Made by a program: the position numbers and the translations under genes
NCBI RefSeq assembly: GCF_947498805.1
Contig: NZ_CANMLT010000007.1
Location: forward strand, 1 to 64,000
Reading direction: 5' to 3'
Source of the DNA: an uncultured Tenacibaculum sp.
GTDB taxonomy: Bacteria > Bacteroidota > Bacteroidia > Flavobacteriales > Flavobacteriaceae
Length of the DNA stretch: 64,000 nt
Shown here: positions 1-64,000 of the stretch, piece by piece
Numbering within the stretch: the stretch's first letter is position 1
Layout of the letters: each line of letters begins with the position of its first letter
The notes under the pieces: generated by a model
Seen by the model: only the letters and a program-made list of their open reading frames with translations
Database searches by the model: none
What the model was told of the DNA's origin: nothing

Positions 1-3000
1 TGTAGTAGCAACGATGCCAAATACACCATTCTGTAGTGTACAATCAGCAAACTTTACTATTGTACAACCAACGGCAGCTATTTCAGTTACAGGAGCAGTA
101 AATCCACCAGTAAGTTGTACAGGAGTGGCAGATGCAACGATAACTGCAACAGGAGTAGGCGGATGGAGTAGCTATGAGTATCAGTTAGAAAACTTAACAG
201 GTACTGTATTAGTAGCTTATAGCAATAACAATGTGTTTACAGGATTAGCAGCAGGAGACTATAGAATTCGTATTCAAGATCCAGTAGGATGTACAAGTTT
301 TACAGATGTTAATGTGCCAGCTCCAGCGGTTGTAACCTTTGGAACGACTCATAATGATAATAGTTGTGATACAAGTACAGGCGGAAGCATTGAAGTAACT
401 GCAGGTGGAGGAACAGGAACATATACGTATACCTTATCCAATGGAGGAGGAGTTGTATCGTCTCAGACGTTAACAGCTACTACGTACACGTTTACGAATT
501 TAGCAGCAGATGATTATACAGTTAATGTAGTAGATTCAAACGGATGTGGGCCAGGAGCATCAGCACCAATTACCATAGATCCAGCGTTGGATTTCTCATT
601 AACAGAGACAAAGAAGTTAACTTGTTCGGCACCAGCACCGGCGGCAGTAAGTTTAGAGATAACAAACTGGCCAGGATCAGGAACTTATACTTATACAGTT
701 GTAGGAGCAGTTAGTGGAGTATTAGTACCAGGAGGAACAGCTATAGGAGCTAACCCAATTACATTTAACCCAACAGTTGCAGATACATATACAGTAACTG
801 TAACAGATGCAGGAGCAACACCAAATTGTGATGTTGTAAAACAAATAGTAATTCAACCAGCAACTACTCCAGACTTTGATATTACAGCAACTGTTGATAA
901 TATTTGTAATGGAAGTTCAACAGGAGAGGTAACAATAACTGAGACAGACAATGGAATTTCACCATTAACTTATCAGATAGATAATGTTGCAGGAACGTTT
1001 ACAGCAGCACCAACAGGATTAGTATTTAGTAACTTACCTGCCGACGATTATATCGTAACAGGAACAGGAACTAATGGATGTACAAGTACTCGTAACATAA
1101 CAATTAGTGAGAATACACCAGTAGATATTTCAGGAGCAATTACTGTAACACAGTTTAACTGTACAACAGGAAACACTACAAACAATGCGACAGTATCAAT
1201 AAACAATGGAGCAATAGTAGGCGGAACTGGAACTTATACAAGAGTAGTATTTGTATTTACACCAAATGGAGGAGGAGCTACCGTGACTCAAGATAGTTCA
1301 GTGTTTGATTTCACTGTAACCGAAGAGTTAGGAGGATCAGTAGCGATTACAGTTTATGATGATAGAGGATGTACAGATTTAGAAACAGTAACAATCAATC
1401 CATTTGAAGGAATCGATGATTTAACGTTTGGATTAGTAAAAGCAATTGATTGTGGAACAGGAGAAGATATCACTGTTAAGACTACACCAGATATTGCAAA
1501 CATTACTTATGCGATTGTAAGTGGACCAACAGGCTTTACGATTCCAGCTTCACAAACAGTAGCTTTAGGAACAGGATCAGCAACGTTCACAGGATTAATT
1601 ACAGGAACCTATTCAATATCTGCAACGCATCCAGTAACGGGTTGTGTTTATACAGAAGATTATGTAGTAGGAAATGCACCAGAGTTTACTTTAGTAACAG
1701 ATAATTTACAGAGTACATGTTTTGGAACAACAGCTGGAAGTGTAGATGTAAGTTTTGATGCAAGTACACCATACGGAGATGTTTATACTTATCAAGTATT
1801 TGCAGTAGGAAATCCAGCGGCGGTATTAACAGGTGGACCAGTAAATGGAGGAGTAACAACTACAATTGGCGGATTAGGAGCAGGAGATTACTATGTAGTA
1901 GCAACGATGCCAAATACACCATTCTGTAGTGTACAATCAGCAAACTTTACTATTGTACAACCAACGGCAGATTTAACATTAAACACACAGTTAACATTTG
2001 TAAGTTGTAACCCTACAGATTCAGGAGAAGTTGTATTAGTTGCCGCAGGAGGATGGAGTGGATATCAGTTTGAATTAGTAAATAATACAACTGGTTCAAC
2101 TATTCAAAACTTTAATTCAAATGCAACAATTTCTGGATTAACAGCTGGAGATTATACGGCAACAGTAAGGGATGCTGAAGGATGTAGAGAAACAGTTAAC
2201 TTTACATTAGATGCGCCAGTTGCTATTACTGGAAACTTTACAATTACTCCAAATGTATGTAACGGAGAAGTGACAGCAACAATCGAGGCAGTAAATGTTG
2301 TTGGAGGACAAGTACAAGGAGGAGCACCAACTTATACATATATTTTAGTGCATCCAGATGGTACAAGAACAGCAGCACAAACTTCACCGATATTTAACAA
2401 TTTACCTGAAGGAAATGGTTATGAAATTATTGTTGAAGACGGATTCACGTGTCAAGGAGTTATTCGACCAATAGATATTGTAGATCCTACAAAAGTAACA
2501 GCAACTGCACAGATAACAGCAGATATTACATGTAACCTTCCACAAGCAGTTGTTGAAGTTACAGCGGCAGGAGGATCAGGACCATATATGTATAGTATTG
2601 ATGGAACTAATTTTGTGAATTCAAATATCTTTAATGTAGATGCAGGACAACACAGGTTCTATGTTCGTGATATGGCATTATGTATTTCAGATCCATTTAC
2701 AGTTACAGTAGATGCTTATGATGCATTAGTACCAAACTTAAGTGTTATTGAAGGATTTGTAACGTGTAACGGAGATGCTAATGGAGTACTTTCGGCGAGT
2801 GCTACAGGTGGTTTCGGAAACTATGAATACTTATTATTAGATGGAACAAGTACACCAGTAACAGGTACTTGGCAAACATCGAATATGTTTAGTGGTTTAC
2901 CAGTAGGATCATATGGTATTAGAGTTAGAAGTACAAGTAGATTAGGAGAAGTTTGTACAGCAGATACAGGTTTACATGAAATTAGAGAACCAGATCCACT

Positions 3001-4294
3001 TACATTAGCTGAAGCACATACAGACGTTAGTTGTTTCGGAGGAGCTGATGGTACGATCACAATCACTCCAGCAGGAGGTAATGTAGCTGGAGGTTATGAA
3101 TACAACATTAGTACAGAACCTGTAGATAAGTTTGTTAGAAATAATGTATTTGAAAATTTAGCAGCAGGAATTTATACGATAACTGTAAAGGATACTAAAG
3201 GATGTGTTGAAGTAATTCAGGTTGAAATTGAAGAACCAGATGAGTTGCAAATTCAAATAGTTAATACGGTAGAACAAACGTGTATTAATGATCCAGCAGC
3301 ATCTATTACAATTGATGTACAAGGAGGTACACAACCATTCTTTGTAAGTATTAATAATGTTGAATTACCTACACCATATAACCAAAATGTAATTACGTTA
3401 AGTGCGGCAGAAGGTATTCAAGCAGGAAATCCATACTTTATTAGTGTAAGAGATAGTGGAGGAGGATGTCCAAGTGTATCAGTTACGCATACGTTTAGTG
3501 ATCCTATTGATTTAGATTTAGCAGTAGATTTCGAATATTCATGTCCTACAGGAAATATTTTATTAGCATCTGTAGATACGAGATATGAAAATCAAGTTGA
3601 ATATATTTTATTCAATGGAGCTACTGAAATTGAGAGAAATAGAGATGGTCAATTTATTGATGTTCCAGCTGGAACTGGATATACAGTAACAGTAAATCAT
3701 TTAACAAATGGTTGTTCAGATAATTCAAACTCTAACCCAATTGATGTAATAGATTATCAAGCGGTTCAGTTTACGGTAGATGATTCTGTTAAAAACCACT
3801 TAATCATAACTGCAACTGGAGGTAATGGAGATTATCTATTTAGTTATGATGGAAGTGATTTTGAAACAAGTAATATTTCAGAATATCCAAACTTAGGACT
3901 TGCTGGAAGTAATGTGTATGTAATTCAAATTTTACAAACAAAAGATTACAACATCGTAGTAAAAGATACTAGAAATAGTACTGGATGTACCGCAGAGCAA
4001 ACCGTAGAAGGAGTATATGTAACAATTGAAGTTCCAAACTTATTCTCACCTGACGGAGATGGAGATGGAGATTATTGGTATCCAGAAGAGGTTGAAGATT
4101 ATCACGATTTAGAAGTGTTTATTTATGATCGTTATGCACGTCAGATAGCTAAGTTTAGAGGAGTGCAACAAGGATGGGATGGAACTTACCAAGGGCAACC
4201 TTTACCATCTGGAGACTACTGGTATACAATTTATTATAAAGAGTTATCAGGTCAAAGAAGAAAATTAATGGGACACTTTACGCTTTACAGATAG
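1..4294 (+). CDS. SprB-like gliding adhesin with type B T9SS sorting domain, 5'-truncated
   Basis: This is the C-terminal part of a very large cell-surface protein; the frame is already open at base 2, so the real start lies upstream and the ATG at 14 is internal. About 1,330 residues consist of tandem beta-sandwich modules, each opening with a Cys followed by a G.I....GG.Y.Y pattern (for example VSCFGGADGTITITPAGG), which matches the SprB repeat. The last ~90 residues (PNLFSPDGDGDGDYW ... WDGTYQGQPLPSGDYWYTI) are a CHU_C / type B sorting domain that targets cargo to the type IX secretion system. The next gene encodes a SprF-like protein, the usual partner of such cargo. A role as a mobile adhesin in gliding is inferred from family knowledge. 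Confidence 0.9.
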   Translation, partial: VVATMPNTPFCSVQSANFTIVQPTAAISVTGAVNPPVSCTGVADATITATGVGGWSSYEYQLENLTGTVLVAYSNNNVFTGLAAGDYRIRIQDPVGCTSFTDVNVPAPAVVTFGTTHNDNSCDTSTGGSIEVTAGGGTGTYTYTLSNGGGVVSSQTLTATTYTFTNLAADDYTVNVVDSNGCGPGASAPITIDPALDFSLTETKKLTCSAPAPAAVSLEITNWPGSGTYTYTVVGAVSGVLVPGGTAIGANPITFNPTVADTYTVTVTDAGATPNCDVVKQIVIQPATTPDFDITATVDNICNGSSTGEVTITETDNGISPLTYQIDNVAGTFTAAPTGLVFSNLPADDYIVTGTGTNGCTSTRNITISENTPVDISGAITVTQFNCTTGNTTNNATVSINNGAIVGGTGTYTRVVFVFTPNGGGATVTQDSSVFDFTVTEELGGSVAITVYDDRGCTDLETVTINPFEGIDDLTFGLVKAIDCGTGEDITVKTTPDIANITYAIVSGPTGFTIPASQTVALGTGSATFTGLITGTYSISATHPVTGCVYTEDYVVGNAPEFTLVTDNLQSTCFGTTAGSVDVSFDASTPYGDVYTYQVFAVGNPAAVLTGGPVNGGVTTTIGGLGAGDYYVVATMPNTPFCSVQSANFTIVQPTADLTLNTQLTFVSCNPTDSGEVVLVAAGGWSGYQFELVNNTTGSTIQNFNSNATISGLTAGDYTATVRDAEGCRETVNFTLDAPVAITGNFTITPNVCNGEVTATIEAVNVVGGQVQGGAPTYTYILVHPDGTRTAAQTSPIFNNLPEGNGYEIIVEDGFTCQGVIRPIDIVDPTKVTATAQITADITCNLPQAVVEVTAAGGSGPYMYSIDGTNFVNSNIFNVDAGQHRFYVRDMALCISDPFTVTVDAYDALVPNLSVIEGFVTCNGDANGVLSASATGGFGNYEYLLLDGTSTPVTGTWQTSNMFSGLPVGSYGIRVRSTSRLGEVCTADTGLHEIREPDPLTLAEAHTDVSCFGGADGTITITPAGGNVAGGYEYNISTEPVDKFVRNNVFENLAAGIYTITVKDTKGCVEVIQVEIEEPDELQIQIVNTVEQTCINDPAASITIDVQGGTQPFFVSINNVELPTPYNQNVITLSAAEGIQAGNPYFISVRDSGGGCPSVSVTHTFSDPIDLDLAVDFEYSCPTGNILLASVDTRYENQVEYILFNGATEIERNRDGQFIDVPAGTGYTVTVNHLTNGCSDNSNSNPIDVIDYQAVQFTVDDSVKNHLIITATGGNGDYLFSYDGSDFETSNISEYPNLGLAGSNVYVIQILQTKDYNIVVKDTRNSTGCTAEQTVEGVYVTIEVPNLFSPDGDGDGDYWYPEEVEDYHDLEVFIYDRYARQIAKFRGVQQGWDGTYQGQPLPSGDYWYTIYYKELSGQRRKLMGHFTLYR
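1894..1970 (+). repeat. 77-bp perfect copy of the first 77 bases of the window
   Basis: Bases 1-77 and 1894-1970 are identical, in the same frame, with a period of 1,893 bp (631 codons). The left copy begins at the window edge, so the true repeat probably extends further upstream. After base 77 the copies diverge, although the general SprB-repeat pattern continues. This points to a recent long-period internal duplication or gene conversion in the adhesin gene. Confidence 0.9.
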
Positions 4295-4305
4295 AAAGAA
4301 ATAGA

Positions 4306-5259
4306 ATGAAAAAAAGAATAATAGCAATATTAAGTATCATTTTGTGCAGTGTAAATTTACAAGCACAAGACATGAATTTACCGCAATATGTAAGTCACCT
4401 TGCAGACAATCCTTTTTTAATATCTCCAACCTATGCAGGTATTGGATCAGGATTAAAGATTAGACTAAATGGAGTAAGTCAATGGATTGGTGTTAAGAAT
4501 GCACCAGATACACAGTCTTTAACTGTGGAAGCAAGACTAGCAGATAGATTTGGAGGAGGAATCACAATTTTTAATGATAAAAATGGATTCACATCTCAAA
4601 TTGGAGCGAAGTTATCTTTAGCGAGCCACTTAACCTTGAGTGATTTTCACGATAGTTTCTTATCTTTTGCTTTGAGTTATAATTTTCTACAATTTGGACA
4701 AGACACTTCACAAGATAATACCAATAGTGGAAAGGCAAGTAGAAATATCCACCAATCTAATTTTGATGTAGGGATGCTATATCGTTATGAACGTTTTGCC
4801 ATAAGTGTAAATGCTTCTAACATTCTAAATAAGAAGTTGGAAGAAACATTTGGACCAAATGAACCGGATATTTTAAGACGTTTTAGTGTGTTTACTTCTT
4901 ATACTTTTGCTCGAATGAGTAGTAGAGTTGAAATAGAACCTTCTGTATTAGTAGAGTATAGAGAGTTTGATAAACGTTCTAGAACAGACATGAATGTGAA
5001 AGTCAGAAAAGGAATAAATGAAGGATATGTTTGGGCTGGAGTAAGTTACACATTCTTAAACGATCAGTTCTTTGAGCCTAATGCCATAGCTCCATTGTTT
5101 GGATTGAAGAAAGGAAATCTTTACATGTCATATGGATTCAGTATTAATGTAAATAAGACACAAGATTTTAATTATGGTACACATATGGTAACCTTAGGAT
5201 TCGATTATGAAAGAAGGCCAAGTTTAGCACGTTGTACGCAAAAAATGATTATATTTTAA
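4306..5259 (+). CDS. PorP/SprF family type IX secretion membrane protein
   Basis: The protein has 317 residues with a signal peptide ending near LQAQ and then DMNLPQYVSHLADNPFLISPTYAG, the conserved N-terminus of PorP/SprF proteins. The rest is a run of amphipathic strands (repeated S-Y-x-F, A-G-V-S-Y-T-F) expected for an outer-membrane beta-barrel. It starts 11 bp after the adhesin stop and ends at a strong terminator, so the two form the 3' end of one operon. In Flavobacterium johnsoniae SprF is needed for SprB to reach the surface; the same job for the upstream adhesin is inferred here from synteny. Confidence 0.9.
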   Translation: MKKRIIAILSIILCSVNLQAQDMNLPQYVSHLADNPFLISPTYAGIGSGLKIRLNGVSQWIGVKNAPDTQSLTVEARLADRFGGGITIFNDKNGFTSQIGAKLSLASHLTLSDFHDSFLSFALSYNFLQFGQDTSQDNTNSGKASRNIHQSNFDVGMLYRYERFAISVNASNILNKKLEETFGPNEPDILRRFSVFTSYTFARMSSRVEIEPSVLVEYREFDKRSRTDMNVKVRKGINEGYVWAGVSYTFLNDQFFEPNAIAPLFGLKKGNLYMSYGFSINVNKTQDFNYGTHMVTLGFDYERRPSLARCTQKMIIF

Positions 5260-5275
5260 TAATTAAAATAACGAT

Positions 5276-5316
5276 AAAAAGAAAATCCTCAAGTATAACT
5301 TGAGGATTTTCTTTTT
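5276..5316 (+). terminator. Rho-independent terminator after the adhesin/SprF operon
   Basis: An 18-bp perfect inverted repeat (AAAAAGAAAATCCTCAAG and its complement) surrounds a 5-nt loop and runs into a T-rich stretch. The A-rich 5' arm means it could work in both directions. The RluF-like gene begins only 10 bp after it. Confidence 0.85.
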
Positions 5317-5326
5317 CTTTGTACCA

Positions 5327-6166
5327 ATGGAAAAATCAAACGAAAAATCAATAAACCTTAATAAATATATCAGTAGCACAGGGATTTGTTCTCGAAGAGA
5401 TGCTGAAAAATTTATTAAGGAAGGAAGAGTAACAATAAACGGTAAGCCTACACAACTAGGCAATCGCGTATTTGAAGGAGATGTTGTTAAGATTGATGGA
5501 AAACCATTAAAAACAAAACCAAGAACCATATATATAGCGTTAAATAAACCAGTTGGTATTGTTTGTACTACAGATAGTAAGGAAAAAAAGAATATTGTTA
5601 GGTTTATTGGACATCCCCAAAGACTATTTCCTATTGGTAGGTTAGATAAACCTTCAGAAGGACTTATTTTCCTAACAAATGACGGAGATATTGTAAACAA
5701 AATTCTACGAGCAGGAAATAACCACGAAAAGGAATATATCGTCACAGTAGATAAATCTTTTGACGATCGATTTTTGCAAAGAATGAGTAATGGAATACCA
5801 ATTTTAGGGACGGTTACAAAAAAATGTAAAGTTGAACGTATCAATGAAAAAACATTCAAGATAATTTTAGTACAAGGATTAAACAGACAAATTAGAAGAA
5901 TGTGTGAATATTTGGGGTATGAAGTTAAGAAGCTTAAGAGAACTCGAATAATGAACGTGAATTTGGGCAACTTAAAAGTAGGAGAATGGCGAGAATTAAC
6001 ATCGCATGAAATGGATATAATTAATCAATTAGTTTCCTCTTCTTCCAAGACAGAAGAAGCTTCTAAAATAGACCAGAAACCTAAAAGAAACCCTAAGAAT
6101 ACTAATTCAAAGACCAGCAATAAGTCTAGTTTTCAATCAAGATTCGGAAGAAAAAGGAAAAAATAG
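5327..6166 (+). CDS. rluF: 23S rRNA pseudouridine synthase, RluF-like
   Basis: An N-terminal S4 RNA-binding domain (NKYISSTGICSRRDAEKFI) is followed by the RsuA/RluB/E/F catalytic core with GRLDKPSEGLIFLTND, whose Asp is the nucleophile, and RQIRRMCEYLGY. The LDKPSEGL and HEKEYIV segments fit RluF (23S U2604) better than RsuA. The ORF track starts at a TTG (5300) that lies inside the upstream terminator; the ATG at 5327 gives the normal family N-terminus and is preferred. The ~35-residue C-terminal tail is Lys/Arg/Ser/Asn-rich and probably disordered, as in many Bacteroidota homologues. The exact target uridine cannot be settled from sequence alone. Confidence 0.85.
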   Translation: MEKSNEKSINLNKYISSTGICSRRDAEKFIKEGRVTINGKPTQLGNRVFEGDVVKIDGKPLKTKPRTIYIALNKPVGIVCTTDSKEKKNIVRFIGHPQRLFPIGRLDKPSEGLIFLTNDGDIVNKILRAGNNHEKEYIVTVDKSFDDRFLQRMSNGIPILGTVTKKCKVERINEKTFKIILVQGLNRQIRRMCEYLGYEVKKLKRTRIMNVNLGNLKVGEWRELTSHEMDIINQLVSSSSKTEEASKIDQKPKRNPKNTNSKTSNKSSFQSRFGRKRKK

Positions 6167-6206
6167 ATTTAAGAAGCTTTTAAGTTATTCAATTTAACCA
6201 AATACG

Positions 6207-6214
6207 TATCTTTG
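6207..6214 (+). promoter_or_regulatory. Bacteroidota -7 element (TATCTTTG) of tgt
   Basis: TATCTTTG matches the TAnnTTTG consensus and ends 6 bp before the tgt ATG. Transcription would then begin at or just before the start codon, giving a leaderless or nearly leaderless mRNA. I see no clear TTG -33 element. Confidence 0.5.
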
Positions 6215-6220
6215 CCAACT

Positions 6221-7351
6221 ATGCAATTTGAATTAAAAACTACTGACCCTAAAAGTAAAGCCCGTGCTGGTGTTGTAACAACTGATCACGGAACTATAGA
6301 AACTCCAATTTTTATGCCCGTAGGTACGGTTGCTACAGTAAAAGGAGTACATCAATCAGAATTAAAAGATGAAATTAATCCGGATATAATTTTAGGAAAT
6401 ACCTACCATTTATACCTTCGTCCGAAAACTGATATCTTAGAGCAGGCAGGTGGATTGCATAAATTCATGAATTGGGATAGAAGTATCTTAACAGATAGTG
6501 GTGGATATCAAGTGTATTCTTTATCTGGGAGAAGAAAGATCAATGAAGAAGGAGTGAAGTTTAAGAGTCATATTGATGGTTCTACACACTTTTTTACACC
6601 AGAAAACGTAATGGAAATTCAGCGTTCTATTGGAGCAGATATTATTATGGCGTTTGATGAGTGTACACCTTACCCTTGTGACTATGGTTATGCAAAACGA
6701 TCTATGCATATGACACATCGTTGGTTAAAACGTTGTATAAACCATTTAGAAAAAGTACCAGCAAAATATGGCTATAACCAAACTTTGTTCCCTATTGTTC
6801 AGGGAAGTACGTATACGGACTTAAGAAAGCAATCGGCTGAATTTATTGCTTCGGTTGGAGCAGAAGGAAATGCAATTGGAGGACTATCAGTGGGTGAACC
6901 AGCAGAAGAGATGTATGCAATGACAGATGTGGTTTGTAGTATTTTACCTGAAGATAAACCACGTTATTTAATGGGAGTAGGAACACCAATTAATATTTTA
7001 GAGAATATAGCTTTAGGTGTTGATATGTTTGATTGTGTAATGCCTACTAGAAATGCACGTAACGGAATGTTGTTTACCGCTCATGGTAGTATAAATATTA
7101 AAAATAAGAAGTGGGAGAATGATTTTTCTCCAATAGATGAAATGGGAATAACTTATGTTGATACCATGTATTCTAAAGCTTATTTACGTCATTTATTTTC
7201 AGCAAGAGAAATGTTAGGTAAACAAATAGCCTCAATTCATAATTTAGGATTCTATTTATGGTTAGTTCGTGAAGCTCGTAAGCATATCTTAGCTGGAGAT
7301 TTTACGGAATGGAAAGATAGAATGGTAAAACAAATGAACAAACGTTTATAG
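6221..7351 (+). CDS. tgt: tRNA-guanine (queuine) transglycosylase
   Basis: The protein has 376 residues from the ATG at 6221; the track's upstream TTG overlaps the promoter and is rejected. It exchanges G34 of GUN-anticodon tRNAs for a 7-deazaguanine base. Active-site blocks are clear: LTDSGGYQVYSL, GGLSVGEP, and GVDMFDCVMPTRNARNG with the nucleophilic Asp. The region that holds the zinc-binding CxCxxC in E. coli Tgt reads DEMGITYVDTMYSKAYL here, with no Cys, while the downstream IHNLGFY His is kept. The zinc site therefore seems altered or lost, probably a lineage trait. queE and a QueD/PTPS-like gene lie elsewhere in the window. Confidence 0.95.
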   Translation: MQFELKTTDPKSKARAGVVTTDHGTIETPIFMPVGTVATVKGVHQSELKDEINPDIILGNTYHLYLRPKTDILEQAGGLHKFMNWDRSILTDSGGYQVYSLSGRRKINEEGVKFKSHIDGSTHFFTPENVMEIQRSIGADIIMAFDECTPYPCDYGYAKRSMHMTHRWLKRCINHLEKVPAKYGYNQTLFPIVQGSTYTDLRKQSAEFIASVGAEGNAIGGLSVGEPAEEMYAMTDVVCSILPEDKPRYLMGVGTPINILENIALGVDMFDCVMPTRNARNGMLFTAHGSINIKNKKWENDFSPIDEMGITYVDTMYSKAYLRHLFSAREMLGKQIASIHNLGFYLWLVREARKHILAGDFTEWKDRMVKQMNKRL

Positions 7352-7361
7352 TTAAAGCCTT

Positions 7362-8447
7362 TTGAAAAAACTAGATTGGTACATATTAAAACGTTATTTA
7401 ACAACTTTTCTTTTCACATTGTTAATATTAATACCTATTGCGGTAGCGATTGATATTGCAGAAAAAATAGATAAATTTTTAAGACAAGAAACGTTAACGT
7501 TATTTGAGGTTGTCAATGATTACTACATAAATTTTATTATTTATTATGCTAATACCTTTATGCCATTAGCATTATTTATTGCAGTAATACTATTTACCTC
7601 TAAACTAGCCAATAACTCTGAGATTGTAGCTATAAATAGTTCTCAAATTTCTTTTACACGTTTTTTATACCCTTATTTAATTGGAGCATCCATAGTAGCA
7701 AGTGTGGCTTTTATGATGAATCATTATGTGGTACCATCTAGTAGTAAAGTTAGGAAGGGGTTTGAGAAAAAATACTTAAAGAAAAAGAAGTATTCAGATA
7801 AAACAGTTAAGAACTTTAGTTTACAAATAAATGATAGTACGTATGTGTTTATTCAAAATTTTGATTTAGAAAGAAATGCTGGGTATAACTTTTCTACTGA
7901 AACTTATGAAGGAATTAAACTAAAATATAAGTTAACAGCTGATAATATAAAATGGAAAGAAAAAGATAGTTCTTTTGTTTTGTACTCATGGAAAGAAAGA
8001 AAAATTTTCAAAAAAAGAGACAGTATTTTTAGTGGGAATAGTTTAGATACCGCTTTTGCATTTACACCAAAAGATTTTAACTATAAATCAATTGTGCCTC
8101 AAGAAATGGAATCTCCAGAACTAAAGAGATTTATTGAAATATCTCAAAAGAGAGGAGTAAAGAACTTAAATGCTTTTTGGGTAGAATTGTACAAAAGAAC
8201 AAGTTTACCTGTAGCATGTTATATTTTAACATTGATAGCGGTAGTGTTAGCTCATAAAAAGAGAAGAGGAGGAATGGGAGTCAACTTAGCTTTAGGTATA
8301 ACAATAATGTTTATTTACGTTTTCTTCTTAAAAGTGGCAGAAGTTTTAGGAGCGGTAGCAGGAGCTAATTCATTGTTAAACGTTTGGGTTCCTAATATGG
8401 TATTTGGTACCTATGCTATTTATTTATATTTCAATGCAAGGAAATAA
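7362..8447 (+). CDS. LptF/LptG family permease (YjgP/YjgQ)
   Basis: MKKLDWYILKRYLTTFLF is the conserved N-terminus of LPS-export permeases. About three transmembrane helices precede a periplasmic beta-jellyroll-like middle region (~130-275), and three helices follow at the C-terminus, as expected for LptF/LptG. The start is a TTG at 7362; no ATG exists near the conserved N-terminus, so the TTG start appears real. It lies 10 bp after tgt and is probably cotranscribed. With the LptB2 ATPase it would extract LPS from the inner membrane toward the LptC-A-D bridge. Which of F or G it is cannot be decided. Confidence 0.9.
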   Translation: MKKLDWYILKRYLTTFLFTLLILIPIAVAIDIAEKIDKFLRQETLTLFEVVNDYYINFIIYYANTFMPLALFIAVILFTSKLANNSEIVAINSSQISFTRFLYPYLIGASIVASVAFMMNHYVVPSSSKVRKGFEKKYLKKKKYSDKTVKNFSLQINDSTYVFIQNFDLERNAGYNFSTETYEGIKLKYKLTADNIKWKEKDSSFVLYSWKERKIFKKRDSIFSGNSLDTAFAFTPKDFNYKSIVPQEMESPELKRFIEISQKRGVKNLNAFWVELYKRTSLPVACYILTLIAVVLAHKKRRGGMGVNLALGITIMFIYVFFLKVAEVLGAVAGANSLLNVWVPNMVFGTYAIYLYFNARK

Positions 8448-9333
8448 ATTAAAAAATTATCTTCACTTACATCTAATTGTTTTTATTTGGGGGTTTACCG
8501 CAATACTAGGCGCATTAATTTCAATAGATGCAATACCATTGGTATGGTATAGGATGTTACTTGCTGTTGTATTTATAGCATTGTATTTTTTTATCCGAAA
8601 GAAGTCATTCAAAGTAGATAAAAAAGGATTACTCAGATTTGCAATTACAGGAGTAATAATAGCATTACATTGGGTAACTTTTTTCAAGGCTATAAAGGTA
8701 TCTAATGTTTCAGTAGCATTAGTAACAATGAGTACAGGAGCTTTTTTTGCATCGTTGATAGAACCATTTTATTTTAAAAGAAAGATAAAACTTATAGAAA
8801 TAGTATTAGGGCTGTTAGTCATAGGTGGGCTGTATATCATCTTTAATTTCGAAAGCCAATATACTTTAGGAATTATATATGCTTTAATATCTGCGTTTCT
8901 ATCGGCATTATTTGCCGTTTTAAACGGACTCTACATAAAAAAATATGAAGCCGATGTTATCTCTTTTTACCAATTATTATTTGGGGTTGTTGGAGTAACA
9001 ATTTACCTAATAATCATAGGTGGATTCTCAATTGAATTCTTCCAATTACCAACGAATGATTGGCTCTATTTATTTATACTTAGTAGTATATGTACTGCCT
9101 ATGCATTTATAGCTTCGGTTCATGTAATGAAGTACTTAACTCCATATACGGTGATGCTTACCATAAATTTAGAACCGGTTTATGCAATTGTATTAGCACT
9201 CTTTATTTTTGGCGAGAAAGAGCAAATGAATGTAGAGTTTTATTACGGAGCTTTAATAGTTTTATTTGTAGTTCTACTGAATGGAATATTAAAGAATACA
9301 AGTACAATTAAAAAGAAAATAAAAGGCAAATAG
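8434..9333 (+). CDS. EamA/DMT family transporter
   Basis: About 300 residues form ten predicted transmembrane helices in two repeated EamA halves; the first has FIWGFTAILGALI and VWYRMLLAVVFI, the second SAFLSALFAVLNGLYIKK and FGEKE. The track start at 8404 is a TTG inside the preceding gene. I prefer the ATG at 8434 (MQGNKLKNYLHLHLI), which overlaps the permease gene by 14 bp. The substrate is unknown; DMT proteins export metabolites such as amino acids. Confidence 0.85.
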   Translation: MQGNKLKNYLHLHLIVFIWGFTAILGALISIDAIPLVWYRMLLAVVFIALYFFIRKKSFKVDKKGLLRFAITGVIIALHWVTFFKAIKVSNVSVALVTMSTGAFFASLIEPFYFKRKIKLIEIVLGLLVIGGLYIIFNFESQYTLGIIYALISAFLSALFAVLNGLYIKKYEADVISFYQLLFGVVGVTIYLIIIGGFSIEFFQLPTNDWLYLFILSSICTAYAFIASVHVMKYLTPYTVMLTINLEPVYAIVLALFIFGEKEQMNVEFYYGALIVLFVVLLNGILKNTSTIKKKIKGK

Positions 9334-9370
9334 AGTGTAAACTAAACGTTAAACTGTATAATTTTTTTAG

Positions 9371-9378
9371 TATGTTTG
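9371..9378 (+). promoter_or_regulatory. -7 element (TATGTTTG) upstream of accA
   Basis: TATGTTTG matches TAnnTTTG and lies ~45 bp upstream of the accA ATG, leaving a short 5' leader. No confident -33 TTG is visible. Confidence 0.45.
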
Positions 9379-9422
9379 CCTTTACAAACGACTAACTATT
9401 TTAAGAAATCAAACAAAACACA

Positions 9423-10376
9423 ATGGAATATTTAGATTTTGAAATGCCAATAAAAGAATTAAAAGATCAATTGGCAAAATGTTTTGAAATAGGAGAAGAG
9501 AGTGATGTTGATGTTACTGAAACATGTAAGAAAATAGAAGATAAATTAGCAAAAGCTAAGAAAGATATCTATAAAAACTTAACACCATGGCAACGCGTTC
9601 AATTATCGCGTCATCCAAATCGTCCATATACATTAGACTATATTAAAGCACTTTGTGGAGATACTTTTATGGAGTTACACGGAGATCGTAGTGTAAAGGA
9701 TGATAAAGCTATGATTGGTGGTTTAGGGAAAATAGGAGATCAATCTTTTATGTTCATAGGTCAACAAAAAGGATACAATACAAAAACACGTCAGTATCGT
9801 AATTTTGGTATGGCAAATCCAGAAGGATACCGTAAAGCTTTACGTTTAATGCGTATGGCTGAAAAATTTGGAATTCCAGTAGTAACTTTATTAGATACTC
9901 CAGGAGCATATCCAGGTTTAGAAGCTGAAGAGCGCGGACAAGGAGAAGCAATTGCTAGAAATATCTTTGAAATGACGCGTTTAAAAACTCCAATTATTAC
10001 TATTGTAATAGGAGAAGGAGCTTCAGGAGGAGCTTTAGGTATTGGAGTAGGAGATAGAGTATACATGATGGAAAACACATGGTATACAGTAATTTCTCCA
10101 GAATCATGTTCTTCTATTTTATGGCGTAGCTGGGAATATAAAGAACAAGCAGCAGAGGCTTTGAAATTAACAGCTGATGATATGAAAAAATTAGCGTTAG
10201 TAGATGAAATTATCGAAGAGCCATTAGGAGGAGCGCATTCAGATAGAGAAGGAGCCTTTTTAGCTGTTAAAGATCAAATTCTTAAAGCATATGGTGAATT
10301 AAAAGATTTATCAGAAGCTGATTTGGTAGAACAACGTATGGATAAATATGCCAATATGGGAGTTTATAAAGAATAA
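9423..10376 (+). CDS. accA: Acetyl-CoA carboxylase carboxyltransferase subunit alpha
   Basis: The 317-residue length is typical. The sequence follows AccA throughout: [22 protein letters not shown], the GHQKG-equivalent [51 protein letters not shown], and [17 protein letters not shown], which shapes the carboxyl-transfer oxyanion pocket. With AccD it moves the carboxyl group from biotin to acetyl-CoA, the first step of fatty-acid synthesis. It stands alone as a transcription unit with its own promoter element and terminator; accB, accC and accD are not in the window. Confidence 0.97.
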
Positions 10377-10400
10377 ACTTTCATTTAAAAACAATATGGA

Positions 10401-10431
10401 AACTCGCTACAGTAATGTAACGAGTTTTTTT
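10401..10431 (+). terminator. Terminator of accA
   Basis: AACTCGCTACA and TGTAACGAGTT form an imperfect stem with one mismatch and a 4-nt loop, followed by seven T residues. Confidence 0.8.
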
Positions 10432-10474
10432 ATGCGTACATTTATAATACTTTAACCTTCATCTTTTTTCATTT

Positions 10475-11200
10475 ATGGAAGATAAAGAAAAACCAAGGCT
10501 TTCTAGATTAACGGCTATTATAACTCAATTACAATCTAAAAGAATTGTAACGGCTTCTTATTTGGCTGAAAAACATGGAGTAAGTGTGAGAACCATTTAC
10601 AGAGATATCCGTTCACTTGAACAATCGGGAATTCCAATTATAACAGAAGAAGGAAAAGGATATTCTATTATGGAAGGCTATCATCTTCCTCCAGTTTTAT
10701 TTACCGAAGAAGAAGCGAATGCACTAATTACCGTTGAACAAATAGTAATAAAGAATAAAGACAAATCGCTCATTGATAGTTTTTCTAACGTTATTGAAAA
10801 GGTCAAATCAATTTTACGGTATTCTCAAAAAGGAAATGCAGAATTGCTCGCAGAAAGAGTATATTTCGGAGGAAACAATAATTATACAAAAACAAGTGAC
10901 AATTTAATGAAGATTCAGTCTGCAATTATACACTTTCAAGTAGCTAATATTGTATACAAATCTTCACAAGGAAAAACAACGGAAAGAGAAATAGAGCCTT
11001 TTGCAGTATATAGTACTAATGGAAACTTTTTGTTAGTAGCCTTTTGTAGATTAAGAAATGATTTTAGAAACTTTAGAATAGACTTTATAGAAAAGTTTAT
11101 TGTGGAAGGAGCTAAATTTACTCCACATAAAATGACAATTCAAAAATATTTTGAGAAATACATAAAAGATCAAAATACCCCTGACATACCGCTGTCATAG
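10475..11200 (+). CDS. YafY-type HTH-WYL transcriptional regulator
   Basis: Residues ~8-60 form an HTH_11 / DeoR-like winged helix (SKRIVTASYLAEKHGVSVRTIYRDIRSLEQ). Residues ~140-215 form a WYL-type ligand-binding domain (VYKSSQGKTTEREIEPFAVYSTNGNFLLVAFC ... FRNFRIDFIEK), in which the signature has drifted. The 241-residue length is close to other short YafY proteins. It precedes a DUF4345 membrane protein by 44 bp in the same direction. The palindrome TGACA-N6-TGTCA sits at its own 3' end, just upstream of that gene, so the membrane protein is the likely target. The ligand is unknown. Confidence 0.85.
   Translation: MEDKEKPRLSRLTAIITQLQSKRIVTASYLAEKHGVSVRTIYRDIRSLEQSGIPIITEEGKGYSIMEGYHLPPVLFTEEEANALITVEQIVIKNKDKSLIDSFSNVIEKVKSILRYSQKGNAELLAERVYFGGNNNYTKTSDNLMKIQSAIIHFQVANIVYKSSQGKTTEREIEPFAVYSTNGNFLLVAFCRLRNDFRNFRIDFIEKFIVEGAKFTPHKMTIQKYFEKYIKDQNTPDIPLS
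11182..11197 (+). promoter_or_regulatory. Candidate operator TGACA-N6-TGTCA
   Basis: A perfect 5-bp inverted repeat with a 6-bp spacer overlaps the last codons of the WYL regulator and lies ~48 bp upstream of the DUF4345 ATG, close to a weak -7-like TAATATTG. This is a sensible place for a dimeric regulator site; binding by the adjacent WYL protein is inferred. Confidence 0.35.
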
Positions 11201-11244
11201 TAGCATTTTAATATTGCAGCATAATTAATTAAAAGCAATATAAA

Positions 11245-11631
11245 ATGGAAATTGTAAAGACTATTATTTTATTACTATCAGGCTTAATGCTACTTTTTGT
11301 TGGGTTAATGAGGTTAACCAATCCAATAAAAACTTATTTAAAGAGCTCAGGAATAAAATTAAATAAAGATGTTGATTTATTAAATGAAGTTAGAGGAGTG
11401 AGTGCGGTAATGCTCTGTGCTGGAATAGTTATTCTTCTAGGTATTATAGTTTCTGAATTAACATATACCTCATTCATGGTAGGTACTTTAATCTTCATCG
11501 GTTTTGCTATTGGAAGGATTATTAGTTTACTTTCAGATGGAAAACCAAACAAACAAATTATACAAGGAATTGTGTTTGAAATAATTTTAGGTGGAGCTAA
11601 TTTATTTGGAATGCTAAGCATACTGCAATAA
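11245..11631 (+). CDS. DUF4345 small integral membrane protein
   Basis: The protein has 128 residues with four predicted transmembrane helices (about 5-23, 53-72, 77-95, 106-125). A conserved NEVRGVSAVMLCAGIVILL segment and a late FAIGRIISLLSDG segment match the DUF4345 family. No biochemical function is known. It probably belongs with the upstream WYL regulator, given the orientation, spacing and palindrome between them. A strong bidirectional terminator follows. Confidence 0.75.
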   Translation: MEIVKTIILLLSGLMLLFVGLMRLTNPIKTYLKSSGIKLNKDVDLLNEVRGVSAVMLCAGIVILLGIIVSELTYTSFMVGTLIFIGFAIGRIISLLSDGKPNKQIIQGIVFEIILGGANLFGMLSILQ

Positions 11632-11645
11632 TAGATTTAAACTGA

Positions 11646-11681
11646 AATAAAAAAGCAATCTAATTAGATTGCTTTTTTATT
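11646..11681. terminator. 36-bp perfect palindromic bidirectional terminator
   Basis: AATAAAAAAGCAATCTAA and its exact complement abut, giving a hairpin with A- and T-tracts on both sides. It sits between the convergent DUF4345 gene and queE and can stop transcription from both. Confidence 0.85.
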
Positions 11682-11683
11682 TG

Positions 11684-12313
11684 TTATGGTATGTTTAAGT
11701 ATTTATGAGTTTGTAAAGAGATACGCCACTTAGGGTGTTTCATTACATAATCAATAATCATAGGTGTCATTTTTTCTTTTTTACTCCATTCAGGTTGTAA
11801 GAAAAGATTACACTTTTCACCTACTTTGGCAGCTTGTTCTTCAGCAAATTGAAAATCATTTTTGTTATGAATAATCATTTTCAATTCATCAGCTTCTTTA
11901 TAAGCTCTTTCTAAAGGTAACTTTGTTTTCTTTGGAGATAAACAAAACCAATCCCATTTTCCAGAGAAACTATAAGCCCCTGAAGTTTCAATATGTGTTT
12001 TAATCTGATTCTTTTGTAGTTGATTTGTGATATAGTCCAAATCCCACATTAATGGTTCTCCACCAGTAATAACTACTGTTTCTGCATACTTTTTTGCATT
12101 TTCAACAATTATATCGGTATGTGTCGGAGGGTGTAAATTAGCATCCCAACTTTCTTTTACATCACACCAATGGCATCCAACATCACAACCACCAATTCTA
12201 ATAAAATAGGCAGCAGTACCTGTATGAGCACCCTCACCTTGAATGGTATAAAACTCTTCCATTAATGGAAGCATTTCTCCTTTATTAATTAACTCTTGCG
12301 TCTTTAAATCCAT
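11684..12313 (-). CDS. queE: 7-carboxy-7-deazaguanine synthase (radical SAM)
   Basis: A radical SAM enzyme of 209 residues that converts 6-carboxytetrahydropterin to 7-carboxy-7-deazaguanine in preQ0/queuosine synthesis. The N-terminal block LMEEFYTIQGEGAHTGTAA and the cluster motif CDVGCHWCDVKESW (CxxxCxxC, binding the 4Fe-4S cluster) are diagnostic of QueE, as are VVITGGEPL and the C-terminal WRISLQTHKYLNIP. Its ATG lies 29 bp inside the 3' end of the RidA-like gene, so the two are probably translationally coupled. It pairs functionally with tgt and the QueD/PTPS-like gene in this window. Confidence 0.95.
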   Translation of the reverse strand: MDLKTQELINKGEMLPLMEEFYTIQGEGAHTGTAAYFIRIGGCDVGCHWCDVKESWDANLHPPTHTDIIVENAKKYAETVVITGGEPLMWDLDYITNQLQKNQIKTHIETSGAYSFSGKWDWFCLSPKKTKLPLERAYKEADELKMIIHNKNDFQFAEEQAAKVGEKCNLFLQPEWSKKEKMTPMIIDYVMKHPKWRISLQTHKYLNIP

Positions 12314-12761
12314 CTACTTTTACGGCTATTACATCTATTTCGATTTTAGCACCTACTAATAAATCGGCTGCAAAGGTAGTTCTTGCAGGCTTATTTTCAG
12401 GAAAATATTTACGAAAAATTGCATTAAATGCCTTAAAATCGTTTAGATCGGCTAAAATAATAGTGCATTTCACAACGTGTTCTAAGTCAGATCCATGATG
12501 TCCCAACACTTCCTTTATGTTTTGCAAGGCTTGTTCTGTTTGTGCTTCAATGTTATCTCCAGCGAGTTTTTTAGTATTTGGGTTAATCCCAACTTGGCCA
12601 GCTAAATACAAAGTGTTTCCAACTTCAACAGCATCAGAAAAAGGAGCATTTTTTTTACGTTCTAACTTTGACTTATGAAAAATTAAAGAAGGTTTTTCGT
12701 TTGTGGTACATGACAAGAAACAAAAAGTTAAAACAAGTGCAATAAAAAGTTTAGTTTTCAT
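12285..12761 (-). CDS. Exported RidA/YjgF-family lipoprotein
   Basis: The protein begins with a lipoprotein signal (LVLTFCFLSC, lipobox Cys at ~18), so it is predicted to be lipid-anchored outside the cytoplasm. The mature part is a RidA fold: PFSDAVEVGNTLYLAGQVG, an ENIKEVL-type helix, and NKPARTTFAADLLVGAKIEIDVIAV with the Arg that binds the substrate carboxylate in imine deaminases. Cytosolic RidA removes reactive enamines; an envelope version is less usual and its substrate is unknown. Its 3' end overlaps queE. Confidence 0.85.
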   Translation of the reverse strand: MKTKLFIALVLTFCFLSCTTNEKPSLIFHKSKLERKKNAPFSDAVEVGNTLYLAGQVGINPNTKKLAGDNIEAQTEQALQNIKEVLGHHGSDLEHVVKCTIILADLNDFKAFNAIFRKYFPENKPARTTFAADLLVGAKIEIDVIAVKVDGFKDARVN

Positions 12762-12889
12762 AAAAAGTAGGTTTTGAATGATTTGTCAATATTTAAGTAA
12801 GATGCTTACGAGTAAAATTACTAAATAAAATGTAGCGAGTTTTTGAAATGCTAATATTAATAGTATTTTTATCAAAAATTTCATCAAGA

Positions 12890-14413
12890 ATGAGCAATAC
12901 AGAAGCTTTTTTTAATCATATAACAGAAGGATATGCTTGTAAGGGAGATTTTATCACCTTGGGAGCTGGAATGTTAGGTGAGGAGACCGTAACAAATGCA
13001 TTGGTTAATGTGCCTTTAAAGACTTTAAATAGACATGGTTTAATAGCCGGAGCAACAGGAACAGGAAAAACCAAAACACTTCAAGTTATAGCAGAAAACT
13101 TATCGGAAAAAGGAGTACCTGTATTGCTAATGGATATTAAGGGAGATTTAAGCGGATTGGCACAGCCAAGTCCTGGACATCCGAAAATTGATGAACGTCA
13201 CGAGAAGATCGGAATTCCATTTGATGCTAAAAAGTTTCCAATAGAAATTTTATCAATTTCAGAACAAGAAGGAGTACGTTTGAGAGCTACTGTTTCTGAA
13301 TTTGGTCCTGTGTTATTGTCACGAATTTTAGATTTAACAGAAACGCAATCTGGTATTGTGGCAATTATTTTTAAGTATTGTGACGATAATCAGTTACCAT
13401 TATTAGATTTAAAAGATTTCAAAAAGATTCTTCAATTCATAACCAATGAAGGTAAAGATGAGATTCAAGCTGAGTATGGACGTATTTCAACAGCAAGTAC
13501 TGGTGCAATACTTCGTAAGATTGTTGAAATAGAACAACAAGGAGGAGATTTATTTTTTGGAGAAAAATCATTTGACGTTGATGATCTAACGCGTATTGAT
13601 GAAAATGGAAGAGGTGTCATCTCTGTATTACGTTTAACAGATATTCAAGATAAGCCTAAGCTATTTTCGACATTTATGTTACAATTATTAGCAGAGGTAT
13701 ATGAAACATTTCCTGAGCAAGGAGATAGTGGGAGACCAGAACTAATTATTTTTATAGATGAGGCGCACTTGGTATTTGATGAAGCATCGAAAGCTTTATT
13801 AAGTCAAATAGAGAGTATTGTAAAGCTAATTCGTTCAAAGGGAATTGGGTTATATTTTGTAACGCAAAACCCTAAAGATGTTCCTGAAGATGTTTTGGCA
13901 CAATTAGGATTAAAAGTGCAACATGCCTTAAGAGCATTTACTGCAAAAGATAGAAAGGCTATTAAGTTAGCTGCAGAGAATTACCCAGATTCAGAGTATT
14001 ACGATACTAAAGAGGTGTTAACTCAGTTAGGAATAGGGGAAGCATTAGTTTCCGTATTAAATGAAAAAGGAATTCCAACTCCGTTAGCAAGAACTATGTT
14101 AAGAGCTCCAATGAGTAGAATGGATGTATTAACGGATAAAGAAATAAAAGAAGTTCTTGATAATTCTAGTTTGATTACTAAGTACAATAAAGAAGTAGAT
14201 AGAGAAAGTGCTTATGAAATTTTGAATGATAAAATTGATAAAATCAACAAAGAAAAAACAGAAGAAGAAGCTCGAAAGGAAAAAGAAAAAACAAGTAGAA
14301 GATCTAGTTCAACTAGAAGTAGAAGTACTCGTATGAATCCTGTTGTAAAGGTATTAACAAGTGCTACTTTTATAAGAGCTGCTTTTGGAATATTAAAGAA
14401 AGTATTGAAATAA
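12890..14413 (+). CDS. DUF853 / HerA-like (YjgR) ATPase
   Basis: About 507 residues from the ATG at 12890, which gives MSNTEAFFNHI; the track start at 12848 adds a 14-residue hydrophobic leader with no family support. A Walker A motif GATGTGKT lies near residues 54-61 and a Walker B-like LIIFIDEAHLVF near the middle. LIRSKGIGLYFVTQNPKDVPEDVLAQLGLKVQHALRAFT is a segment typical of YjgR/DUF853 helicase-like proteins. The C-terminal ~60 residues are charged (coiled coil plus Ser/Arg tract) and end in a short hydrophobic stretch. Family members are FtsK/HerA-type ATPases of uncertain role. Confidence 0.85.
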   Translation: MSNTEAFFNHITEGYACKGDFITLGAGMLGEETVTNALVNVPLKTLNRHGLIAGATGTGKTKTLQVIAENLSEKGVPVLLMDIKGDLSGLAQPSPGHPKIDERHEKIGIPFDAKKFPIEILSISEQEGVRLRATVSEFGPVLLSRILDLTETQSGIVAIIFKYCDDNQLPLLDLKDFKKILQFITNEGKDEIQAEYGRISTASTGAILRKIVEIEQQGGDLFFGEKSFDVDDLTRIDENGRGVISVLRLTDIQDKPKLFSTFMLQLLAEVYETFPEQGDSGRPELIIFIDEAHLVFDEASKALLSQIESIVKLIRSKGIGLYFVTQNPKDVPEDVLAQLGLKVQHALRAFTAKDRKAIKLAAENYPDSEYYDTKEVLTQLGIGEALVSVLNEKGIPTPLARTMLRAPMSRMDVLTDKEIKEVLDNSSLITKYNKEVDRESAYEILNDKIDKINKEKTEEEARKEKEKTSRRSSSTRSRSTRMNPVVKVLTSATFIRAAFGILKKVLK

Positions 14414-14454
14414 TAGGAAACAAATATCAACGTTATATATAAAAACTATAATTA

Positions 14455-15015
14455 ATGAAAAACATAGTAAAAGTTTTAGTAGTAGCAGTAGGAATGATTA
14501 CTTTTTATCAATGTAGCAATAGCAAATATGATGTAGCTAAGGGAAAAGTAGGAGAATTGACTACCAAAACAACTATTCAGCAGTTAGATAAAATTTTTGA
14601 AAATGATTCTATCGTAAAGGTGTTGAGTGAAGGTGCTAAAGGAGACAATTACTTTCAGGAAGATGATAAATACCATGTATTTGAAAAAGGAGGGAAGCAC
14701 TTGCTAACCATCGTTCCTAAAGAGCAATTAGATTCTGTATCTACCATTAGAAGTATTGAGATTTTTGACAATAGGTATAAAACAAAAACAGGATTGAATA
14801 TTAACTCTAACTTCCAAGAAATTAATAATAATAACAAAATTGATAAGGTAGAAACATCATTTACATCTGCTACTTTATTTATAGATGAGTTAAACGCAAC
14901 CATTGCTATAGATAAAGAAGAACTTGGATTAAAAGAGTTTAGTACTCAAAAAGTAAGTATTGAACAAATACCTGATTTAGCTAAAATGAAATCATTTACC
15001 ATTTGGTTTAACTAA
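14455..15015 (+). CDS. Hypothetical lipoprotein
   Basis: The 186-residue protein starts with MKNIVKVLVVAVGMITFYQC, a clear lipoprotein signal with lipobox Cys at ~20. The mature domain is about 160 residues, acidic and without a motif I recognise; SIEIFDNRYKTKTGL may be part of a beta-rich fold. It lies 41 bp after the HerA-like ATPase in the same direction and ends at a terminator. Function unknown. Confidence 0.75.
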   Translation: MKNIVKVLVVAVGMITFYQCSNSKYDVAKGKVGELTTKTTIQQLDKIFENDSIVKVLSEGAKGDNYFQEDDKYHVFEKGGKHLLTIVPKEQLDSVSTIRSIEIFDNRYKTKTGLNINSNFQEINNNNKIDKVETSFTSATLFIDELNATIAIDKEELGLKEFSTQKVSIEQIPDLAKMKSFTIWFN

Positions 15016-15023
15016 TATATAAG

Positions 15024-15052
15024 AATCCGAAATGAAAATTTCGGATTTTTTA
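15024..15052 (+). terminator. Terminator after the hypothetical lipoprotein
   Basis: A 10-bp perfect stem (AATCCGAAAT / ATTTCGGATT) with a GAAA loop is followed by a T-tract. Confidence 0.85.
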
Positions 15053-15063
15053 TTTAAGGAAAT

Positions 15064-15432
15064 ATGAGTAAAAAATATACAATCCAAAAATCACCGTTTG
15101 TTGTTCCAACTACCGACGGTAAGTTAATAGAAGAGCATTTTGGAAATGCAACGAATAAAGAAGGTCAAATAAGTATTGCTCACATGGTAGCTCCAGCTGG
15201 TTGGAGTGAACCTTTTCAAACTCCTGAATTTGAAGAGTACACTTATATCATTAAAGGAAAAAAGCAATTCAACATTGATGGAGAGATAATTGTTTTAGAA
15301 GCTGGACAATCTATAAAAATTGAAAAAAATGTCCGTGTTCAATATTCCAACCCTTTTGATCAAGCATGTGAATATATAGCGATTTGTTTACCGGCATTTT
15401 CTATCGATTTAGTGAATAGAGAAGAAGTCTAA
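15064..15432 (+). CDS. Single-domain cupin protein
   Basis: The 122-residue protein has a cupin core: GWSEPFQTPEFEEYTYIIKGKKQFNIDGEIIVLEAGQSIKIEKNV. The usual metal-binding HxH of cupin motif 1 is replaced by PFQTPEFEE, leaving a Glu-rich site, and motif 2 keeps no clear His, so metal binding is doubtful. The domain may bind a small ligand. It converges with the NarL-type response regulator gene, with 1 bp between the stops. Confidence 0.75.
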   Translation: MSKKYTIQKSPFVVPTTDGKLIEEHFGNATNKEGQISIAHMVAPAGWSEPFQTPEFEEYTYIIKGKKQFNIDGEIIVLEAGQSIKIEKNVRVQYSNPFDQACEYIAICLPAFSIDLVNREEV

Positions 15433-15433
15433 A

Positions 15434-16075
15434 CTAAAACTGATACTTTTTATCAATAGCGTACTTAATCAATTCATTACCTCCATTTAAATTAAGTTTA
15501 CGAATCATGTTTTTTCTATGAGTGTCTACAGTAGTTTTGGCAATAAAAAGTTCCTGGGCAATCTCTTTAGAGGTTTTTCCATTAGCAATTAGTTGTAGAA
15601 TTTCCTTTTCTCTATTAGAAAGAGTTACCTTTTCCGATTTTCCAATAGTTACATTTTCTTGAATGTAATCATTCATAAAGTTAAAAGCTACATTCGGATC
15701 AAAGAAAGTTTCACCATTGGCTACAGTAACAATTGCTTTAGATAGCATTTTAATACCCGAATTTTTTAAGAGATAGCCAGAAGCTCCTACATCTAACATT
15801 TGTTTAATTGCTTCAGGTTGATCAAACATGGTTAAAGCCAATACTTTGATATGAGGAAACTGTATTTTTATACGTTTGGTAGCTTCTATACCATCCATTC
15901 TAGGCATACGAATATCTGTAATAACAAGTTTGGGTTGTTTTAAACTAACTAGTTTCACAAGATCTTCACCGTTATTTACTGTGCCAATAATGTTTATATC
16001 ATCATCGTATTCAAAAAAAGACTTTACACCATCAATTAGCATTTGATGGTCTTCTGCCATAGCTATAGTTATCAT
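15434..16075 (-). CDS. NarL/FixJ-family response regulator
   Basis: The 213 residues comprise a receiver domain (acidic pocket AEDHQ, phospho-acceptor Asp54 in VITDIRMPRMDG, conserved ALTMFD and YLLKN) and a C-terminal LuxR-type HTH (LSNREKEILQLIANGKTSKEIAQELFIAKTTVDTHRKNMIRKL). It is the last gene of the five-gene protease/kinase operon, 2 bp after the membrane-protein gene. Its partner is almost certainly the HisKA_3 kinase encoded upstream. Two NarL-type 7-2-7 palindromes in front of the operon are plausible binding sites, implying autoregulation. Confidence 0.95.
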   Translation of the reverse strand: MITIAMAEDHQMLIDGVKSFFEYDDDINIIGTVNNGEDLVKLVSLKQPKLVITDIRMPRMDGIEATKRIKIQFPHIKVLALTMFDQPEAIKQMLDVGASGYLLKNSGIKMLSKAIVTVANGETFFDPNVAFNFMNDYIQENVTIGKSEKVTLSNREKEILQLIANGKTSKEIAQELFIAKTTVDTHRKNMIRKLNLNGGNELIKYAIDKKYQF

Positions 16076-16077
16076 AT

Positions 16078-16668
16078 TTATCGGGTAGTATTTTGTTTCT
16101 GTTTTTTATAGTGAACTAATCGTTGTTTTAATCTTAAGATTCCTTCAATTTTTTGCGCTATTTCTTCAATTGTATTTTGTGTTTCATCTATGATTTCATC
16201 TAACTCTTTATCAACTTGTATTCGATGTTCATTTAGCTCTGTATGAACTCCTTTTAATTTGGCTTCTGCAATACGTAAACGTTCTTTAATGTTTTTTGAT
16301 CTATTGATCTTTTTAGGTGAAACAATCCCAAAAGCATATAAGAGATAAAAAAGAATAGCAATAAAGAAACAACTTCCAACTATTAATATGGCTAAAACAG
16401 CAATAGCAATATCACTGGTTCCCTTATCGAATTCTTCCCCTGCATCATTGAAATAAGCTTCTTTACAATGATCTTCACCATCAATAGGGTAGAAGGTGAA
16501 ATTTATAATATTCCTGAGAATTTTCCATTTTAAAGGAACTTTTTCAGGAGGATAATATCGTTCGGTATAATATCCAACTCGGGAGGAAATCGTATTATCC
16601 GGATTACCGCCAGCAATTACGTTACCAAGTTGGTCAATGGATATTAAAAAGTTAACAAAAAAGTTCAT
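16078..16668 (-). CDS. Membrane protein with phage-protein-like N-terminal domain
   Basis: From the ATG at 16668 (the track's 16692 start is a TTG) the product has 196 residues. The N-terminal ~80 residues (FLISIDQLGNVIAGGNPDNT, SSRVGYY, then GEDHCKEAYF) resemble, from memory, a small protein widespread in tailed phages and prophages that carries IDQ-GG-PDET-SSR and DHC motifs. One strong transmembrane helix follows (~93-121, IAIAVLAILIVGSCFFIAILFYLL), then a ~70-residue coiled coil rich in Glu/Lys. It sits between the histidine kinase and response regulator genes in one operon. A structural or signalling adaptor role is a guess; no enzyme motif is visible. Confidence 0.7.
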   Translation of the reverse strand: MNFFVNFLISIDQLGNVIAGGNPDNTISSRVGYYTERYYPPEKVPLKWKILRNIINFTFYPIDGEDHCKEAYFNDAGEEFDKGTSDIAIAVLAILIVGSCFFIAILFYLLYAFGIVSPKKINRSKNIKERLRIAEAKLKGVHTELNEHRIQVDKELDEIIDETQNTIEEIAQKIEGILRLKQRLVHYKKQKQNTTR

Positions 16669-16729
16669 TTTAGTAAGTTTGATGTTTACCAAAGATACTA
16701 AACTAATACCTTGTTTATTATACTTAGGT

Positions 16730-18592
16730 TTAGGTATTTATTATAGGGATATCTATAATTATAGACGTTCCTTTTCCTATAGTAGAGTCTACTTCGAAGG
16801 TACCTTTTAAGTGTTCTATTCTGGTTTGAATAGAGTTGAGGCCCATTCCGTTTTTAAGTTCGATAGTATTCATATTAAAACCTCGGCCGTTGTCTTCAAT
16901 AATAATATTTAGATTATTATCAAATTGAGAAATATTGATAGTTGCGTGCGTTGCATCGGCATGTTTAATAATATTGGTAGTAAGTTCTTGTACTATTCTA
17001 AAAACAGCTATTTCTAGGCTATTTTCCAAACGCTTATCTAAGCCAAAATCTAATACTTCAATAGTTATTCTATTAGCATCGGATATTTTTTCAGCCATTA
17101 ATTTTATCGCTATCAAAAGACCTTTGTTAGCAATTACTCCAGCATTTTTTGCATGTGCTATACTACGTACTTTTAAGTAGGTTTCATCAATGAGTTTTTC
17201 AGTTTTAGAGTATAATTCTTCCTGATTAAAGTGCTCTTTTTCTCTGTTTAATTTTAGGTTTTCAAAGTGAAGCTTTAAAGTAGCTAAAACAGAACCAATA
17301 TTGTCATGAAGATCTTCTGCAATACGAACACGTTCTTTTTCTTGTCCATCAATCATAGCATTGATCGTATTTATCTCTTGCTCCTTTAATAAAGTAAGGT
17401 TTTTCTGTTTCTCTAGCTCTTTTTGTTGCTCTGCTAACAAACGCTTTCTTTTGGAGTTTTTAAGGTTGAGATACGTAACAATACCACCAAATAGGACAAA
17501 AATAGCCCCTATTAAAAGAATTAATTTGTCTTGTTTTCTTTTTGCTTTTAATTCAATGTTTTCTTTTTCTTTTTTTTCGGTTTGATATTTTGTATTTATA
17601 TCATTGAAAGCAATAGCTTTATTATATTCATTTAATGAATCTGCGTATTTTTTAGAAAGGTTTTGATAATAGTAAGCCGATTTATAGTTATTTAAATGAG
17701 AATAGTTTTTGGAAAAAAGATTGTTCAATTTAATTTTTTCTAAGTATCTATAACGAGGGATTTTAACGTTACTTGCACGGGTTAAATAGTCGTTAGATTT
17801 TATATAGTTTTTTTGTAGTTGATATAATATAGCAATATTCATATTTATTCCAAACAGTTCATTTCTAAAGTAGTTATAATCTTTTTTATTAATGAATGTT
17901 AGGGCTTTTTGATTATGATATAAGGAACTATCTAATTTGGTTAAAAAATATTGATATTGCAATGCTATCATTTGATGAAATTTAGCTTTTAAATAATCAT
18001 TGTCTAGACTATCAGCTTCTTGAAGTTTTTGCTTAAGAATAGTTACATTTTCTTTTCTAGTTATATTTGCTTGAATAGTATAATAATAATAGTTATAATA
18101 AGTTTTTTCATTCAAGTCATATAGATAGTTTTTTAAAATGTCTAAATAACTTAGTAAAGTATTTTTTGACTTCCTATTTTTATACAACTGGGCCACAATT
18201 TTTTTTATACTTTCATTGATAAATACGGTATCCTTAATAGCTAAAGCATTGTTTAACCCTTGGTTGTATAAGTTAAAAGCTAAGGAATCATTATGATTCT
18301 TAAACAATTGAAAATCTCCTTCTAATATCAGTTGAATTATTAAATTTCTTTTATTCTTTTTTTTATTGACTATTAATAAACTATCGATTTTTCCTGTTTT
18401 TATAAGTTTTGACTGGAAAAGAAAAAACTTTTTTTCACTTTCAGAAATGTTATTGAACGAACTGGTATCCAAATAGGTTAAATTATACTTTTTAAGTTGT
18501 TTGATACCTTGTTTAAAGGTTTGAGTGTACACCTGAGCGTACACTAAAACCGTAAGAGTTATATAAAGAGTTATTTTTTTTATTTTTCTGAT
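16730..18592 (-). CDS. Sensor histidine kinase with periplasmic TPR-like domain (HisKA_3)
   Basis: Residue numbers follow the track ORF. A ~300-residue, Tyr/Asn/Lys-rich helical repeat region (TPR-like) precedes one transmembrane helix (~341-360) and a coiled coil. Then come a HisKA_3 box ERVRIAEDLHDNIGSVLATLKLHFE (His413) and an HATPase_c domain with ELTTNIIKHADA, IIEDNGRGFN and NGMGLNSIQTRIEHLKG. The track start (GTG at 18544) cuts through a signal peptide whose upstream codons read KIRKIKKITLYITLTVLVYAQ. No ATG, GTG or TTG precedes that stretch in frame, so I extend to a putative AUC at 18592; the exact start is unresolved. The kinase likely phosphorylates the NarL-type regulator. Confidence 0.9.
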   Translation of the reverse strand: MRKIKKITLYITLTVLVYAQVYTQTFKQGIKQLKKYNLTYLDTSSFNNISESEKKFFLFQSKLIKTGKIDSLLIVNKKKNKRNLIIQLILEGDFQLFKNHNDSLAFNLYNQGLNNALAIKDTVFINESIKKIVAQLYKNRKSKNTLLSYLDILKNYLYDLNEKTYYNYYYYTIQANITRKENVTILKQKLQEADSLDNDYLKAKFHQMIALQYQYFLTKLDSSLYHNQKALTFINKKDYNYFRNELFGINMNIAILYQLQKNYIKSNDYLTRASNVKIPRYRYLEKIKLNNLFSKNYSHLNNYKSAYYYQNLSKKYADSLNEYNKAIAFNDINTKYQTEKKEKENIELKAKRKQDKLILLIGAIFVLFGGIVTYLNLKNSKRKRLLAEQQKELEKQKNLTLLKEQEINTINAMIDGQEKERVRIAEDLHDNIGSVLATLKLHFENLKLNREKEHFNQEELYSKTEKLIDETYLKVRSIAHAKNAGVIANKGLLIAIKLMAEKISDANRITIEVLDFGLDKRLENSLEIAVFRIVQELTTNIIKHADATHATINISQFDNNLNIIIEDNGRGFNMNTIELKNGMGLNSIQTRIEHLKGTFEVDSTIGKGTSIIIDIPIINT

Positions 18593-18600
18593 TTTTAATA

Positions 18601-19230
18601 TTAAATATTTGTTTTAATTCCCCCTCTGCATGCACCATTTCCTAAATCTGGGGAAGAAGCATCTGAGCATGAAGTAGGAATTGATATAGATCCTAGTCCT
18701 TGAATAGATGATTTTATATGTATATCTATTATATCGTTATTAGAAAAAACAAAATCACTATTAAAACCTGTATAGTCTTGTTTTGATTCATTGTCATCTA
18801 ATTTTTCAATAAATATAGTGATATGATATTTTTTAGTGCCATTTTGAAGGTTACAAGGGTTTTCTCCTAAGTTGAATTTTGTAAGTTCTATATTGGTTAT
18901 CTTTAGCTGATCACATCCATATCTCTCCTTAAGACGAAAATCTATATTAACAGAATCATTACTTTTCGCTTCAAACTTACCTAAAATGGCAAATGAATTA
19001 ATTAAATCTAAGTGGAAAGGTTGAAAATTAAGACGATCTTTTAAATTAATGTTTAACATCAAATTTTCGTCTGGTTCAGATCGATTAAAGGGTTCTCGAC
19101 AGTTATTGTTATTCTTGTCATTTTGTTGAAGTACTTCTTTATTAGCTTGTTTAGAAGCTTCCTTATTCAAACAAGAAGTTAACAATAAAAAATTAAGAAA
19201 TACGATTAAAATTGTTTTGTAGGTTTTCAT
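18601..19230 (-). CDS. Hypothetical Cys-rich lipoprotein
   Basis: The 209 residues start with MKTYKTILIVFLNFLLLTSC, a lipoprotein signal with lipobox Cys20. The mature region shows FHLDLINSFAILGKFEAKSND and a C-terminal IQGLGSISIPTSCSDASSPDLGNGACRGG segment with paired Cys. I do not recognise the family. It starts 22 bp after the protease stop and its own stop abuts the kinase gene, so it belongs to the same operon. It may be a sensory or inhibitor partner of the protease; this is inference from position only. Confidence 0.75.
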   Translation of the reverse strand: MKTYKTILIVFLNFLLLTSCLNKEASKQANKEVLQQNDKNNNNCREPFNRSEPDENLMLNINLKDRLNFQPFHLDLINSFAILGKFEAKSNDSVNIDFRLKERYGCDQLKITNIELTKFNLGENPCNLQNGTKKYHITIFIEKLDDNESKQDYTGFNSDFVFSNNDIIDIHIKSSIQGLGSISIPTSCSDASSPDLGNGACRGGIKTNI

Positions 19231-19252
19231 AATAGTTTTTATTTGATTAGTA

Positions 19253-20434
19253 TTAAATTTTATCTTTTAAATGATATAATGGTAGTATATTTTCATGACA
19301 ACTGTTAAAATTAAAATTACAAGAGATAGGAAGTTTACATTGTAGGCAATCGTTAGCACTATTTATAGAAATACAGGTGGTTATATAACCATTATTATCA
19401 GGACCATTATTACCTCCTAAGTATATTCCTACAACTTTGTCTTTAAAAAAAACAGGACTTCCAGAACTTCCTGGCAATCCATCTAAGTTTGTTAGATATA
19501 TCCCATCCTCTTTTCCTTTGATAGAGGCAGACCCATTAAGTTTTAGCGGTAAAAACGAGCAATGCCCAATTGTATATAGTTTTGCTCCAACGTTTAGTTC
19601 TTTAAATAAAGGTTCTAACCTATATTTCGAAGGAATTCTTCTAGCTGTTCTAATAATTGTGTAATCATTTGACCGTTTTTCTGTTTTTGTTGTTGTTAAA
19701 TTTTCTATAGAACTTATTTTAAAAACGTTAGACGCACTAAACCTAGAAGGTAACTTGTTGTTTTTATACATAAAGCCAAAGACGATATAATAGTCACTTG
19801 GACGTATGTTACTGTTTGAAAATATGTGCTTTACAGTGAGTACTGTTTTATTGTTTATAGCAAATACAGTAGCCAATATTCCTTTAGGTCTTGTCTGATT
19901 TGCAAAAGCTTGGCCAGGACATATTCCCAAGTTGCGTAATGAGGTGGTTTCATGTTTGAAGTAATAAAAATTGTCATCTTTTTTATCAAAAAAATTTTTG
20001 TGAATTATAAAACCAACTCCATTAAAATTTCTTCTTTGATTTCTATTGACTACATGGTCATAATCTATTCTATGATCGGAATCAACGAGAGCTTTAATGG
20101 TAAAATATTGTAATTCATCTTTGCTATATTTTTTATAGAAATCTAAGAAGAAGTCATTATTCTTGAAATTATTGGGTATAGAATCTTTATCTCTAAAATA
20201 GTAAAGAGCTTTTAAATCTTCTAATGAATATTTCCGTGAGATTGATTTATAGTCCTTATTGGCAATTTCTTTATTAAATCGATCAATATCTTTGATTTTC
20301 ATATAATAAGAAGTTCCATCAACAAGGATAGTACTATCTTTATTAACTATTGGTTTAGATTGAAAACTAAAACCATTCAGAGTCTTTAAAAACAATAGAA
20401 ATAGCAATAGCTGTATTGTAGTTTTTTTAGTCAT
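19253..20434 (-). CDS. Exported trypsin-like serine protease
   Basis: From the ATG at 20434 (MTKKTTIQLLLFLLFLKTLNG, a signal peptide) the product has 393 residues; the track start at 20479 lies in the operator region and is rejected. The C-terminal half is a trypsin-like domain with all three triad residues visible: His in TVLTVKHIF (~203), Asp in RSNDYTIIRT (~257) and Ser in GLPGSSGSPVF (~324). The N-terminal ~150 residues are unassigned, and the C-terminus has a Cys cluster (CISINSANDCLQCKLPISC). It is the first gene of the kinase/regulator operon, so it could generate or sense the signal for that system. Confidence 0.9.
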   Translation of the reverse strand: MTKKTTIQLLLFLLFLKTLNGFSFQSKPIVNKDSTILVDGTSYYMKIKDIDRFNKEIANKDYKSISRKYSLEDLKALYYFRDKDSIPNNFKNNDFFLDFYKKYSKDELQYFTIKALVDSDHRIDYDHVVNRNQRRNFNGVGFIIHKNFFDKKDDNFYYFKHETTSLRNLGICPGQAFANQTRPKGILATVFAINNKTVLTVKHIFSNSNIRPSDYYIVFGFMYKNNKLPSRFSASNVFKISSIENLTTTKTEKRSNDYTIIRTARRIPSKYRLEPLFKELNVGAKLYTIGHCSFLPLKLNGSASIKGKEDGIYLTNLDGLPGSSGSPVFFKDKVVGIYLGGNNGPDNNGYITTCISINSANDCLQCKLPISCNFNFNSCHENILPLYHLKDKI

Positions 20435-20481
20435 TTCAAATAATTTTACTACAAATAAAGTGCAAAAAAGACGTGACATGT

Positions 20482-20522
20482 ATACCTACAACTAGGTATT
20501 TTGCACTACCTAAATATAGGTA
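20482..20522 (-). promoter_or_regulatory. Two tandem NarL-type palindromes (TACCTA-N4-TAGGTA)
   Basis: Two palindromes with the same arms lie 24 bp apart centre to centre: ATACCTA-CAAC-TAGGTAT (20482-20499) and TACCTA-AATA-TAGGTA (20507-20522). Read as 7-2-7 sites they resemble the TACYYMT heptamers bound by NarL-family regulators. They lie ~50-90 bp upstream of the protease ATG, a sensible place for an activator, and the operon itself encodes a NarL-family regulator. Binding is inferred. Confidence 0.6.
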
Positions 20523-20528
20523 AAGAAA

Positions 20529-21215
20529 TTATAAAGTAAAAACAGTCAGTAAGATACCTAACAAAATAGCAGTAAACTTTTGAAAGTTGAATTTGTGATT
20601 TTCTGAACTTTCAAATAAAATGATAGTAGAGATGTGAAGAAAAATACCAATAGTTACGGCAATAATTTCAGCGTGATACCTATGTAAAAAAGTAACCTTT
20701 TCTGAAACATACATTCCTAAAGGACTCATTAAAGCGAAAAAAACTAAAAACAACGCTACCGTTTTTTTATCATACTTGGCTTTAATTAAAAATGTTGTAA
20801 GTACAATAGCAATGGGAATTTTATGTATGAAAATAGCCCATAAAAGATTGTGTTGGTGATCACCATGATCATGAATAGGTAAACCTTCCGTAAAAGCGTG
20901 AATACTTAAACTAACAAAAAGTAACCAAGGAAATTGGTTTTTTTCAGAATGAATATGTACATGTCCATGTTCTGCTCCTTTTGAAAATGATTCTAAAATA
21001 GACTGTATAAGAATTCCCAGAATTATAAGAATACCGATTTTTTTTGAATTCGAAGTTTCTACATACACTTCTGGTATCAAGTGAAGTATGGTAACAGATA
21101 ATAGGTAAGCACCACTAAAAGCTAGTAGTAAACGAACAAACTTTGTGTTTGGCTTTAAATACAATACAATTAAAGCCCCTATTAATACAGATATTATTAG
21201 AATCAATGAACTCAT
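20529..21215 (-). CDS. ZIP-family metal transporter
   Basis: The 228 residues form about eight transmembrane helices. TM4 carries LSIHAFTEGLP and TM5 FIHKIPIAIVL, the paired His/Glu metal-transport motifs of ZIP proteins, and a His-rich loop (EHGHVHIHSE, then HDHGDHQH) lies between helices. It probably imports zinc or another divalent metal across the inner membrane. Its start overlaps the methyltransferase stop by 4 bp (ATGA), so the two are translationally coupled. Confidence 0.9.
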   Translation of the reverse strand: MSSLILIISVLIGALIVLYLKPNTKFVRLLLAFSGAYLLSVTILHLIPEVYVETSNSKKIGILIILGILIQSILESFSKGAEHGHVHIHSEKNQFPWLLFVSLSIHAFTEGLPIHDHGDHQHNLLWAIFIHKIPIAIVLTTFLIKAKYDKKTVALFLVFFALMSPLGMYVSEKVTFLHRYHAEIIAVTIGIFLHISTIILFESSENHKFNFQKFTAILLGILLTVFTL

Positions 21216-21937
21216 TCAGCAACAATAATTAAACGATCAGAAGATGAAGCATTAAAATCATTCAGGTTGTAGTCTCCAAAAACATTTTTGATATGTAGCC
21301 CTACGGAGTTAAAATAGTTCCTCATTTTTTCTAAGGTCAAAAATTTAACTTGTTCAGTAAAAGAGTAATCATTCCCTTCAGCCGTAAAACTAATATGTTT
21401 TAAGATAAAACCATTTTTAATCTCACGAGTGATATGAAAATCAATACCATCAATAGATTTTGTTTCTTCTGTAACTAAATTTTCTTTTACTTTTTCAACA
21501 TTTAAAAAGTCTAAAACGAAAACACCTTTTTCTTTTAATCCGTTTTTTATACTTTTTAAGATAGTAATATCTTCATTATCATCTTCAAAATAACCAAAAC
21601 TTGTAAACAGATTAAAAACTGCATCATACTTGTTTTCAAGTGGAGTACGCATGTCCCAAACCTCAAACTTTAAGGTGTCGTTTTCAAATTGTTTTGCATG
21701 CTCAATACTATTGTCACTCAAATCACCACCTGTAACTTGATATCCTAAAGAGTTTAAGTACACAGAATGCCTTCCTTTACCACAAGGTAAATCAGCAATA
21801 TGACTTGCTTGAGGAAGTGCTAAGAACTCAGTAATGTTACGCATAAAAAACTGAGCATCAGCGTCGTTTCTATGCTTGTATAAAATATGATAATATGGTG
21901 TATTAAACCATTCGCTAAACCAATCTGTTGTTTTCAT
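21212..21937 (-). CDS. Class I SAM-dependent methyltransferase
   Basis: The 241 residues show motif I IADLPCGKGRHSVYLNSLGYQVTGGDLS, a post-I acidic residue and YDAVFNLFTSFGYFEDDND as motif II/III, typical of small-molecule class I methyltransferases of the Methyltransf_25 type. Substrate is unknown. A -7-like TATTTTTG (21953-21960 on this strand) lies just upstream, and the ZIP gene follows with a 4-bp overlap. Confidence 0.85.
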   Translation of the reverse strand: MKTTDWFSEWFNTPYYHILYKHRNDADAQFFMRNITEFLALPQASHIADLPCGKGRHSVYLNSLGYQVTGGDLSDNSIEHAKQFENDTLKFEVWDMRTPLENKYDAVFNLFTSFGYFEDDNEDITILKSIKNGLKEKGVFVLDFLNVEKVKENLVTEETKSIDGIDFHITREIKNGFILKHISFTAEGNDYSFTEQVKFLTLEKMRNYFNSVGLHIKNVFGDYNLNDFNASSSDRLIIVAE

Positions 21938-22011
21938 ATGCTATAAGGTCTGCAAAAATACGTAAATCTTACATTTTGAATATACTCTGTGTTTACAATT
22001 ATTTAAAATGG

Positions 22012-22019
22012 TACTTTTG
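22012..22019 (+). promoter_or_regulatory. -7 element (TACTTTTG) of the THUMP methyltransferase gene
   Basis: TACTTTTG matches TAnnTTTG 22 bp upstream of the ATG at 22042. No good -33 TTG at the normal distance. Confidence 0.4.
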
Positions 22020-22041
22020 CAATTCAATTTTATAGGTTTTT

Positions 22042-23214
22042 ATGGAGCAAGATTTTAAAATGACAGCTATAACAATGGCTGGTTTAGAAGGTGTATTAGC
22101 TGATGAATTAAGACAGTTAGGTGCACGTGAGGTAAAAGAAGGAATTCGAAATGTTTCTTTTAGAGGAGATAAAGGCTTCATGTATAAGGCTAATATTGCT
22201 TTACGAACAGCGATTCGTATTTTAAAACCAATTAAACGTAGTAAGATTTTTGATGAAGAGGATTTATATGAAGCAATTCAACGAGTAAAATGGGAACGCT
22301 TTTTAGATGCTGATGGAACTTTTGCTATTGGAGCTGTTGTAAATTCTAGAAATTTCACTACAAATTCGCATTATATAAGTTTAAAATCTAAAGATGCGAT
22401 TGCAGATTATTTCCGTCATAAGTATGGTAAAAGACCTGATGTAGATTTAAAGTATCCAGATGTTAAAATTCATATTCACATTCATAAAGAATGGTTAACC
22501 ATTTCTTTAGACTCTTCTGGAGAGTCTTTACATAAAAGAGGGTATCGTAGTGCGACCAATATTGCACCAATTAATGAAGTATTGGCTGCAGGATTAGTTT
22601 TATTGTCTGGTTATAAAGGAGAAGAGAATTTTATCGATCCAATGTGTGGTTCTGGAACTATTTTAATAGAAGCAGCTATGATAGCTAATAAGATTCCGGC
22701 GAATATCAACCGTAAACATTTTGCGTTTGAAAACTGGAATGATTATGATGAAGACTTATACTTTACCATTCAAGATTCATTGTTGAAGAAAATAAAAAGT
22801 TCACATTTTAAAATAATGGGATTCGATAAAGCGCCTTCAGCAGTGAGAAAAGCACAACAAAATATTATCAATGCGAACTTAGAAGAGTTTATCGGAGTAC
22901 ATCATGTAAACTTTTTTAACTCTAAAAAAGAAGTATTTGGAAAAACTACCATTTTATTTAATCCGCCTTATGGAGAGCGTTTAAATATTGATGTAGAAGA
23001 ATTTTATAGGAAAATAGGGGATACCTTAAAGCATAATTATTCTAATTCAACAGCTTGGTTAATTACTTCAGATATTCAGGCGTTAAAACACGTAGGTTTA
23101 CGAACCTCAAGAAGAATTCCACTTAAAAATGCCGATTTAGATTGTCGTTTTGTGAAATATGAATTGTACGAAGGAAGTAAAAAGTTAAAAAAGCAACCTA
23201 CTATAGAAGAATAA
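22042..23214 (+). CDS. THUMP-domain RNA guanine-N2 methyltransferase (RlmL/RlmKL N-half type)
   Basis: The 390 residues contain a THUMP RNA-binding domain (~45-160), then GYRSATNIAPINEVLAAGLVLLSG and motif I FIDPMCGSGTILIEAAMIANKIPAN. Further on are LFNPPYGERLN, the NPPY catalytic motif of N2-guanine methyltransferases, and a C-terminal basic tail. The length matches stand-alone RlmL-type proteins that modify 23S rRNA (G2445 in E. coli), though a tRNA target cannot be excluded. Confidence 0.9.
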   Translation: MEQDFKMTAITMAGLEGVLADELRQLGAREVKEGIRNVSFRGDKGFMYKANIALRTAIRILKPIKRSKIFDEEDLYEAIQRVKWERFLDADGTFAIGAVVNSRNFTTNSHYISLKSKDAIADYFRHKYGKRPDVDLKYPDVKIHIHIHKEWLTISLDSSGESLHKRGYRSATNIAPINEVLAAGLVLLSGYKGEENFIDPMCGSGTILIEAAMIANKIPANINRKHFAFENWNDYDEDLYFTIQDSLLKKIKSSHFKIMGFDKAPSAVRKAQQNIINANLEEFIGVHHVNFFNSKKEVFGKTTILFNPPYGERLNIDVEEFYRKIGDTLKHNYSNSTAWLITSDIQALKHVGLRTSRRIPLKNADLDCRFVKYELYEGSKKLKKQPTIEE

Positions 23215-23244
23215 AATTTAAAATTATTATTTATTAAATAAGAG

Positions 23245-23273
23245 GAAGGCCAAAGCAATATGCTTTGGCCTTC
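23245..23273 (+). terminator. GC-rich hairpin after the THUMP methyltransferase gene
   Basis: A 13-bp perfect stem (GAAGGCCAAAGCA) with a 3-nt loop lies 30 bp after the stop. No T-tract follows on either strand, so it may act as an mRNA-stabilising hairpin or a weak terminator. Confidence 0.5.
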
Positions 23274-23350
23274 TAAACTAATAAAACCAAGTATTAGTGT
23301 CATTAGAGTTAGCTAACTAATGAACTAATGTGTTTAGTAGAAACTATATT

Positions 23351-23857
23351 TTAGTGTAGACTTATAACTCTTGTTATTTTCCACAGTTTTTCTTCTTTTT
23401 TCCAAATAACAATGAATTTACTTGGAATTGATTTTTGATTAGGTTCTCTATTATTAAAAAACTTATGATAACCAATTTGAACAGCACCGTAATTTGGAAT
23501 AGGATATACCTCAATACTTCCTTTAATTAATGTACGTGTTACTTTACCACAAATGTTTTTTTCAAGGGATTCCAAAAGCTCCTCTTTAGAGGTTACAATT
23601 CCTCCTTTGTCGTGGTAAAACTCTAAGTTATCATGATATAGAGAAGCTTGTGTTTTCATATCACATGTATTATATGCTTGAAAATAAATGCTATCCATTT
23701 TTACAATTTCTTCATATAATGTATGATCAATAGGCTTGTAACTTGGAATTTCACTTGTTTGGCCGTTCATTACCCAAGAGACAAGAAGTGCGTATAATAG
23801 GCTTATGATTTTAAAGAAAAAGTTGCCTTTAAAAAAGAAATCAAATAGTGTGTTCAT
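23351..23857 (-). CDS. Exported DUF4440 / NTF2-like protein
   Basis: A hydrophobic N-terminal segment (FFKIISLLYALLVSWVMNGQ) looks like a signal peptide. The mature ~135 residues have the SnoaL/NTF2-like DUF4440 pattern: DSIYFQAYNTCDMKTQASLYHDNLEFYHDKGG, then VQIGYHKFF and FIVIWKKEEKLWKITRVISLH. Such folds bind small ligands or form accessory domains. It follows the PspC gene by 17 bp in the same direction and may be its last operon member. Confidence 0.8.
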   Translation of the reverse strand: MNTLFDFFFKGNFFFKIISLLYALLVSWVMNGQTSEIPSYKPIDHTLYEEIVKMDSIYFQAYNTCDMKTQASLYHDNLEFYHDKGGIVTSKEELLESLEKNICGKVTRTLIKGSIEVYPIPNYGAVQIGYHKFFNNREPNQKSIPSKFIVIWKKEEKLWKITRVISLH

Positions 23858-23874
23858 AGTTTTTCAGATTATGA

Positions 23875-25869
23875 TTACCAAGTTTTAAAGGCAAGATTTC
23901 CTTCTTCATTATATAATCTTCTAAAACCTTTAGAAAGATCATTTATTACATTGTTAGAGATGTTAACAACTCCTTTATAGCCATCATTACAATCAATCTC
24001 TAATCGTAGTCTTTTTATTTTATTCTCTGCATCATATAAAGCATTGCTAATATCAATATCGATATTTTTTCGATACTTAAACCAGTCGATTAATTTTTCA
24101 AGTTCTCTTTTGGTCGTATTACTATCAATGATAAATTCTGCTTTGATATCATTGATGGTACTATCGAACATAAAACTAACTTCATTATCATTATCATTAT
24201 CATTATCATCGTCAGCATTATTATCATCATTTGAGTTGTTGCGATCTTCATCTTTATCAGTTTCACAATCATTACACTCCAAACCTTTAGAAGTCATTTT
24301 AAAATGATGATTTGCCATATCTCTATCGTAAATATTCTCTGTATTATCTACGCCATATAAGAAGTTTCTAGAAGAACCTTCAAAATAAATGGTGGTTCCT
24401 TCTGGAATATAAATAGTTGCCTTAACTTCTTCTTCTTTCCAAAGGTTTTGAATTTCACTTAAATAGAAAGCATCAAAAACAATGGTGTTGTTGGCAGATT
24501 TGAAGTTATACACTATTTTTTTAGCATTCTCTCCAGCTTTACTACGTCTTCTTCCTTCTGAAGTCTTTTTGATTTCAATATAAGCATTACCAGTTTCGCT
24601 TTTTGCTACATCAATTTTAACATTGTTAGAGTACTTAGTATCTTTATCGTTAACATTTACATCAATACTATTTCCTCTTCTTCTTAAACTATGCATGTAG
24701 TAAATGTTATCATCGTTAACTACACGAATTTTAAGAGGCTCTTCCTGATTGAATGTCAAACTATGTTTGCTAACATTGCTACCATCATAGGCACGTGAAG
24801 TACCATATTCTACAGCGGAGAAACCTAATCCTAATACAGCTACAAACCATATTCCTAATAAGGTTAACGTGGTTGGTGTACCTATCTTTTTTAAATTAGG
24901 AGATAAGATTCTTAAACCTAAAATAAACAATGCAACAAATGGAATACCAATTGCCATAAAGATAAAGGTAGTTAACAACCATTTAGGTAAAGTAGCATCA
25001 TAGAAGAAAGGTGGGTAGTGAACTAAATCACCATCAAAATTCAATATTTCAAAACTCCCTGCAAAGAACAATCCAAACAGTAAAGAAATTATAGTAACAC
25101 CTGCTGTAAAGATTAAAAGTACGCCCATGAATTTACCAAACACTTTAAAGATGGTTAGCAAAATTTTTCCTAAAGTATCTACAAAATCTTGAGCACCTGA
25201 TTTAGTTTGGTTACCTAGTTTTTTGTAATCGGCGTTTGAGATTTTATCGGTTAATTCATGGGCGCCTTCCTTTACCTTTGAAGAGATGTTTTCAAATTCG
25301 TTTCTAATTTTTTTTTCTATGTTGTCAATATTTACAGCTTCACCTTCCATTTGAAGTTTCTCTGAAGTTGTTTTGGCTTCAGGTAATAATACCCAAAGAA
25401 TAATGTATCCAATAACACCAAAACCAAATCCAGCTAAAGTAAGAAGTAAGAAACCTAAACGAATCCAAATTACATCTATATTAAAATAGTGTCCTAAACC
25501 TGAAGCTACCCCGGCTAGGAATTTGTCTTCTCCATCTCTAAATAACTTTTTAGAAGATTGGTTTCTTCTTTGATAGTAAGAACCAGATTCAGCATATTCT
25601 TCAGCTTCAGTATAGTCTTCTGGTTGTCCCATAATGGCAATAACTTCATCAATATCACCTTCATTTATAACCTGACGAGCATCTGTAATTCTTTCAGATA
25701 AAAGTTCACTAATTCTAGTTTCTATATCTGCGATAATTTCTTCTTTACCTTGTGGGTCATCACTAAGGGAACGCGAAATAGCATCTAAGTAGCGTTTTAA
25801 TTTTTGATAAGCCAGTTCATCTATGTGGAAGAAGAATCCGCCTAAATTTATATTTATTGTCTTATTCAT
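23875..25869 (-). CDS. PspC-domain membrane protein with putative adhesin-like C-terminus
   Basis: Of 664 residues, the first ~100 are soluble (DELAYQKLKRYLDAI ... IIADIETRISELLSERI, similar to HAAS-type domains linked to PadR operons). A PspC domain follows (~107-165, KKLFRDGEDKFLAGVASGLGHYFNIDVIWIRLGFLLLTLAGFG), then several more transmembrane helices and a C-terminal beta-rich region with a Asp/Asn-rich low-complexity linker. It probably senses or buffers envelope stress. Its ATG overlaps the PadR gene by 8 bp, a classic PadR/PspC pair. Confidence 0.85.
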   Translation of the reverse strand: MNKTININLGGFFFHIDELAYQKLKRYLDAISRSLSDDPQGKEEIIADIETRISELLSERITDARQVINEGDIDEVIAIMGQPEDYTEAEEYAESGSYYQRRNQSSKKLFRDGEDKFLAGVASGLGHYFNIDVIWIRLGFLLLTLAGFGFGVIGYIILWVLLPEAKTTSEKLQMEGEAVNIDNIEKKIRNEFENISSKVKEGAHELTDKISNADYKKLGNQTKSGAQDFVDTLGKILLTIFKVFGKFMGVLLIFTAGVTIISLLFGLFFAGSFEILNFDGDLVHYPPFFYDATLPKWLLTTFIFMAIGIPFVALFILGLRILSPNLKKIGTPTTLTLLGIWFVAVLGLGFSAVEYGTSRAYDGSNVSKHSLTFNQEEPLKIRVVNDDNIYYMHSLRRRGNSIDVNVNDKDTKYSNNVKIDVAKSETGNAYIEIKKTSEGRRRSKAGENAKKIVYNFKSANNTIVFDAFYLSEIQNLWKEEEVKATIYIPEGTTIYFEGSSRNFLYGVDNTENIYDRDMANHHFKMTSKGLECNDCETDKDEDRNNSNDDNNADDDNDNDNDNEVSFMFDSTINDIKAEFIIDSNTTKRELEKLIDWFKYRKNIDIDISNALYDAENKIKRLRLEIDCNDGYKGVVNISNNVINDLSKGFRRLYNEEGNLAFKTW
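24183..24209. repeat. CATTAT hexanucleotide microsatellite
   Basis: Four perfect copies of CATTAT plus a partial copy encode the Asp-Asn run in the PspC protein. The unit is in frame, so length changes would alter the linker but not cause frameshift phase variation. Confidence 0.8.
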
Positions 25870-26206
25870 TTTTAGTTGATTTTGTACTTGTTACTTGGTT
25901 TACTGCTGATACTAAATTATTCCAGGTTTTGTCTAATTCTTTTAAAAATAATTGACCATTTTCAGTCAATACGTAGTATTTACGAGGCGGCCCTGAGGTT
26001 GATTCTTCCCATCTATAGGTTAATAATCCTGCGTTTTTTAATCGAGTTAATAACGGATATATGGTACCTTCAACCACAATCATTTCTGCGCTTTTTAGGT
26101 TAGAGAGAATCTCAGAAGTGTAGGCATCTCCATTTTGTAATATTGATAAGATGCAATACTCTAAAACTCCCTTACGCATTTGCGCTTTTGTATTTTCTAT
26201 CTTCAT
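25862..26206 (-). CDS. PadR-family transcriptional regulator
   Basis: The 114-residue protein is a PadR winged helix: QMRKGVLEYCILSILQNGDAYTSEILSNLKSAEMIVVEGTIYPLLTRLKNAGLLTYRWEESTSGPPRKYYVLTENGQ. The length is typical of the short PadR-s2 class. It lies between the DUF4870 gene (18 bp upstream) and the PspC gene (8-bp overlap), so all three likely form one operon that the PadR protein controls. The ligand is unknown. Confidence 0.9.
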   Translation of the reverse strand: MKIENTKAQMRKGVLEYCILSILQNGDAYTSEILSNLKSAEMIVVEGTIYPLLTRLKNAGLLTYRWEESTSGPPRKYYVLTENGQLFLKELDKTWNNLVSAVNQVTSTKSTKNE

Positions 26207-26224
26207 CGAGAGTGGTTTATGTTG

Positions 26225-26653
26225 TTACTTAATAAATTTAATTGTAAAAGGATACTTGTAATCTTCTCCTTTGTTTGCTTTCATGGCTGCTATTATGATT
26301 AAGGCTATTTTTATTAAGGTTATTACGGTTGCTAAAGAAGCTACGCCGATAAAACCAAATAAACCTCCATAGCCATGATTTCCTCCAAAGTCAATATCTA
26401 CTCCGTTAAAAATGTCAAAAACATTTCCGAAAATAAAAGAGAAGAAAGAAGCACTTAGGATGAAAATGTATAGTCCAAAGCTAATATTAAAGTTCACGGC
26501 TTCTTTACCATGTTCATCTAAAAACAAGCTTCTGGTTTTTAATGTTTGCCATAATACTAATGGTGTAATAATACTACCAAAAGGAAATAAATAGCCTGCA
26601 AAAGCAGATATATGTATTAAAAAAGCATTTGTGTTTTCGTTATTGTGTTGCAT
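26225..26653 (-). CDS. DUF4870 (Tic20-like) membrane protein
   Basis: The 142-residue protein has about four transmembrane helices, with HISAFAGYLFPFGSIITPLVLWQTLK and FLDEHGKEAVNFNISFGLYIF, the hallmark of DUF4870 proteins, and a C-terminal YKYPFTIKFIK. Function is unknown; in Bacteroidota it often sits beside PadR/PspC genes as here. A good promoter is seen upstream. Confidence 0.85.
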   Translation of the reverse strand: MQHNNENTNAFLIHISAFAGYLFPFGSIITPLVLWQTLKTRSLFLDEHGKEAVNFNISFGLYIFILSASFFSFIFGNVFDIFNGVDIDFGGNHGYGGLFGFIGVASLATVITLIKIALIIIAAMKANKGEDYKYPFTIKFIK

Positions 26654-26684
26654 AATAATATGGATTGTATAATACTTTACATTG

Positions 26685-26716
26685 CAAATATATATCTTTT
26701 AAAAGGTATTATGCAA
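26685..26716 (-). promoter_or_regulatory. Promoter of the DUF4870-PadR-PspC operon
   Basis: On the minus strand TTG (26714-26716) and TATATTTG (26685-26692) are separated by 21 bp, matching the Bacteroidota housekeeping promoter pattern. The ATG is 32 bp downstream. Confidence 0.6.
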
Positions 26717-26808
26717 TACATAGTACTAAAATTTAACATTTTTTAACATTTGAATGCTTTGATAAATATTCAATAAAAAGCCGTACATTGCCTGTAAATA
26801 CTGATAAA

Positions 26809-27264
26809 ATGAAATTTACACCTAGCAAAATTAATTTTTTTACTTTGTTCAAGTTACCATCTGCATTTTTCTGTGGAATAAGAGTTAAGTCTATTTCTGA
26901 AGAAGATTCTTTAGTCATGGTTAAGCATAAATGGATCAATCAAAATCCATTTAGATCGATGTTTTGGGCCGTTCAAGGGATGGCAGCAGAACTTTCTACA
27001 GGAATTTTAGTTATGCAAGCAATAGATCTTTCTGGTAAAAAGGTATCTATGTTAGTAACTAATATGAATGCAACTTTTACAAAAAAAGCTACTGGTAAAA
27101 TTCAGTTTAAATGTAATGACGGAATTGCTATTAAAGAGGCAATTCAAAGATCGGTTGAAACAGGAGAAGGACAAACAGTTTTGGTTACTTCTGAAGGAAT
27201 TAATGAAGAAGGAATATCTGTTTCAAAGTTTGAGTTTGAATGGAGTTTGAAGGTGAAGTCGTAA
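26809..27264 (+). CDS. DUF4442 hotdog-fold protein
   Basis: From the ATG at 26809 (the track start 26788 is a TTG) the product has 151 residues. KWINQNPFRSMFWAVQGMAAELSTGILVMQAI and SMLVTNMNATFTKKATGKIQFKC follow the DUF4442 pattern, a hotdog fold related to acyl-CoA thioesterases. No proven substrate. It lies 43 bp upstream of the AIM24-type gene in the same direction. Confidence 0.8.
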   Translation: MKFTPSKINFFTLFKLPSAFFCGIRVKSISEEDSLVMVKHKWINQNPFRSMFWAVQGMAAELSTGILVMQAIDLSGKKVSMLVTNMNATFTKKATGKIQFKCNDGIAIKEAIQRSVETGEGQTVLVTSEGINEEGISVSKFEFEWSLKVKS

Positions 27265-27307
27265 CAAAATGAAATTATCTTAGTCTAATCTATAAAACTT
27301 ATTATTT

Positions 27308-28108
27308 ATGAATGCACACGAAATAGATTACCGCATTTTTGGCGAAGAAATGCAATATGTAGAAATAGAGTTGGATCCACAAGAAGGGGTGGTAGCAGAA
27401 TCTGGGAGTTTTATGATGATGGATTCAAATGTTGAAATGAATACAATTTTTGGAGATGGATCTAATCAAGAAAAAGGAATTCTAGGGAAGATTTTTTCTG
27501 CTGGAAAACGTTTATTAACAGGGGAGAATTTATTCATGACTGTTTTTACAAATGTGGGACAGGGTAAGAAGCAAGTTTCTTTTGCATCACCGTATCCAGG
27601 TAAAATTGTACCAATTGATTTAAGTGAATTTGGAGGAAAGTTTATTTGCCAGAAAGATGCTTTTTTATGCGCAGCAAAAGGAGTGTCTATAGGTATTGAG
27701 TTTTCAAGAAGGTTAGGAAGAGGTTTGTTTGGAGGAGAGGGCTTTATCATGCAAAAAATGGAAGGTGATGGTATGGGCTTTATTCATGCCGGAGGAACCA
27801 TGTCTAAAAAAGTATTGCAAGCAGGTGAGGTGTTAAAAGTAGATACTGGGTGTATTGTTGGTTTTACAAAAGACGTAGATTATGACATAGAATTTGTAAA
27901 AGGAATTAAAAATACAATTTTTGGAGGTGAAGGTTTGTTTTTTGCAAGATTAGAAGGACCTGGAACTGTTTTTATTCAATCTTTACCGTTTAGTAGATTA
28001 GCTGGAAGAGTATTGGCTATGGCTCCTCAAACGGGAAAAGGAGATAGAGGAGAAGGGAGTATTTTGGGAGGAATTGGAGATATATTAGATGGAGATAATA
28101 GATTTTAA
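27308..28108 (+). CDS. TIGR00266 / AIM24-family protein
   Basis: The 266-residue protein matches the AIM24/TIGR00266 family: EIELDPQEGVVAESGSFMMMDSNVEM, LTGENLFMTVFTN, FICQKDAFLCAAKGVSIGI, and a Gly-rich C-terminus (GEGSILGGIGDIL). It is a beta-rich fold of unknown bacterial function; the mitochondrial relative helps organise inner-membrane complexes. A strong terminator follows. Confidence 0.85.
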   Translation: MNAHEIDYRIFGEEMQYVEIELDPQEGVVAESGSFMMMDSNVEMNTIFGDGSNQEKGILGKIFSAGKRLLTGENLFMTVFTNVGQGKKQVSFASPYPGKIVPIDLSEFGGKFICQKDAFLCAAKGVSIGIEFSRRLGRGLFGGEGFIMQKMEGDGMGFIHAGGTMSKKVLQAGEVLKVDTGCIVGFTKDVDYDIEFVKGIKNTIFGGEGLFFARLEGPGTVFIQSLPFSRLAGRVLAMAPQTGKGDRGEGSILGGIGDILDGDNRF

Positions 28109-28134
28109 ACTATAAGAAATTAGAATAATAAAAT

Positions 28135-28166
28135 AAAAAGCGAGTTCAATTTGAACTCGCTTTTTT
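28135..28166. terminator. Bidirectional terminator between AIM24 and TonB genes
   Basis: AAAAAGCGAGTTCA and its exact complement surround a 3-nt loop, with A and T tracts on the two sides. It separates convergent genes. Confidence 0.85.
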
Positions 28167-28194
28167 ATATAAATATAGTTGATTAAAAACCTGT

Positions 28195-29334
28195 CTATTC
28201 TTTTAACTGGAAGTTGATAGGAATGTAGTACTCTACATTTGCAACTTTACCATCGTGCTGTCCTGGGCTGAATTTGGGTAATCTAGATACCATTCTTTCA
28301 GCTTCTTTTTCTAATAGGGTTCCATTTTGAGGTCCCTTAGATTTAATGTTTACTACATTACCATTCTTGTCAATGATAAATCTAACCCAAACTTTACCTT
28401 GAATGTTTTGTTGAGCTGCAGCTTCAGGATAGTTAAAGTTTCTTTGGATATGACTAATCATTCTCTCGTTGAAACAGTTTAACTTTTGCATGTCTGATGC
28501 TTTAGAACAAGCTTTGAACTGTGGAATGCTGTGTACTTGAGAAAACTTTACATAATCTGTTATAGCTTTTGCTTTCGCAACAGTCGTTTTAGTAGCTTTT
28601 CTAACTGGAGCTTTTGCAACTTTGGTTGTTCTAGCTCTCTTTCCTGTGTTAGTTCTAGTAACTCCTTCAGGTAATTGGAATGTAATTGGAACTCCATACT
28701 TAACCTTTACAGCTTTACCATTATGCTTTCCAGGTGTAAACGTAGGAAGTCTATTGATAATTCTTTTTGCTTCTTTTTCTAAGACTTCTCCATTTTGAGG
28801 TCCTCTTAAAAGTATATCTTGAACTTGTCCAGTAGCACTAATTGTAAATTGTACAAGAACTCTTCCTCCAATACCTTGATTGATGGCAGACTCTGGGTAC
28901 TTAAAGTTACTAATAACGTGCTTAGACATTTGATCAGTAAAACACTTTGCTTGTTTGATTAAAGGAACATTATTACATTTTGGAAATAAAGGAATTTCCT
29001 CAACAATGTTAAATGGTACTTTTTCAATTGTAGCAGAATTATCTTCTAACTCTAACTTACCTACAAGTAGTGTGTTTTTCTTTATATCGGCGATTTTATT
29101 ATTACTGTTCATTCCGATTGAACTAACCGCTTCTTTATTTTTTCTTACAACTCTTTTACGAGTAGAAACTTCAATAGATAACGTTTTTTTAGAACCGTCA
29201 GTTTCGTCTACTGCACATTTCGTTATACTATTAGGATCGGCAATTGATTCATCTGGAGTAGTACAATGCTCCTGCTGAGCAGCTGCTATCATTGTGAAGA
29301 ACATAGCTGCAATTACTAAGGGGTTTTTAACCAT
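28195..29334 (-). CDS. Exported protein with two TonB C-terminal domains
   Basis: The 379 residues begin with a signal peptide (LVIAAMFFTMIAAAQ) and a short motif CTTPDESIADPNSITKC. Two TonB_C domains follow (~120-220 and ~280-378), each with Cys-rich EEIPLFPKC-type start, YPE.A..QGI.G.V.VQF and LP.F.PG.H.GK..KV.Y..PI.FQL. TonB_C domains usually contact TonB-dependent receptors, but classical TonB has an N-terminal membrane anchor, which this protein lacks. It is first in a set of three tandem paralogues on this strand. Confidence 0.85.
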   Translation of the reverse strand: MVKNPLVIAAMFFTMIAAAQQEHCTTPDESIADPNSITKCAVDETDGSKKTLSIEVSTRKRVVRKNKEAVSSIGMNSNNKIADIKKNTLLVGKLELEDNSATIEKVPFNIVEEIPLFPKCNNVPLIKQAKCFTDQMSKHVISNFKYPESAINQGIGGRVLVQFTISATGQVQDILLRGPQNGEVLEKEAKRIINRLPTFTPGKHNGKAVKVKYGVPITFQLPEGVTRTNTGKRARTTKVAKAPVRKATKTTVAKAKAITDYVKFSQVHSIPQFKACSKASDMQKLNCFNERMISHIQRNFNYPEAAAQQNIQGKVWVRFIIDKNGNVVNIKSKGPQNGTLLEKEAERMVSRLPKFSPGQHDGKVANVEYYIPINFQLKE

Positions 29335-29504
29335 AATTGTGCCTATTTAAGGGGTTAATATTAAATGTTTTAAATAGAATAGGTTGTAAATATATGGTAA
29401 AAAATAAAAACGCACAAATTTTTACTTGAATTTATAATTTTGTTAAGATATTTTAAATCAAGTGCTTAATAAAAAAAGAAAAATTTATGCTAATTTTTTT
29501 TTCT

Positions 29505-30173
29505 CTAACTTTTAGGTAATTTAAAAGTAATTGGTAATCCATATTTAACTTTTACCTTATTTCCATTGTGCTTTCCAGCTACAAATTGTGGAAGTTTTGA
29601 AATAAGTCGAACAGCTTCGTCTTTTAAAATATCGGTACCTTCAGGACCTTTTTTTCTGATGTCAATAACATTTCCAGTTTCATCAATTGTAAACTGAACT
29701 AAGATACGTCCTTCTATTTTTTTTGACAATGCTTCTTGTGGGTAATTGAAGTTGTTTATTACGTGTTTAGACATTTGTTTTTCAAAACACTTTGATTGTT
29801 TAACCAAAGGAACATTTTCGCAACTCTTAAAAAGAGGAATTTCTTCTACTAAATGAAAAGGAATTTTATGAACACTTGATAACACATCTTTTTTAAGTTC
29901 TATTTTACTAATCAATTGTGTGTTAGCTTGTACTTTAGCGTCATTAGCGCTGTTCATAGAGTTAGAGTTAACTTTAGTTCTTTTTTTTCTGTACTTAACG
30001 CTAACCTCTTTATCATTAATATCTTCAAGAGTTTTTTTTACATCATCAATACTACATTTAGTAATACTATTTGGGTCTAATACAGATGCATCTGGGGTTG
30101 TACATTGTTCGGTTTGAGAGTAGCAAGCAACTGATAGCATTACCGCAATCGCAGTAGAGTAGAGGGATTTCAT
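29505..30173 (-). CDS. Exported TonB C-terminal-domain protein
   Basis: The 222 residues contain a signal peptide (TAIAVMLSVACYSQ), the same CTTPDASVLDPNSITKC motif as the neighbour, and one TonB_C domain (~125-220: ALSKKIEGRILVQFTIDETGNVIDI ... LPQFVAGKHNGNKVKVKYGLPITFKL). It lacks an N-terminal transmembrane anchor and a Pro-rich spacer, so it is not a canonical energy-transducing TonB. It is separated from the neighbours by 170 and 75 bp without convincing terminators. Confidence 0.85.
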   Translation of the reverse strand: MKSLYSTAIAVMLSVACYSQTEQCTTPDASVLDPNSITKCSIDDVKKTLEDINDKEVSVKYRKKRTKVNSNSMNSANDAKVQANTQLISKIELKKDVLSSVHKIPFHLVEEIPLFKSCENVPLVKQSKCFEKQMSKHVINNFNYPQEALSKKIEGRILVQFTIDETGNVIDIRKKGPEGTDILKDEAVRLISKLPQFVAGKHNGNKVKVKYGLPITFKLPKS

Positions 30174-30248
30174 ATCGAAGGGGTTTAGTTGATTTAATTT
30201 TTATTTTTTTCCAACGAACGAAGCTAATAAAATTTAGAATTTTATACT

Positions 30249-30917
30249 TTAAATTAATGTTAAGTTTATTGGAAATGAGTAGATAACATTTACAGGAAAA
30301 CCTTGTTCTTTTCCAGGGGTAAAATCTGGAGATTTTTTGATGATTTTAGTTAATTCCTTGGTAATCATCTTGTTGTTTGATTTACTGTTAATTTTTATGT
30401 TTGAAATTTTCCCGTCAATTCCAATCGTAAATTGAATTAGAATTTTTTCATTTATAGAATCTTCTATAATTTCTTCTGGATGAAAGTATTTTGCGATGTG
30501 TTTGTTTAGTTTTGTTTTAAAACATTTACTACTTTCTTTTCGAGATGTTTTTTTACATCCGCTGAATAACGGAACTTCTTCTACTAAATCAAATAGAATT
30601 GCTTTTTTATGTGTTGGGAGTTGAATGTTTGGCGATTGGTTATTTAGACTTAATTGAATATTACTATTTCCAACCAGTTGATTTAGATTATTTTTTTTAG
30701 CGTTTACTTTCCTAAATCTAGTTTTTGTTTTTTGTTTGTTGATTTTTATAGCCCTTGTAGCTGTTTGTTCTGTACTCTTTTCTATTTCACATTTACTAAT
30801 TCCAATATCATTGATATCGGTAAGTTGATTGTTGGATGTTTCACAGACTTTAGCTTGAGCGAAGGAATTAAAAATAGTTAAGACTGTTAAGCAGATTAAA
30901 GGTAGTAGTTTTTTCAT
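30249..30917 (-). CDS. Divergent exported TonB C-terminal-domain protein
   Basis: The 222 residues have a signal peptide (MKKLLPLICLTVLTIFNSFAQA), then CETSNNQLTDINDIGISKC, a drifted form of the shared N-terminal motif. One TonB_C-like domain follows (KILIQFTIGIDGKISNIKI ... SPDFTPGKEQGFPVNVIYSFPINLTL). It is the most divergent of the three paralogues and has a very basic linker (KINKQKTKTRFRKVNAKKN). Function unknown; probably a periplasmic partner of an outer-membrane receptor or envelope protein. Confidence 0.75.
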   Translation of the reverse strand: MKKLLPLICLTVLTIFNSFAQAKVCETSNNQLTDINDIGISKCEIEKSTEQTATRAIKINKQKTKTRFRKVNAKKNNLNQLVGNSNIQLSLNNQSPNIQLPTHKKAILFDLVEEVPLFSGCKKTSRKESSKCFKTKLNKHIAKYFHPEEIIEDSINEKILIQFTIGIDGKISNIKINSKSNNKMITKELTKIIKKSPDFTPGKEQGFPVNVIYSFPINLTLI

Positions 30918-31042
30918 TGTTATAGTTTTTTATAGGTGCATAACAAAGATCAAAAAGAAACTGCTTTTATGTTTTAAGGGAATTTAATATGATATTTAAT
31001 TTTAAATATTCTTAATGTTAAGAACGTTAATTATAGGTAAAC

Positions 31043-31069
31043 AAAAAGCCCATTTTAGTAAATGGGCTT
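31043..31069 (-). terminator. Terminator of the PPIase gene
   Basis: A 10-bp stem (AAGCCCATTT / AAATGGGCTT) with a 4-nt loop is followed on the minus strand by a run of T residues. Confidence 0.8.
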
Positions 31070-31094
31070 CCTATATAATATATATGGTGTAAAA

Positions 31095-32024
31095 TTATTT
31101 TACATTCATTAATTCTACATCAAAGATTAATGTTGCGTTTGGAGGAATCACGCCACCAGCTCCTCTTTCTCCATATGCTAAGTTCGAAGGGATTACTAAA
31201 CGAGCTTTGTCTCCAACTTGTAATAATTGAATTCCTTCATCCCAACCTGGAATTACTTGACCAACACCAATAGCAAATTCAATAGGATCTTTACGCTTGT
31301 AAGAAGAATCGAAAACAGTACCATCTAATAACTGTCCTTTATAATGTACAGATACCATAGCTCCTTTAGTTGCTTTCTTACCTTCACCTTTTTGAATTAC
31401 TTTATAACGTAAACCACTTGGAGTTTCATCATACCCAGCAGCAACCTGATCTAATAATTCTTTTTGACGTGCCTTCTCTTCAGCTTCTCTTTGCTCGCGA
31501 GCTCCTTCAAAAGATCTAAAAGCTTCTACAGCATTCCACTTTTCAGCTTCATCACCTACACGAATAATTTCTACATTCATTTCATCTTCTTGCTCAATAG
31601 CATCAACAACATCTTGCCCTTCAATTACGCTTCCAAAAACAGTGTGCTTACCATCTAACCATGGTGTAGCAACATGTGTAATAAAGAATTGTGAACCGTT
31701 GGTTCCAGGACCTGCATTTGCCATAGATAATTTACCTGGAGCATCATGTTTTAATTCAGGATGAATTTCATCGTCAAATTTATAACCAGGGTTACCTGTT
31801 CCTGTTCCTTGAGGGCATCCTCCTTGAATCATAAAATCAGCAATTACACGGTGAAATTTTAATCCGTTATAATATGGTTCTCCTTGTGGACGGGCGTCGT
31901 TTTCTAAATTCCCTTCAGCTAAGGCAACAAAGTTACCTACTGTTCCAGGAGTTTTTTCATGTTCTAAGTTTACTAAAATATCTCCTTTAGGAGTAGTGAA
32001 CTTTGCATAAATTCCGTTGTTCAT
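31095..32024 (-). CDS. Dual-domain peptidyl-prolyl isomerase (cyclophilin-FKBP fusion)
   Basis: Residues ~3-150 are a cyclophilin domain ([46 protein letters not shown], with the catalytic Arg in FHRV). A charged helical linker (~165-205) joins an FKBP domain (~205-309: [69 protein letters not shown]). Such CYP-FKBP fusions have been described in Flavobacterium johnsoniae. No signal peptide is seen, so it should act in the cytoplasm, with foldase and possibly chaperone activity. Confidence 0.95.
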
Positions 32025-32051
32025 TTTTTTTAATTTAAATCTATTTACACT

Positions 32052-33608
32052 TTATTTTTTACTAGCTAAACTTGCAAAATTGAAGTTTAAACCAATATTT
32101 ACATTTGTTGAATTTACATTACCAAAAGGAGCTATGAATTTACCTCCTGAAACAGATAATGAAAAATTATTTGCTAAGTTATAGTTTAAACCTAAAGTAG
32201 GTCTAACTACAATACCTTCATCTGTATCTACACCTGCACCACCAGCAGCCCCTCCAACTAAATCGATAAATGCATTTAGTTTGTTGTTTAATACAGAAGG
32301 TGTTTTATATCCAATACCTGCAAGTCCATGTGCATATCCACCTGATCTACCATCATAAGCAAAACCAGCTTCCCCTATTAAATAAAAATGATTAGAGATA
32401 TCATAATTAAACTGAAGCGCTAGCAATTGTAAATCTACAGATAATATGTTACTAGGGTCGTCAGTTTTTGCAACATCAAAATAGGTTTGGTTTTCAATAC
32501 CAACAGATATTCCCTGCGTTTTATAATTGTTTGTATTAGTAGTGGATTCGGTACCTCCATTTAATCCGAAGTATTTAATACCAAAACCATAGGTATAAGC
32601 TTCAAAATCACCATCTAATGCTTTATAGTATCCACCATGTCCGCTAATAGCAAACTTATCTGATACTTTTAAATCAACACCTGCAGATGGGTAGATGGTA
32701 AGTCCTCCTTCAGGAGCAATACGACCACCTGCAGCACCAATACCTAATTTTCCAAAGATGTTCAAATGTTTAGATTGATAAGGGTGATATCCTGCACCAA
32801 AAAATAAGTCCATAAATCCAGCACGAAGTCCTTTATAAATAGCATCTGTATGAACAAATAAAAACACATTTTCTTGTAGGTACTTTTGATATTCAAACCC
32901 TAATACATATAAAGTTTCTCCGAATTCATCTCCATTGTCTTTTCTTGATTTACCAAAAGGCTTAAAGAAATCAAAGCGCACTTGCTGTACGTTTTTAACT
33001 GCCGGTCTTTTCCAAAAGTTCTCTGAAGAAAGATTGGCCGCAGTAAATTCTTTTTGAGCATTCTTATAATCTGAAAAACGTAAAATACTTGGTATTTCTA
33101 TAAAGAAAGAAACCGAGTTACTTTTAATTTCTCCAGAATAAAAGTCGACATGACTGTATTGAACACCAAAGGAGTAGTTATTTTTCTTGAATTGTAAACC
33201 AATATTTGGATTTATAAAGCCACCATCATTGATGTATCTGCGATATCCACCTCCACCTCCGAAGTGAAAGTTAGCATCAAAATATAAGTTTTTATATACT
33301 TGTTTATTTACTCCTAGTTCAACACCTAAGGTAAATAAACCACCTTGGTCACCAGTTAAAGCAGCATACATACCAACACCACCATATAACCAATCATTAA
33401 AAGGAATTTGATAATGCAATCCCATCATACCCATGGTAGGTTTTAATTCAGGGAATTTTTCTGAAGGCATTTCTACAGGAATAAAATTCAAACGAACTTT
33501 ATTATGTAATTCCTTTCCTTTTAAATTAGATAGGTTTTCTTGACCTCTTACAAAACAAGAAGTAAAAATCAAGAAAAGTATAGCGATGTGGGTTTTATTC
33601 AAATTCAC
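32052..33608 (-). CDS. Large outer-membrane beta-barrel protein, function unknown
   Basis: The 518 residues have a signal peptide (IAILFLIFTSCFVRGQ; the Cys could make it a lipoprotein), then Gly/aromatic-rich alternating segments (YFDANFHFGGGGGYRRY, NYSFGVQYSHVDFYSG, LGFEYQKYL) that suggest ~16 or more barrel strands, ending in a final Phe-rich strand (NVNIGLNFNFASL). The start is GTG (33608) or TTG (33602); no ATG is available. It overlaps the 3' end of prfC by 14 bp and is probably coupled to it. No specific family was recognised. Confidence 0.75.
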   Translation of the reverse strand: MNLNKTHIAILFLIFTSCFVRGQENLSNLKGKELHNKVRLNFIPVEMPSEKFPELKPTMGMMGLHYQIPFNDWLYGGVGMYAALTGDQGGLFTLGVELGVNKQVYKNLYFDANFHFGGGGGYRRYINDGGFINPNIGLQFKKNNYSFGVQYSHVDFYSGEIKSNSVSFFIEIPSILRFSDYKNAQKEFTAANLSSENFWKRPAVKNVQQVRFDFFKPFGKSRKDNGDEFGETLYVLGFEYQKYLQENVFLFVHTDAIYKGLRAGFMDLFFGAGYHPYQSKHLNIFGKLGIGAAGGRIAPEGGLTIYPSAGVDLKVSDKFAISGHGGYYKALDGDFEAYTYGFGIKYFGLNGGTESTTNTNNYKTQGISVGIENQTYFDVAKTDDPSNILSVDLQLLALQFNYDISNHFYLIGEAGFAYDGRSGGYAHGLAGIGYKTPSVLNNKLNAFIDLVGGAAGGAGVDTDEGIVVRPTLGLNYNLANNFSLSVSGGKFIAPFGNVNSTNVNIGLNFNFASLASKK

Positions 33609-35184
33609 TGGTGAAATGTAATTTTACAGATGGATATTTGCTTTGTGTCATTTGAATGGTAAAAGCAGAATCGGCTAAAAACACCAATTGACCTTCTTTA
33701 TCTTTCGCCAAATAGCGTTGCTTAACACGTTTAAATTCTTTGAATTCTTCGTTTTTTTCATCTTCTGGTTGTACCCAACAAGCTTTGTGTACATTGATGT
33801 TTTCATAAGAGCATTTCGCTCCGTATTCATGTTCTAAACGATATTGAATTACTTCATATTGAAGAGCTCCTACGGTTCCAATAATTCTACGTCCATTCAT
33901 TTCCATAGTAAATAACTGAGCAACTCCTTCGTCCATCAACTGATCTAAACCTTTATATAATTGCTTGGCTTTCATAGGATCTGCATTATTTACATAACGG
34001 AAGTGCTCAGGAGAGAAACTAGGAATTCCTTTAAAGTTTAGCTTTTCTCCTTCAGTTAAAGTATCTCCAATTTTAAAGTTACCTGTATCATGCAATCCTA
34101 CAATATCTCCTGGGAAAGACTCTTCTACAATTTCTTTCTTCTCAGCAAAGAAAGCATTTGGACTAGAGAACTTTACTTTTTTACCATTTCGAACATGTAA
34201 ATAAGGAGTGTTTCTTTTAAATGTACCAGAAACAATTTTAACGAAAGCCAAACGGTCACGGTGTTTAGGGTCCATATTCGCATGGATTTTAAATACAAAT
34301 CCAGTTAATTTTTGTTCCTTAGAATCTACAACACGTTCTTCTGCTTGTTTTGGTTGTGGATTTGGAGCAATATCAATAAAACAGTCTAATAATTCTTTTA
34401 CTCCAAAATTATTTAAGGCAGATCCGAAGAAAACAGGTTGTAAATCTCCTTGAATGTATTCTTCTTGATTAAACTCAGGGTATACTTCATACACCAATTC
34501 TAATTCTTCACGAAGTGTTTCAGCTGCATCTTCTCCAATCATCGTATCTAATTCTGGATTATTTACATCATCAAATTCAACTCCTTCTGAAATGGTTGTT
34601 TTATTATCTCCAGAGAATATGTTTAATTTTTTTCCCCAAATGTTGTAAATCCCTTTAAAATCGTATCCCATACCAATAGGGAAACTCATAGGAGTCACTT
34701 TTAAACCTAATTTTTGCTCTACTTCATCTAATAAATCAAATGCGTCTTTACCTTCACGGTCTAGTTTGTTAATGAAAACAATCATTGGAATTTTACGCAT
34801 TCTACAAACGGCTACTAATTTTTCTGTTTGAGGCTCCACACCTTTAGCTACATCAATAACTACAATAACACTATCAACAGCAGTTAATGTTCTAAAAGTA
34901 TCTTCAGCAAAATCCTTATGTCCAGGAGTATCTAAAATATTAATCTTTTTGTCTTTATAGATGAAAGCTAATACAGAAGTAGCAACCGAGATACCACGTT
35001 GACGTTCTATCTCCATAAAATCGGAAGTAGCTCCTTTTTTAATTTTATTATTTTTTACGGCACCCGCTTCTTGAATAGCTCCACCAAATAATAATAATTT
35101 TTCAGTCAAAGTAGTTTTACCCGCATCGGGATGCGATATAATTCCGAATGTACGTCTCTTTTGTATTTCTTCTAAAAAACTCAT
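33595..35184 (-). CDS. prfC: Peptide chain release factor 3
   Basis: The 529-residue GTPase has all motifs: SHPDAGKTTLTEKLL (G1), RQRGISVATSV (G2), NILDTPGHKDFAEDT (G3), FINKLDREG (G4). The length and the C-terminal region (EYGAKCSYENINVHKACWV) are as in RF3. It recycles RF1/RF2 after peptide release. The promoter TTTG-N20-TATCTTTG lies directly upstream, back to back with that of idi. Confidence 0.97.
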   Translation of the reverse strand: MSFLEEIQKRRTFGIISHPDAGKTTLTEKLLLFGGAIQEAGAVKNNKIKKGATSDFMEIERQRGISVATSVLAFIYKDKKINILDTPGHKDFAEDTFRTLTAVDSVIVVIDVAKGVEPQTEKLVAVCRMRKIPMIVFINKLDREGKDAFDLLDEVEQKLGLKVTPMSFPIGMGYDFKGIYNIWGKKLNIFSGDNKTTISEGVEFDDVNNPELDTMIGEDAAETLREELELVYEVYPEFNQEEYIQGDLQPVFFGSALNNFGVKELLDCFIDIAPNPQPKQAEERVVDSKEQKLTGFVFKIHANMDPKHRDRLAFVKIVSGTFKRNTPYLHVRNGKKVKFSSPNAFFAEKKEIVEESFPGDIVGLHDTGNFKIGDTLTEGEKLNFKGIPSFSPEHFRYVNNADPMKAKQLYKGLDQLMDEGVAQLFTMEMNGRRIIGTVGALQYEVIQYRLEHEYGAKCSYENINVHKACWVQPEDEKNEEFKEFKRVKQRYLAKDKEGQLVFLADSAFTIQMTQSKYPSVKLHFTSEFE

Positions 35185-35202
35185 CTATAAATTTTAAGGC
35201 TG

Positions 35203-35234
35203 CAAAGATACGTTTTAAAGTGGAACTGTTCAAA
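35203..35234 (-). promoter_or_regulatory. Promoter of prfC
   Basis: Minus-strand TTTG (35231-35234) and TATCTTTG (35203-35210) are separated by 20 bp, and the ATG is 19 bp downstream. Confidence 0.65.
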
Positions 35235-35244
35235 GGTTTAATTG

Positions 35245-35272
35245 TTGAACTGGTATCATTTTTGTAAGTTTG
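35245..35272 (+). promoter_or_regulatory. Promoter of the idi operon
   Basis: TTG (35245-35247), 17 bp, then TAAGTTTG (35265-35272) gives an ideal Bacteroidota promoter, 20 bp upstream of the idi ATG. It runs back to back with the prfC promoter. Confidence 0.7.
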
Positions 35273-35291
35273 CTTCTAGTAAATTTTTTAG

Positions 35292-35813
35292 ATGAAAGAA
35301 CACGTAATTTTAGTTGATGAAAAGGATAATCCGATTGGATTAATGGAGAAAATTGAAGCTCATGAAAAAGCATTATTGCATAGAGCATTTTCGGTTTTTG
35401 TATTCAATTCAAAAGGAGAATTAATGTTGCAACAAAGAGCAGCACATAAATATCATTCTCCGTTACTATGGACGAATACTTGTTGCTCTCATCAACGTGA
35501 TGGAGAAACTTCTTTAGAAGCAGGAGTTAGAAGACTAGATGAAGAAATGGGATTTACGTGTGATTTAGAAAAAGTTTTTTGGTTTATTTATAAAGCTCCA
35601 TTTGATAATGGTTTAACCGAACATGAGTTGGATCATGTCATGGTAGGGAAGTTTGAAGGAGAACCAAATATCAATCCAGAAGAAGTAGAAGCTTATAAAT
35701 GGATGCCTTTAGAAGAGGTGAAAAAAGATATTGAAAATAAGCCAGAAATTTATACAGAATGGTTTAAGATTATCTTTAAAGAGTCTTATAGTAAAATTGC
35801 AAAGTTTGTATAG
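35292..35813 (+). CDS. idi: Isopentenyl-diphosphate delta-isomerase, type 1
   Basis: The 173-residue Nudix-fold enzyme interconverts IPP and DMAPP. The active-site motif TNTCCSHQRDGE carries the catalytic Cys, and the Nudix-like helix RRLDEEMGFTCDL and HELDHVMVGKFEGEPNINPEEVEAYKWM supply metal-binding His and Glu. It is first in an operon with the PTPS-like gene (1-bp gap) and manA. Confidence 0.95.
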   Translation: MKEHVILVDEKDNPIGLMEKIEAHEKALLHRAFSVFVFNSKGELMLQQRAAHKYHSPLLWTNTCCSHQRDGETSLEAGVRRLDEEMGFTCDLEKVFWFIYKAPFDNGLTEHELDHVMVGKFEGEPNINPEEVEAYKWMPLEEVKKDIENKPEIYTEWFKIIFKESYSKIAKFV

Positions 35814-35814
35814 T

Positions 35815-36225
35815 ATGCCAAGAATAACAATACATAGAAAAGCTCATTTTAATGCAGCACATAGGCTGTTTAATCCGAAATGGAGTGATGAAAAAAATGT
35901 TGAAGTTTTTGGTAAGTGTAGTAATCCTCATTATCATGGGCATAACTATGAATTAATAGTTTCGCTAACTGGAGAGATTGACCCAGAAACAGGATATGTA
36001 TATGATTTAGGAAAGCTAAAAGATCTAATTAAGATTCATGTTGAAGATTCTTTTGATCACAAAAACTTAAATATTGAAGTTGAAGAGTTTAAGAACTTAA
36101 ATCCTTCAGTGGAGAATATAGCTGTAGTTATTTATGATAAGTTACGTGTAAAGATTGAAAAAAAATACGACTTAGAAATAACCTTATATGAAACACCTAG
36201 AAACTACGTAACCTACAGCGGATAA
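35815..36225 (+). CDS. 6-pyruvoyl-tetrahydropterin synthase / QueD family
   Basis: From the ATG at 35815 (directly after the idi stop; the track start at 35731 lies inside idi) the product has 136 residues, normal for the family. Zinc ligands are seen in FNAAHR and HYHGHNYE, and the catalytic Cys in GKCSNPHYHGHNY. The spacing is Cx5HGH, as in BH4-forming PTPS-II, not the Cx3HGH of typical QueD. queE and tgt in the window favour a queuosine role, but a tetrahydropterin role is possible. Confidence 0.85.
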   Translation: MPRITIHRKAHFNAAHRLFNPKWSDEKNVEVFGKCSNPHYHGHNYELIVSLTGEIDPETGYVYDLGKLKDLIKIHVEDSFDHKNLNIEVEEFKNLNPSVENIAVVIYDKLRVKIEKKYDLEITLYETPRNYVTYSG

Positions 36226-36230
36226 TTTTT

Positions 36231-37205
36231 ATGATAGACCTACTACTACGATTTGAACCCATTTTAAAAGAGAAAATTTGGGGTGGACAAAAACTGATAC
36301 AACTATTTGGAAAAAGCTCATCAAAAGAAAATATTGGTGAAAGCTGGGAGATTTCAGATGTAAATGGTGATGAAACAGTCGTAAGTAAGGGAAGCTTAAA
36401 AGGAAAGAGTTTAAAAGACTTAACGAAATTATATACTACAGACTTTTTAGGAAATAAAGTATATCAGAAATTTGGAAATCAATTTCCCTTGTTAATTAAA
36501 TTTATTGATGCCAAAGAAAAACTGAGTATTCAGTTACATCCTGATGATGAATTAGCTAAAAAGCGACATGATTCGTTTGGTAAAACAGAAATGTGGTACA
36601 TAATGCAAGCTGATAAGGATTCGAAAATCATGGTTGGTTTTAAAGAAGACTCCAATGAAAAGGAATATTTACAACATGTAAAGAACAAAACATTACTTGA
36701 TTTATTAAATATAGATAATGTACTTTCTGGGGATGTATATTTTATTCCAACAGGAAGAATACATGCAGTGGGAGCAGGAGTTGTATTGGCAGAAATTCAA
36801 CAAACATCAGACAATACATATCGTGTATATGATTGGGATCGACAAGATATTGATGGTAATTATAGAGAATTACATACAGAGTTAACCAAAGAGGCTATTG
36901 ATTACAAGGCTTTAAAAGATTATAAGACATTATATAAAGTTAAAGAAGGTGGAACTTCTGAGATGGTTAGTTGTCCACATTTTACAACTAATTTAATTTC
37001 TTTTGAAGGAAAATTAGATGTAAATCATAAAGATAAAGACAGTTTTGTGATTTATATGTGTGTTAATGGAGAAGTAGATTTTAATTACAAAAATCAAACA
37101 GAGAATGTTAAGGTAGGGGAAACTATTATGTTACCTGCATGTGTAAAAGAGGTTTCTTTATCTTCAACCTTAAATTCTAAATTGCTAGAAGTATATATAA
37201 AATAA
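36231..37205 (+). CDS. manA: Type I mannose-6-phosphate isomerase
   Basis: The 324 residues belong to the short bacterial ManA class: LRFEPILKEKIWGGQKLI, ESWEISDVNGDETVV, and the zinc-binding IQLHPDD and KTEMWYIM motifs, followed by FIPTGRIHAVGAGVVLAEIQQTSDNTYRVYDWDR. It interconverts mannose-6-phosphate and fructose-6-phosphate, supplying GDP-mannose for surface glycans. It is third in the idi operon, 5 bp after the PTPS-like gene. Confidence 0.93.
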   Translation: MIDLLLRFEPILKEKIWGGQKLIQLFGKSSSKENIGESWEISDVNGDETVVSKGSLKGKSLKDLTKLYTTDFLGNKVYQKFGNQFPLLIKFIDAKEKLSIQLHPDDELAKKRHDSFGKTEMWYIMQADKDSKIMVGFKEDSNEKEYLQHVKNKTLLDLLNIDNVLSGDVYFIPTGRIHAVGAGVVLAEIQQTSDNTYRVYDWDRQDIDGNYRELHTELTKEAIDYKALKDYKTLYKVKEGGTSEMVSCPHFTTNLISFEGKLDVNHKDKDSFVIYMCVNGEVDFNYKNQTENVKVGETIMLPACVKEVSLSSTLNSKLLEVYIK

Positions 37206-37240
37206 GAACAGACTTAAAACAAATCGCCTCAAGTCTGTTC
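37206..37240 (+). terminator. Hairpin after manA
   Basis: GAACAGACTT and AAGTCTGTTC form a perfect 10-bp stem with a 15-nt loop right after the stop; the T-tract is poor. Confidence 0.55.
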
Positions 37241-37299
37241 GTTAACAAACCAAATCAACTTAAAATCATATATAATTGAAAAATCAATTAACAGATTGA

Positions 37300-37650
37300 T
37301 TAAGAAGCTTTTTGTACGCTGTAGCCAAAGGTGGCCACGCATATAATATTTTGTTTCTTTTCCTCTTTTTTTGCGACCGTTATATTTAAAATTAACTCGG
37401 TATTACTTAGCTTTTTTACATTGTTTTTAATGATAAGTTTATCATTTAAATACGCATTTTTCAGGATATCAAATTCAATACTTTTAAAATTTAAGTCCGA
37501 TGAATTTTGATAGAAATTAAGAGAAGAATTCACATTCGATTCAATTTTATTATAAAGAACCGATGTTTTTAAGATTTTGTTCTTGCTAACTTGTTTTTTG
37601 TTAACAATAAATTGTTGTGTGTTGTTGCTAGTGTGTATGTGTGTGTTCAT
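37300..37650 (-). CDS. Small hypothetical protein, possibly hotdog-like
   Basis: The 116-residue product has an Asn/Lys-rich N-terminus and a C-terminal half (FDILKNAYLNDKLIIKNNVKKLSNTELILNITVAKKEEKKQNIICVATFGYSV) that reads like the central strands of a thioesterase-type hotdog domain. The long N-terminal helix typical of hotdogs is weak, so this is tentative. It follows an unlisted 35-codon ORF by 4 bp. Confidence 0.6.
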   Translation of the reverse strand: MNTHIHTSNNTQQFIVNKKQVSKNKILKTSVLYNKIESNVNSSLNFYQNSSDLNFKSIEFDILKNAYLNDKLIIKNNVKKLSNTELILNITVAKKEEKKQNIICVATFGYSVQKAS

Positions 37651-37654
37651 GATT

Positions 37655-37762
37655 TTAAGTGTTTAATATGAGTAATAGTTCGGGATCTTCTAATGAAAAA
37701 TTCTTTACATGGTTAATAATACATTTGCCTTGTCGATACATTGTTGTTGAATACATTTTCAT
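37655..37762 (-). CDS. Small ORF of 35 codons, not in the ORF track
   Basis: The ATG at 37762 gives MKMYSTTMYRQGKCIINHVKN and runs to a TAA just 4 bp before the start of the 116-residue gene. The product is basic at the N-terminus and Leu-rich at the C-terminus (PELLLILNT). It starts 31 bp after the preceding terminator hairpin. Tight spacing supports a small real gene in a two-gene operon, but no homologue is known to me. Confidence 0.4.
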   Translation of the reverse strand: MKMYSTTMYRQGKCIINHVKNFSLEDPELLLILNT

Positions 37763-37788
37763 AATGATTAAAATTTAAGTTAATACAT

Positions 37789-37820
37789 AAAAAAAGGTGC
37801 TTTTGTTAAAAAGCACCTTT
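37789..37820 (-). terminator. Terminator after a 50-codon small gene
   Basis: A 12-bp stem (AAAGGTGCTTTT / AAAAGCACCTTT) with a 4-nt loop is followed on the minus strand by seven T residues. It lies 27 bp after the stop of the 50-codon ORF. Confidence 0.75.
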
Positions 37821-37846
37821 CTGTTATTATAGTTATAATTAATTTA

Positions 37847-37999
37847 CTAATTTCTAAATTTAGAACAGGTACTTTTTTCTATATAGACATACTGTTTTTG
37901 CATACGCGTATAGCCTCTAAACATTACATAGCAAGATGCAATCGTATTAGAAATAATACGGTTAATTGTCTTAGAGATATGTGTAAATACATTGTTCAT
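37847..37999 (-). CDS. Small ORF of 50 codons, not in the ORF track
   Basis: The ATG at 37999 gives MNNVFTHISKTINRIISNTI and the product ends TCSKFRN. It is basic, has two Cys, and has an amphipathic N-terminus. A TACATTTG -7-like element lies 5 bp before the ATG and a strong terminator follows the stop, so promoter, ORF and terminator form a complete unit. Function unknown; could also be a small RNA gene. Confidence 0.5.
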   Translation of the reverse strand: MNNVFTHISKTINRIISNTIASCYVMFRGYTRMQKQYVYIEKSTCSKFRN

Positions 38000-38101
38000 A
38001 TGGTCAAATGTATAAAACTTTCTCAATTATAGCTAGTTAAAATCAGAAAAAATATGTTAAAGTTAAAAATTAAACGAAAGAAAAACTGACGTTTAAAATT
38101 G

Positions 38102-38109
38102 TATCTTTG
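38102..38109 (+). promoter_or_regulatory. -7 element (TATCTTTG) of kdsB
   Basis: TATCTTTG lies 22 bp upstream of the kdsB ATG; no clear -33 TTG. Confidence 0.5.
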
Positions 38110-38131
38110 AATAGAAAATAGAACTGTATTT

Positions 38132-38866
38132 ATGAAAATCATAGCCATGATTCCTGCACGTTATAGTGCATCGCGTTTTCCAGGTAAATTGATGAAGGAA
38201 CTAGGTGGAAAGCCCGTTATTGTTAGAACTTATGAAGCAGCTTTAAGAACAAAGTTATTTGATGAAGTGTATGTAGTAACAGATTCAGATGTTATTTATG
38301 ATGCTATTGAAGAAGTAGGAGGTAAGGTAATTAAAAGTAAAAAGGAACATGAAACAGGTTCTGATAGGATTGCTGAAGCTGTAGAAAATTTAGAGGTTGA
38401 TATTGTGGTGAATGTACAAGGAGATGAACCTTTCATAGATGAAGTGTCGCTTCGAAAACTAATTCAAATATTTAAAGAAGATATTAAGTCAGAGATTGAC
38501 CTAGCTTCTTTAAAAGTACATATTACAAATAAGGAAGATATTGAAAACCCTAACAATGTTAAGGTTATTACCGATGAAAACAATTTGGCCTTGTATTTTT
38601 CACGTAATCCGATACCTTATCATAGAGATAAAGATGTTGAGGTTAAATATTATAAACATAAAGGCGTGTATGCTTTTAGAAAACAAGCATTGTTAGATTT
38701 TTACAACTTGCCTATGACTCCGTTAGAATCGGCAGAGAAAATAGAATGTATTCGCTATTTAGAAGTAGGTAAGAAAATAAAAATGGTAGAAACAAATGTA
38801 GAAGCTATTGGTATAGATACCCCCGAAGATTTAGAAAAAGCAATTCAATACTTAAACAATGGATAA
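38132..38866 (+). CDS. kdsB: 3-deoxy-manno-octulosonate cytidylyltransferase
   Basis: The 244-residue enzyme activates Kdo as CMP-Kdo for lipid A core synthesis. [16 protein letters not shown] is the CTP-binding loop; [22 protein letters not shown] (metal-binding Asp) and [18 protein letters not shown] are diagnostic, as is the late PEDLEKA. It overlaps the HAD hydrolase by 8 bp. Confidence 0.96.
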
Positions 38867-39545
38867 TATTAAAGTTATAGCCTTTGATGCAGACGATACC
38901 TTGTGGGTAAATGAAACGTATTTTAGAGACGCAGAAAATGAGTTTGCAAAGTTATTGTCAGATTACGAAACTGAGAATAAAATCCACCAGGAGTTATTTA
39001 AAAAAGAAATCACCAACTTATCTATTTATGGATATGGAGTAAAAGGGTTTGTGCTGTCTATGGTTGAGTGCGCTTTAGAACTTTCCAATTATAAAATCAA
39101 TCAGCAAACAATTGATCGTATTTTAAACATTGGTAAAGAAATGTTAGAAAAACCCATTGTGTTACTAGATGGAGTAGAGGAGGTACTACAAGCTTTGCAT
39201 GGAAAGTATAAATTGATTGTAGCAACTAAAGGAGATTTGTTGGATCAAGAACGTAAGTTAGAGAAATCGGGTATTTTAAAGTATTTCCACCATACAGAAG
39301 TAATGAGTGAGAAAAAAGTACCAGATTATAATAAGTTAGTAAAGCATTTAGATATTCATCCTTCAGAATTGTTAATGATTGGAAACTCTTTAAAGTCTGA
39401 TGTATTGCCTTTAGTAGAAATTGGAGCTTCTGCAATACATGTTCCATTTCATACTACTTGGGCACATGAAGAGGTTACAGAAGAGCAAAAATCAGAAGAT
39501 TATAGAACAGCAGGAAATATCAAAGAAATCCTTTCATATTTATAA
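38859..39545 (+). CDS. HAD-superfamily hydrolase
   Basis: The 228-residue phosphatase-like protein shows motif [14 protein letters not shown] (nucleophile Asp), an alpha-helical cap (~20-100), motif II IVATKG, motif III Lys in [11 protein letters not shown] and motif [22 protein letters not shown]. Substrate unknown. It overlaps kdsB by 8 bp, suggesting cotranscription, but a specific link to Kdo is not implied since KdsC belongs to a shorter capless family. Confidence 0.9.
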
Positions 39546-40172
39546 ATGAAATATTTAGATATAGATTCTTGGAATAGAAAAGAGTTGTTTCATCATTTTA
39601 GAACTTTAGATGATTCAACGTTCGCATTGGTAGCAAATGTCGATGTAACCAATACTTTTAAAGATGCAAAAGAGAAAAAGGAATCTTTTTTTGTGCGCTA
39701 CTTGCATGCATGTTTAATAGCAATAAATAGTGTTGAAAATTTGAAGTATCGAATTGAGGGAGATCAAATTGCTATTTATGAAACAATTCAAGCATCTGCT
39801 ACTATCGCTAGAGAAGATCATACCTTTGGGTTTTCATTTATTGAATTCAATGAAAGCTTTGCTGATTTTAATAACAATTTCCAAAAAGAAAAGAAACGAA
39901 TACAAGAAACAAGAGATTTATTCCCGCCTAAATATTCATTAGGGTGTATTCACTGTTCTGCGATACCATGGGTACATTTTTCTGGACATAAAGAACCTTT
40001 TTCTGGAAATAAAGACGACAGTGTTCCGCAATTAGCCTTCGGAAAAATAGAAGAAAAGAAAGGTAGATTAATGATGCCTGTAGCAATTAATGTAAACCAT
40101 GCATTGGTTGATGGATATCATGTAGGTTTATTTTTTGAAGAATTTCAAAATCAATTAGATAAAATAAATTAA
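39546..40172 (+). CDS. Chloramphenicol acetyltransferase-like protein
   Basis: The 208 residues match the CAT fold: WNRKELFHHFRTLDDSTFALVANVDVTNTF, FSFIEFNESFADFN, ALPWVHFSGH-like SAIPWVHFSGH, and the catalytic region INVNHALVDGYHVGLFFEEFQ, where His is followed by x3-D-G. The first His of the classic HHAVCDG is Asn here, while the catalytic His is kept. A chromosomal housekeeping location and operon with kdsB suggest a natural acetyl-acceptor rather than a resistance role, though resistance is possible. Confidence 0.85.
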   Translation: MKYLDIDSWNRKELFHHFRTLDDSTFALVANVDVTNTFKDAKEKKESFFVRYLHACLIAINSVENLKYRIEGDQIAIYETIQASATIAREDHTFGFSFIEFNESFADFNNNFQKEKKRIQETRDLFPPKYSLGCIHCSAIPWVHFSGHKEPFSGNKDDSVPQLAFGKIEEKKGRLMMPVAINVNHALVDGYHVGLFFEEFQNQLDKIN

Positions 40173-40194
40173 ATTTGCAGCAAATTTTAGAATT

Positions 40195-40461
40195 ATGGCA
40201 AGCATAAAGAATTTAAAGAAAGATATTAATTATACATTAGGAGACTTATATGATATTTGTCAACTAAATGCTCAATTGAATCCAGAAGCTGATGCTTCAA
40301 AGTCTGAAGAGATTATCAATGAATTGTTTGATACATTTGACGAGTTAATCGCTAAGGTTAATGCTAAAGATGTAGAGAACAAAAAGGCTCACTTTAAAGC
40401 TATCAATGGTGAATTAGAGGAAAGAGCAAAAGCTATTTTAGATAAAATAAGCGCTTTATAA
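40195..40461 (+). CDS. Small helical hypothetical protein
   Basis: The 88-residue all-helical product (MASIKNLKKDINYTLGDLYDI ... EELIAKVNAKDV) is acidic in the middle and has no Cys. It is a conserved-looking flavobacterial small protein; I know of no function. A TAAATTTG -7-like sequence lies just upstream and a good terminator follows. Confidence 0.7.
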   Translation: MASIKNLKKDINYTLGDLYDICQLNAQLNPEADASKSEEIINELFDTFDELIAKVNAKDVENKKAHFKAINGELEERAKAILDKISAL

Positions 40462-40480
40462 TCAAGTGTTTAAATTATTT

Positions 40481-40515
40481 AAAAAACCAGTTTTTAACAA
40501 AACTGGTTTTTTTTT
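40481..40515 (+). terminator. Terminator after the 88-residue gene
   Basis: AAAACCAGTTTT and its complement form a stem with a short loop, followed by nine T residues. Confidence 0.85.
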
Positions 40516-40591
40516 GTTGATATTTTAACATTTGGCAGAGAATATTTTTTTGTACCTTACGTTTCAAATATATAACCTTTAATCCCCTTAA

Positions 40592-40795
40592 ATGATTATG
40601 GCTAGAGCAATGTTCGAGTACACTAAAACAGTACTAAAAAAAGTAAGCTTCAACGCAGATTTATTTTGTAAAGAGCTTGAAAAGGCATTGAACAGATTAC
40701 TACCTTACGAAGTAGATGAACTAACAATATGGTTAAAGCAGTTTACTGCTAACAAACCAGAACTGTATGCATGTATGGCATTAATAAAGAAATAA
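40592..40795 (+). CDS. Small conserved-looking protein, own transcription unit
   Basis: The 67-residue product (MIMARAMFEYTKTVLKKVSF ... FTANKPELYACMALIKK) is helical and amphipathic with two Cys. Starts at 40592 or at the second Met (40598). Its own terminator follows directly. No function is known to me; the size and isolated unit suggest a small regulatory or structural protein. Confidence 0.65.
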   Translation: MIMARAMFEYTKTVLKKVSFNADLFCKELEKALNRLLPYEVDELTIWLKQFTANKPELYACMALIKK

Positions 40796-40824
40796 AAAAG
40801 AGCGCAATTGCGCTCTTTTTTATT
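40791..40824. terminator. 34-bp perfect palindromic bidirectional terminator
   Basis: AATAAAAAAGAGCGCAA abuts its exact complement, giving a hairpin with A and T tracts, between two convergent genes whose stop codons it overlaps. Confidence 0.85.
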
Positions 40825-41281
40825 TCTTTATTCTTCGATGTTTTAATTTTCGAATAAGAGTTCTGTGAAATTCTCTTTCAGCTATTTCTAGTTTAAGAAC
40901 TTTCTTATAACTTAAAATTCCTTTTAGTTTTTGTTGGAATTCTTTCTCTGTTTTATAAATATCAGATTTAATATCACCGATTCGTTTTACAATTTGCTTA
41001 GCTTCACTTTCTGAAAGCGCATCTAAATTTTCTAGCCCACCGATTTGTTTTTTTATTTTTTGACGTTCTTCAAACCTTAAAGAATTGATTTTCTTTTGAA
41101 AAGAATTATATAAAGGCCAAAATTGTTGTGCTTCTTTTTCGGTTAAATCTAATTTATCTGTAATAAAGGCAACTTTTGCGGCTTTTATTTTTTCTTGTTT
41201 CCCTTTTCTATATTTCATCTGAGCAGATAGTCCAAAGCTTGAGAAAAGTAAAAGAGTAAGTAGTAAGGTAACTTTTTTCAT
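40820..41281 (-). CDS. Periplasmic Spy/CpxP-like protein
   Basis: The 153 residues have a signal peptide (MKKVTLLLTLLLFSSFGLSAQ) and a helical, highly basic mature part: FITDKLDLTEKEAQQFWPLYNSF, then SEAKQIVKRIGDIKSDIY, and LKLEIAEREFHRTLIRKLK. The first motif matches the LT.eq...F.p.y pattern of Spy-type chaperones; in Bacteroidota such proteins are often called sensors of ECF sigma factors. It ends a three-gene operon with the sigma factor and a membrane protein. Confidence 0.8.
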   Translation of the reverse strand: MKKVTLLLTLLLFSSFGLSAQMKYRKGKQEKIKAAKVAFITDKLDLTEKEAQQFWPLYNSFQKKINSLRFEERQKIKKQIGGLENLDALSESEAKQIVKRIGDIKSDIYKTEKEFQQKLKGILSYKKVLKLEIAEREFHRTLIRKLKHRRIKK

Positions 41282-41282
41282 G

Positions 41283-41813
41283 TTAATTAATTTCGTTTAG
41301 TAAAGTAGAAGTATCAATATTATCTAAATAATCTTCAATTTCTATATCATTCATATTGTCTGTTATACTTGTGTCTTCAAAGTCTGTTACTTGCAAAATG
41401 TCAGTAATCTCATTTGAGTCGTTTGCGGCATAAAGCCAATTTTCAATTTCTGTTTCTGATAGATCATCAATTGTAACGGTATCTGTACCTGTTGAAAAAT
41501 AATTAAGACCAATAAAAAGTAAAACAGAAGCTGCCGCTGCATATGGTATTATCTTTCTAATGGTATGAGACAAACGAATTACTTTCGTTGTTCGTTTATC
41601 ATTAGATACTTGAGCAACAAGATTATCTTCTAAAGAATCAAAATATCCTTTAGGAACTTCAAAACCACTTTTATTAGGTAAAGTGTCTTCAGAAATTTTG
41701 GCAAATAGTTCATCTTCAAAAGAGGTTAGGTAGTTGGTGGGTTTTTTGAACCCATTACCTTTAATGTCTTTTAAAGAGAATTCTTTGTTGATATGTTGTT
41801 TTTTATCTTTCAT
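41283..41813 (-). CDS. Putative anti-sigma-like membrane protein
   Basis: The 176 residues have a cytoplasmic N-terminus of ~95 residues that twice contains a [FE]xVPxGYFDSLED-like segment (YLTSFEDELFAKI; GFEVPKGYFDSLEDNL). One transmembrane helix follows (~88-106, IIPYAAAASVLLFIGLNYF), then an acidic periplasmic tail. Its place between an ECF sigma gene (32 bp upstream) and a Spy-like gene makes an anti-sigma role likely, though no known anti-sigma domain is recognised. Confidence 0.7.
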   Translation of the reverse strand: MKDKKQHINKEFSLKDIKGNGFKKPTNYLTSFEDELFAKISEDTLPNKSGFEVPKGYFDSLEDNLVAQVSNDKRTTKVIRLSHTIRKIIPYAAAASVLLFIGLNYFSTGTDTVTIDDLSETEIENWLYAANDSNEITDILQVTDFEDTSITDNMNDIEIEDYLDNIDTSTLLNEIN

Positions 41814-41845
41814 TTATACTTTTGACTCTACTTTTAACAAAAGGT

Positions 41846-42394
41846 TTAATGTTGATTAAATTTTATATATTCTTCAATCTTCTTAACAGCATGATGATAC
41901 GATGCTTTTAAGGCTCCAACAGAGGTTTCTAGGATGTCTGATATTTCTTGATATTTCATATCGTCAAAATACTTCATATTAAAAACTAGCTGTTGTTTTT
42001 GAGGAAGTGTGGCAATTGCTTTTTGTAATATAATTTGAATTTGATCACCGTCAAACCAAGTATCACTATCTAAATTAGAAGCTAATTGAAATTGCATGTC
42101 TGAAAGTTCAATATTTTTTTCTTTAGCTCTTTTGTTAATAAAAGTTATGGCTTCATTTGTAGCAATTCTGTATAACCAAGAAAACAATTTACTTTCCCCT
42201 TTGAACTTATCAATACTTCTGTAAACCTTTATAAACGTATTTTGAAGTACATCATCGGTATCGTCATGAGAAATTACAATTTTTCTTATATGCCAATACA
42301 AACGTTCTTTGTATTGGGAAATTAACCAACGAAAAGCTTCCTCTTTGGTTTTATTGTCTTGTAGTTGATTTATTAATGTAATTTCTTCGGTCAA
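41846..42394 (-). CDS. ECF-type RNA polymerase sigma factor
   Basis: The 182 residues have sigma region 2 (LYWHIRKIVISHDDTDDVLQNTFIKVYRSIDKFKGESKLFSWLYRIATNEAITF) and region 4 (IATLPQKQQLVFNMKYFDDMKYQEISDILETSVGALKASYHHAVKKI). The start is a TTG at 42394 since no ATG is nearby. It is first in an operon with a membrane protein and a Spy-like protein and probably responds to envelope stress. Confidence 0.92.
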   Translation of the reverse strand: MTEEITLINQLQDNKTKEEAFRWLISQYKERLYWHIRKIVISHDDTDDVLQNTFIKVYRSIDKFKGESKLFSWLYRIATNEAITFINKRAKEKNIELSDMQFQLASNLDSDTWFDGDQIQIILQKAIATLPQKQQLVFNMKYFDDMKYQEISDILETSVGALKASYHHAVKKIEEYIKFNQH

Positions 42395-42454
42395 AGTGAT
42401 TATTTAAATGTTTGACTCTATAAAAATAAAAAGGTTTAATCAATTTATCAATTT

Positions 42455-42487
42455 TATAAAAAAAAAGACAGTCAAAAAGACTGTCTT
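42455..42487 (-). terminator. Terminator of the 481-residue gene
   Basis: A 9-bp stem (AAGACAGTC / GACTGTCTT) with an A5 loop is followed on the minus strand by a long T-run. Confidence 0.8.
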
Positions 42488-42507
42488 AAAAATTTATGAA
42501 TCTGTGA

Positions 42508-43953
42508 TTATTGAACTTTTCTTCTTGAAAAACCGAATAATCGATTGTTTTTAATCATTTCAGAAACTCCTTCAGGAAGCATGTCTTCCCAACCTGGTTC
42601 TCCATCTTTAATCATTTTTAACACAGTTCTAGAGAAAATATGTAGAATGTCTGTATTCACATCTTTAATATCAACCAATCTACCATTAGTTTTAAAGAAT
42701 TTATACAATTCTTTCATTCTAGGGTGTACCTTAAGGTTTTCGCTAGTAATAAACTCTCCAGACTCTTCATCTTTGTATGGGTACATATATACCTTTAAAT
42801 CTTTAAAGAATAACTTACCAAAGGCTTCTAAAATACCTCCACTTAAATGTCTGTAATATTTTTCGTCAAATATTTGAATCAAGTTATAAACTCCCATAGC
42901 AAGTCCCATACGTTCTTTGGTAAACTCACTAAAGTATTCAACCAGTTTAAAATATTCTTGGAAGTTAGTAATCATTACATTTTGTCCTAGTGAACAAAGT
43001 AATTCAGCTCTATCTAAGAAATCACGTTCGTTAATTTCCCCTTCAGCTCTTAAGTTACTCAGTGTAATTTCAAAAATAACTTGTGTTTTTTCTGGAGAAA
43101 CCTTGTTTTCAGCAAAAAATAAATCTTTAGACCTTTCAAACATGTCCATGTTTACCTTAGTTACAGGTCTAAAACTTCCACGTAATGCAAGAATGTTCTT
43201 TTTATATAAAACTTGTGCAGGTAATAAATTGTTTCCGTCAGGTCCAAACATTACTGCATTTGTCATGCCGTTTTTAACTAATTGTAAGCTCATTAAACGG
43301 TTGTCTACATACATAAACCTTGGACCAGAGAAATTGATCATATCAATTTCTAATTTGTCATGATCTATATTGTCGTAAAAGGATTTAACTAGTTCTTTTG
43401 GGTTGTCGTTCATATAGAACGCACCGTATACTAAGTTTACTCCTAATATTCCTAATGTTTCTTGTTGTAACCTAGCGTCTGTTTCTTTAAAACGAAGGTG
43501 TAACACAATTTCGTTGTAGTCTTCTAAAGGATCTAATTGAAAACGAATACCAACCCAACCATGACCTTTAAACTTTTTTGTGAAGTTTATGGTAGCAACG
43601 GTATTGGCATAGCTGAAAAATAATTTATCTGGGTGCTTTTGACGATCAAGACGTTCTTCGATTAAGTCCATCTCGTGTTTTAGCATCTTTTTTAATCTTG
43701 CTTCAGTAACATAGCGTCCATCATCTTCAATTCCATAAATTGCGTCTGAGAAATCTTTATCATATGCACTCATTGCTTTTGCAATAGTACCTGACGCACC
43801 TCCAGCTCTAAAGAAGTTACGTACTGTTTCTTGTCCTGCACCAATTTCGGCGAAAGTACCATAAATATGGGCGTTCAAATTGATTTTTAAAGCTTTACTT
43901 TTAGTAGGAAGTACCGTACTTATCTTTTGATCTCCTTTTAACGTAATTGCCAT
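42508..43953 (-). CDS. Conserved hypothetical protein (481 aa)
   Basis: A long soluble protein with no signal peptide and no transmembrane segment. Features include HIYGTFAEIGAGQETVRNFFRAGGASGTIAKAMSAYDKDFSDAIYG at the N-terminus and GGILEAFGKLFFKDLKVYMYP near the C-terminus. From memory, homologues occur widely in Bacteroidota and are labelled nicotinate-nucleotide adenylyltransferase or TonB-dependent receptor; nothing in this sequence supports either name. It has its own promoter (TTG-N21-TACCTTTG) and terminator, so it is a stand-alone cytoplasmic protein of unknown function. Confidence 0.75.
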   Translation of the reverse strand: MAITLKGDQKISTVLPTKSKALKINLNAHIYGTFAEIGAGQETVRNFFRAGGASGTIAKAMSAYDKDFSDAIYGIEDDGRYVTEARLKKMLKHEMDLIEERLDRQKHPDKLFFSYANTVATINFTKKFKGHGWVGIRFQLDPLEDYNEIVLHLRFKETDARLQQETLGILGVNLVYGAFYMNDNPKELVKSFYDNIDHDKLEIDMINFSGPRFMYVDNRLMSLQLVKNGMTNAVMFGPDGNNLLPAQVLYKKNILALRGSFRPVTKVNMDMFERSKDLFFAENKVSPEKTQVIFEITLSNLRAEGEINERDFLDRAELLCSLGQNVMITNFQEYFKLVEYFSEFTKERMGLAMGVYNLIQIFDEKYYRHLSGGILEAFGKLFFKDLKVYMYPYKDEESGEFITSENLKVHPRMKELYKFFKTNGRLVDIKDVNTDILHIFSRTVLKMIKDGEPGWEDMLPEGVSEMIKNNRLFGFSRRKVQ

Positions 43954-43978
43954 TTTTATGTTTTATTGTTACGTTGAG

Positions 43979-44010
43979 CAAAGGTACTGAAATTAGCTAC
44001 TATCAGACAA
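43979..44010 (-). promoter_or_regulatory. Promoter of the 481-residue gene
   Basis: Minus-strand TTG (44008-44010), 21 bp, TACCTTTG (43979-43986), 26 bp before the ATG. It overlaps the region of the divergent MBL-hydrolase promoter (TATTTTTG at 44020-44027). Confidence 0.55.
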
Positions 44011-44019
44011 TTTTTATTG

Positions 44020-44027
44020 TATTTTTG
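44020..44027 (+). promoter_or_regulatory. -7 element (TATTTTTG) of the MBL hydrolase gene
   Basis: TATTTTTG lies 8 bp before the ATG at 44036, so the 5' leader would be very short or absent. Confidence 0.4.
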
Positions 44028-44035
44028 TAGCCTAC

Positions 44036-44818
44036 ATGGATAAAAAAAAACAAATTAAAGTTACTTTTTTAGGAACGGGTACTTCTACAGGTGTTCCTAT
44101 GATAACAAGTAAGCACCCAGTTGCTTTTTCGAACGATTCAAGAGATAAAAGGTTACGATCTTCCATAATGGTTTCTTGGGATGATTGTAATTATATAATC
44201 GACTGCGGACCTGATTTTAGACAGCAAATGATTCGTGAGAATGTTGAATCAATCAAAGGAATATTATTTACACATGAACATGCCGATCATATAGCCGGTT
44301 TGGATGAAATAAGACCTTATGGTTTTCAAATGGGAGCAGTACCAATTTATGTAAGTGAAAGGGTATTGGGGAAATTACAAAGACGTTATGAGTATATTTT
44401 TGCTGTTGAAAATAGATATCCTTCTGCACCCAAGGTGGAAACGAATGTAATATCCCATGAACATTCTTTACGTTTAGATGGAGTAGAAGTAACCCCAGTA
44501 GAGGTAATGCATGGAAACTTACCTATTTTAGGATATCGTTTCAATGATGTAGCGTATTTAACCGATATCAAAACGATCAAAGAAGAAGAAAAGAGAAAAC
44601 TTCAAAATTTAGATGTTCTTATTGTTACCGGATTAAGAAAAGAACCACACGCAACCCATTTTAATCTTGAAGAAGCATTGGCTTTTATAGCAGAGTTACA
44701 ACCTAAAAAAGCATATTTAACCCATATTAGTGAATTACTAGGCTTTCATGCTGAGGTAGAGAAAGAACTACCTAAAAATGTATTTTTAGCGTATGATGGT
44801 TTGGTGGTAGAAAATTAA
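44036..44818 (+). CDS. PhnP-like metallo-beta-lactamase-fold hydrolase
   Basis: The 260 residues carry FLGTGTSTGVPM, the core motif ILFTHEHADHIAGLDEIRPY (HxHxDH), PVEVMHGNLPILGYRF, AYLTDIKTI and a late AYLTHISELLGFH. These are typical of the PhnP / LipB-fused class of cyclic-phosphodiesterase-like MBL proteins in Bacteroidota. It probably binds two metal ions. Its stop overlaps the convergent NlpC/P60 gene by 4 bp. Confidence 0.88.
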   Translation: MDKKKQIKVTFLGTGTSTGVPMITSKHPVAFSNDSRDKRLRSSIMVSWDDCNYIIDCGPDFRQQMIRENVESIKGILFTHEHADHIAGLDEIRPYGFQMGAVPIYVSERVLGKLQRRYEYIFAVENRYPSAPKVETNVISHEHSLRLDGVEVTPVEVMHGNLPILGYRFNDVAYLTDIKTIKEEEKRKLQNLDVLIVTGLRKEPHATHFNLEEALAFIAELQPKKAYLTHISELLGFHAEVEKELPKNVFLAYDGLVVEN

Positions 44819-45585
44819 ACCAATCGTTTAATAACTCTTAGTTTATGGGTGTGTTGATGTGTGTCAATATTATAAATGCCGCTGTGGTCTAGTTTGTCAA
44901 TTCTTACTTTTCCATGAGCGTGAATTATATTGTAGTCGGTCATGATAATTCCAACATGAGTAATTACCCCTTCTTCATTGTCAAAGAAAGCTAAATCACC
45001 AGGTTCACTTTCTTCTATAAAACTTAATACCTCACCTTGAGTAGCTTGTTCTTTAGCATCACGTAGTAAGTTATAACCACATAATTTATATACGGTTTGT
45101 GTAAAACCAGAACAGTCAATTCCAAAAGGTGTTTTTCCACCCCATAAATAAGGAGTGTTTAAAAACAAAAAGGCAGTTTCGACAATAGAAGCTTTCGGAA
45201 GTTGTTTGTTGGCTATTTTACCCTGATAAGCGTATTGGGTATTGTTGATACTAAATTGTTGATTCTCAAAAAATGGAAGTCTAGCGCCTAGAGGGATGGT
45301 TGTTAAATTGTTATTGTTGTCTGTAACAAAATCAATCAATTCTCCTGCATAACTTCTAGCTTCAGAAGTTAAGTTGTTATATGTCTCTTCTGAAATTTCT
45401 TCATATTGTTTGTTATCAATATAACCTTCGTAATTATCAAAAGAGAGCTTCACTTTACTCCATTTTTTATCTTTTTCTAACACTTCAAAATGCTCACCAA
45501 ATACAAGTTGATTTACCATTTCAGCAGTATCTGAAGGCGTTAGCCTCATAGGTACAATACTTAAGTTACAAATTCCGAAAAGCAT
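44815..45585 (-). CDS. NlpC/P60 family cysteine peptidase with SH3-like domain
   Basis: From the ATG at 45585 (MLFGICNLSIVPMRLTPSD, which fits the family start; the track start 45636 does not) the product has 256 residues. Two SH3b-like units (~1-125) precede an NlpC/P60 domain with catalytic Cys in FGIDCSGFTQTVYKLCGY, His in GVITHVGIIM and a third polar residue in NIIHAHGKVR. It cleaves peptidoglycan peptides. No signal peptide is evident, so it may act on recycled or imported muropeptides in the cytoplasm. Confidence 0.9.
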   Translation of the reverse strand: MLFGICNLSIVPMRLTPSDTAEMVNQLVFGEHFEVLEKDKKWSKVKLSFDNYEGYIDNKQYEEISEETYNNLTSEARSYAGELIDFVTDNNNNLTTIPLGARLPFFENQQFSINNTQYAYQGKIANKQLPKASIVETAFLFLNTPYLWGGKTPFGIDCSGFTQTVYKLCGYNLLRDAKEQATQGEVLSFIEESEPGDLAFFDNEEGVITHVGIIMTDYNIIHAHGKVRIDKLDHSGIYNIDTHQHTHKLRVIKRLV

Positions 45586-45608
45586 TAAAAATATGTGTTT
45601 AGAATGAA

Positions 45609-45645
45609 AATCCCTGCTTGTTATTAATAACAACAAACAGGGATG
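45609..45645 (-). terminator. Hairpin downstream of the thiolase gene
   Basis: ATCCCTG and CAGGGAT with an inner TTGTTATTAATAACAA-type stem form a long hairpin just after the thiolase stop; only a short T-tract follows. Confidence 0.55.
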
Positions 45646-45661
45646 AAAAATATGTTAAAAA

Positions 45662-46837
45662 TTAAATTCTTTCAATAACCATTGCGCTAGCACCACCACC
45701 ACCATTACAAATACCAGCAGCACCAATCTTAGCGTTGTTTTGTTTTAAGATAGAAGTTAAAGCAATGATAATTCTAGCTCCAGAAACTCCTAATGGATGT
45801 CCTAAAGAAACAGCACCACCATTTACATTTACTTTATCAGCAGATAAACCTAAAATTTTCATGTTTGCTAATCCTACCACAGAGAACGCTTCATTTAATT
45901 CAAAATAATCAACATCGTCAATAGAAACGCCAGCTTTTGCTAAGGCTTTCGGTAATGCTTTTGCAGGAGCAGTAGTAAACCACTTTGGTTCATGAGCAGC
46001 ATCTGCATAACTTCTAATTTTAGCTAAAGGAGTAATTCCTAATTCTTTTGCTTTCTCTGCAGACATTAATACTAAAGCAGCCCCACCATCATTGATTGTA
46101 GATGCATTAGCAGCAGTAACCGTTCCTTCTTTTGTGAAAGCAGGACGTAAAGCAGGAATTTTCTCCATTTTCACATTTTTATATTCCTCATCTTCTGAAA
46201 AGATAACTGGTTCTCCACGACGTTGTGGAATTTCAACAGGAACTACTTCATCAGCAAATTTACCCTCGCTCCAAGCTTTTGCAGAACGATTGTAAGACTC
46301 AATTGCAAAATTATCTTGATCTTCTCTAGAGAACTCATATTCTGTAGCACATTCATCAGCACAAACTCCCATTGCTACCTGCTCATATACATCAACTAAA
46401 CCATCTCTTTGCATACCGTCTTCCATTTTTACTGGACCAAATTTAGTAGCACTACGAGCGTGTTGGTAATGAGGAATCATACTCATGTTTTCCATACCAC
46501 CTGCAACAACAATTTCAGCATCACCTAAAGCAATTGTTTGAGCAGCCAACATAATTGATTTCATTCCCGAAGAACATACCTTATTTACTGTAGTACAAGG
46601 TACGTGATTAGGAATTCCAGCAAAAATAGCTGCTTGACGTGCAGGAGCTTGCCCTAAACCAGCAGAAACTACATTTCCCATAAAAACCTCTTCCACCATT
46701 TCTGGTTTTAAATTAATTTTTTCTAAAGCGCCTTTAATCGCTACTGCACCTAATCTTGGAGCAGGAGTAGTTGATAAGGTACCTAAAAAGCTTCCTATAG
46801 GGGTTCTTGCAACCGATGCAATTACTACTTCTTTCAT
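45662..46837 (-). CDS. Acetyl-CoA C-acyltransferase (thiolase)
   Basis: The 391 residues hold all thiolase signatures: active-site Cys in NKVCSSGMKSIMLAAQ, VVAGGMENMSM, NGGAVSLGHPLGVSGARI with the catalytic His, and the late Cys in GAAGICNGGGGASAMVIERI. It performs Claisen condensation or thiolysis of acyl-CoAs (acetoacetyl-CoA thiolase or FadA type; not resolvable here). It stands alone. Confidence 0.95.
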   Translation of the reverse strand: MKEVVIASVARTPIGSFLGTLSTTPAPRLGAVAIKGALEKINLKPEMVEEVFMGNVVSAGLGQAPARQAAIFAGIPNHVPCTTVNKVCSSGMKSIMLAAQTIALGDAEIVVAGGMENMSMIPHYQHARSATKFGPVKMEDGMQRDGLVDVYEQVAMGVCADECATEYEFSREDQDNFAIESYNRSAKAWSEGKFADEVVPVEIPQRRGEPVIFSEDEEYKNVKMEKIPALRPAFTKEGTVTAANASTINDGGAALVLMSAEKAKELGITPLAKIRSYADAAHEPKWFTTAPAKALPKALAKAGVSIDDVDYFELNEAFSVVGLANMKILGLSADKVNVNGGAVSLGHPLGVSGARIIIALTSILKQNNAKIGAAGICNGGGGASAMVIERI

Positions 46838-46945
46838 ATTGTTGGGTATATTTGTTGTTTAAATTTGTCTTGCGAAAATAACCATTTTATAGCAAGTAGT
46901 AAAATTATTAATTAAGGTTATATTTACAGAAGTTAAATTAATTCA

Positions 46946-49009
46946 ATGAATAAATTAATAAACACATTATATAGAAACAATGCCATTATATACAAGGCTA
47001 TATTATTTTTAATTACAGCATTTGCAATTGTGTATTTGTTTCCGAAAGGGGGTAAGTTTAAGTATGATTATGTACAAGGGAAACCATGGCAATATGTGAC
47101 CTTAATTGCGCCATTTGATTTTGCAATTCAAAAAACTACAGAAGAACTAGAAAAAGAGAAAAAACAAATAGAAAGTAGTTCTAGAGTGTACTTTAACTAT
47201 AACAACGATGTTAAAGCAGGAGTAAAAGAGTCCTTTGATAGTCAAATGAGTTTGATTTTTCCTTCAGATACCTTGTCTAGTGGAACGATTACAACAATGC
47301 AAAGATTAGGAAATCGTATCATTGATAAAGTATATAGAGTTGGGTTTGTTTCTAATGAAGGTATTAACAAGGTTAAAAGTAATCAGGAATTGGTAACACT
47401 AATTAAAAATGATAATGCCATAGAAGATGTTGTGTTTTCGAAATTTGTTACTTCTAATAAGATACTTCCAATTCTTCAAAAAGAAACCAAAGATTTGGCT
47501 TCATACCCGAAATCTATTGTGTTAAATAGTTTATCGGAATTGTTAGAACCCAATGTTTTTTACGATACAAAATTTACTCAGAAAGAATTAGAGGAAGCGC
47601 TCCAGAATGTGTCTTTAGCTAAAGGGAAAGTATCCAAAGGAGAATTGATTATTTTAAAGGGAGATATTGTAGAAGGAAGGAAGTTTAATGTATTAGAGTC
47701 TTTTAAAAACGCTTCTAAATCACAAATTTGGACAAAGTCTAATAAAAACTGGATTGTTTTTGGGTATACGGTGCTTGTATCTTTAGCCCTATTAATGCTA
47801 TTGTTATTTTTACATAGATATCGATTTGAAATATTTAAAGACAATAACAAAGTAACCTTCATTTTTATTAATGTGTTACTAATGATTTTTGTACAAACAT
47901 TGGTAGTTAAGTACAATGCAGATTTTTTATATGTAGTTCCGTTAAGTATACTGCCTATTGTTTTAAAAGCTTTCTTTGATGCTCGTTTAGGGTTATTTAC
48001 ACATGTATTAACAGTATTGTTATTAGGATTTATAGTTCCAAACAGTTTCGAATTTATTTACCTGCATATTATTGCAGGAATAGTAACTATACTTACAGTA
48101 TCTGAATTGTATAAGAGGGCTAATTTATTCATATCGATAGGGCAAATTACTTTGATTTATATGATCACATATTTCGCATTTTCAATCTTGAAAGAAGGAA
48201 ATGCAGATAAGATTAATTGGGAGTACTTTGGATTGTTTGCAGCGAATGGATTGCTTTCTTTTTTGTCGGTATTCTTTATTTATTTTTATGAAAAAGTATT
48301 CGGACTTGTTTCAGATGTAACCTTGTTAGAATTGTCTAATACGAACTCTAAATTGTTAAGAGAGTTAAATGAAAAAGCACCAGGTACTTTTCAGCATTCT
48401 ATGCAGGTTGCCAATCTAGCAGAAGCTGCGGCGAATGAGATTGGGGCAAATTCTATGTTGGTTAGAACAGGAGCCTTATATCATGATATTGGTAAAATGG
48501 CCAATCCGATGTATTTTATAGAAAATCAATCAACGGGAGTAAATCCGCATAACGATCTATCTCCAAGAGATAGTGCCCGTATTATTTTAGATCATGTAAT
48601 TAAAGGGATAGAAATTGCTAAGAAAAACAAACTGCCAGATAGAATTATAGACTTTATTAGAACACACCATGGAACAAGTGTAACATACTATTTTTACAAG
48701 CAAGAATTAGATAATAGTGTAGATGGAGAAGTGGATATTAAAAAGTTTCAATACCAAGGACCAATTCCGTTTTCTAAGGAAACAGCAATTTTAATGATGT
48801 GTGATGCAGCAGAAGCGGCTTCTAAGAGTTTAAAAACACCAACGGCACAAAGTATCGATGAATTGATAGATCGAATTGTTGAGAAGCAAAAAAGCGAAAA
48901 TCAGTTCATAAATTCGGATATTACATTTAGAGAGATAGAAAAAATAAAAAAAATTATTAAGAATAAGTTGATGAATATCTATCACTTACGTGTTGAGTAT
49001 CCAGATTAG
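46946..49009 (+). CDS. PgpH-like 7TM HD-domain phosphodiesterase
   Basis: The 687 residues consist of an N-terminal helix, a periplasmic 7TMR-HDED domain (~55-270), seven transmembrane helices (~270-450) and a cytoplasmic HD domain with FQHSMQVANLAEAAANEIGA, LYHDIGKMANPMYF (HD pair) and IDFIRTHHGTS. This architecture matches PgpH, which hydrolyses cyclic-di-AMP. It is the last gene before the tRNA cluster. Confidence 0.92.
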   Translation: MNKLINTLYRNNAIIYKAILFLITAFAIVYLFPKGGKFKYDYVQGKPWQYVTLIAPFDFAIQKTTEELEKEKKQIESSSRVYFNYNNDVKAGVKESFDSQMSLIFPSDTLSSGTITTMQRLGNRIIDKVYRVGFVSNEGINKVKSNQELVTLIKNDNAIEDVVFSKFVTSNKILPILQKETKDLASYPKSIVLNSLSELLEPNVFYDTKFTQKELEEALQNVSLAKGKVSKGELIILKGDIVEGRKFNVLESFKNASKSQIWTKSNKNWIVFGYTVLVSLALLMLLLFLHRYRFEIFKDNNKVTFIFINVLLMIFVQTLVVKYNADFLYVVPLSILPIVLKAFFDARLGLFTHVLTVLLLGFIVPNSFEFIYLHIIAGIVTILTVSELYKRANLFISIGQITLIYMITYFAFSILKEGNADKINWEYFGLFAANGLLSFLSVFFIYFYEKVFGLVSDVTLLELSNTNSKLLRELNEKAPGTFQHSMQVANLAEAAANEIGANSMLVRTGALYHDIGKMANPMYFIENQSTGVNPHNDLSPRDSARIILDHVIKGIEIAKKNKLPDRIIDFIRTHHGTSVTYYFYKQELDNSVDGEVDIKKFQYQGPIPFSKETAILMMCDAAEAASKSLKTPTAQSIDELIDRIVEKQKSENQFINSDITFREIEKIKKIIKNKLMNIYHLRVEYPD

Positions 49010-49031
49010 TGATTTTTTTCTTCAAAAAAAC

Positions 49032-49062
49032 TTGTGTGAATGTTTAATCCGTTATATATTTG
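49032..49062 (+). promoter_or_regulatory. Promoter of the tRNA cluster
   Basis: TTG (49032-49034), 20 bp, TATATTTG (49055-49062), about 46 bp before tRNA-Ser. Confidence 0.65.
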
Positions 49063-49108
49063 CACTCGCAATTTTTAACTCAATAAAACGAACGAGTTTA
49101 AGAGTTAA

Positions 49109-49190
49109 GGAGAGGTGGCAGAGTGGTAATGCAGCAGCCTGCTAAGCTGTCATCCTTAGGGATGCCCGGGTTCGAATCCCGGTCTCTCCG
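49109..49190 (+). tRNA. tRNA-Ser (GCT)
   Basis: The cloverleaf has acceptor GGAGAGG/TCTCTCC, anticodon loop CTGCTAA (GCT), a variable arm typical of serine tRNAs and GGTTCGAATCC. The 3' CCA is not fully encoded. Confidence 0.95.
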
Positions 49191-49214
49191 CAAAAAAATT
49201 GTAGATAACCTTAT

Positions 49215-49289
49215 CGGGGTGTAGCGTAGCCCGGTTATCGCGCTTGGTTTGGGACCAAGAGGTCGCAGGTTCGAATCCTGCCACCCCGA
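49215..49289 (+). tRNA. tRNA-Pro (TGG)
   Basis: Acceptor CGGGGTG/CACCCCG, anticodon stem CTTGG/CCAAG with loop TTTGGGA (TGG), T-arm GCAGGTTCGAATCCTGC. Confidence 0.95.
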
Positions 49290-49303
49290 CAAAAAAAGTT
49301 ACT

Positions 49304-49377
49304 GGTCGCGTAGCTCAGCTGGATAGAGCATCTGCCTTCTAAGCAGACGGTCACAGGTTCGAATCCTGTCGCGATCA
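49304..49377 (+). tRNA. tRNA-Arg (TCT), host site of the island
   Basis: Acceptor GGTCGCG/CGCGATC (one G-U pair), anticodon stem TCTGC/GCAGA with loop CTTCTAA (TCT), T-arm ACAGGTTCGAATCCTGT. The gene is intact; its 3' half from base 49335 is duplicated at 52454. Confidence 0.96.
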
Positions 49378-49413
49378 CAATAAGCCTTACTATTTCTAGT
49401 AAGGCTTTTTTGT
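49335..49413 (+). repeat. Left attachment repeat (attL): tRNA-Arg 3' half plus terminator
   Basis: This 79-bp stretch recurs at 52454-52532 with two mismatches, both in the terminator loop; the first 58 bp are identical. The position (anticodon loop to past the 3' end of a tRNA) is a classic target of tyrosine-recombinase integration. Confidence 0.9.
49382..49411 (+). terminator. Terminator of the tRNA cluster (copy 1)
   Basis: AAGCCTTACTA and TAGTAAGGCTT form an 11-bp stem with loop TTTC and a T-tract. Confidence 0.85.
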
Positions 49414-49743
49414 TGTTTATCAGTTAGTTAAACCGTTTTTCAAAATTAGATTTATAGATTTTTAGATCTTTTTATTGGTTAAAATTTTAGATTTACATCC
49501 TAATTGTTAAAGTCTTGATAAGTAGGTGTTTATATTTTTTTGTGATTTGTGATAAAAGAAGTTATACAAATTTTTTACGAATTTTTTCTGATAATTTGTT
49601 GTTTTGATGATTAAGAGGTTGGTAGATAGGGATTTAAGTGCTTGTGTGTAATATGCTTTTTAGGCAGGTTGTCTAAGGTCTGTGTAAGTGAATCAGTAAG
49701 ACTTTAACAATCCCATTTTTAATCCAGGAATTTTGTAATCAAA
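49414..49743. other. Gene-free left end of the island
   Basis: About 330 bp with no credible ORF. It holds the 20-mer ACAAATTTTTTACGAATTTT (49566-49585), which recurs with one mismatch near the right end of the island. Confidence 0.6.
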
Positions 49744-50517
49744 TTACTTTATTTTTCTTTTTATTATAGATTTAATATTACTATTAGGAATAATAAGGTT
49801 CTCATTATTTTTTAAATTTCTTAAAAAGTAATAATTTTTAGTTTCACCAAAATAAACTAGACTATCATTAGTTTTAATAGTATCAGTAGCTCTAATTAAT
49901 TGTAAACTATATTTAGGAACTCCTCCAAGTATTAATCTGGCTTCAAACCTTTGTATAAAAACATATGCAGTAAACATAGCAGATATAAGAGTAATGAAAA
50001 AAGGTTTTAAAGCTTTTTCATTCTGGTTAGTCAGAATTTCATGTAGTTTCAAGATCAGAATAACTATAATGATTGAGATTGCTATTATGAAAACAATAAA
50101 TTGTGTATAATAATATTCATTGATAAACTTTGAATAGTTAAAAAGCATTTGAAAAAATACAAACAATAAGAAGTAGAATATTATGTATTTTATCCAATTA
50201 GGGATGGTTTTTAAAACTGATTTACTTTTTGGGTTTACAAACAGAGCTCTTTCCTTAAGATGTAAGATTTCTCTGTAGGAGTAATGCAAAAATTGAAAAA
50301 CTATGAATAGAATAATAAAATTTGAAATTGGAAGAAAAATGTAAATAATTTCTTGAAATGATAAATATTCTTTAATATCAAATTGAATATAATAAGAATT
50401 TAAAAAGACGTATGAAGTACATACTAACAAAATATATAATAGGGGAGTGTAATCTCTTATAGCTGATAGTGTTTTAAATCTATCATTTTTTTTATTATTG
50501 TCTAATTTGTTTTCCAT
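49744..50517 (-). CDS. Multi-pass membrane protein of the island
   Basis: The 257 residues hold about five transmembrane helices (near 29-48, 60-82, 109-127, 138-158, 170-186) and a ~65-residue soluble C-terminus (IRATDTIKTNDSLVYFGETKNYYFLRNLKN). No known family is recognised. It lies 74 bp downstream of the trypco2-like gene on the same strand and could be the membrane effector of a defence system or a separate passenger. Confidence 0.7.
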   Translation of the reverse strand: MENKLDNNKKNDRFKTLSAIRDYTPLLYILLVCTSYVFLNSYYIQFDIKEYLSFQEIIYIFLPISNFIILFIVFQFLHYSYREILHLKERALFVNPKSKSVLKTIPNWIKYIIFYFLLFVFFQMLFNYSKFINEYYYTQFIVFIIAISIIIVILILKLHEILTNQNEKALKPFFITLISAMFTAYVFIQRFEARLILGGVPKYSLQLIRATDTIKTNDSLVYFGETKNYYFLRNLKNNENLIIPNSNIKSIIKRKIK

Positions 50518-50591
50518 AAATGTTAAAGTTCTACATGTTTATTGATTTGATTGAAAAGAAATTAAAAGAAGCAAGATGAAAATATGAAGCT

Positions 50592-50936
50592 TTATTTTTT
50601 TATGTCCATTACAGGTAAAGAAATTGGTATTTCAAATTCAATTTTATTAGTAACAGTATTTACATCTGAAACTTTTCCATTTAAGCCTAATGAAAAAACA
50701 GAAATTATTCCAGCCCCACCTTTAATTTCAGAATTTTCTACAACATTTACTCCAACACTCATTTTTATTTTTTGTATATGTCTGTATTCTCCACGATAAC
50801 CAGATTGTAAATTTTCTCCACTATGAAACCCTTCAGGGTTTATATAAGCACCAGAGTCTTTTATTTCTTCTTGAGCTTCTTTTACACCATTTGTTATTTC
50901 AATTAAAGTTTGTTTTATAAATTTTTTTAATTCCAT
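50592..50936 (-). CDS. Trypco2-like small protein
   Basis: The 114-residue protein has MELKKFIKQTLIEITNGVKEAQEEI, a helix, and a C-terminal beta-rich part (KIKMSVGVNVVENSEIKGGAG ... NTVTNKIEFEIPISLP). The pattern recalls the trypsin-co-occurring domain 2, found beside conflict-system effectors, but the match is from memory and loose. Its ATG overlaps the stop of the HEPN-like gene by one base (TAATG), a sign of translational coupling. Confidence 0.6.
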   Translation of the reverse strand: MELKKFIKQTLIEITNGVKEAQEEIKDSGAYINPEGFHSGENLQSGYRGEYRHIQKIKMSVGVNVVENSEIKGGAGIISVFSLGLNGKVSDVNTVTNKIEFEIPISLPVMDIKK

Positions 50937-51406
50937 TAATATTTTTTTTTGTTATCATAATAATCTGCGAAAATTTCTCCGCATAAATAACCTGTTGCCA
51001 TTGAAAACCGTAATCTTAAATCATGTCTAGAATTTATAAAACTTTTACCAGCTAATTGTGTGACTGAGTTTATGTATTCCTGTATTAATTGTTCATTAAT
51101 AATTAAAGTATGAGCTATACCGTTTCTTATTTTATTTAATAGTCTAAGAGATTTTACCATTCCTGAATTTCTATCGCCAAATTTTCCAAAATGTTCTATC
51201 ATTCCAATTTTTAAACTATGATTATATCCCCCTTTGAAAAAGTTTGCCTCTGATATGTTGGATAAATTCTCAAGATAGCAATTGATGGTAAACTCAGTGA
51301 TGATGTGCCCCTTTAAAACTAACAGTTCTAAGTCGTAAATATTTTTTAAATTATCTAATAGAAAAGCTTTAAAAGTTTCTAAGTTATAATCTCTAATTTG
51401 TTCCAT
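50936..51406 (-). CDS. HEPN-like protein, candidate RNase toxin
   Basis: The 156-residue, mainly helical protein contains LRLLNKIRNGIAHTLIIN, an RNxxAH (Rx4H) motif typical of the HEPN RNase active site. The order of helices (dimer helix, then motif helix, then a C-terminal helix GKSFINSRHDLRLRFSMATGYLCGEIFAD) fits DUF4145/MltR-type HEPN folds. These include RNA-cutting toxins in abortive infection, though non-catalytic members also exist. It starts 33 bp after the AbiGi-like gene and is coupled to the trypco2-like gene. Confidence 0.65.
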   Translation of the reverse strand: MEQIRDYNLETFKAFLLDNLKNIYDLELLVLKGHIITEFTINCYLENLSNISEANFFKGGYNHSLKIGMIEHFGKFGDRNSGMVKSLRLLNKIRNGIAHTLIINEQLIQEYINSVTQLAGKSFINSRHDLRLRFSMATGYLCGEIFADYYDNKKKY

Positions 51407-51439
51407 TTTTTATCAATTTAATTCAGAATGTAGAAGTAA

Positions 51440-52201
51440 TTAAATGTCTTTGTTAATTCTTTCAGAAGTTAAAATTCTACTAGCTAAACGGTTCTGAGTT
51501 TCTCTATCGAAACGATCTTTAACGCTTTCCAAATGTTCAATTAATTCACCAATTTCATCATCGTTTTCAACAATTAAATATTTAATGTCATCTGGTTCAA
51601 ATGATAAATTAATATGGCTTACTTTTTTATTATAAAACTCTTTCTCTTTTCTTGTTTTAATATTAGAAATCGCTACAAAAGGATTTACTCCTTCCGTTCT
51701 TAATTTTGGAACATATCTCCATTCTCTTTCATCAGCAAATCGAAAATTCTCATTTTCAATTTTTCCATTTCGTTTTAATTCGCCTTCATAGTTTTTAATA
51801 TATCGATATGTGTTCATAATGTTCACATAACTAGTATTTAATTTTTTTAATTCCGTTAAGTCATTGATTTTACTCATGTGAGCATAAACTCCGCTAAGAC
51901 CACCCAATAAATCATCTGTAATTTGAGCATTTCTATTTATGTACATTACTGGGCTCAGTCCATTTTTATTTGCCCACTCTTTAGTTAACCCTATTCCATA
52001 GTTGCCATATTTTTCCATATGATTCTTTAATTCAGATAGTTTTAAGTCGCAAAAAGAAACCATTGGAACTGCAAATTCTCTATATTCATTTGGTCCAATT
52101 ATTTTTTCTCTTGCGTATGAAATTCTGAAAGTTTGTTTTAGAATTTTGTATAAGTACTGTTTCTTTGTAAAATGAAATAATATGTCAGGATAAAGGCTCA
52201 T
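51440..52201 (-). CDS. AbiGi-family abortive infection protein
   Basis: From the ATG at 52201 (the track start 52207 is a TTG) the product has 253 residues, close to lactococcal AbiGi. Signature segments are YPDILFHFTKKQYLYKILK, AVPMVSFCDLKLSELKNHMEKYGNYGIGLTKEWANKNGLSPVMYI, YRYIKNYEG, ENFRFADEREWRYVPKL and DDIKYLIVEND. AbiGi is annotated as the antitoxin-like half of the AbiG phage-abortive system. AbiGii, its usual partner, is absent; a HEPN-like gene occupies that place. It is the first gene of the island operon. Confidence 0.85.
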   Translation of the reverse strand: MSLYPDILFHFTKKQYLYKILKQTFRISYAREKIIGPNEYREFAVPMVSFCDLKLSELKNHMEKYGNYGIGLTKEWANKNGLSPVMYINRNAQITDDLLGGLSGVYAHMSKINDLTELKKLNTSYVNIMNTYRYIKNYEGELKRNGKIENENFRFADEREWRYVPKLRTEGVNPFVAISNIKTRKEKEFYNKKVSHINLSFEPDDIKYLIVENDDEIGELIEHLESVKDRFDRETQNRLASRILTSERINKDI

Positions 52202-52453
52202 TTGCAATTAAAAATAAAATTGTCTATAAAGTATTTATTTGTGTAGTTATATACTAAAAATAAGCTTCCAAATTAAAGAAAAAAGAAAAAGAACAAGTGC
52301 GGAAAACCATAATTTAAGTAAGGATTAACCTTGTTTTTCCATAACGAGAATGCTCTCTTTTATATAAATTTTACAATTTTTTTACGAATTTTAATTTTAT
52401 TTACTAGGTGTAAGTTTTTGTAATACAGTTTTTTATGTGTTATAAGTAATATT
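52202..52453. other. Gene-free right end of the island, upstream of the AbiGi operon
   Basis: About 250 bp hold the operon's control region but no promoter I would assign with confidence. The motif ACAATTTTTTTACGAATTTT (52373-52392) repeats the left-end 20-mer with one mismatch. Confidence 0.5.
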
Positions 52454-52532
52454 CCTTCTAAGCAGACGGTCACAGGTTCGAATCCTGTCGCGATCACAAT
52501 AAGCCTTACTAGTTTTAGTAAGGCTTTTTTGT
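52454..52532 (+). repeat. Right attachment repeat (attR): tRNA-Arg fragment plus terminator
   Basis: Bases 52454-52496 are the 3' part of tRNA-Arg without a 5' half, so no functional tRNA is made here. Bases 52501-52526 are terminator copy 2 (loop GTTT rather than TTTC). The copy is identical to 49335-49392 for 58 bp. Confidence 0.9.
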
Positions 52533-52778
52533 GTTTTATAATTGCCTAACTATTTTGTGTAACTATATAGTAAATAAGTTAAATATAAGATTCATTTGGG
52601 AAGAGCTAGTCATGCTTGTTTTTCTTTCAAAAACTATATTCTATTGGGGAATTTAGTACCTAATAAACTTCCTTTTATCCATATAAATAACAGTGTGGTA
52701 TTTGTAATTTTGTGAGACTAAAAGTGTATTTTATGAGCACAGAATTGTTTTGGTTTTATTTCAAATTAAGAATAGGTT

Positions 52779-53657
52779 ATGCGTAAAAAGGAGTTTAAGG
52801 ATGTTCCAATTAGAACCATTGATCATATTATTAATAAAGAAGTTTCAAAATTTGAAATAGAAAGATTAACAGGTAGTATTGTAGGGAATCAAATGATTGT
52901 AGCACCACATAGACATAATTTTTATCATATAATGTTTGTCAAAAATGGGGTAGGAGAGCATTCAATAGATTTCAAAACGTATGATATTAAACCAAATAGT
53001 ATATTCTTTGTTTCTCCAGGGCAAGTACATTCATTAAAAGCTAGTAGTAATATAGAAGGCTATGTTATTTCTTTTGATTCGGCGTTTTATCATTTGAATG
53101 ATAATTTTCAAAAATTATTAGACTACCCTTTTTTCCACTCTATAAATAATACACCAGTAGTTCGGTTAAAAGAAAATGACAAAAAAATAGTAACAGCTTG
53201 GGAAGAACTTTTCGAAGAGCACAAATCTAAAGCAAAAGACAATTTATTAAGAGCATTGTTTGAAGTTTTACTAATACGGGTTGCACGAGTCTATCAAGAA
53301 CCTAAAACTTCTAACAATCCAGTATATCTAACTTATCAGATAAGAAAGCTCGAAACATTAATTGATACACATTATAAAACACATAAGAAGTTAGAAGATT
53401 ATGCAGATTTAATGCATGTTTCTTCCAAACACTTGAATAGTTTATGCAAAAAGGCATTGAATAAAACAGTTATAAATTTAATTCATGAACGTGTTTTGAT
53501 CGAAGCAAAAAGGTTGTTGCTATTTACAAAAAATACAGTAACAGAAATTGCTCATGAGTTAGGTTTTGCCGATACTTCTTATTTTATGCGTTTCTTTAAA
53601 AGACATACTTCATTTACAGCAGAAGTGTTTCGTAACAATGCTGCTACAAAAGGATAA
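52779..53657 (+). CDS. AraC-family regulator with N-terminal cupin
   Basis: The 292 residues have an AraC-type cupin domain (HRHNFYHIMFVKNGVGEHSID ... FFVSPGQVHSLKA) and two helix-turn-helix motifs (LEDYADLMHVSSKHLNSLCKKALNKT; TVTEIAHELGFADTSYFMRFFKRHTSFTAEVFR). It probably regulates the cupin dioxygenase-like gene 93 bp downstream, where a TTTTGT-AC-ACAAAA palindrome lies. It sits just outside attR of the island and before a third terminator copy. Confidence 0.9.
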   Translation: MRKKEFKDVPIRTIDHIINKEVSKFEIERLTGSIVGNQMIVAPHRHNFYHIMFVKNGVGEHSIDFKTYDIKPNSIFFVSPGQVHSLKASSNIEGYVISFDSAFYHLNDNFQKLLDYPFFHSINNTPVVRLKENDKKIVTAWEELFEEHKSKAKDNLLRALFEVLLIRVARVYQEPKTSNNPVYLTYQIRKLETLIDTHYKTHKKLEDYADLMHVSSKHLNSLCKKALNKTVINLIHERVLIEAKRLLLFTKNTVTEIAHELGFADTSYFMRFFKRHTSFTAEVFRNNAATKG

Positions 53658-53676
53658 ATATCCATAAAAAGCCAAC

Positions 53677-53690
53677 TTTTGTACACAAAA
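53677..53690 (+). promoter_or_regulatory. Candidate AraC operator (TTTTGT-AC-ACAAAA)
   Basis: A perfect 6-2-6 palindrome lies between the AraC gene and the cupin gene, 19 bp upstream of a TAGTTTTG -7-like element (53709-53716). Confidence 0.35.
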
Positions 53691-53750
53691 AAGAGCTTTT
53701 AGCCATCTTAGTTTTGCGTATGAGTAAGTTTATAACTAAAAGAGCAAATT

Positions 53751-54278
53751 ATGAAGCAGGCAAGATTGGACCATTTTGTAGAAGAAATCTCAAAAATATG
53801 GGGACCATTAAACTCAAACTTGGTTAAGAAAAGTAAAGAATTAGTAGAAGATTTGATTAAAGATAGTAGTGCAGAAAGTTGGATGATAGATTTAATAAAA
53901 GAACAACTTCCAGCTAAGGAGATTTATAGAAGTAAACAACATGGTTTTGTGCTAATGGGACATTTAGAAAAACTAGGAGATATGAGTCCTCCGCATGATC
54001 ACGGAAGTGGTTGGGTAATTTATGCAGTACTTCAAGGAGAATCAAAAATGGGATTGTTTAATCGTGTATTTTTCCCTGATGGAACCATGGATGTTGTACA
54101 AAAAGAAGCTACAATTTTAAAAGCAGGGGAGTGTAGTGTATACCTGCCCGGAGATATTCATAATACCCATACTTTAAAAGACAATACCGTTATGCTCAGG
54201 TTAACAAGTTGTGACTTCCATAAAGAGTTAGAAGAAGGAAGGTTGATTAGGTATTTAGATAATGTTACAATATGGTAG
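53751..54278 (+). CDS. Cysteine-dioxygenase-like cupin metalloenzyme
   Basis: The 175 residues form a cupin with SPPHDHGSGWVIYAVLQGESKMGLF, a HxH site as in cysteine/3-mercaptopropionate dioxygenases, and LPGDIHNTHTL as the second metal motif with a third His. It is related to the CDO-type double-stranded beta-helix family; substrate is unknown. It is likely controlled by the adjacent AraC regulator. Confidence 0.8.
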   Translation: MKQARLDHFVEEISKIWGPLNSNLVKKSKELVEDLIKDSSAESWMIDLIKEQLPAKEIYRSKQHGFVLMGHLEKLGDMSPPHDHGSGWVIYAVLQGESKMGLFNRVFFPDGTMDVVQKEATILKAGECSVYLPGDIHNTHTLKDNTVMLRLTSCDFHKELEEGRLIRYLDNVTIW

Positions 54279-54324
54279 TTGTTTGATGGCTGTATCAATA
54301 TTATTTTCCAATAACAAAAGTAAA

Positions 54325-54353
54325 AAGCCTTACTATCTCTAGTAAGGCCTTTT
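54325..54353 (+). terminator. Third copy of the tRNA-Arg terminator hairpin
   Basis: AAGCCTTACTA-TCTC-TAGTAAGGCCT differs from copy 1 by two bases. It ends the cupin gene here, with a weaker T-tract. No tRNA sequence precedes it. Confidence 0.7.
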
Positions 54354-54377
54354 CGTTTTCTATACCCAAGTTTTTAA

Positions 54378-56456
54378 TTAATTTCCTATTTGATTTAGAG
54401 CAGAAGTGTCTATAGCATTTGGATTAGATGGTGTAATCTCAAAAATAGCATCGTTAAAATCATTATCTCCATTTGGAACATTAATATCTTCAAAAGCAAT
54501 CACAATAGAACTACAAGTTGAATCGTAGAATAAAATACTTTGTTGACGTCCGCTTAAATTATAATCAATATCTGAATGCTGTGTGTAGTATCCGTCAGTA
54601 ATACTTCCATTTCTCCATCCGTTTGCAATCAAGAAGAAACTAACAACTGTACCTTCTTCAAAAGTTCCTAATAAACGCATGGTGTTACCTCTTACAAGCT
54701 GTCCACCAGATCTTTCTGCTGATGCATTTGGGAAAATTACAATCTTATCTACTTGATCTGCGCTAGTTGGTTTGTTTCCTAATTGATAGGTATAATATCC
54801 TAATACATTTTTGTAACCAGCACCTTCATCAATAAAGGTTAAGTTTAATTCTGTTTCTTCTTCAATAACCAAAGTCTTTACGGGGTTGGTAAAATATTCT
54901 GGATGTGCGGTCATTGCATTTTGACGTTCTGGTAATACGTTATTGTAAATATTTGGTAATAGAGTACTACAAATAACTTTGTCATCTTCCATTCCGTCTG
55001 GCTTACCACTGTTATTATAGGTAGTAATTGTTTTGTATTCATCTTTTGTACGTTTTCTTAGAATTTTAAATCCACCACCACCTTTGGCTACAAATACCCA
55101 TTCACCATCGGCAATAATATAATTGGCAGAGGCTCCTTCTTCGGCCATATCCCAATAGAAGATAGGTTCGATATCTCCACCGCCATTGGTAGGGTGCGGA
55201 GAAATTGAGATTCCGTCAGAACCATTGGCTGCATATACATAATCTATATCAGAACTCACTCCGTTCGTATTTCCAACAACTAGCATTAATCCTTTTGATT
55301 CGTTTGAGATTTCTCCATTCGTAACATCAACCAATGCAAGTCCGTCTTTACCTTTAGCAATGTATACCTTGTCTTGATCTACTGGAGAGAACTCCATGGT
55401 AGATTTACCTCTATACGTTTCTAAAACATTTTGATGGAAGATAGAACCGATATCGTAACTGGTTGATTCTAGACTGTTTTTTACATCATCTACTTTGATA
55501 CTTGCATTATCTCCAGTTACTAAACTTACTACTTTAGATCCAAGACTAGTTCCACTTACAGCTACATATTTAGCATCACTATAACTTTCAGAATCCACAG
55601 CTTCAAAAGTGTTTTTGTTAATCATTACAGTACCTCCATGTGTTTTTCCTGAAGTGATATATAAGTAATCATCAGTTATGGCAATTCCATTTGCAGAAGC
55701 TGAAACACCAGATCCTTCTAATACATTCGATAAGTTTTTACGTCTGTAGTTTTCTGAAAATAAACCTCCATTTGCTTCCAATTCGAATAATTGAGCTCCG
55801 TTTTTTGAATCGGACATAGCCAACCATACTTTTAAGTTAGACGATCCGTTTATATAACCTGAAGTAACAGCATTGATATCAGAATTTAAAAAGGTAGCTT
55901 GCGTAATGATTTCAGGAAAATTAGCATTGTTTAAATCAATAATTTCTACAGCACCTAAATGTACATTTCCTTGTTTATGATAACTCACATAAGCTTTGTT
56001 ATCATCCAGAGTAATATGGGTAGCACTCAATGTTTGTCCATTTACAACTAATGGATCAACTTCTGCAACATGTTCCCAATAATACATTTCTTGGGTTCCA
56101 TTTACGGTTGAACTTCCTCTTGCATTTAAACCAGAAACTATGGGAGTAATTGTAGCAGTTCTATTAATGTAAGTTATTCTTTGAGAAAGTTGACTACTGT
56201 TGTTGTTAACTTTAAAAGGTAATTCTTCTACTGCTGCAGTATTGTTTGAAACATTAGATAATTCTGCTTCTGTGGTTGAGCTACAGTTATAAAAGATACC
56301 TACGAGAAGAAGAGGGATAAATTTTAAGTTCTTGAAATTGTTAAAGAAATTGATTTGTTTGATCTTAGATACTAAAAGTATCGTTACTAAGAAGATTAAG
56401 GCTTGTACTATCATACTAATTTTCTTTATGGTTTGAATTATTTTAGGCGCTTTCAT
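54378..56456 (-). CDS. DUF4114 protein with beta-propeller-like region
   Basis: The 692 residues have an odd N-terminus: a transmembrane-like helix (~15-30) followed by a second hydrophobic stretch ending in a lipobox-like VGIFYNC (Cys58). The middle (~130-480) has LVIVD-like repeats (AYVSYHKQGNVHLGAVEIIDL; YIAKGKDGLALVDV; VFVAKGGGGFKIL) suggesting a beta-propeller. The end is a DUF4114 domain (VSFFLIANGWRNGSITDGYY ... IAFEDINVPNGDNDFNDAIFEI), a calcium-binding-like domain of surface proteins. It is the last gene of the surface polysaccharide region. Confidence 0.75.
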   Translation of the reverse strand: MKAPKIIQTIKKISMIVQALIFLVTILLVSKIKQINFFNNFKNLKFIPLLLVGIFYNCSSTTEAELSNVSNNTAAVEELPFKVNNNSSQLSQRITYINRTATITPIVSGLNARGSSTVNGTQEMYYWEHVAEVDPLVVNGQTLSATHITLDDNKAYVSYHKQGNVHLGAVEIIDLNNANFPEIITQATFLNSDINAVTSGYINGSSNLKVWLAMSDSKNGAQLFELEANGGLFSENYRRKNLSNVLEGSGVSASANGIAITDDYLYITSGKTHGGTVMINKNTFEAVDSESYSDAKYVAVSGTSLGSKVVSLVTGDNASIKVDDVKNSLESTSYDIGSIFHQNVLETYRGKSTMEFSPVDQDKVYIAKGKDGLALVDVTNGEISNESKGLMLVVGNTNGVSSDIDYVYAANGSDGISISPHPTNGGGDIEPIFYWDMAEEGASANYIIADGEWVFVAKGGGGFKILRKRTKDEYKTITTYNNSGKPDGMEDDKVICSTLLPNIYNNVLPERQNAMTAHPEYFTNPVKTLVIEEETELNLTFIDEGAGYKNVLGYYTYQLGNKPTSADQVDKIVIFPNASAERSGGQLVRGNTMRLLGTFEEGTVVSFFLIANGWRNGSITDGYYTQHSDIDYNLSGRQQSILFYDSTCSSIVIAFEDINVPNGDNDFNDAIFEITPSNPNAIDTSALNQIGN

Positions 56457-56636
56457 AAGGTTTGGTTTTAGGGTTGATTATATCTTTTGTATGCAATTCA
56501 CAGTTTTGTGAAACCTTAGATAACGGTATATGATATCTATTAGAGGACTAATTTTTTAGTGAAGTTAGGAATGAAGTCAAGAGTTTTTGATTGAAATTCG
56601 GTGAAATGCAGCTCGTTATCGTTCAAATGTTACTTT

Positions 56637-57956
56637 TTACAAACCAGCTCTTTTTGCTTGAATAGAAGATTTATACGGATTCCATGGATCATCAAAAGAA
56701 CGCTTAAAGAAAAACTCTTTGTAATATGCTACTGTTCTAATGATTCTTAGGTAGGTTCCTGTATATAGTGTCATTAAAGAAACGTATGGCCATAAATACA
56801 ACTCTTCTTTTCGTCTTTCAGAAAAAATATACATACTAAACATTTGTACATAAGACATAACAAAGTACAAGGTGAAGTTCATGGGGATTACAAATTTTAA
56901 TTGACTTGTATAGTTTACAATAATGTCAATAATATAAATCCACCATAAAATATCTAATACTACATTGTAAAATACATTTTCTGTTAAAGAGAAAAAGTTA
57001 AGCCAATTGAAATTGGCATTTGGAAAGTAAACATCTTTATGTTTTCGAACTCGGAAGCGAATAATAGACTTATCCCAACGCAAGCGCTGTTTGGTTAACA
57101 CTTTAAATTTAGAAGGTGCATTTGTTAAGCATATAGCTTTTGGTTGGAAGTAAATTTTGTATCCCGATTTTCTAATTTTCACAGTGATATCTCCGTCTAA
57201 ACCAGGGCCAATATCCCAACCACCAATACTATCAATAACATCTTTTCTAAAGGCACCAAATGCTCCTGAAATAATTTTATAAATTCCTAGGTACGAAGTA
57301 ACAATTCTACCTACTGAAACCGTCTTTAAATATTCTATAGCTTGAAACTTAGCACACAAGCTTTCTCGATAATTACGAACTTTTACATTTCCTCCAACAG
57401 CACCAATCTTGTCATCTAAATAAAAGGGTATCAAAACTTGTTCTATAGCATCTGAATCAAAAGAGCAATCGGCATCTAAATGAACAATATATTTCCCTTT
57501 ACTATAACGTAATGCTAGATTGGCAGCAGAAGCTTTTCCTCCACGCATTTCGTTTCTAATAAACATATCAATAAGTCCCAATTTTTCTAGGTTCTTTCCT
57601 ATAATTGGAGTATCATCATCAGAACCATCATCGACAATGATTAATTCAAAATTTTTAAAGGTTTGTTCAGCTAAAGACTTGGTGAGTTTGTATAAGTGTT
57701 TTCCTTCATTCTTTCCTGGAATAATCACCGAAACAAAAGGGTTTTCAGTAAATAGCTTACGTTTTGCTTCCTGAAATTTTTGATTTCTTCTTTTTTGAGT
57801 GAAGGAGAAGATTATAGCAATAACATAGTCAATAATAATATAGCGAGTGAATTCAAAAATCACAAAATACCAGAATACTCTTAAGAATTTGTTGAAACCT
57901 ACAACAAACCAGTAGTTAACATATTCAGGTAGTATATTGTGAATGCTTAGGATCAT
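56637..57956 (-). CDS. Processive family-2 glycosyltransferase (membrane polysaccharide synthase)
   Basis: The 439 residues have N-terminal helices, then a GT2 domain: VSVIIPGKNEGKHLYKLTKSL, IIVDDGSDDDT, VHLDADCSFDSDA (DxD), GLDGDITVKIRKSGY (general base region) and KQRLRWDKS (QxxRW), followed by three or four membrane helices. This is the layout of cellulose, hyaluronan, PNAG and alginate synthases. Its ATG overlaps the TackOD1 gene stop by 4 bp (ATGA). It should polymerise and translocate a glycan. Confidence 0.92.
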   Translation of the reverse strand: MILSIHNILPEYVNYWFVVGFNKFLRVFWYFVIFEFTRYIIIDYVIAIIFSFTQKRRNQKFQEAKRKLFTENPFVSVIIPGKNEGKHLYKLTKSLAEQTFKNFELIIVDDGSDDDTPIIGKNLEKLGLIDMFIRNEMRGGKASAANLALRYSKGKYIVHLDADCSFDSDAIEQVLIPFYLDDKIGAVGGNVKVRNYRESLCAKFQAIEYLKTVSVGRIVTSYLGIYKIISGAFGAFRKDVIDSIGGWDIGPGLDGDITVKIRKSGYKIYFQPKAICLTNAPSKFKVLTKQRLRWDKSIIRFRVRKHKDVYFPNANFNWLNFFSLTENVFYNVVLDILWWIYIIDIIVNYTSQLKFVIPMNFTLYFVMSYVQMFSMYIFSERRKEELYLWPYVSLMTLYTGTYLRIIRTVAYYKEFFFKRSFDDPWNPYKSSIQAKRAGL

Positions 57957-59329
57957 AAAATTAGGTATTCATGGAGTGCTTTTTCGGTTGTGATTTTTTG
58001 ATATTGAATTGCTATTTCATTCGTAGTTTGTTGCATATTATCACTCAGTAACTTGTTGAGGTTGTATTGAATGTTTTCTAACCTTTTCAATTGGTCTTCT
58101 TTAGTCTCTGGAAGTAACAAATAATGAATGTCATAGCTCTTAGAGGCTAACATATCAGCATCTTTTAAATAAGATTTGATAATGTTATGAATCTCTTTTG
58201 TTAGTTCATTTTTAACGTCTTGGTTTAACAGTTGCAATCGTTTGTTTTGAACATTTATAGTTACAAAGAAACTAGAACCGTTGGTTGTTTTGATTCGTTG
58301 AATTTCTTGCTTTAAGAGTATTTTAAACAAAGGAATGCTTAAGTTTCCTATGGTTTCTGAGGTGCTTTTTTCAATGGTTTTCGATTGTTTTAACACTTCA
58401 TTTTCTCCTTTTTGGGTAAGTGCATAACTCCCAATTGTTTTTTCTAATAATTCATCTAATTCATGTTCAGTAGAACAGTCTATACAAAGTCCTTTCATAC
58501 TACTATTTTGAAACTCATGATTACAAGTATTACATGAGTAAATCGTTGAAGGTTTGTCATAGTCAATTCCGATATGCCTTAATTGTTTGTCACACTTAGG
58601 ACATTCTAAACCATCGTCTACTTTAAAATCTTTTTCTGGTGCTACATGAGCACATACAAAATGATGCACCATATCATGCGCTTTGATGTCTATAGAATCA
58701 CATTTTGGACAGCACTCTCTAAAGTTGATGTAATTGCTAGTACAGCTTTTACAAACATGGATAAGATCCTCTAGGGTAAAAGAAAGTAACTTTTCTTGTG
58801 TCAATTTATCAAAGGTCTTTAACAAAGACAATATTTCGTGTTGTTTAAACAATAACGAGATAAATGGAAATTCATACCCTATGATACTTTGTCTTGAGGT
58901 AATAGGGGTAATCACCAAATTTCTGGTATAACTATAGGCTAACACTTTGTAATTTAGAAACTCTTCATGCGTGGTTTTTTGTGGAATTTGTAATTGATTG
59001 ATCTTCTTTTTGATTGAAGCAATTCGTTGTACATAAGACCCAATTAAATCTATGGCAACAGGTCCGTCTGTATGGATTTCTACGTTTTTAGGAAATTTAT
59101 GAACAGCGCTTATGAATATAGGTAATAAGGCAATATCTAAATTGTTATTGGTTCTAATTTGATATATGATGTCTTTAGTAAAAGATACAGATGCTGTGTC
59201 AATAATAAATCCATCAAGATATTCAAGTTGCTCATTTTTTAACTCATTGGCATGAGCCACGATGAGCAACGAATATCCCTCGATATGAATCTTTCTGGAG
59301 TTATTATTATATTTTACTAAATTCAACAT
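57953..59329 (-). CDS. TackOD1 zinc-ribbon protein with degenerate GGDEF-like C-terminus
   Basis: The 458 residues have an N-terminal ~110-residue region possibly receiver-like, then a TackOD1 metal-binding domain (~190-310) with four CxxC pairs (CKSCTSN, CCPKCDS, CPKCDKQLRHIGIDYDKP, CNTCNHEF, CIDCS) and MVHHFVCAHVAPEKDF. The C-terminal ~130 residues (VTINVQNKRLQLL ... DADMLASKSYDIHYLLLPET) align in pattern with a GGDEF domain, but the GGDEF loop reads KSYDIHY, so it cannot be an active diguanylate cyclase. It is coupled to the GT2 gene by a 4-bp overlap and 18 bp downstream of the dehydrogenase gene. A regulatory role is inferred. Confidence 0.8.
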   Translation of the reverse strand: MLNLVKYNNNSRKIHIEGYSLLIVAHANELKNEQLEYLDGFIIDTASVSFTKDIIYQIRTNNNLDIALLPIFISAVHKFPKNVEIHTDGPVAIDLIGSYVQRIASIKKKINQLQIPQKTTHEEFLNYKVLAYSYTRNLVITPITSRQSIIGYEFPFISLLFKQHEILSLLKTFDKLTQEKLLSFTLEDLIHVCKSCTSNYINFRECCPKCDSIDIKAHDMVHHFVCAHVAPEKDFKVDDGLECPKCDKQLRHIGIDYDKPSTIYSCNTCNHEFQNSSMKGLCIDCSTEHELDELLEKTIGSYALTQKGENEVLKQSKTIEKSTSETIGNLSIPLFKILLKQEIQRIKTTNGSSFFVTINVQNKRLQLLNQDVKNELTKEIHNIIKSYLKDADMLASKSYDIHYLLLPETKEDQLKRLENIQYNLNKLLSDNMQQTTNEIAIQYQKITTEKALHEYLIL

Positions 59330-59347
59330 TGCGTTTGATGTTTTTAA

Positions 59348-60715
59348 TTATAATGACATATATATGTCTTTAGGAAAACGATCTTTTTTGTCTCCTTTGA
59401 TATCGAAAATAAGCGTATCTGTGGTTCCGTTTTTTAGGTAATCATAGTACGCTAAATGTTCATAGTCGGCATGATCTACAGCTAAAATGATAGCGTCAAA
59501 TTCTTGCGATGTAGTATCAACCACTTCCAATCCGTAACGTCTTTTTACCTCTTTAGGATTGGCCATATAATCTTGAACAATTACGTTGTATCCTCTTTTC
59601 TCTAATTCTAAGCATAGCTCGGCAGTCTTAGAATTTCTTATATCATTTACATTTTCTTTAAAGGTGATTCCTTTTACTAATACCGAAACTCCTTTCTTTA
59701 AAAAGCGTTTTGCGTATAAACGTCTTTCCAACTGTAATGCAATATGATGTGTCATTCCTTCATTAACTTCTCGCACTTGCTCAAGTAGTTTAGGAACATA
59801 CTTGTTTTCTTTGGCTTTTTCTATTAGGTAATAAGGATCCACACCTATACAATGCCCTCCAACTAAACCAGGATAATAGTTGTGGAAGTTCCATTTGGTT
59901 CCAGCAGCAGCTAATACATCTTTTGTATTGATGTCTAGTACACCAAATATTTGAGATAGCTCGTTCATCAATCCGATGTTTACATCTCTTTGAATATTCT
60001 CTACAACTTTAGCAGATTCAGCTACTTTAATTGTTGGAGCTTTATGAACACCTGCTTCTACAACAGTTTCGTATACTTTAGCAATTAAGTCTAGTGTTTC
60101 TTCAGTACTTCCTGAAACAATTTTCTTAATCTTTGTAAAGGTATGTTGTGTGTCTCCTGGGTTAATTCTTTCTGGAGAATATCCTACGGTGAAATCTTCA
60201 TTGAATTTTAATCTAGAAATACGTTCTAAAATTGGTACACAAACTTCTTCTGTGCATCCTGGAAATACCGTAGATTCAAACACTACACAATCTCCTTTTT
60301 TTAGATGTTTTGCAATAGTGGCTGTTGCTGATTTTAACGGAGTTAAATTTGGTTTTTTAAGCTCATTAATTGGAGTAGGAACAGCTACAATGTAAAACTT
60401 AGCATCTTTTAAGATATTTTCATCCACTGTAAATGCAATGTCTTTGTTTTCAAACTCAGCACTACTAAGTTCATTACAAGGATCTTTATGCTGCATCAGT
60501 TGCATTACTTTTTCTGCATTGACGTCAAAACCAACTACTTTAAATTTAGAGGCCATGTGAACGGCTAGTGGTAAGCCCACATAACCTAAACCTACAACGG
60601 CAACGTTCTCTTTTTTGTTTAATAACTTATTAAATAACTGATTCTTTTTATATGCTAATTTTGGAAACTGATTTGTTTTTAAATTGTCTTTTTTAAACTT
60701 TCTAACGGTACTCAT
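59348..60715 (-). CDS. Nucleotide-sugar dehydrogenase (UDP-sugar uronic acid forming)
   Basis: The 455 residues carry the NAD-binding VAVVGLGYVGLPLAVHMA, FESTVFPGCTEEVCVPILE and SPERINPGD. The catalytic Cys is in YYPGLVGGHCIGVDPYYL, and KGITFKENVNDIRNSK is typical of UDP-ManNAc/UDP-GalNAc-type dehydrogenases (WecC/TviB class). It makes the activated uronic acid. It is first in the operon with the TackOD1 and GT2 genes. The sugar cannot be fixed from sequence. Confidence 0.93.
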   Translation of the reverse strand: MSTVRKFKKDNLKTNQFPKLAYKKNQLFNKLLNKKENVAVVGLGYVGLPLAVHMASKFKVVGFDVNAEKVMQLMQHKDPCNELSSAEFENKDIAFTVDENILKDAKFYIVAVPTPINELKKPNLTPLKSATATIAKHLKKGDCVVFESTVFPGCTEEVCVPILERISRLKFNEDFTVGYSPERINPGDTQHTFTKIKKIVSGSTEETLDLIAKVYETVVEAGVHKAPTIKVAESAKVVENIQRDVNIGLMNELSQIFGVLDINTKDVLAAAGTKWNFHNYYPGLVGGHCIGVDPYYLIEKAKENKYVPKLLEQVREVNEGMTHHIALQLERRLYAKRFLKKGVSVLVKGITFKENVNDIRNSKTAELCLELEKRGYNVIVQDYMANPKEVKRRYGLEVVDTTSQEFDAIILAVDHADYEHLAYYDYLKNGTTDTLIFDIKGDKKDRFPKDIYMSL

Positions 60716-60854
60716 AACACAATGATTTAGAGGTTATACTTTTTATTATACCTCTAATTTAAGAAGCAATACCTTTAATTTTCCCTTTTATTAGTTGTGT
60801 AACGAGTCAATAAAGATGAATGGTAGTTTATATTAGATAAACGGGTTTTGACAA

Positions 60855-60884
60855 TAAAAAAGCCTTAAGAACACTGCTTAAGGC
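60855..60884 (-). terminator. Terminator of the MFP/TolC operon
   Basis: AGCCTTAAG and CTTAAGGCT form a 9-bp stem with a 7-nt loop, followed on the minus strand by six T residues. Confidence 0.8.
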
Positions 60885-60907
60885 TAATTATTATAAATGA
60901 AATTGGT

Positions 60908-61927
60908 TTAATACTTCGGAACTTTAACTTTGAGGTTTAGTTTATAATATTTACCCCATTCCGGGATTTCTTCTTTATTCATAGGAATGATTTCCGCAAG
61001 AATATTTCGTTCGGTAGGTTCGTATTTCTTTTGAAACTCTGTAGGTGCTTTATAAGTTGAAATATAAAGTTTATTAATAATACCTTTCGATAAACTTTTA
61101 TCTGGAAATTCTACTAAGACAATACTTCCTTCTTTTACCTTGGCAATATCTTTAAGATTGAAATAGGCTTTGATAAATACCGTTTCAACATTGTGAATGG
61201 TCATTACATTTTCAGTTTTATAACAAGACTCTTCGCTATTTTTGGAAATCTGACCAATAACACCTTTAATAGGGGAGATGTAGGTGTTTTGATAATTGTT
61301 ATTTCCTCCATATGAAATCCCTTTGTTATTAATGGTATTCTTTTTTTGAAGTGATAATAGGTAAATTTCACTTTGTAACAATTTAATTTTCGATTGTAAT
61401 TGTAGTTTTTGCATTACAATTTCATCTAGTTTTGTTTTTGTATATACATCCAGTAACACCAGTTTTGTTACTTGTTTTTCGCGTTCTAGAAGGATGTTAT
61501 ACTGGTCTTTTAAATGTTTTAACTGTATGTTTTTTAAATAGCGTTCTCTTAAAATTTCTTGTAAGTTATCATAGTTCTTTTCTCTTTTATCGAAATTTTT
61601 GAGTACAATTGAAGCATCGCTATCAAAATCATTTTGAAAATAGTTAAATAAAGAATCACCAATTTCAACGGTTTGTCCTTCATTTATAAATATTTCTTTT
61701 ACACGAATGTCATTGGTAAAATTTACATCTACTTTCTCCATTAGCATTTGTCCATTCCCATAGGTCCATTTAGTTTTTTTATAAGCAAAACTTACGAGCC
61801 AAAAGAACAGTCCAATAATGATGATGAAATAAATAATTCTATCAAAATTGAGTTTTTTCTTTTTAAGTTTAGGTTCTTTTAGGGTTCTAATAATTGCTTT
61901 GCCCTTTTTGTATGTGAATTTTTTCAT
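60908..61927 (-). CDS. HlyD-like membrane fusion protein
   Basis: The 339 residues have a basic cytoplasmic N-terminus, one transmembrane helix (~30-48), a half lipoyl segment (VKEIFINEGQTVEIGDSLFNY), a coiled-coil hairpin (~90-200) and a beta-barrel region (YISPIKGVIGQISKNSEE ... KEGSIVLVEFPDKSLSKGIINKLYIS). This matches HlyD-like periplasmic adaptors. It overlaps the TolC-like gene by 4 bp. Location beside a GT2 synthase suggests an Alg44-like role in glycan export, but no ABC transporter is nearby. Confidence 0.85.
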   Translation of the reverse strand: MKKFTYKKGKAIIRTLKEPKLKKKKLNFDRIIYFIIIIGLFFWLVSFAYKKTKWTYGNGQMLMEKVDVNFTNDIRVKEIFINEGQTVEIGDSLFNYFQNDFDSDASIVLKNFDKREKNYDNLQEILRERYLKNIQLKHLKDQYNILLEREKQVTKLVLLDVYTKTKLDEIVMQKLQLQSKIKLLQSEIYLLSLQKKNTINNKGISYGGNNNYQNTYISPIKGVIGQISKNSEESCYKTENVMTIHNVETVFIKAYFNLKDIAKVKEGSIVLVEFPDKSLSKGIINKLYISTYKAPTEFQKKYEPTERNILAEIIPMNKEEIPEWGKYYKLNLKVKVPKY

Positions 61928-63450
61928 AAGGCTAATTGTTTAAGTTCATTTTGAATTACCTGTACAATTGTTTTGGCAGAAGGATGCTTTACAATTTTAA
62001 ACGCTGCTTTCTTTTTTCTTAAGAATTGCTGAATTTTTATATCATTATTTAAAACAGTGATACTGAATTTTTTTTGAGTCTTTATAAATTCATATTGAAA
62101 ATCTATGCTATATAAATCGTTTTGAGTGAGTAGCAAAGGTTCTTTGTTTTCGTTCTCTTCAAAGGTATATGGCACTAAAATTTCGTGTAAATTCTCTTTT
62201 GGGTACAATTCGAAAAGTTGCGATATAGCTGTATATAATTGCCTTTTCAATTGCATACAGTTTTCAAGAATTTTGAATTTTTCTTCGGTTAACTCTAATA
62301 TTAAAAGTCCAGTTTTATAACTGTTGTATTCTTCCTTTAATAGATCAAATACACGTATGCGCTCTTCAACTACTTTCCAGTTTTTGTACTGGTTCTGAAA
62401 ATCTTTAAGAATTTCATTATAAGAATTCATATGAGTGATAAGCCTATTATATTGTCCAACATTTTTATCTCTTTCTTGAGCAGCTAAGAGTTGTAATTTT
62501 GTCTTAACAATGTCTTTTCTTTTGTTAAAACGGATAGGAGCTTTAAAGCGAATTCCTACTGCAGGAAAATATTGATTTCGAGTTACGGAATGATTAAAAT
62601 TCTGATTTATATAAACCGATAAACTTAAATCATTCACCGCTTTGTGGTTTAGCTGAATGTTTTCTTTTAAATATTGGTTATTGTAAACCGCTGAATTAAT
62701 TGAAATACTATCTAGTTGTATACTAAAAACAGGTAACTCTTGAATGATATTGGCATTACTAGAAATACTGTCTTTTAGTAGTTTGTTCTTCTTTGTTATT
62801 AGCGCTAGTTGATTCTTTAAAATGTGAATTTGATTCCCTACTTCGATAATGCGTTCTCTTTTAATAAGACTTTGTGCATATAGTTTGTTTAAAAAATCGA
62901 AATACTCGTTTTCAAATTTTAAAAATGTAGAAAATAAAGAGATGGTTTCTTTATTAGAAATATAGCTGTAATCTATTCTAAATTGACGTCTCCAGATTTG
63001 TTTTTTTAAACGATTATCCTGAAGTTTTAAATGTTCAATTTCATTATTTTTTTGTTGAGATCTTGTTCGGTTATGAATAAAACCATTTTTAAGAATGTTC
63101 CATTCTAATTCTGTTCTAAATCTAAATTTATTAAAAGCATTTTGTTCTTCGTCAAAGGCATCTCTGAAGTTATAATTTGCAGTTGCTTTAAAAACCAAAC
63201 CAATGTCTTGTTTAAACTGTATAGCTTCATATTCTTTTAATTTAATTTCATGCTGATTCGGAGCGTTTTTACTAGGAGTAGAAAACTCAAAAGGAAAAAG
63301 AACCAGATTAGTAGTGTTCGGAAACTGTTGTTCTTTTGAAGTTTTTAAATGTAAATCATCTGCATAACGAAGAAGCTTGTTAGATATCTGTGCATGTGTA
63401 TATCTAACAAAAAAAAGAAAGCAAACAATATGTATTAAAGATAACTTCAC
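61924..63450 (-). CDS. TolC-like outer membrane protein
   Basis: The 508 residues have a signal peptide (LIHIVCFLFFVRYTHAQ) and long, heptad-rich helices in two halves, with NGFIHNRTRSQQKNNEIEHL and YNRLITHMNSYNEILKDFQNQYKNWKVVEERIRVFDLLKEEYNSYKTGLLIL as the TolC-type coiled coil. The C-terminal ~80 residues are unusual and basic (FLRKKKAAFKIVKHPSAKTI). The start is GTG at 63450. It is coupled to the membrane fusion gene by 4 bp, so the two form an envelope-spanning pair. Confidence 0.75.
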   Translation of the reverse strand: MKLSLIHIVCFLFFVRYTHAQISNKLLRYADDLHLKTSKEQQFPNTTNLVLFPFEFSTPSKNAPNQHEIKLKEYEAIQFKQDIGLVFKATANYNFRDAFDEEQNAFNKFRFRTELEWNILKNGFIHNRTRSQQKNNEIEHLKLQDNRLKKQIWRRQFRIDYSYISNKETISLFSTFLKFENEYFDFLNKLYAQSLIKRERIIEVGNQIHILKNQLALITKKNKLLKDSISSNANIIQELPVFSIQLDSISINSAVYNNQYLKENIQLNHKAVNDLSLSVYINQNFNHSVTRNQYFPAVGIRFKAPIRFNKRKDIVKTKLQLLAAQERDKNVGQYNRLITHMNSYNEILKDFQNQYKNWKVVEERIRVFDLLKEEYNSYKTGLLILELTEEKFKILENCMQLKRQLYTAISQLFELYPKENLHEILVPYTFEENENKEPLLLTQNDLYSIDFQYEFIKTQKKFSITVLNNDIKIQQFLRKKKAAFKIVKHPSAKTIVQVIQNELKQLAL

Positions 63451-63485
63451 AAGTCTAAAGTACCCTGAAAAAGGGCTGTAGACTT
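63451..63485. other. Imperfect hairpin upstream of the TolC-like gene
   Basis: AAGTCT and AGACTT flank an inner CCCT-GAAAA-AGGG hairpin. It lies between the LytTR gene and the TolC-like gene and could be a terminator of the former or a leader structure of the latter; there is no T-tract. Confidence 0.3.
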
Positions 63486-63537
63486 ATATTATCGTTCAAT
63501 GCTATTGTTGCTTAAGACGAATGGTTTTCTAAAATCG

Positions 63538-64000
63538 TTAAAGTAAATTCAAACGTTTTATCAATTCACTCTTATTAGCTCTACTAACAGGAATGATATC
63601 TTGCTTGATAAGTACGCTATTATCTTCTATATCAACAATTTTTTGAGTATTAATGATATAAGAACGGTGTACTTTTAAGAACGTTGTTTTTGGTAGTTTT
63701 TCTTCAACTTTTTTTAAGGTAGAATGTACAATATGGTTTTGCGTCTCTGTTTTAATTCTAACATAATCCCCTTTTGCTTCAATTACATAAATATCTGGGA
63801 TATTTATTTTAACCAACCTTCTATCTATATTAACATATAAATCGTTGGTAGTATTTTCAGTGTTAGAACTTATTTCTTTTGTACCGTTTATTTGTACTTT
63901 ATCTAATTTATGAAGTGCTTTTTCAAACCTTTCTTTCGTAATTGGCTTTACTAAATAATCAACCACACAATCATACTCAAAAGCATCTAAAGCAAAATTT
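63538..64000 (-). CDS. LytTR-family response regulator, 5'-truncated by the window edge
   Basis: The frame stays open to base 64000, so the protein begins outside the window; the track start (GTG 63966) is internal. The visible part has the end of a receiver domain (ALDAFEYDCVVDYLVKPITKERFEKAL) and a full LytTR DNA-binding domain (IYVIEAKGDYVRIKTETQNHIVHSTLKKVEEKLPKTTFLKVHRSYIINTQKIVDIEDNSVLIKQDIIPVSR). It probably regulates the adjacent surface polysaccharide or efflux genes. Confidence 0.93.
   Translation of the reverse strand, partial: NFALDAFEYDCVVDYLVKPITKERFEKALHKLDKVQINGTKEISSNTENTTNDLYVNIDRRLVKINIPDIYVIEAKGDYVRIKTETQNHIVHSTLKKVEEKLPKTTFLKVHRSYIINTQKIVDIEDNSVLIKQDIIPVSRANKSELIKRLNLL

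Follow-up and report, generated by a model that had tools for sequence, protein, structure and literature searches.

What does a zinc-ribbon protein that ends in a degenerate GGDEF domain do beside a processive polysaccharide synthase? The question is raised by a trio of minus-strand genes at 56637-60715 of the window, the whole stretch of 64,000 nucleotides from an uncultured Tenacibaculum sp. analysed here. It comprises the genes of a UDP-sugar dehydrogenase, a TackOD1 protein and a GT2 synthase with a QxxRW motif. An 18-bp gap separates the dehydrogenase and TackOD1 genes, and the TackOD1 and GT2 genes overlap by 4 bp; the positions and junctions given in the original prediction were exact. 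The features of the region are listed below.

54378-56456, minus strand: DUF4114 surface protein (PF13448, 6.7e-12)
56637-57956, minus strand: membrane GT2 polysaccharide synthase, PgaC/IcaA-like (Glycos_transf_2, 5.5e-26)
57953-59329, minus strand: TackOD1 protein, putative regulator, 458 aa (PF18551, 4.3e-51)
59348-60715, minus strand: nucleotide-sugar dehydrogenase (TIGR03026 over the cut-off; UDP-sugar dehydrogenase domains in Pfam)
60861-60885, minus strand: intrinsic-terminator-like hairpin, 9-bp stem followed by a T run (consensus match only)
60908-61927, minus strand: HlyD-family periplasmic adaptor (HlyD_3, 9.5e-5, barely over the cut-off)
61924-63450, minus strand: TolC-like outer-membrane protein (assigned via relatives)
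63538-63999, minus strand: LytTR response regulator, truncated by the window edge (LytTR, 6.9e-22)

The GT2 protein carries the catalytic aspartates and the QxxRW motif of processive GT2 enzymes (DDGSDDD, DAD and QRLRW), and QxxRW is present in 33/33 aligned GT2 sequences. Its match to the PgaC_IcaA model (1.7e-50) lies under the equivalog cut-off. The dehydrogenase is closest to TviB, the UDP-GlcNAc C6 dehydrogenase (5e-124), yet below the equivalog cut-off. The TolC-like product has no Pfam match of its own; among the proteins in the same slot of relatives, 7 of 20 match OEP (best 2e-11). The hairpin is located between the HlyD and dehydrogenase genes, so the dehydrogenase, TackOD1 and GT2 genes may start a separate transcript. 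Roughly half of the Bacteroidota loci have the DUF4114 gene next to the cluster.

The TackOD1 protein consists of an N-terminal domain (residues ~1-118), the TackOD1 zinc ribbons (120-304) and a degenerate GGDEF region (~330-447). PF18551 covers residues 120-304 with 173.6 bits against a cut-off of 32. The five CxxC motifs and one HxxC motif of TackOD1 are all present (C193/196, 207/210, 243/246, 266/269, 282/285 and H223xxC226), and these zinc-ligand motifs are invariant in 23 members. The N-terminal domain is homologous to a separate protein of ~110 aa, encoded directly upstream of the TackOD1 gene in a clade of relatives with a fused receiver domain (hhalign 98.6%). A pseudo-receiver identity of this domain, suggestive by eye, was rejected: hhalign to the receiver clade gave just 0.4%.

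The C-terminus had been predicted to be GGDEF-like with its signature loop lost at KSYDIHY, and comparison with relatives supported both points. The window protein by itself has no match to Pfam GGDEF, and a PDB search with its single sequence found no relative. A profile of 23 relatives matched the GGDEF structure of DgcR, a receiver-GGDEF cyclase (6zxm), at 5e-7; the match spans positions 324-429 of the profile. The profile of the window's subclade alone again had 6zxm as its top match, with E=0.048 only, so GGDEF descent is not provable from the single protein. The Plesiomonas (1.4e-10), Aeromonas (1.6e-8) and Photobacterium (1e-7) relatives exceed the Pfam GGDEF cut-off; matches in the receiver-bearing subclade are sub-threshold (best 0.0049), and the C-termini of this subclade and of the window subclade are homologous (hhalign 97.6%, 3e-12). 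Judged from these profiles the TackOD1 C-terminus appears to be GGDEF-derived, and we give most weight to the gammaproteobacterial Pfam matches. AlphaFold models from two sequences, for the full protein and for the C-terminal part, were of low confidence (pLDDT 32 and 46). A fold search with the predicted model placed GGDEF structures among the top matches, none of them significant.

The GG(D/E)EF signature is missing from 33/33 aligned C-termini, the gammaproteobacterial ones included, and in the window protein its position aligns to SYDIH in KSYDIHY. The loss of diguanylate cyclase catalysis is clear from this alignment, and the predicted cyclase-dead state extends to all aligned relatives. 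The I-site (RxxD) reads RDTD in 4/4 gammaproteobacterial proteins and is intact in 2/22 Bacteroidota proteins; the window protein has KDAD in place of the RxxD of a PelD/MxdA-type receptor. The c-di-GMP enzymes that would serve such a receptor are absent as well: the genome encodes neither a GGDEF nor an EAL domain, suggesting that polymer secretion is probably switched via protein contacts. No true GGDEF was detected in the 23 other TackOD1 genomes, where the sole match is below the cut-off and is that genome's TackOD1 protein itself.

TackOD1 is uncommon, exceeding the cut-off in 7/301 sampled genomes of the family and 12/396 of the phylum. Wherever we examined it in Bacteroidota, Gamma- and Alphaproteobacteria, the gene is adjacent to and co-directional with a GT2 gene (35/35 bacterial loci: 33 measured loci, the Aeromonas locus and a second Photobacterium locus). 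TackOD1 comes before GT2 on the same strand in 33/33 measured loci, with a gap of -26 to +28 bp. An HlyD-like gene flanks the pair in nearly all loci, a TolC-like protein is encoded near it in Bacteroidota, and the TackOD1-GT2-HlyD order is found on plasmids of Plesiomonas, Rhodobacteraceae, Phyllobacterium and Aminobacter. Halobacterial TackOD1 proteins have no GT2 alongside, nor does a partial, unannotated match in Microvirga, and no TackOD1 relatives were found on viral contigs. Pairwise distances of TackOD1 and GT2 are correlated (r=0.80, reached by 0/2000 permutations), with a contribution of shared phylogeny. The predicted conservation beside GT2 genes is thereby borne out for the pair. 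As a three-gene unit the original prediction holds in part: the TackOD1-GT2 pair is invariant, the dehydrogenase is optional, and the HlyD, TolC-like and regulatory relay genes also belong to the system. Its scope was too small, overlooking the tripartite export genes, the parallel to MxdABC, relatives with a fused receiver and, past the window edge, the H-NOX genes of the relay.

In the tree of the TackOD1 domain the Bacteroidota proteins group together, two f9 sequences excepted (support 0.93), and the gammaproteobacterial proteins group with one Rhodobacteraceae sequence (support 1.0). An N-terminal receiver domain is fused to the protein in six relatives from one Bacteroidota clade, and in one of these, L060, Asn occupies the phospho-acceptor site. 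A receiver domain is likewise part of two alphaproteobacterial relatives. Five proteins of one genus among the order-level relatives are 317-318 aa long and end at TackOD1, without the GGDEF part. By this comparison TackOD1 is the part that never varies, whereas the GGDEF region is dispensable.

Just past the window edge, contig C7 encodes an Hpt protein, a PAS-histidine kinase, an H-NOX protein (HNOB, 2.5e-40) and a stand-alone receiver; the Hpt gene, which has no Pfam match, was named by its position and the similarity of relatives. The window's cluster is located directly behind this H-NOX/kinase/Hpt/LytTR relay. A paralogous second cluster in the same genome (C2:418338, 66% identity) has no relay beside it. 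REC-HNOX-HK-Hpt-LytTR genes precede or adjoin the cluster in several relatives, and in another family an HK-REC-Hpt-LytTR relay without H-NOX is found at the cluster. H-NOX is present in 105/301 genomes of the family, and TackOD1 genomes of other families are mostly without it. In family members without the TackOD1 cluster, 11/11 sampled H-NOX loci have the same relay followed by other genes, some of them DUF4114-like, and a role of H-NOX as a TackOD1-specific partner was rejected on these counts; the link between relay and cluster may be purely transcriptional.

We suggest that the locus would be a synthase-dependent exopolysaccharide secretion machine. GT2 would make the polymer, possibly a PgaC-like product, and move it across the inner membrane, the HlyD and TolC-like proteins would take it over the periplasm and the outer membrane, and the dehydrogenase would provide an acidic (amino-)sugar precursor. 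The TackOD1 protein would be the dedicated cytosolic partner of the GT2 synthase, its zinc ribbons the constant part, probably touching GT2, and its GGDEF-derived tail a non-catalytic regulatory domain with RxxD kept in gammaproteobacteria and mostly lost in Bacteroidota. The on/off signal would most likely arrive by protein contact; since a receiver is fused to the protein in the sister clade and a stand-alone CheY-like gene lies near the window's cluster, a phospho-receiver is the best candidate. Transcription of the cluster is probably under the control of the H-NOX-kinase-Hpt-LytTR relay next to it, with putative gas sensing through H-NOX. The parallels to MxdA and PelD favour a switch that acts on the synthase at the protein level, which supports the allosteric switch of the original prediction in part, and we consider it fairly probable that the window protein is a c-di-GMP-independent, MxdA/PelD-like synthase partner whose input, as we infer, is now protein- or phosphorelay-based. 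A bolder version is tentative and rather doubtful: in Bacteroidota the synthase's c-di-GMP receptor would have turned into a c-di-GMP-independent phospho-receiver/gas-sensing switch, with TackOD1 as an ancient synthase-gating domain, a GGDEF domain without ligand and the H-NOX phosphorelay gating export.

Three other explanations were weighed against the protein-level switch. The C-terminus might be a structural remnant for dimerisation or stability, TackOD1 a constitutive assembly factor without signal input, and control transcriptional via the LytTR relay. The position of this relay directly upstream fits such a role, as does the genus that lost the whole C-terminal part and kept TackOD1-GT2. 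However, the GGDEF-derived domain is kept across phyla despite the loss of catalysis and receiver domains were gained more than once, which points to signal input, and we regard the remnant explanation as unlikely. The degenerate GGDEF domain might instead still have a nucleotide ligand, be it GTP, imported c-di-GMP or a different cyclic nucleotide, and switch the synthase as PelD does. The signature loop, which holds the nucleotide in cyclases, is lost here, RxxD is gone in 20/22 Bacteroidota proteins and the genome has no domain for c-di-GMP turnover of the GGDEF or EAL type, arguing that nucleotide binding is quite improbable, even though the gammaproteobacterial relatives retain RxxD and PelD itself is a degenerate GGDEF receptor beside a synthase that binds c-di-GMP (PMC7112168).

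Zinc ribbons are often nucleic-acid binders, and the TackOD1 protein might work on transcription or RNA rather than on the synthase. Archaeal TackOD1 is found together with receiver and winged-helix domains (PMC5847659), in line with this possibility. The tight and invariable coupling to GT2 in bacteria and the lack of any DNA-binding domain among the 23 TackOD1 members scanned argue against it, and an action on nucleic acids appears very remote.

The constant GT2 coupling across bacterial phyla gives TackOD1, a domain to which no function had been assigned, a testable one, and our literature search found no account of TackOD1 coupled to a synthase. If the proposed switch is true, the Bacteroidota proteins would exemplify the control of a matrix-polysaccharide synthase where c-di-GMP is lacking, and the proteins with the I-site kept, the I-site lost, a receiver added or the GGDEF part deleted would be a natural series for studying the rewiring of a second-messenger receptor.

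The system is a variant of the MxdABC/PelD-like control of synthase-dependent polysaccharide. An earlier account presents TackOD1 as an archaeal output domain whose function is obscure, and notes it in some bacteria (PMC5847659). The archaeal response-regulator TackOD1 proteins (PF18551) share the zinc ribbons with five CxxC and HxxC and frequently have a receiver (PMC5847659); unlike the bacterial loci, the halobacterial examples are not beside GT2. Cyanobacterial XcsAB-TolC cellulose export resembles the window's cluster in combining a GT2, an HlyD-like adaptor and TolC in a proposed tripartite exporter (PMC12430437), but its synthase carries PilZ where that of the window has a TackOD1 partner, its genes are scattered in T. 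vulcanus, and the exported polymer is cellulose, not a PgaC-like product.

PelD of the Pel system is likewise a degenerate GGDEF protein beside a synthase, binds c-di-GMP at its I-site and exerts its control post-translationally (PMC7112168). It differs from the window protein in its GAF domain and intact I-site, and TackOD1 is not reported for it. Streptococci without c-di-GMP lost the GGDEF domain of PelD, whereas most Bacteroidota TackOD1 proteins retain theirs.

The closest characterised counterpart appears to be MxdABCD of Shewanella oneidensis, and we infer homology to MxdA from the layout alone. In both loci a degenerate-GGDEF gene is followed by GT2, with an HlyD-like adaptor here and the efflux-like MxdC after MxdB (GT2) in Shewanella (PMC7666153, PMC3691769, PMC11395469, PMC3409153). 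The window's cluster includes dehydrogenase, TolC-like and H-NOX relay genes, unlike MxdABCD. Shewanella has cyclases and MxdA, a degenerate GGDEF protein, binds c-di-GMP, whereas the window genome is without cyclases and RxxD is lost. MxdABCD is needed for aggregation, for which MxdA is required, and for biofilm structure, and MxdA also binds a CheY-type receiver, CheY3 (PMC7666153, PMC3691769, PMC11395469).

A second complete cluster was detected in the window's own genome, on another contig (C2), and the relay (REC-HNOX-HK-Hpt-LytTR signalling genes) is absent beside it. The features are as follows:
L042:5267-13998 (genome G000, contig C2), second complete cluster, TolC-HlyD-dehydrogenase-TackOD1-GT2-DUF4114
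54378-56456 of the window, DUF4114 surface protein, which many relatives also encode beside their cluster
L052:9947-10276, L058:10646-11005 and four further loci, stand-alone protein of ~110 aa that is a homologue of the N-terminal domain found in the TackOD1 protein of the window

The window's DUF4114 protein is likely a lipoprotein and possibly a polymer-binding or matrix protein. The five-gene relay recurs within the window's taxonomic family (loci L092-L102), and in the genomes there that lack the TackOD1 cluster it is followed by DUF4114-like or ~870-aa proteins.

The receiver clade, relatives whose TackOD1 protein carries an N-terminally fused receiver domain, encodes outer-membrane proteins of ~700 aa (e.g., L052:11831-14026 and L057:5541-7670). 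Their C-terminal regions, weakly GH18-like in two of these proteins and GH30-like in that of locus L056, all below cut-offs, hint at a built-in glycosidase-like domain and at an amino-sugar polymer.
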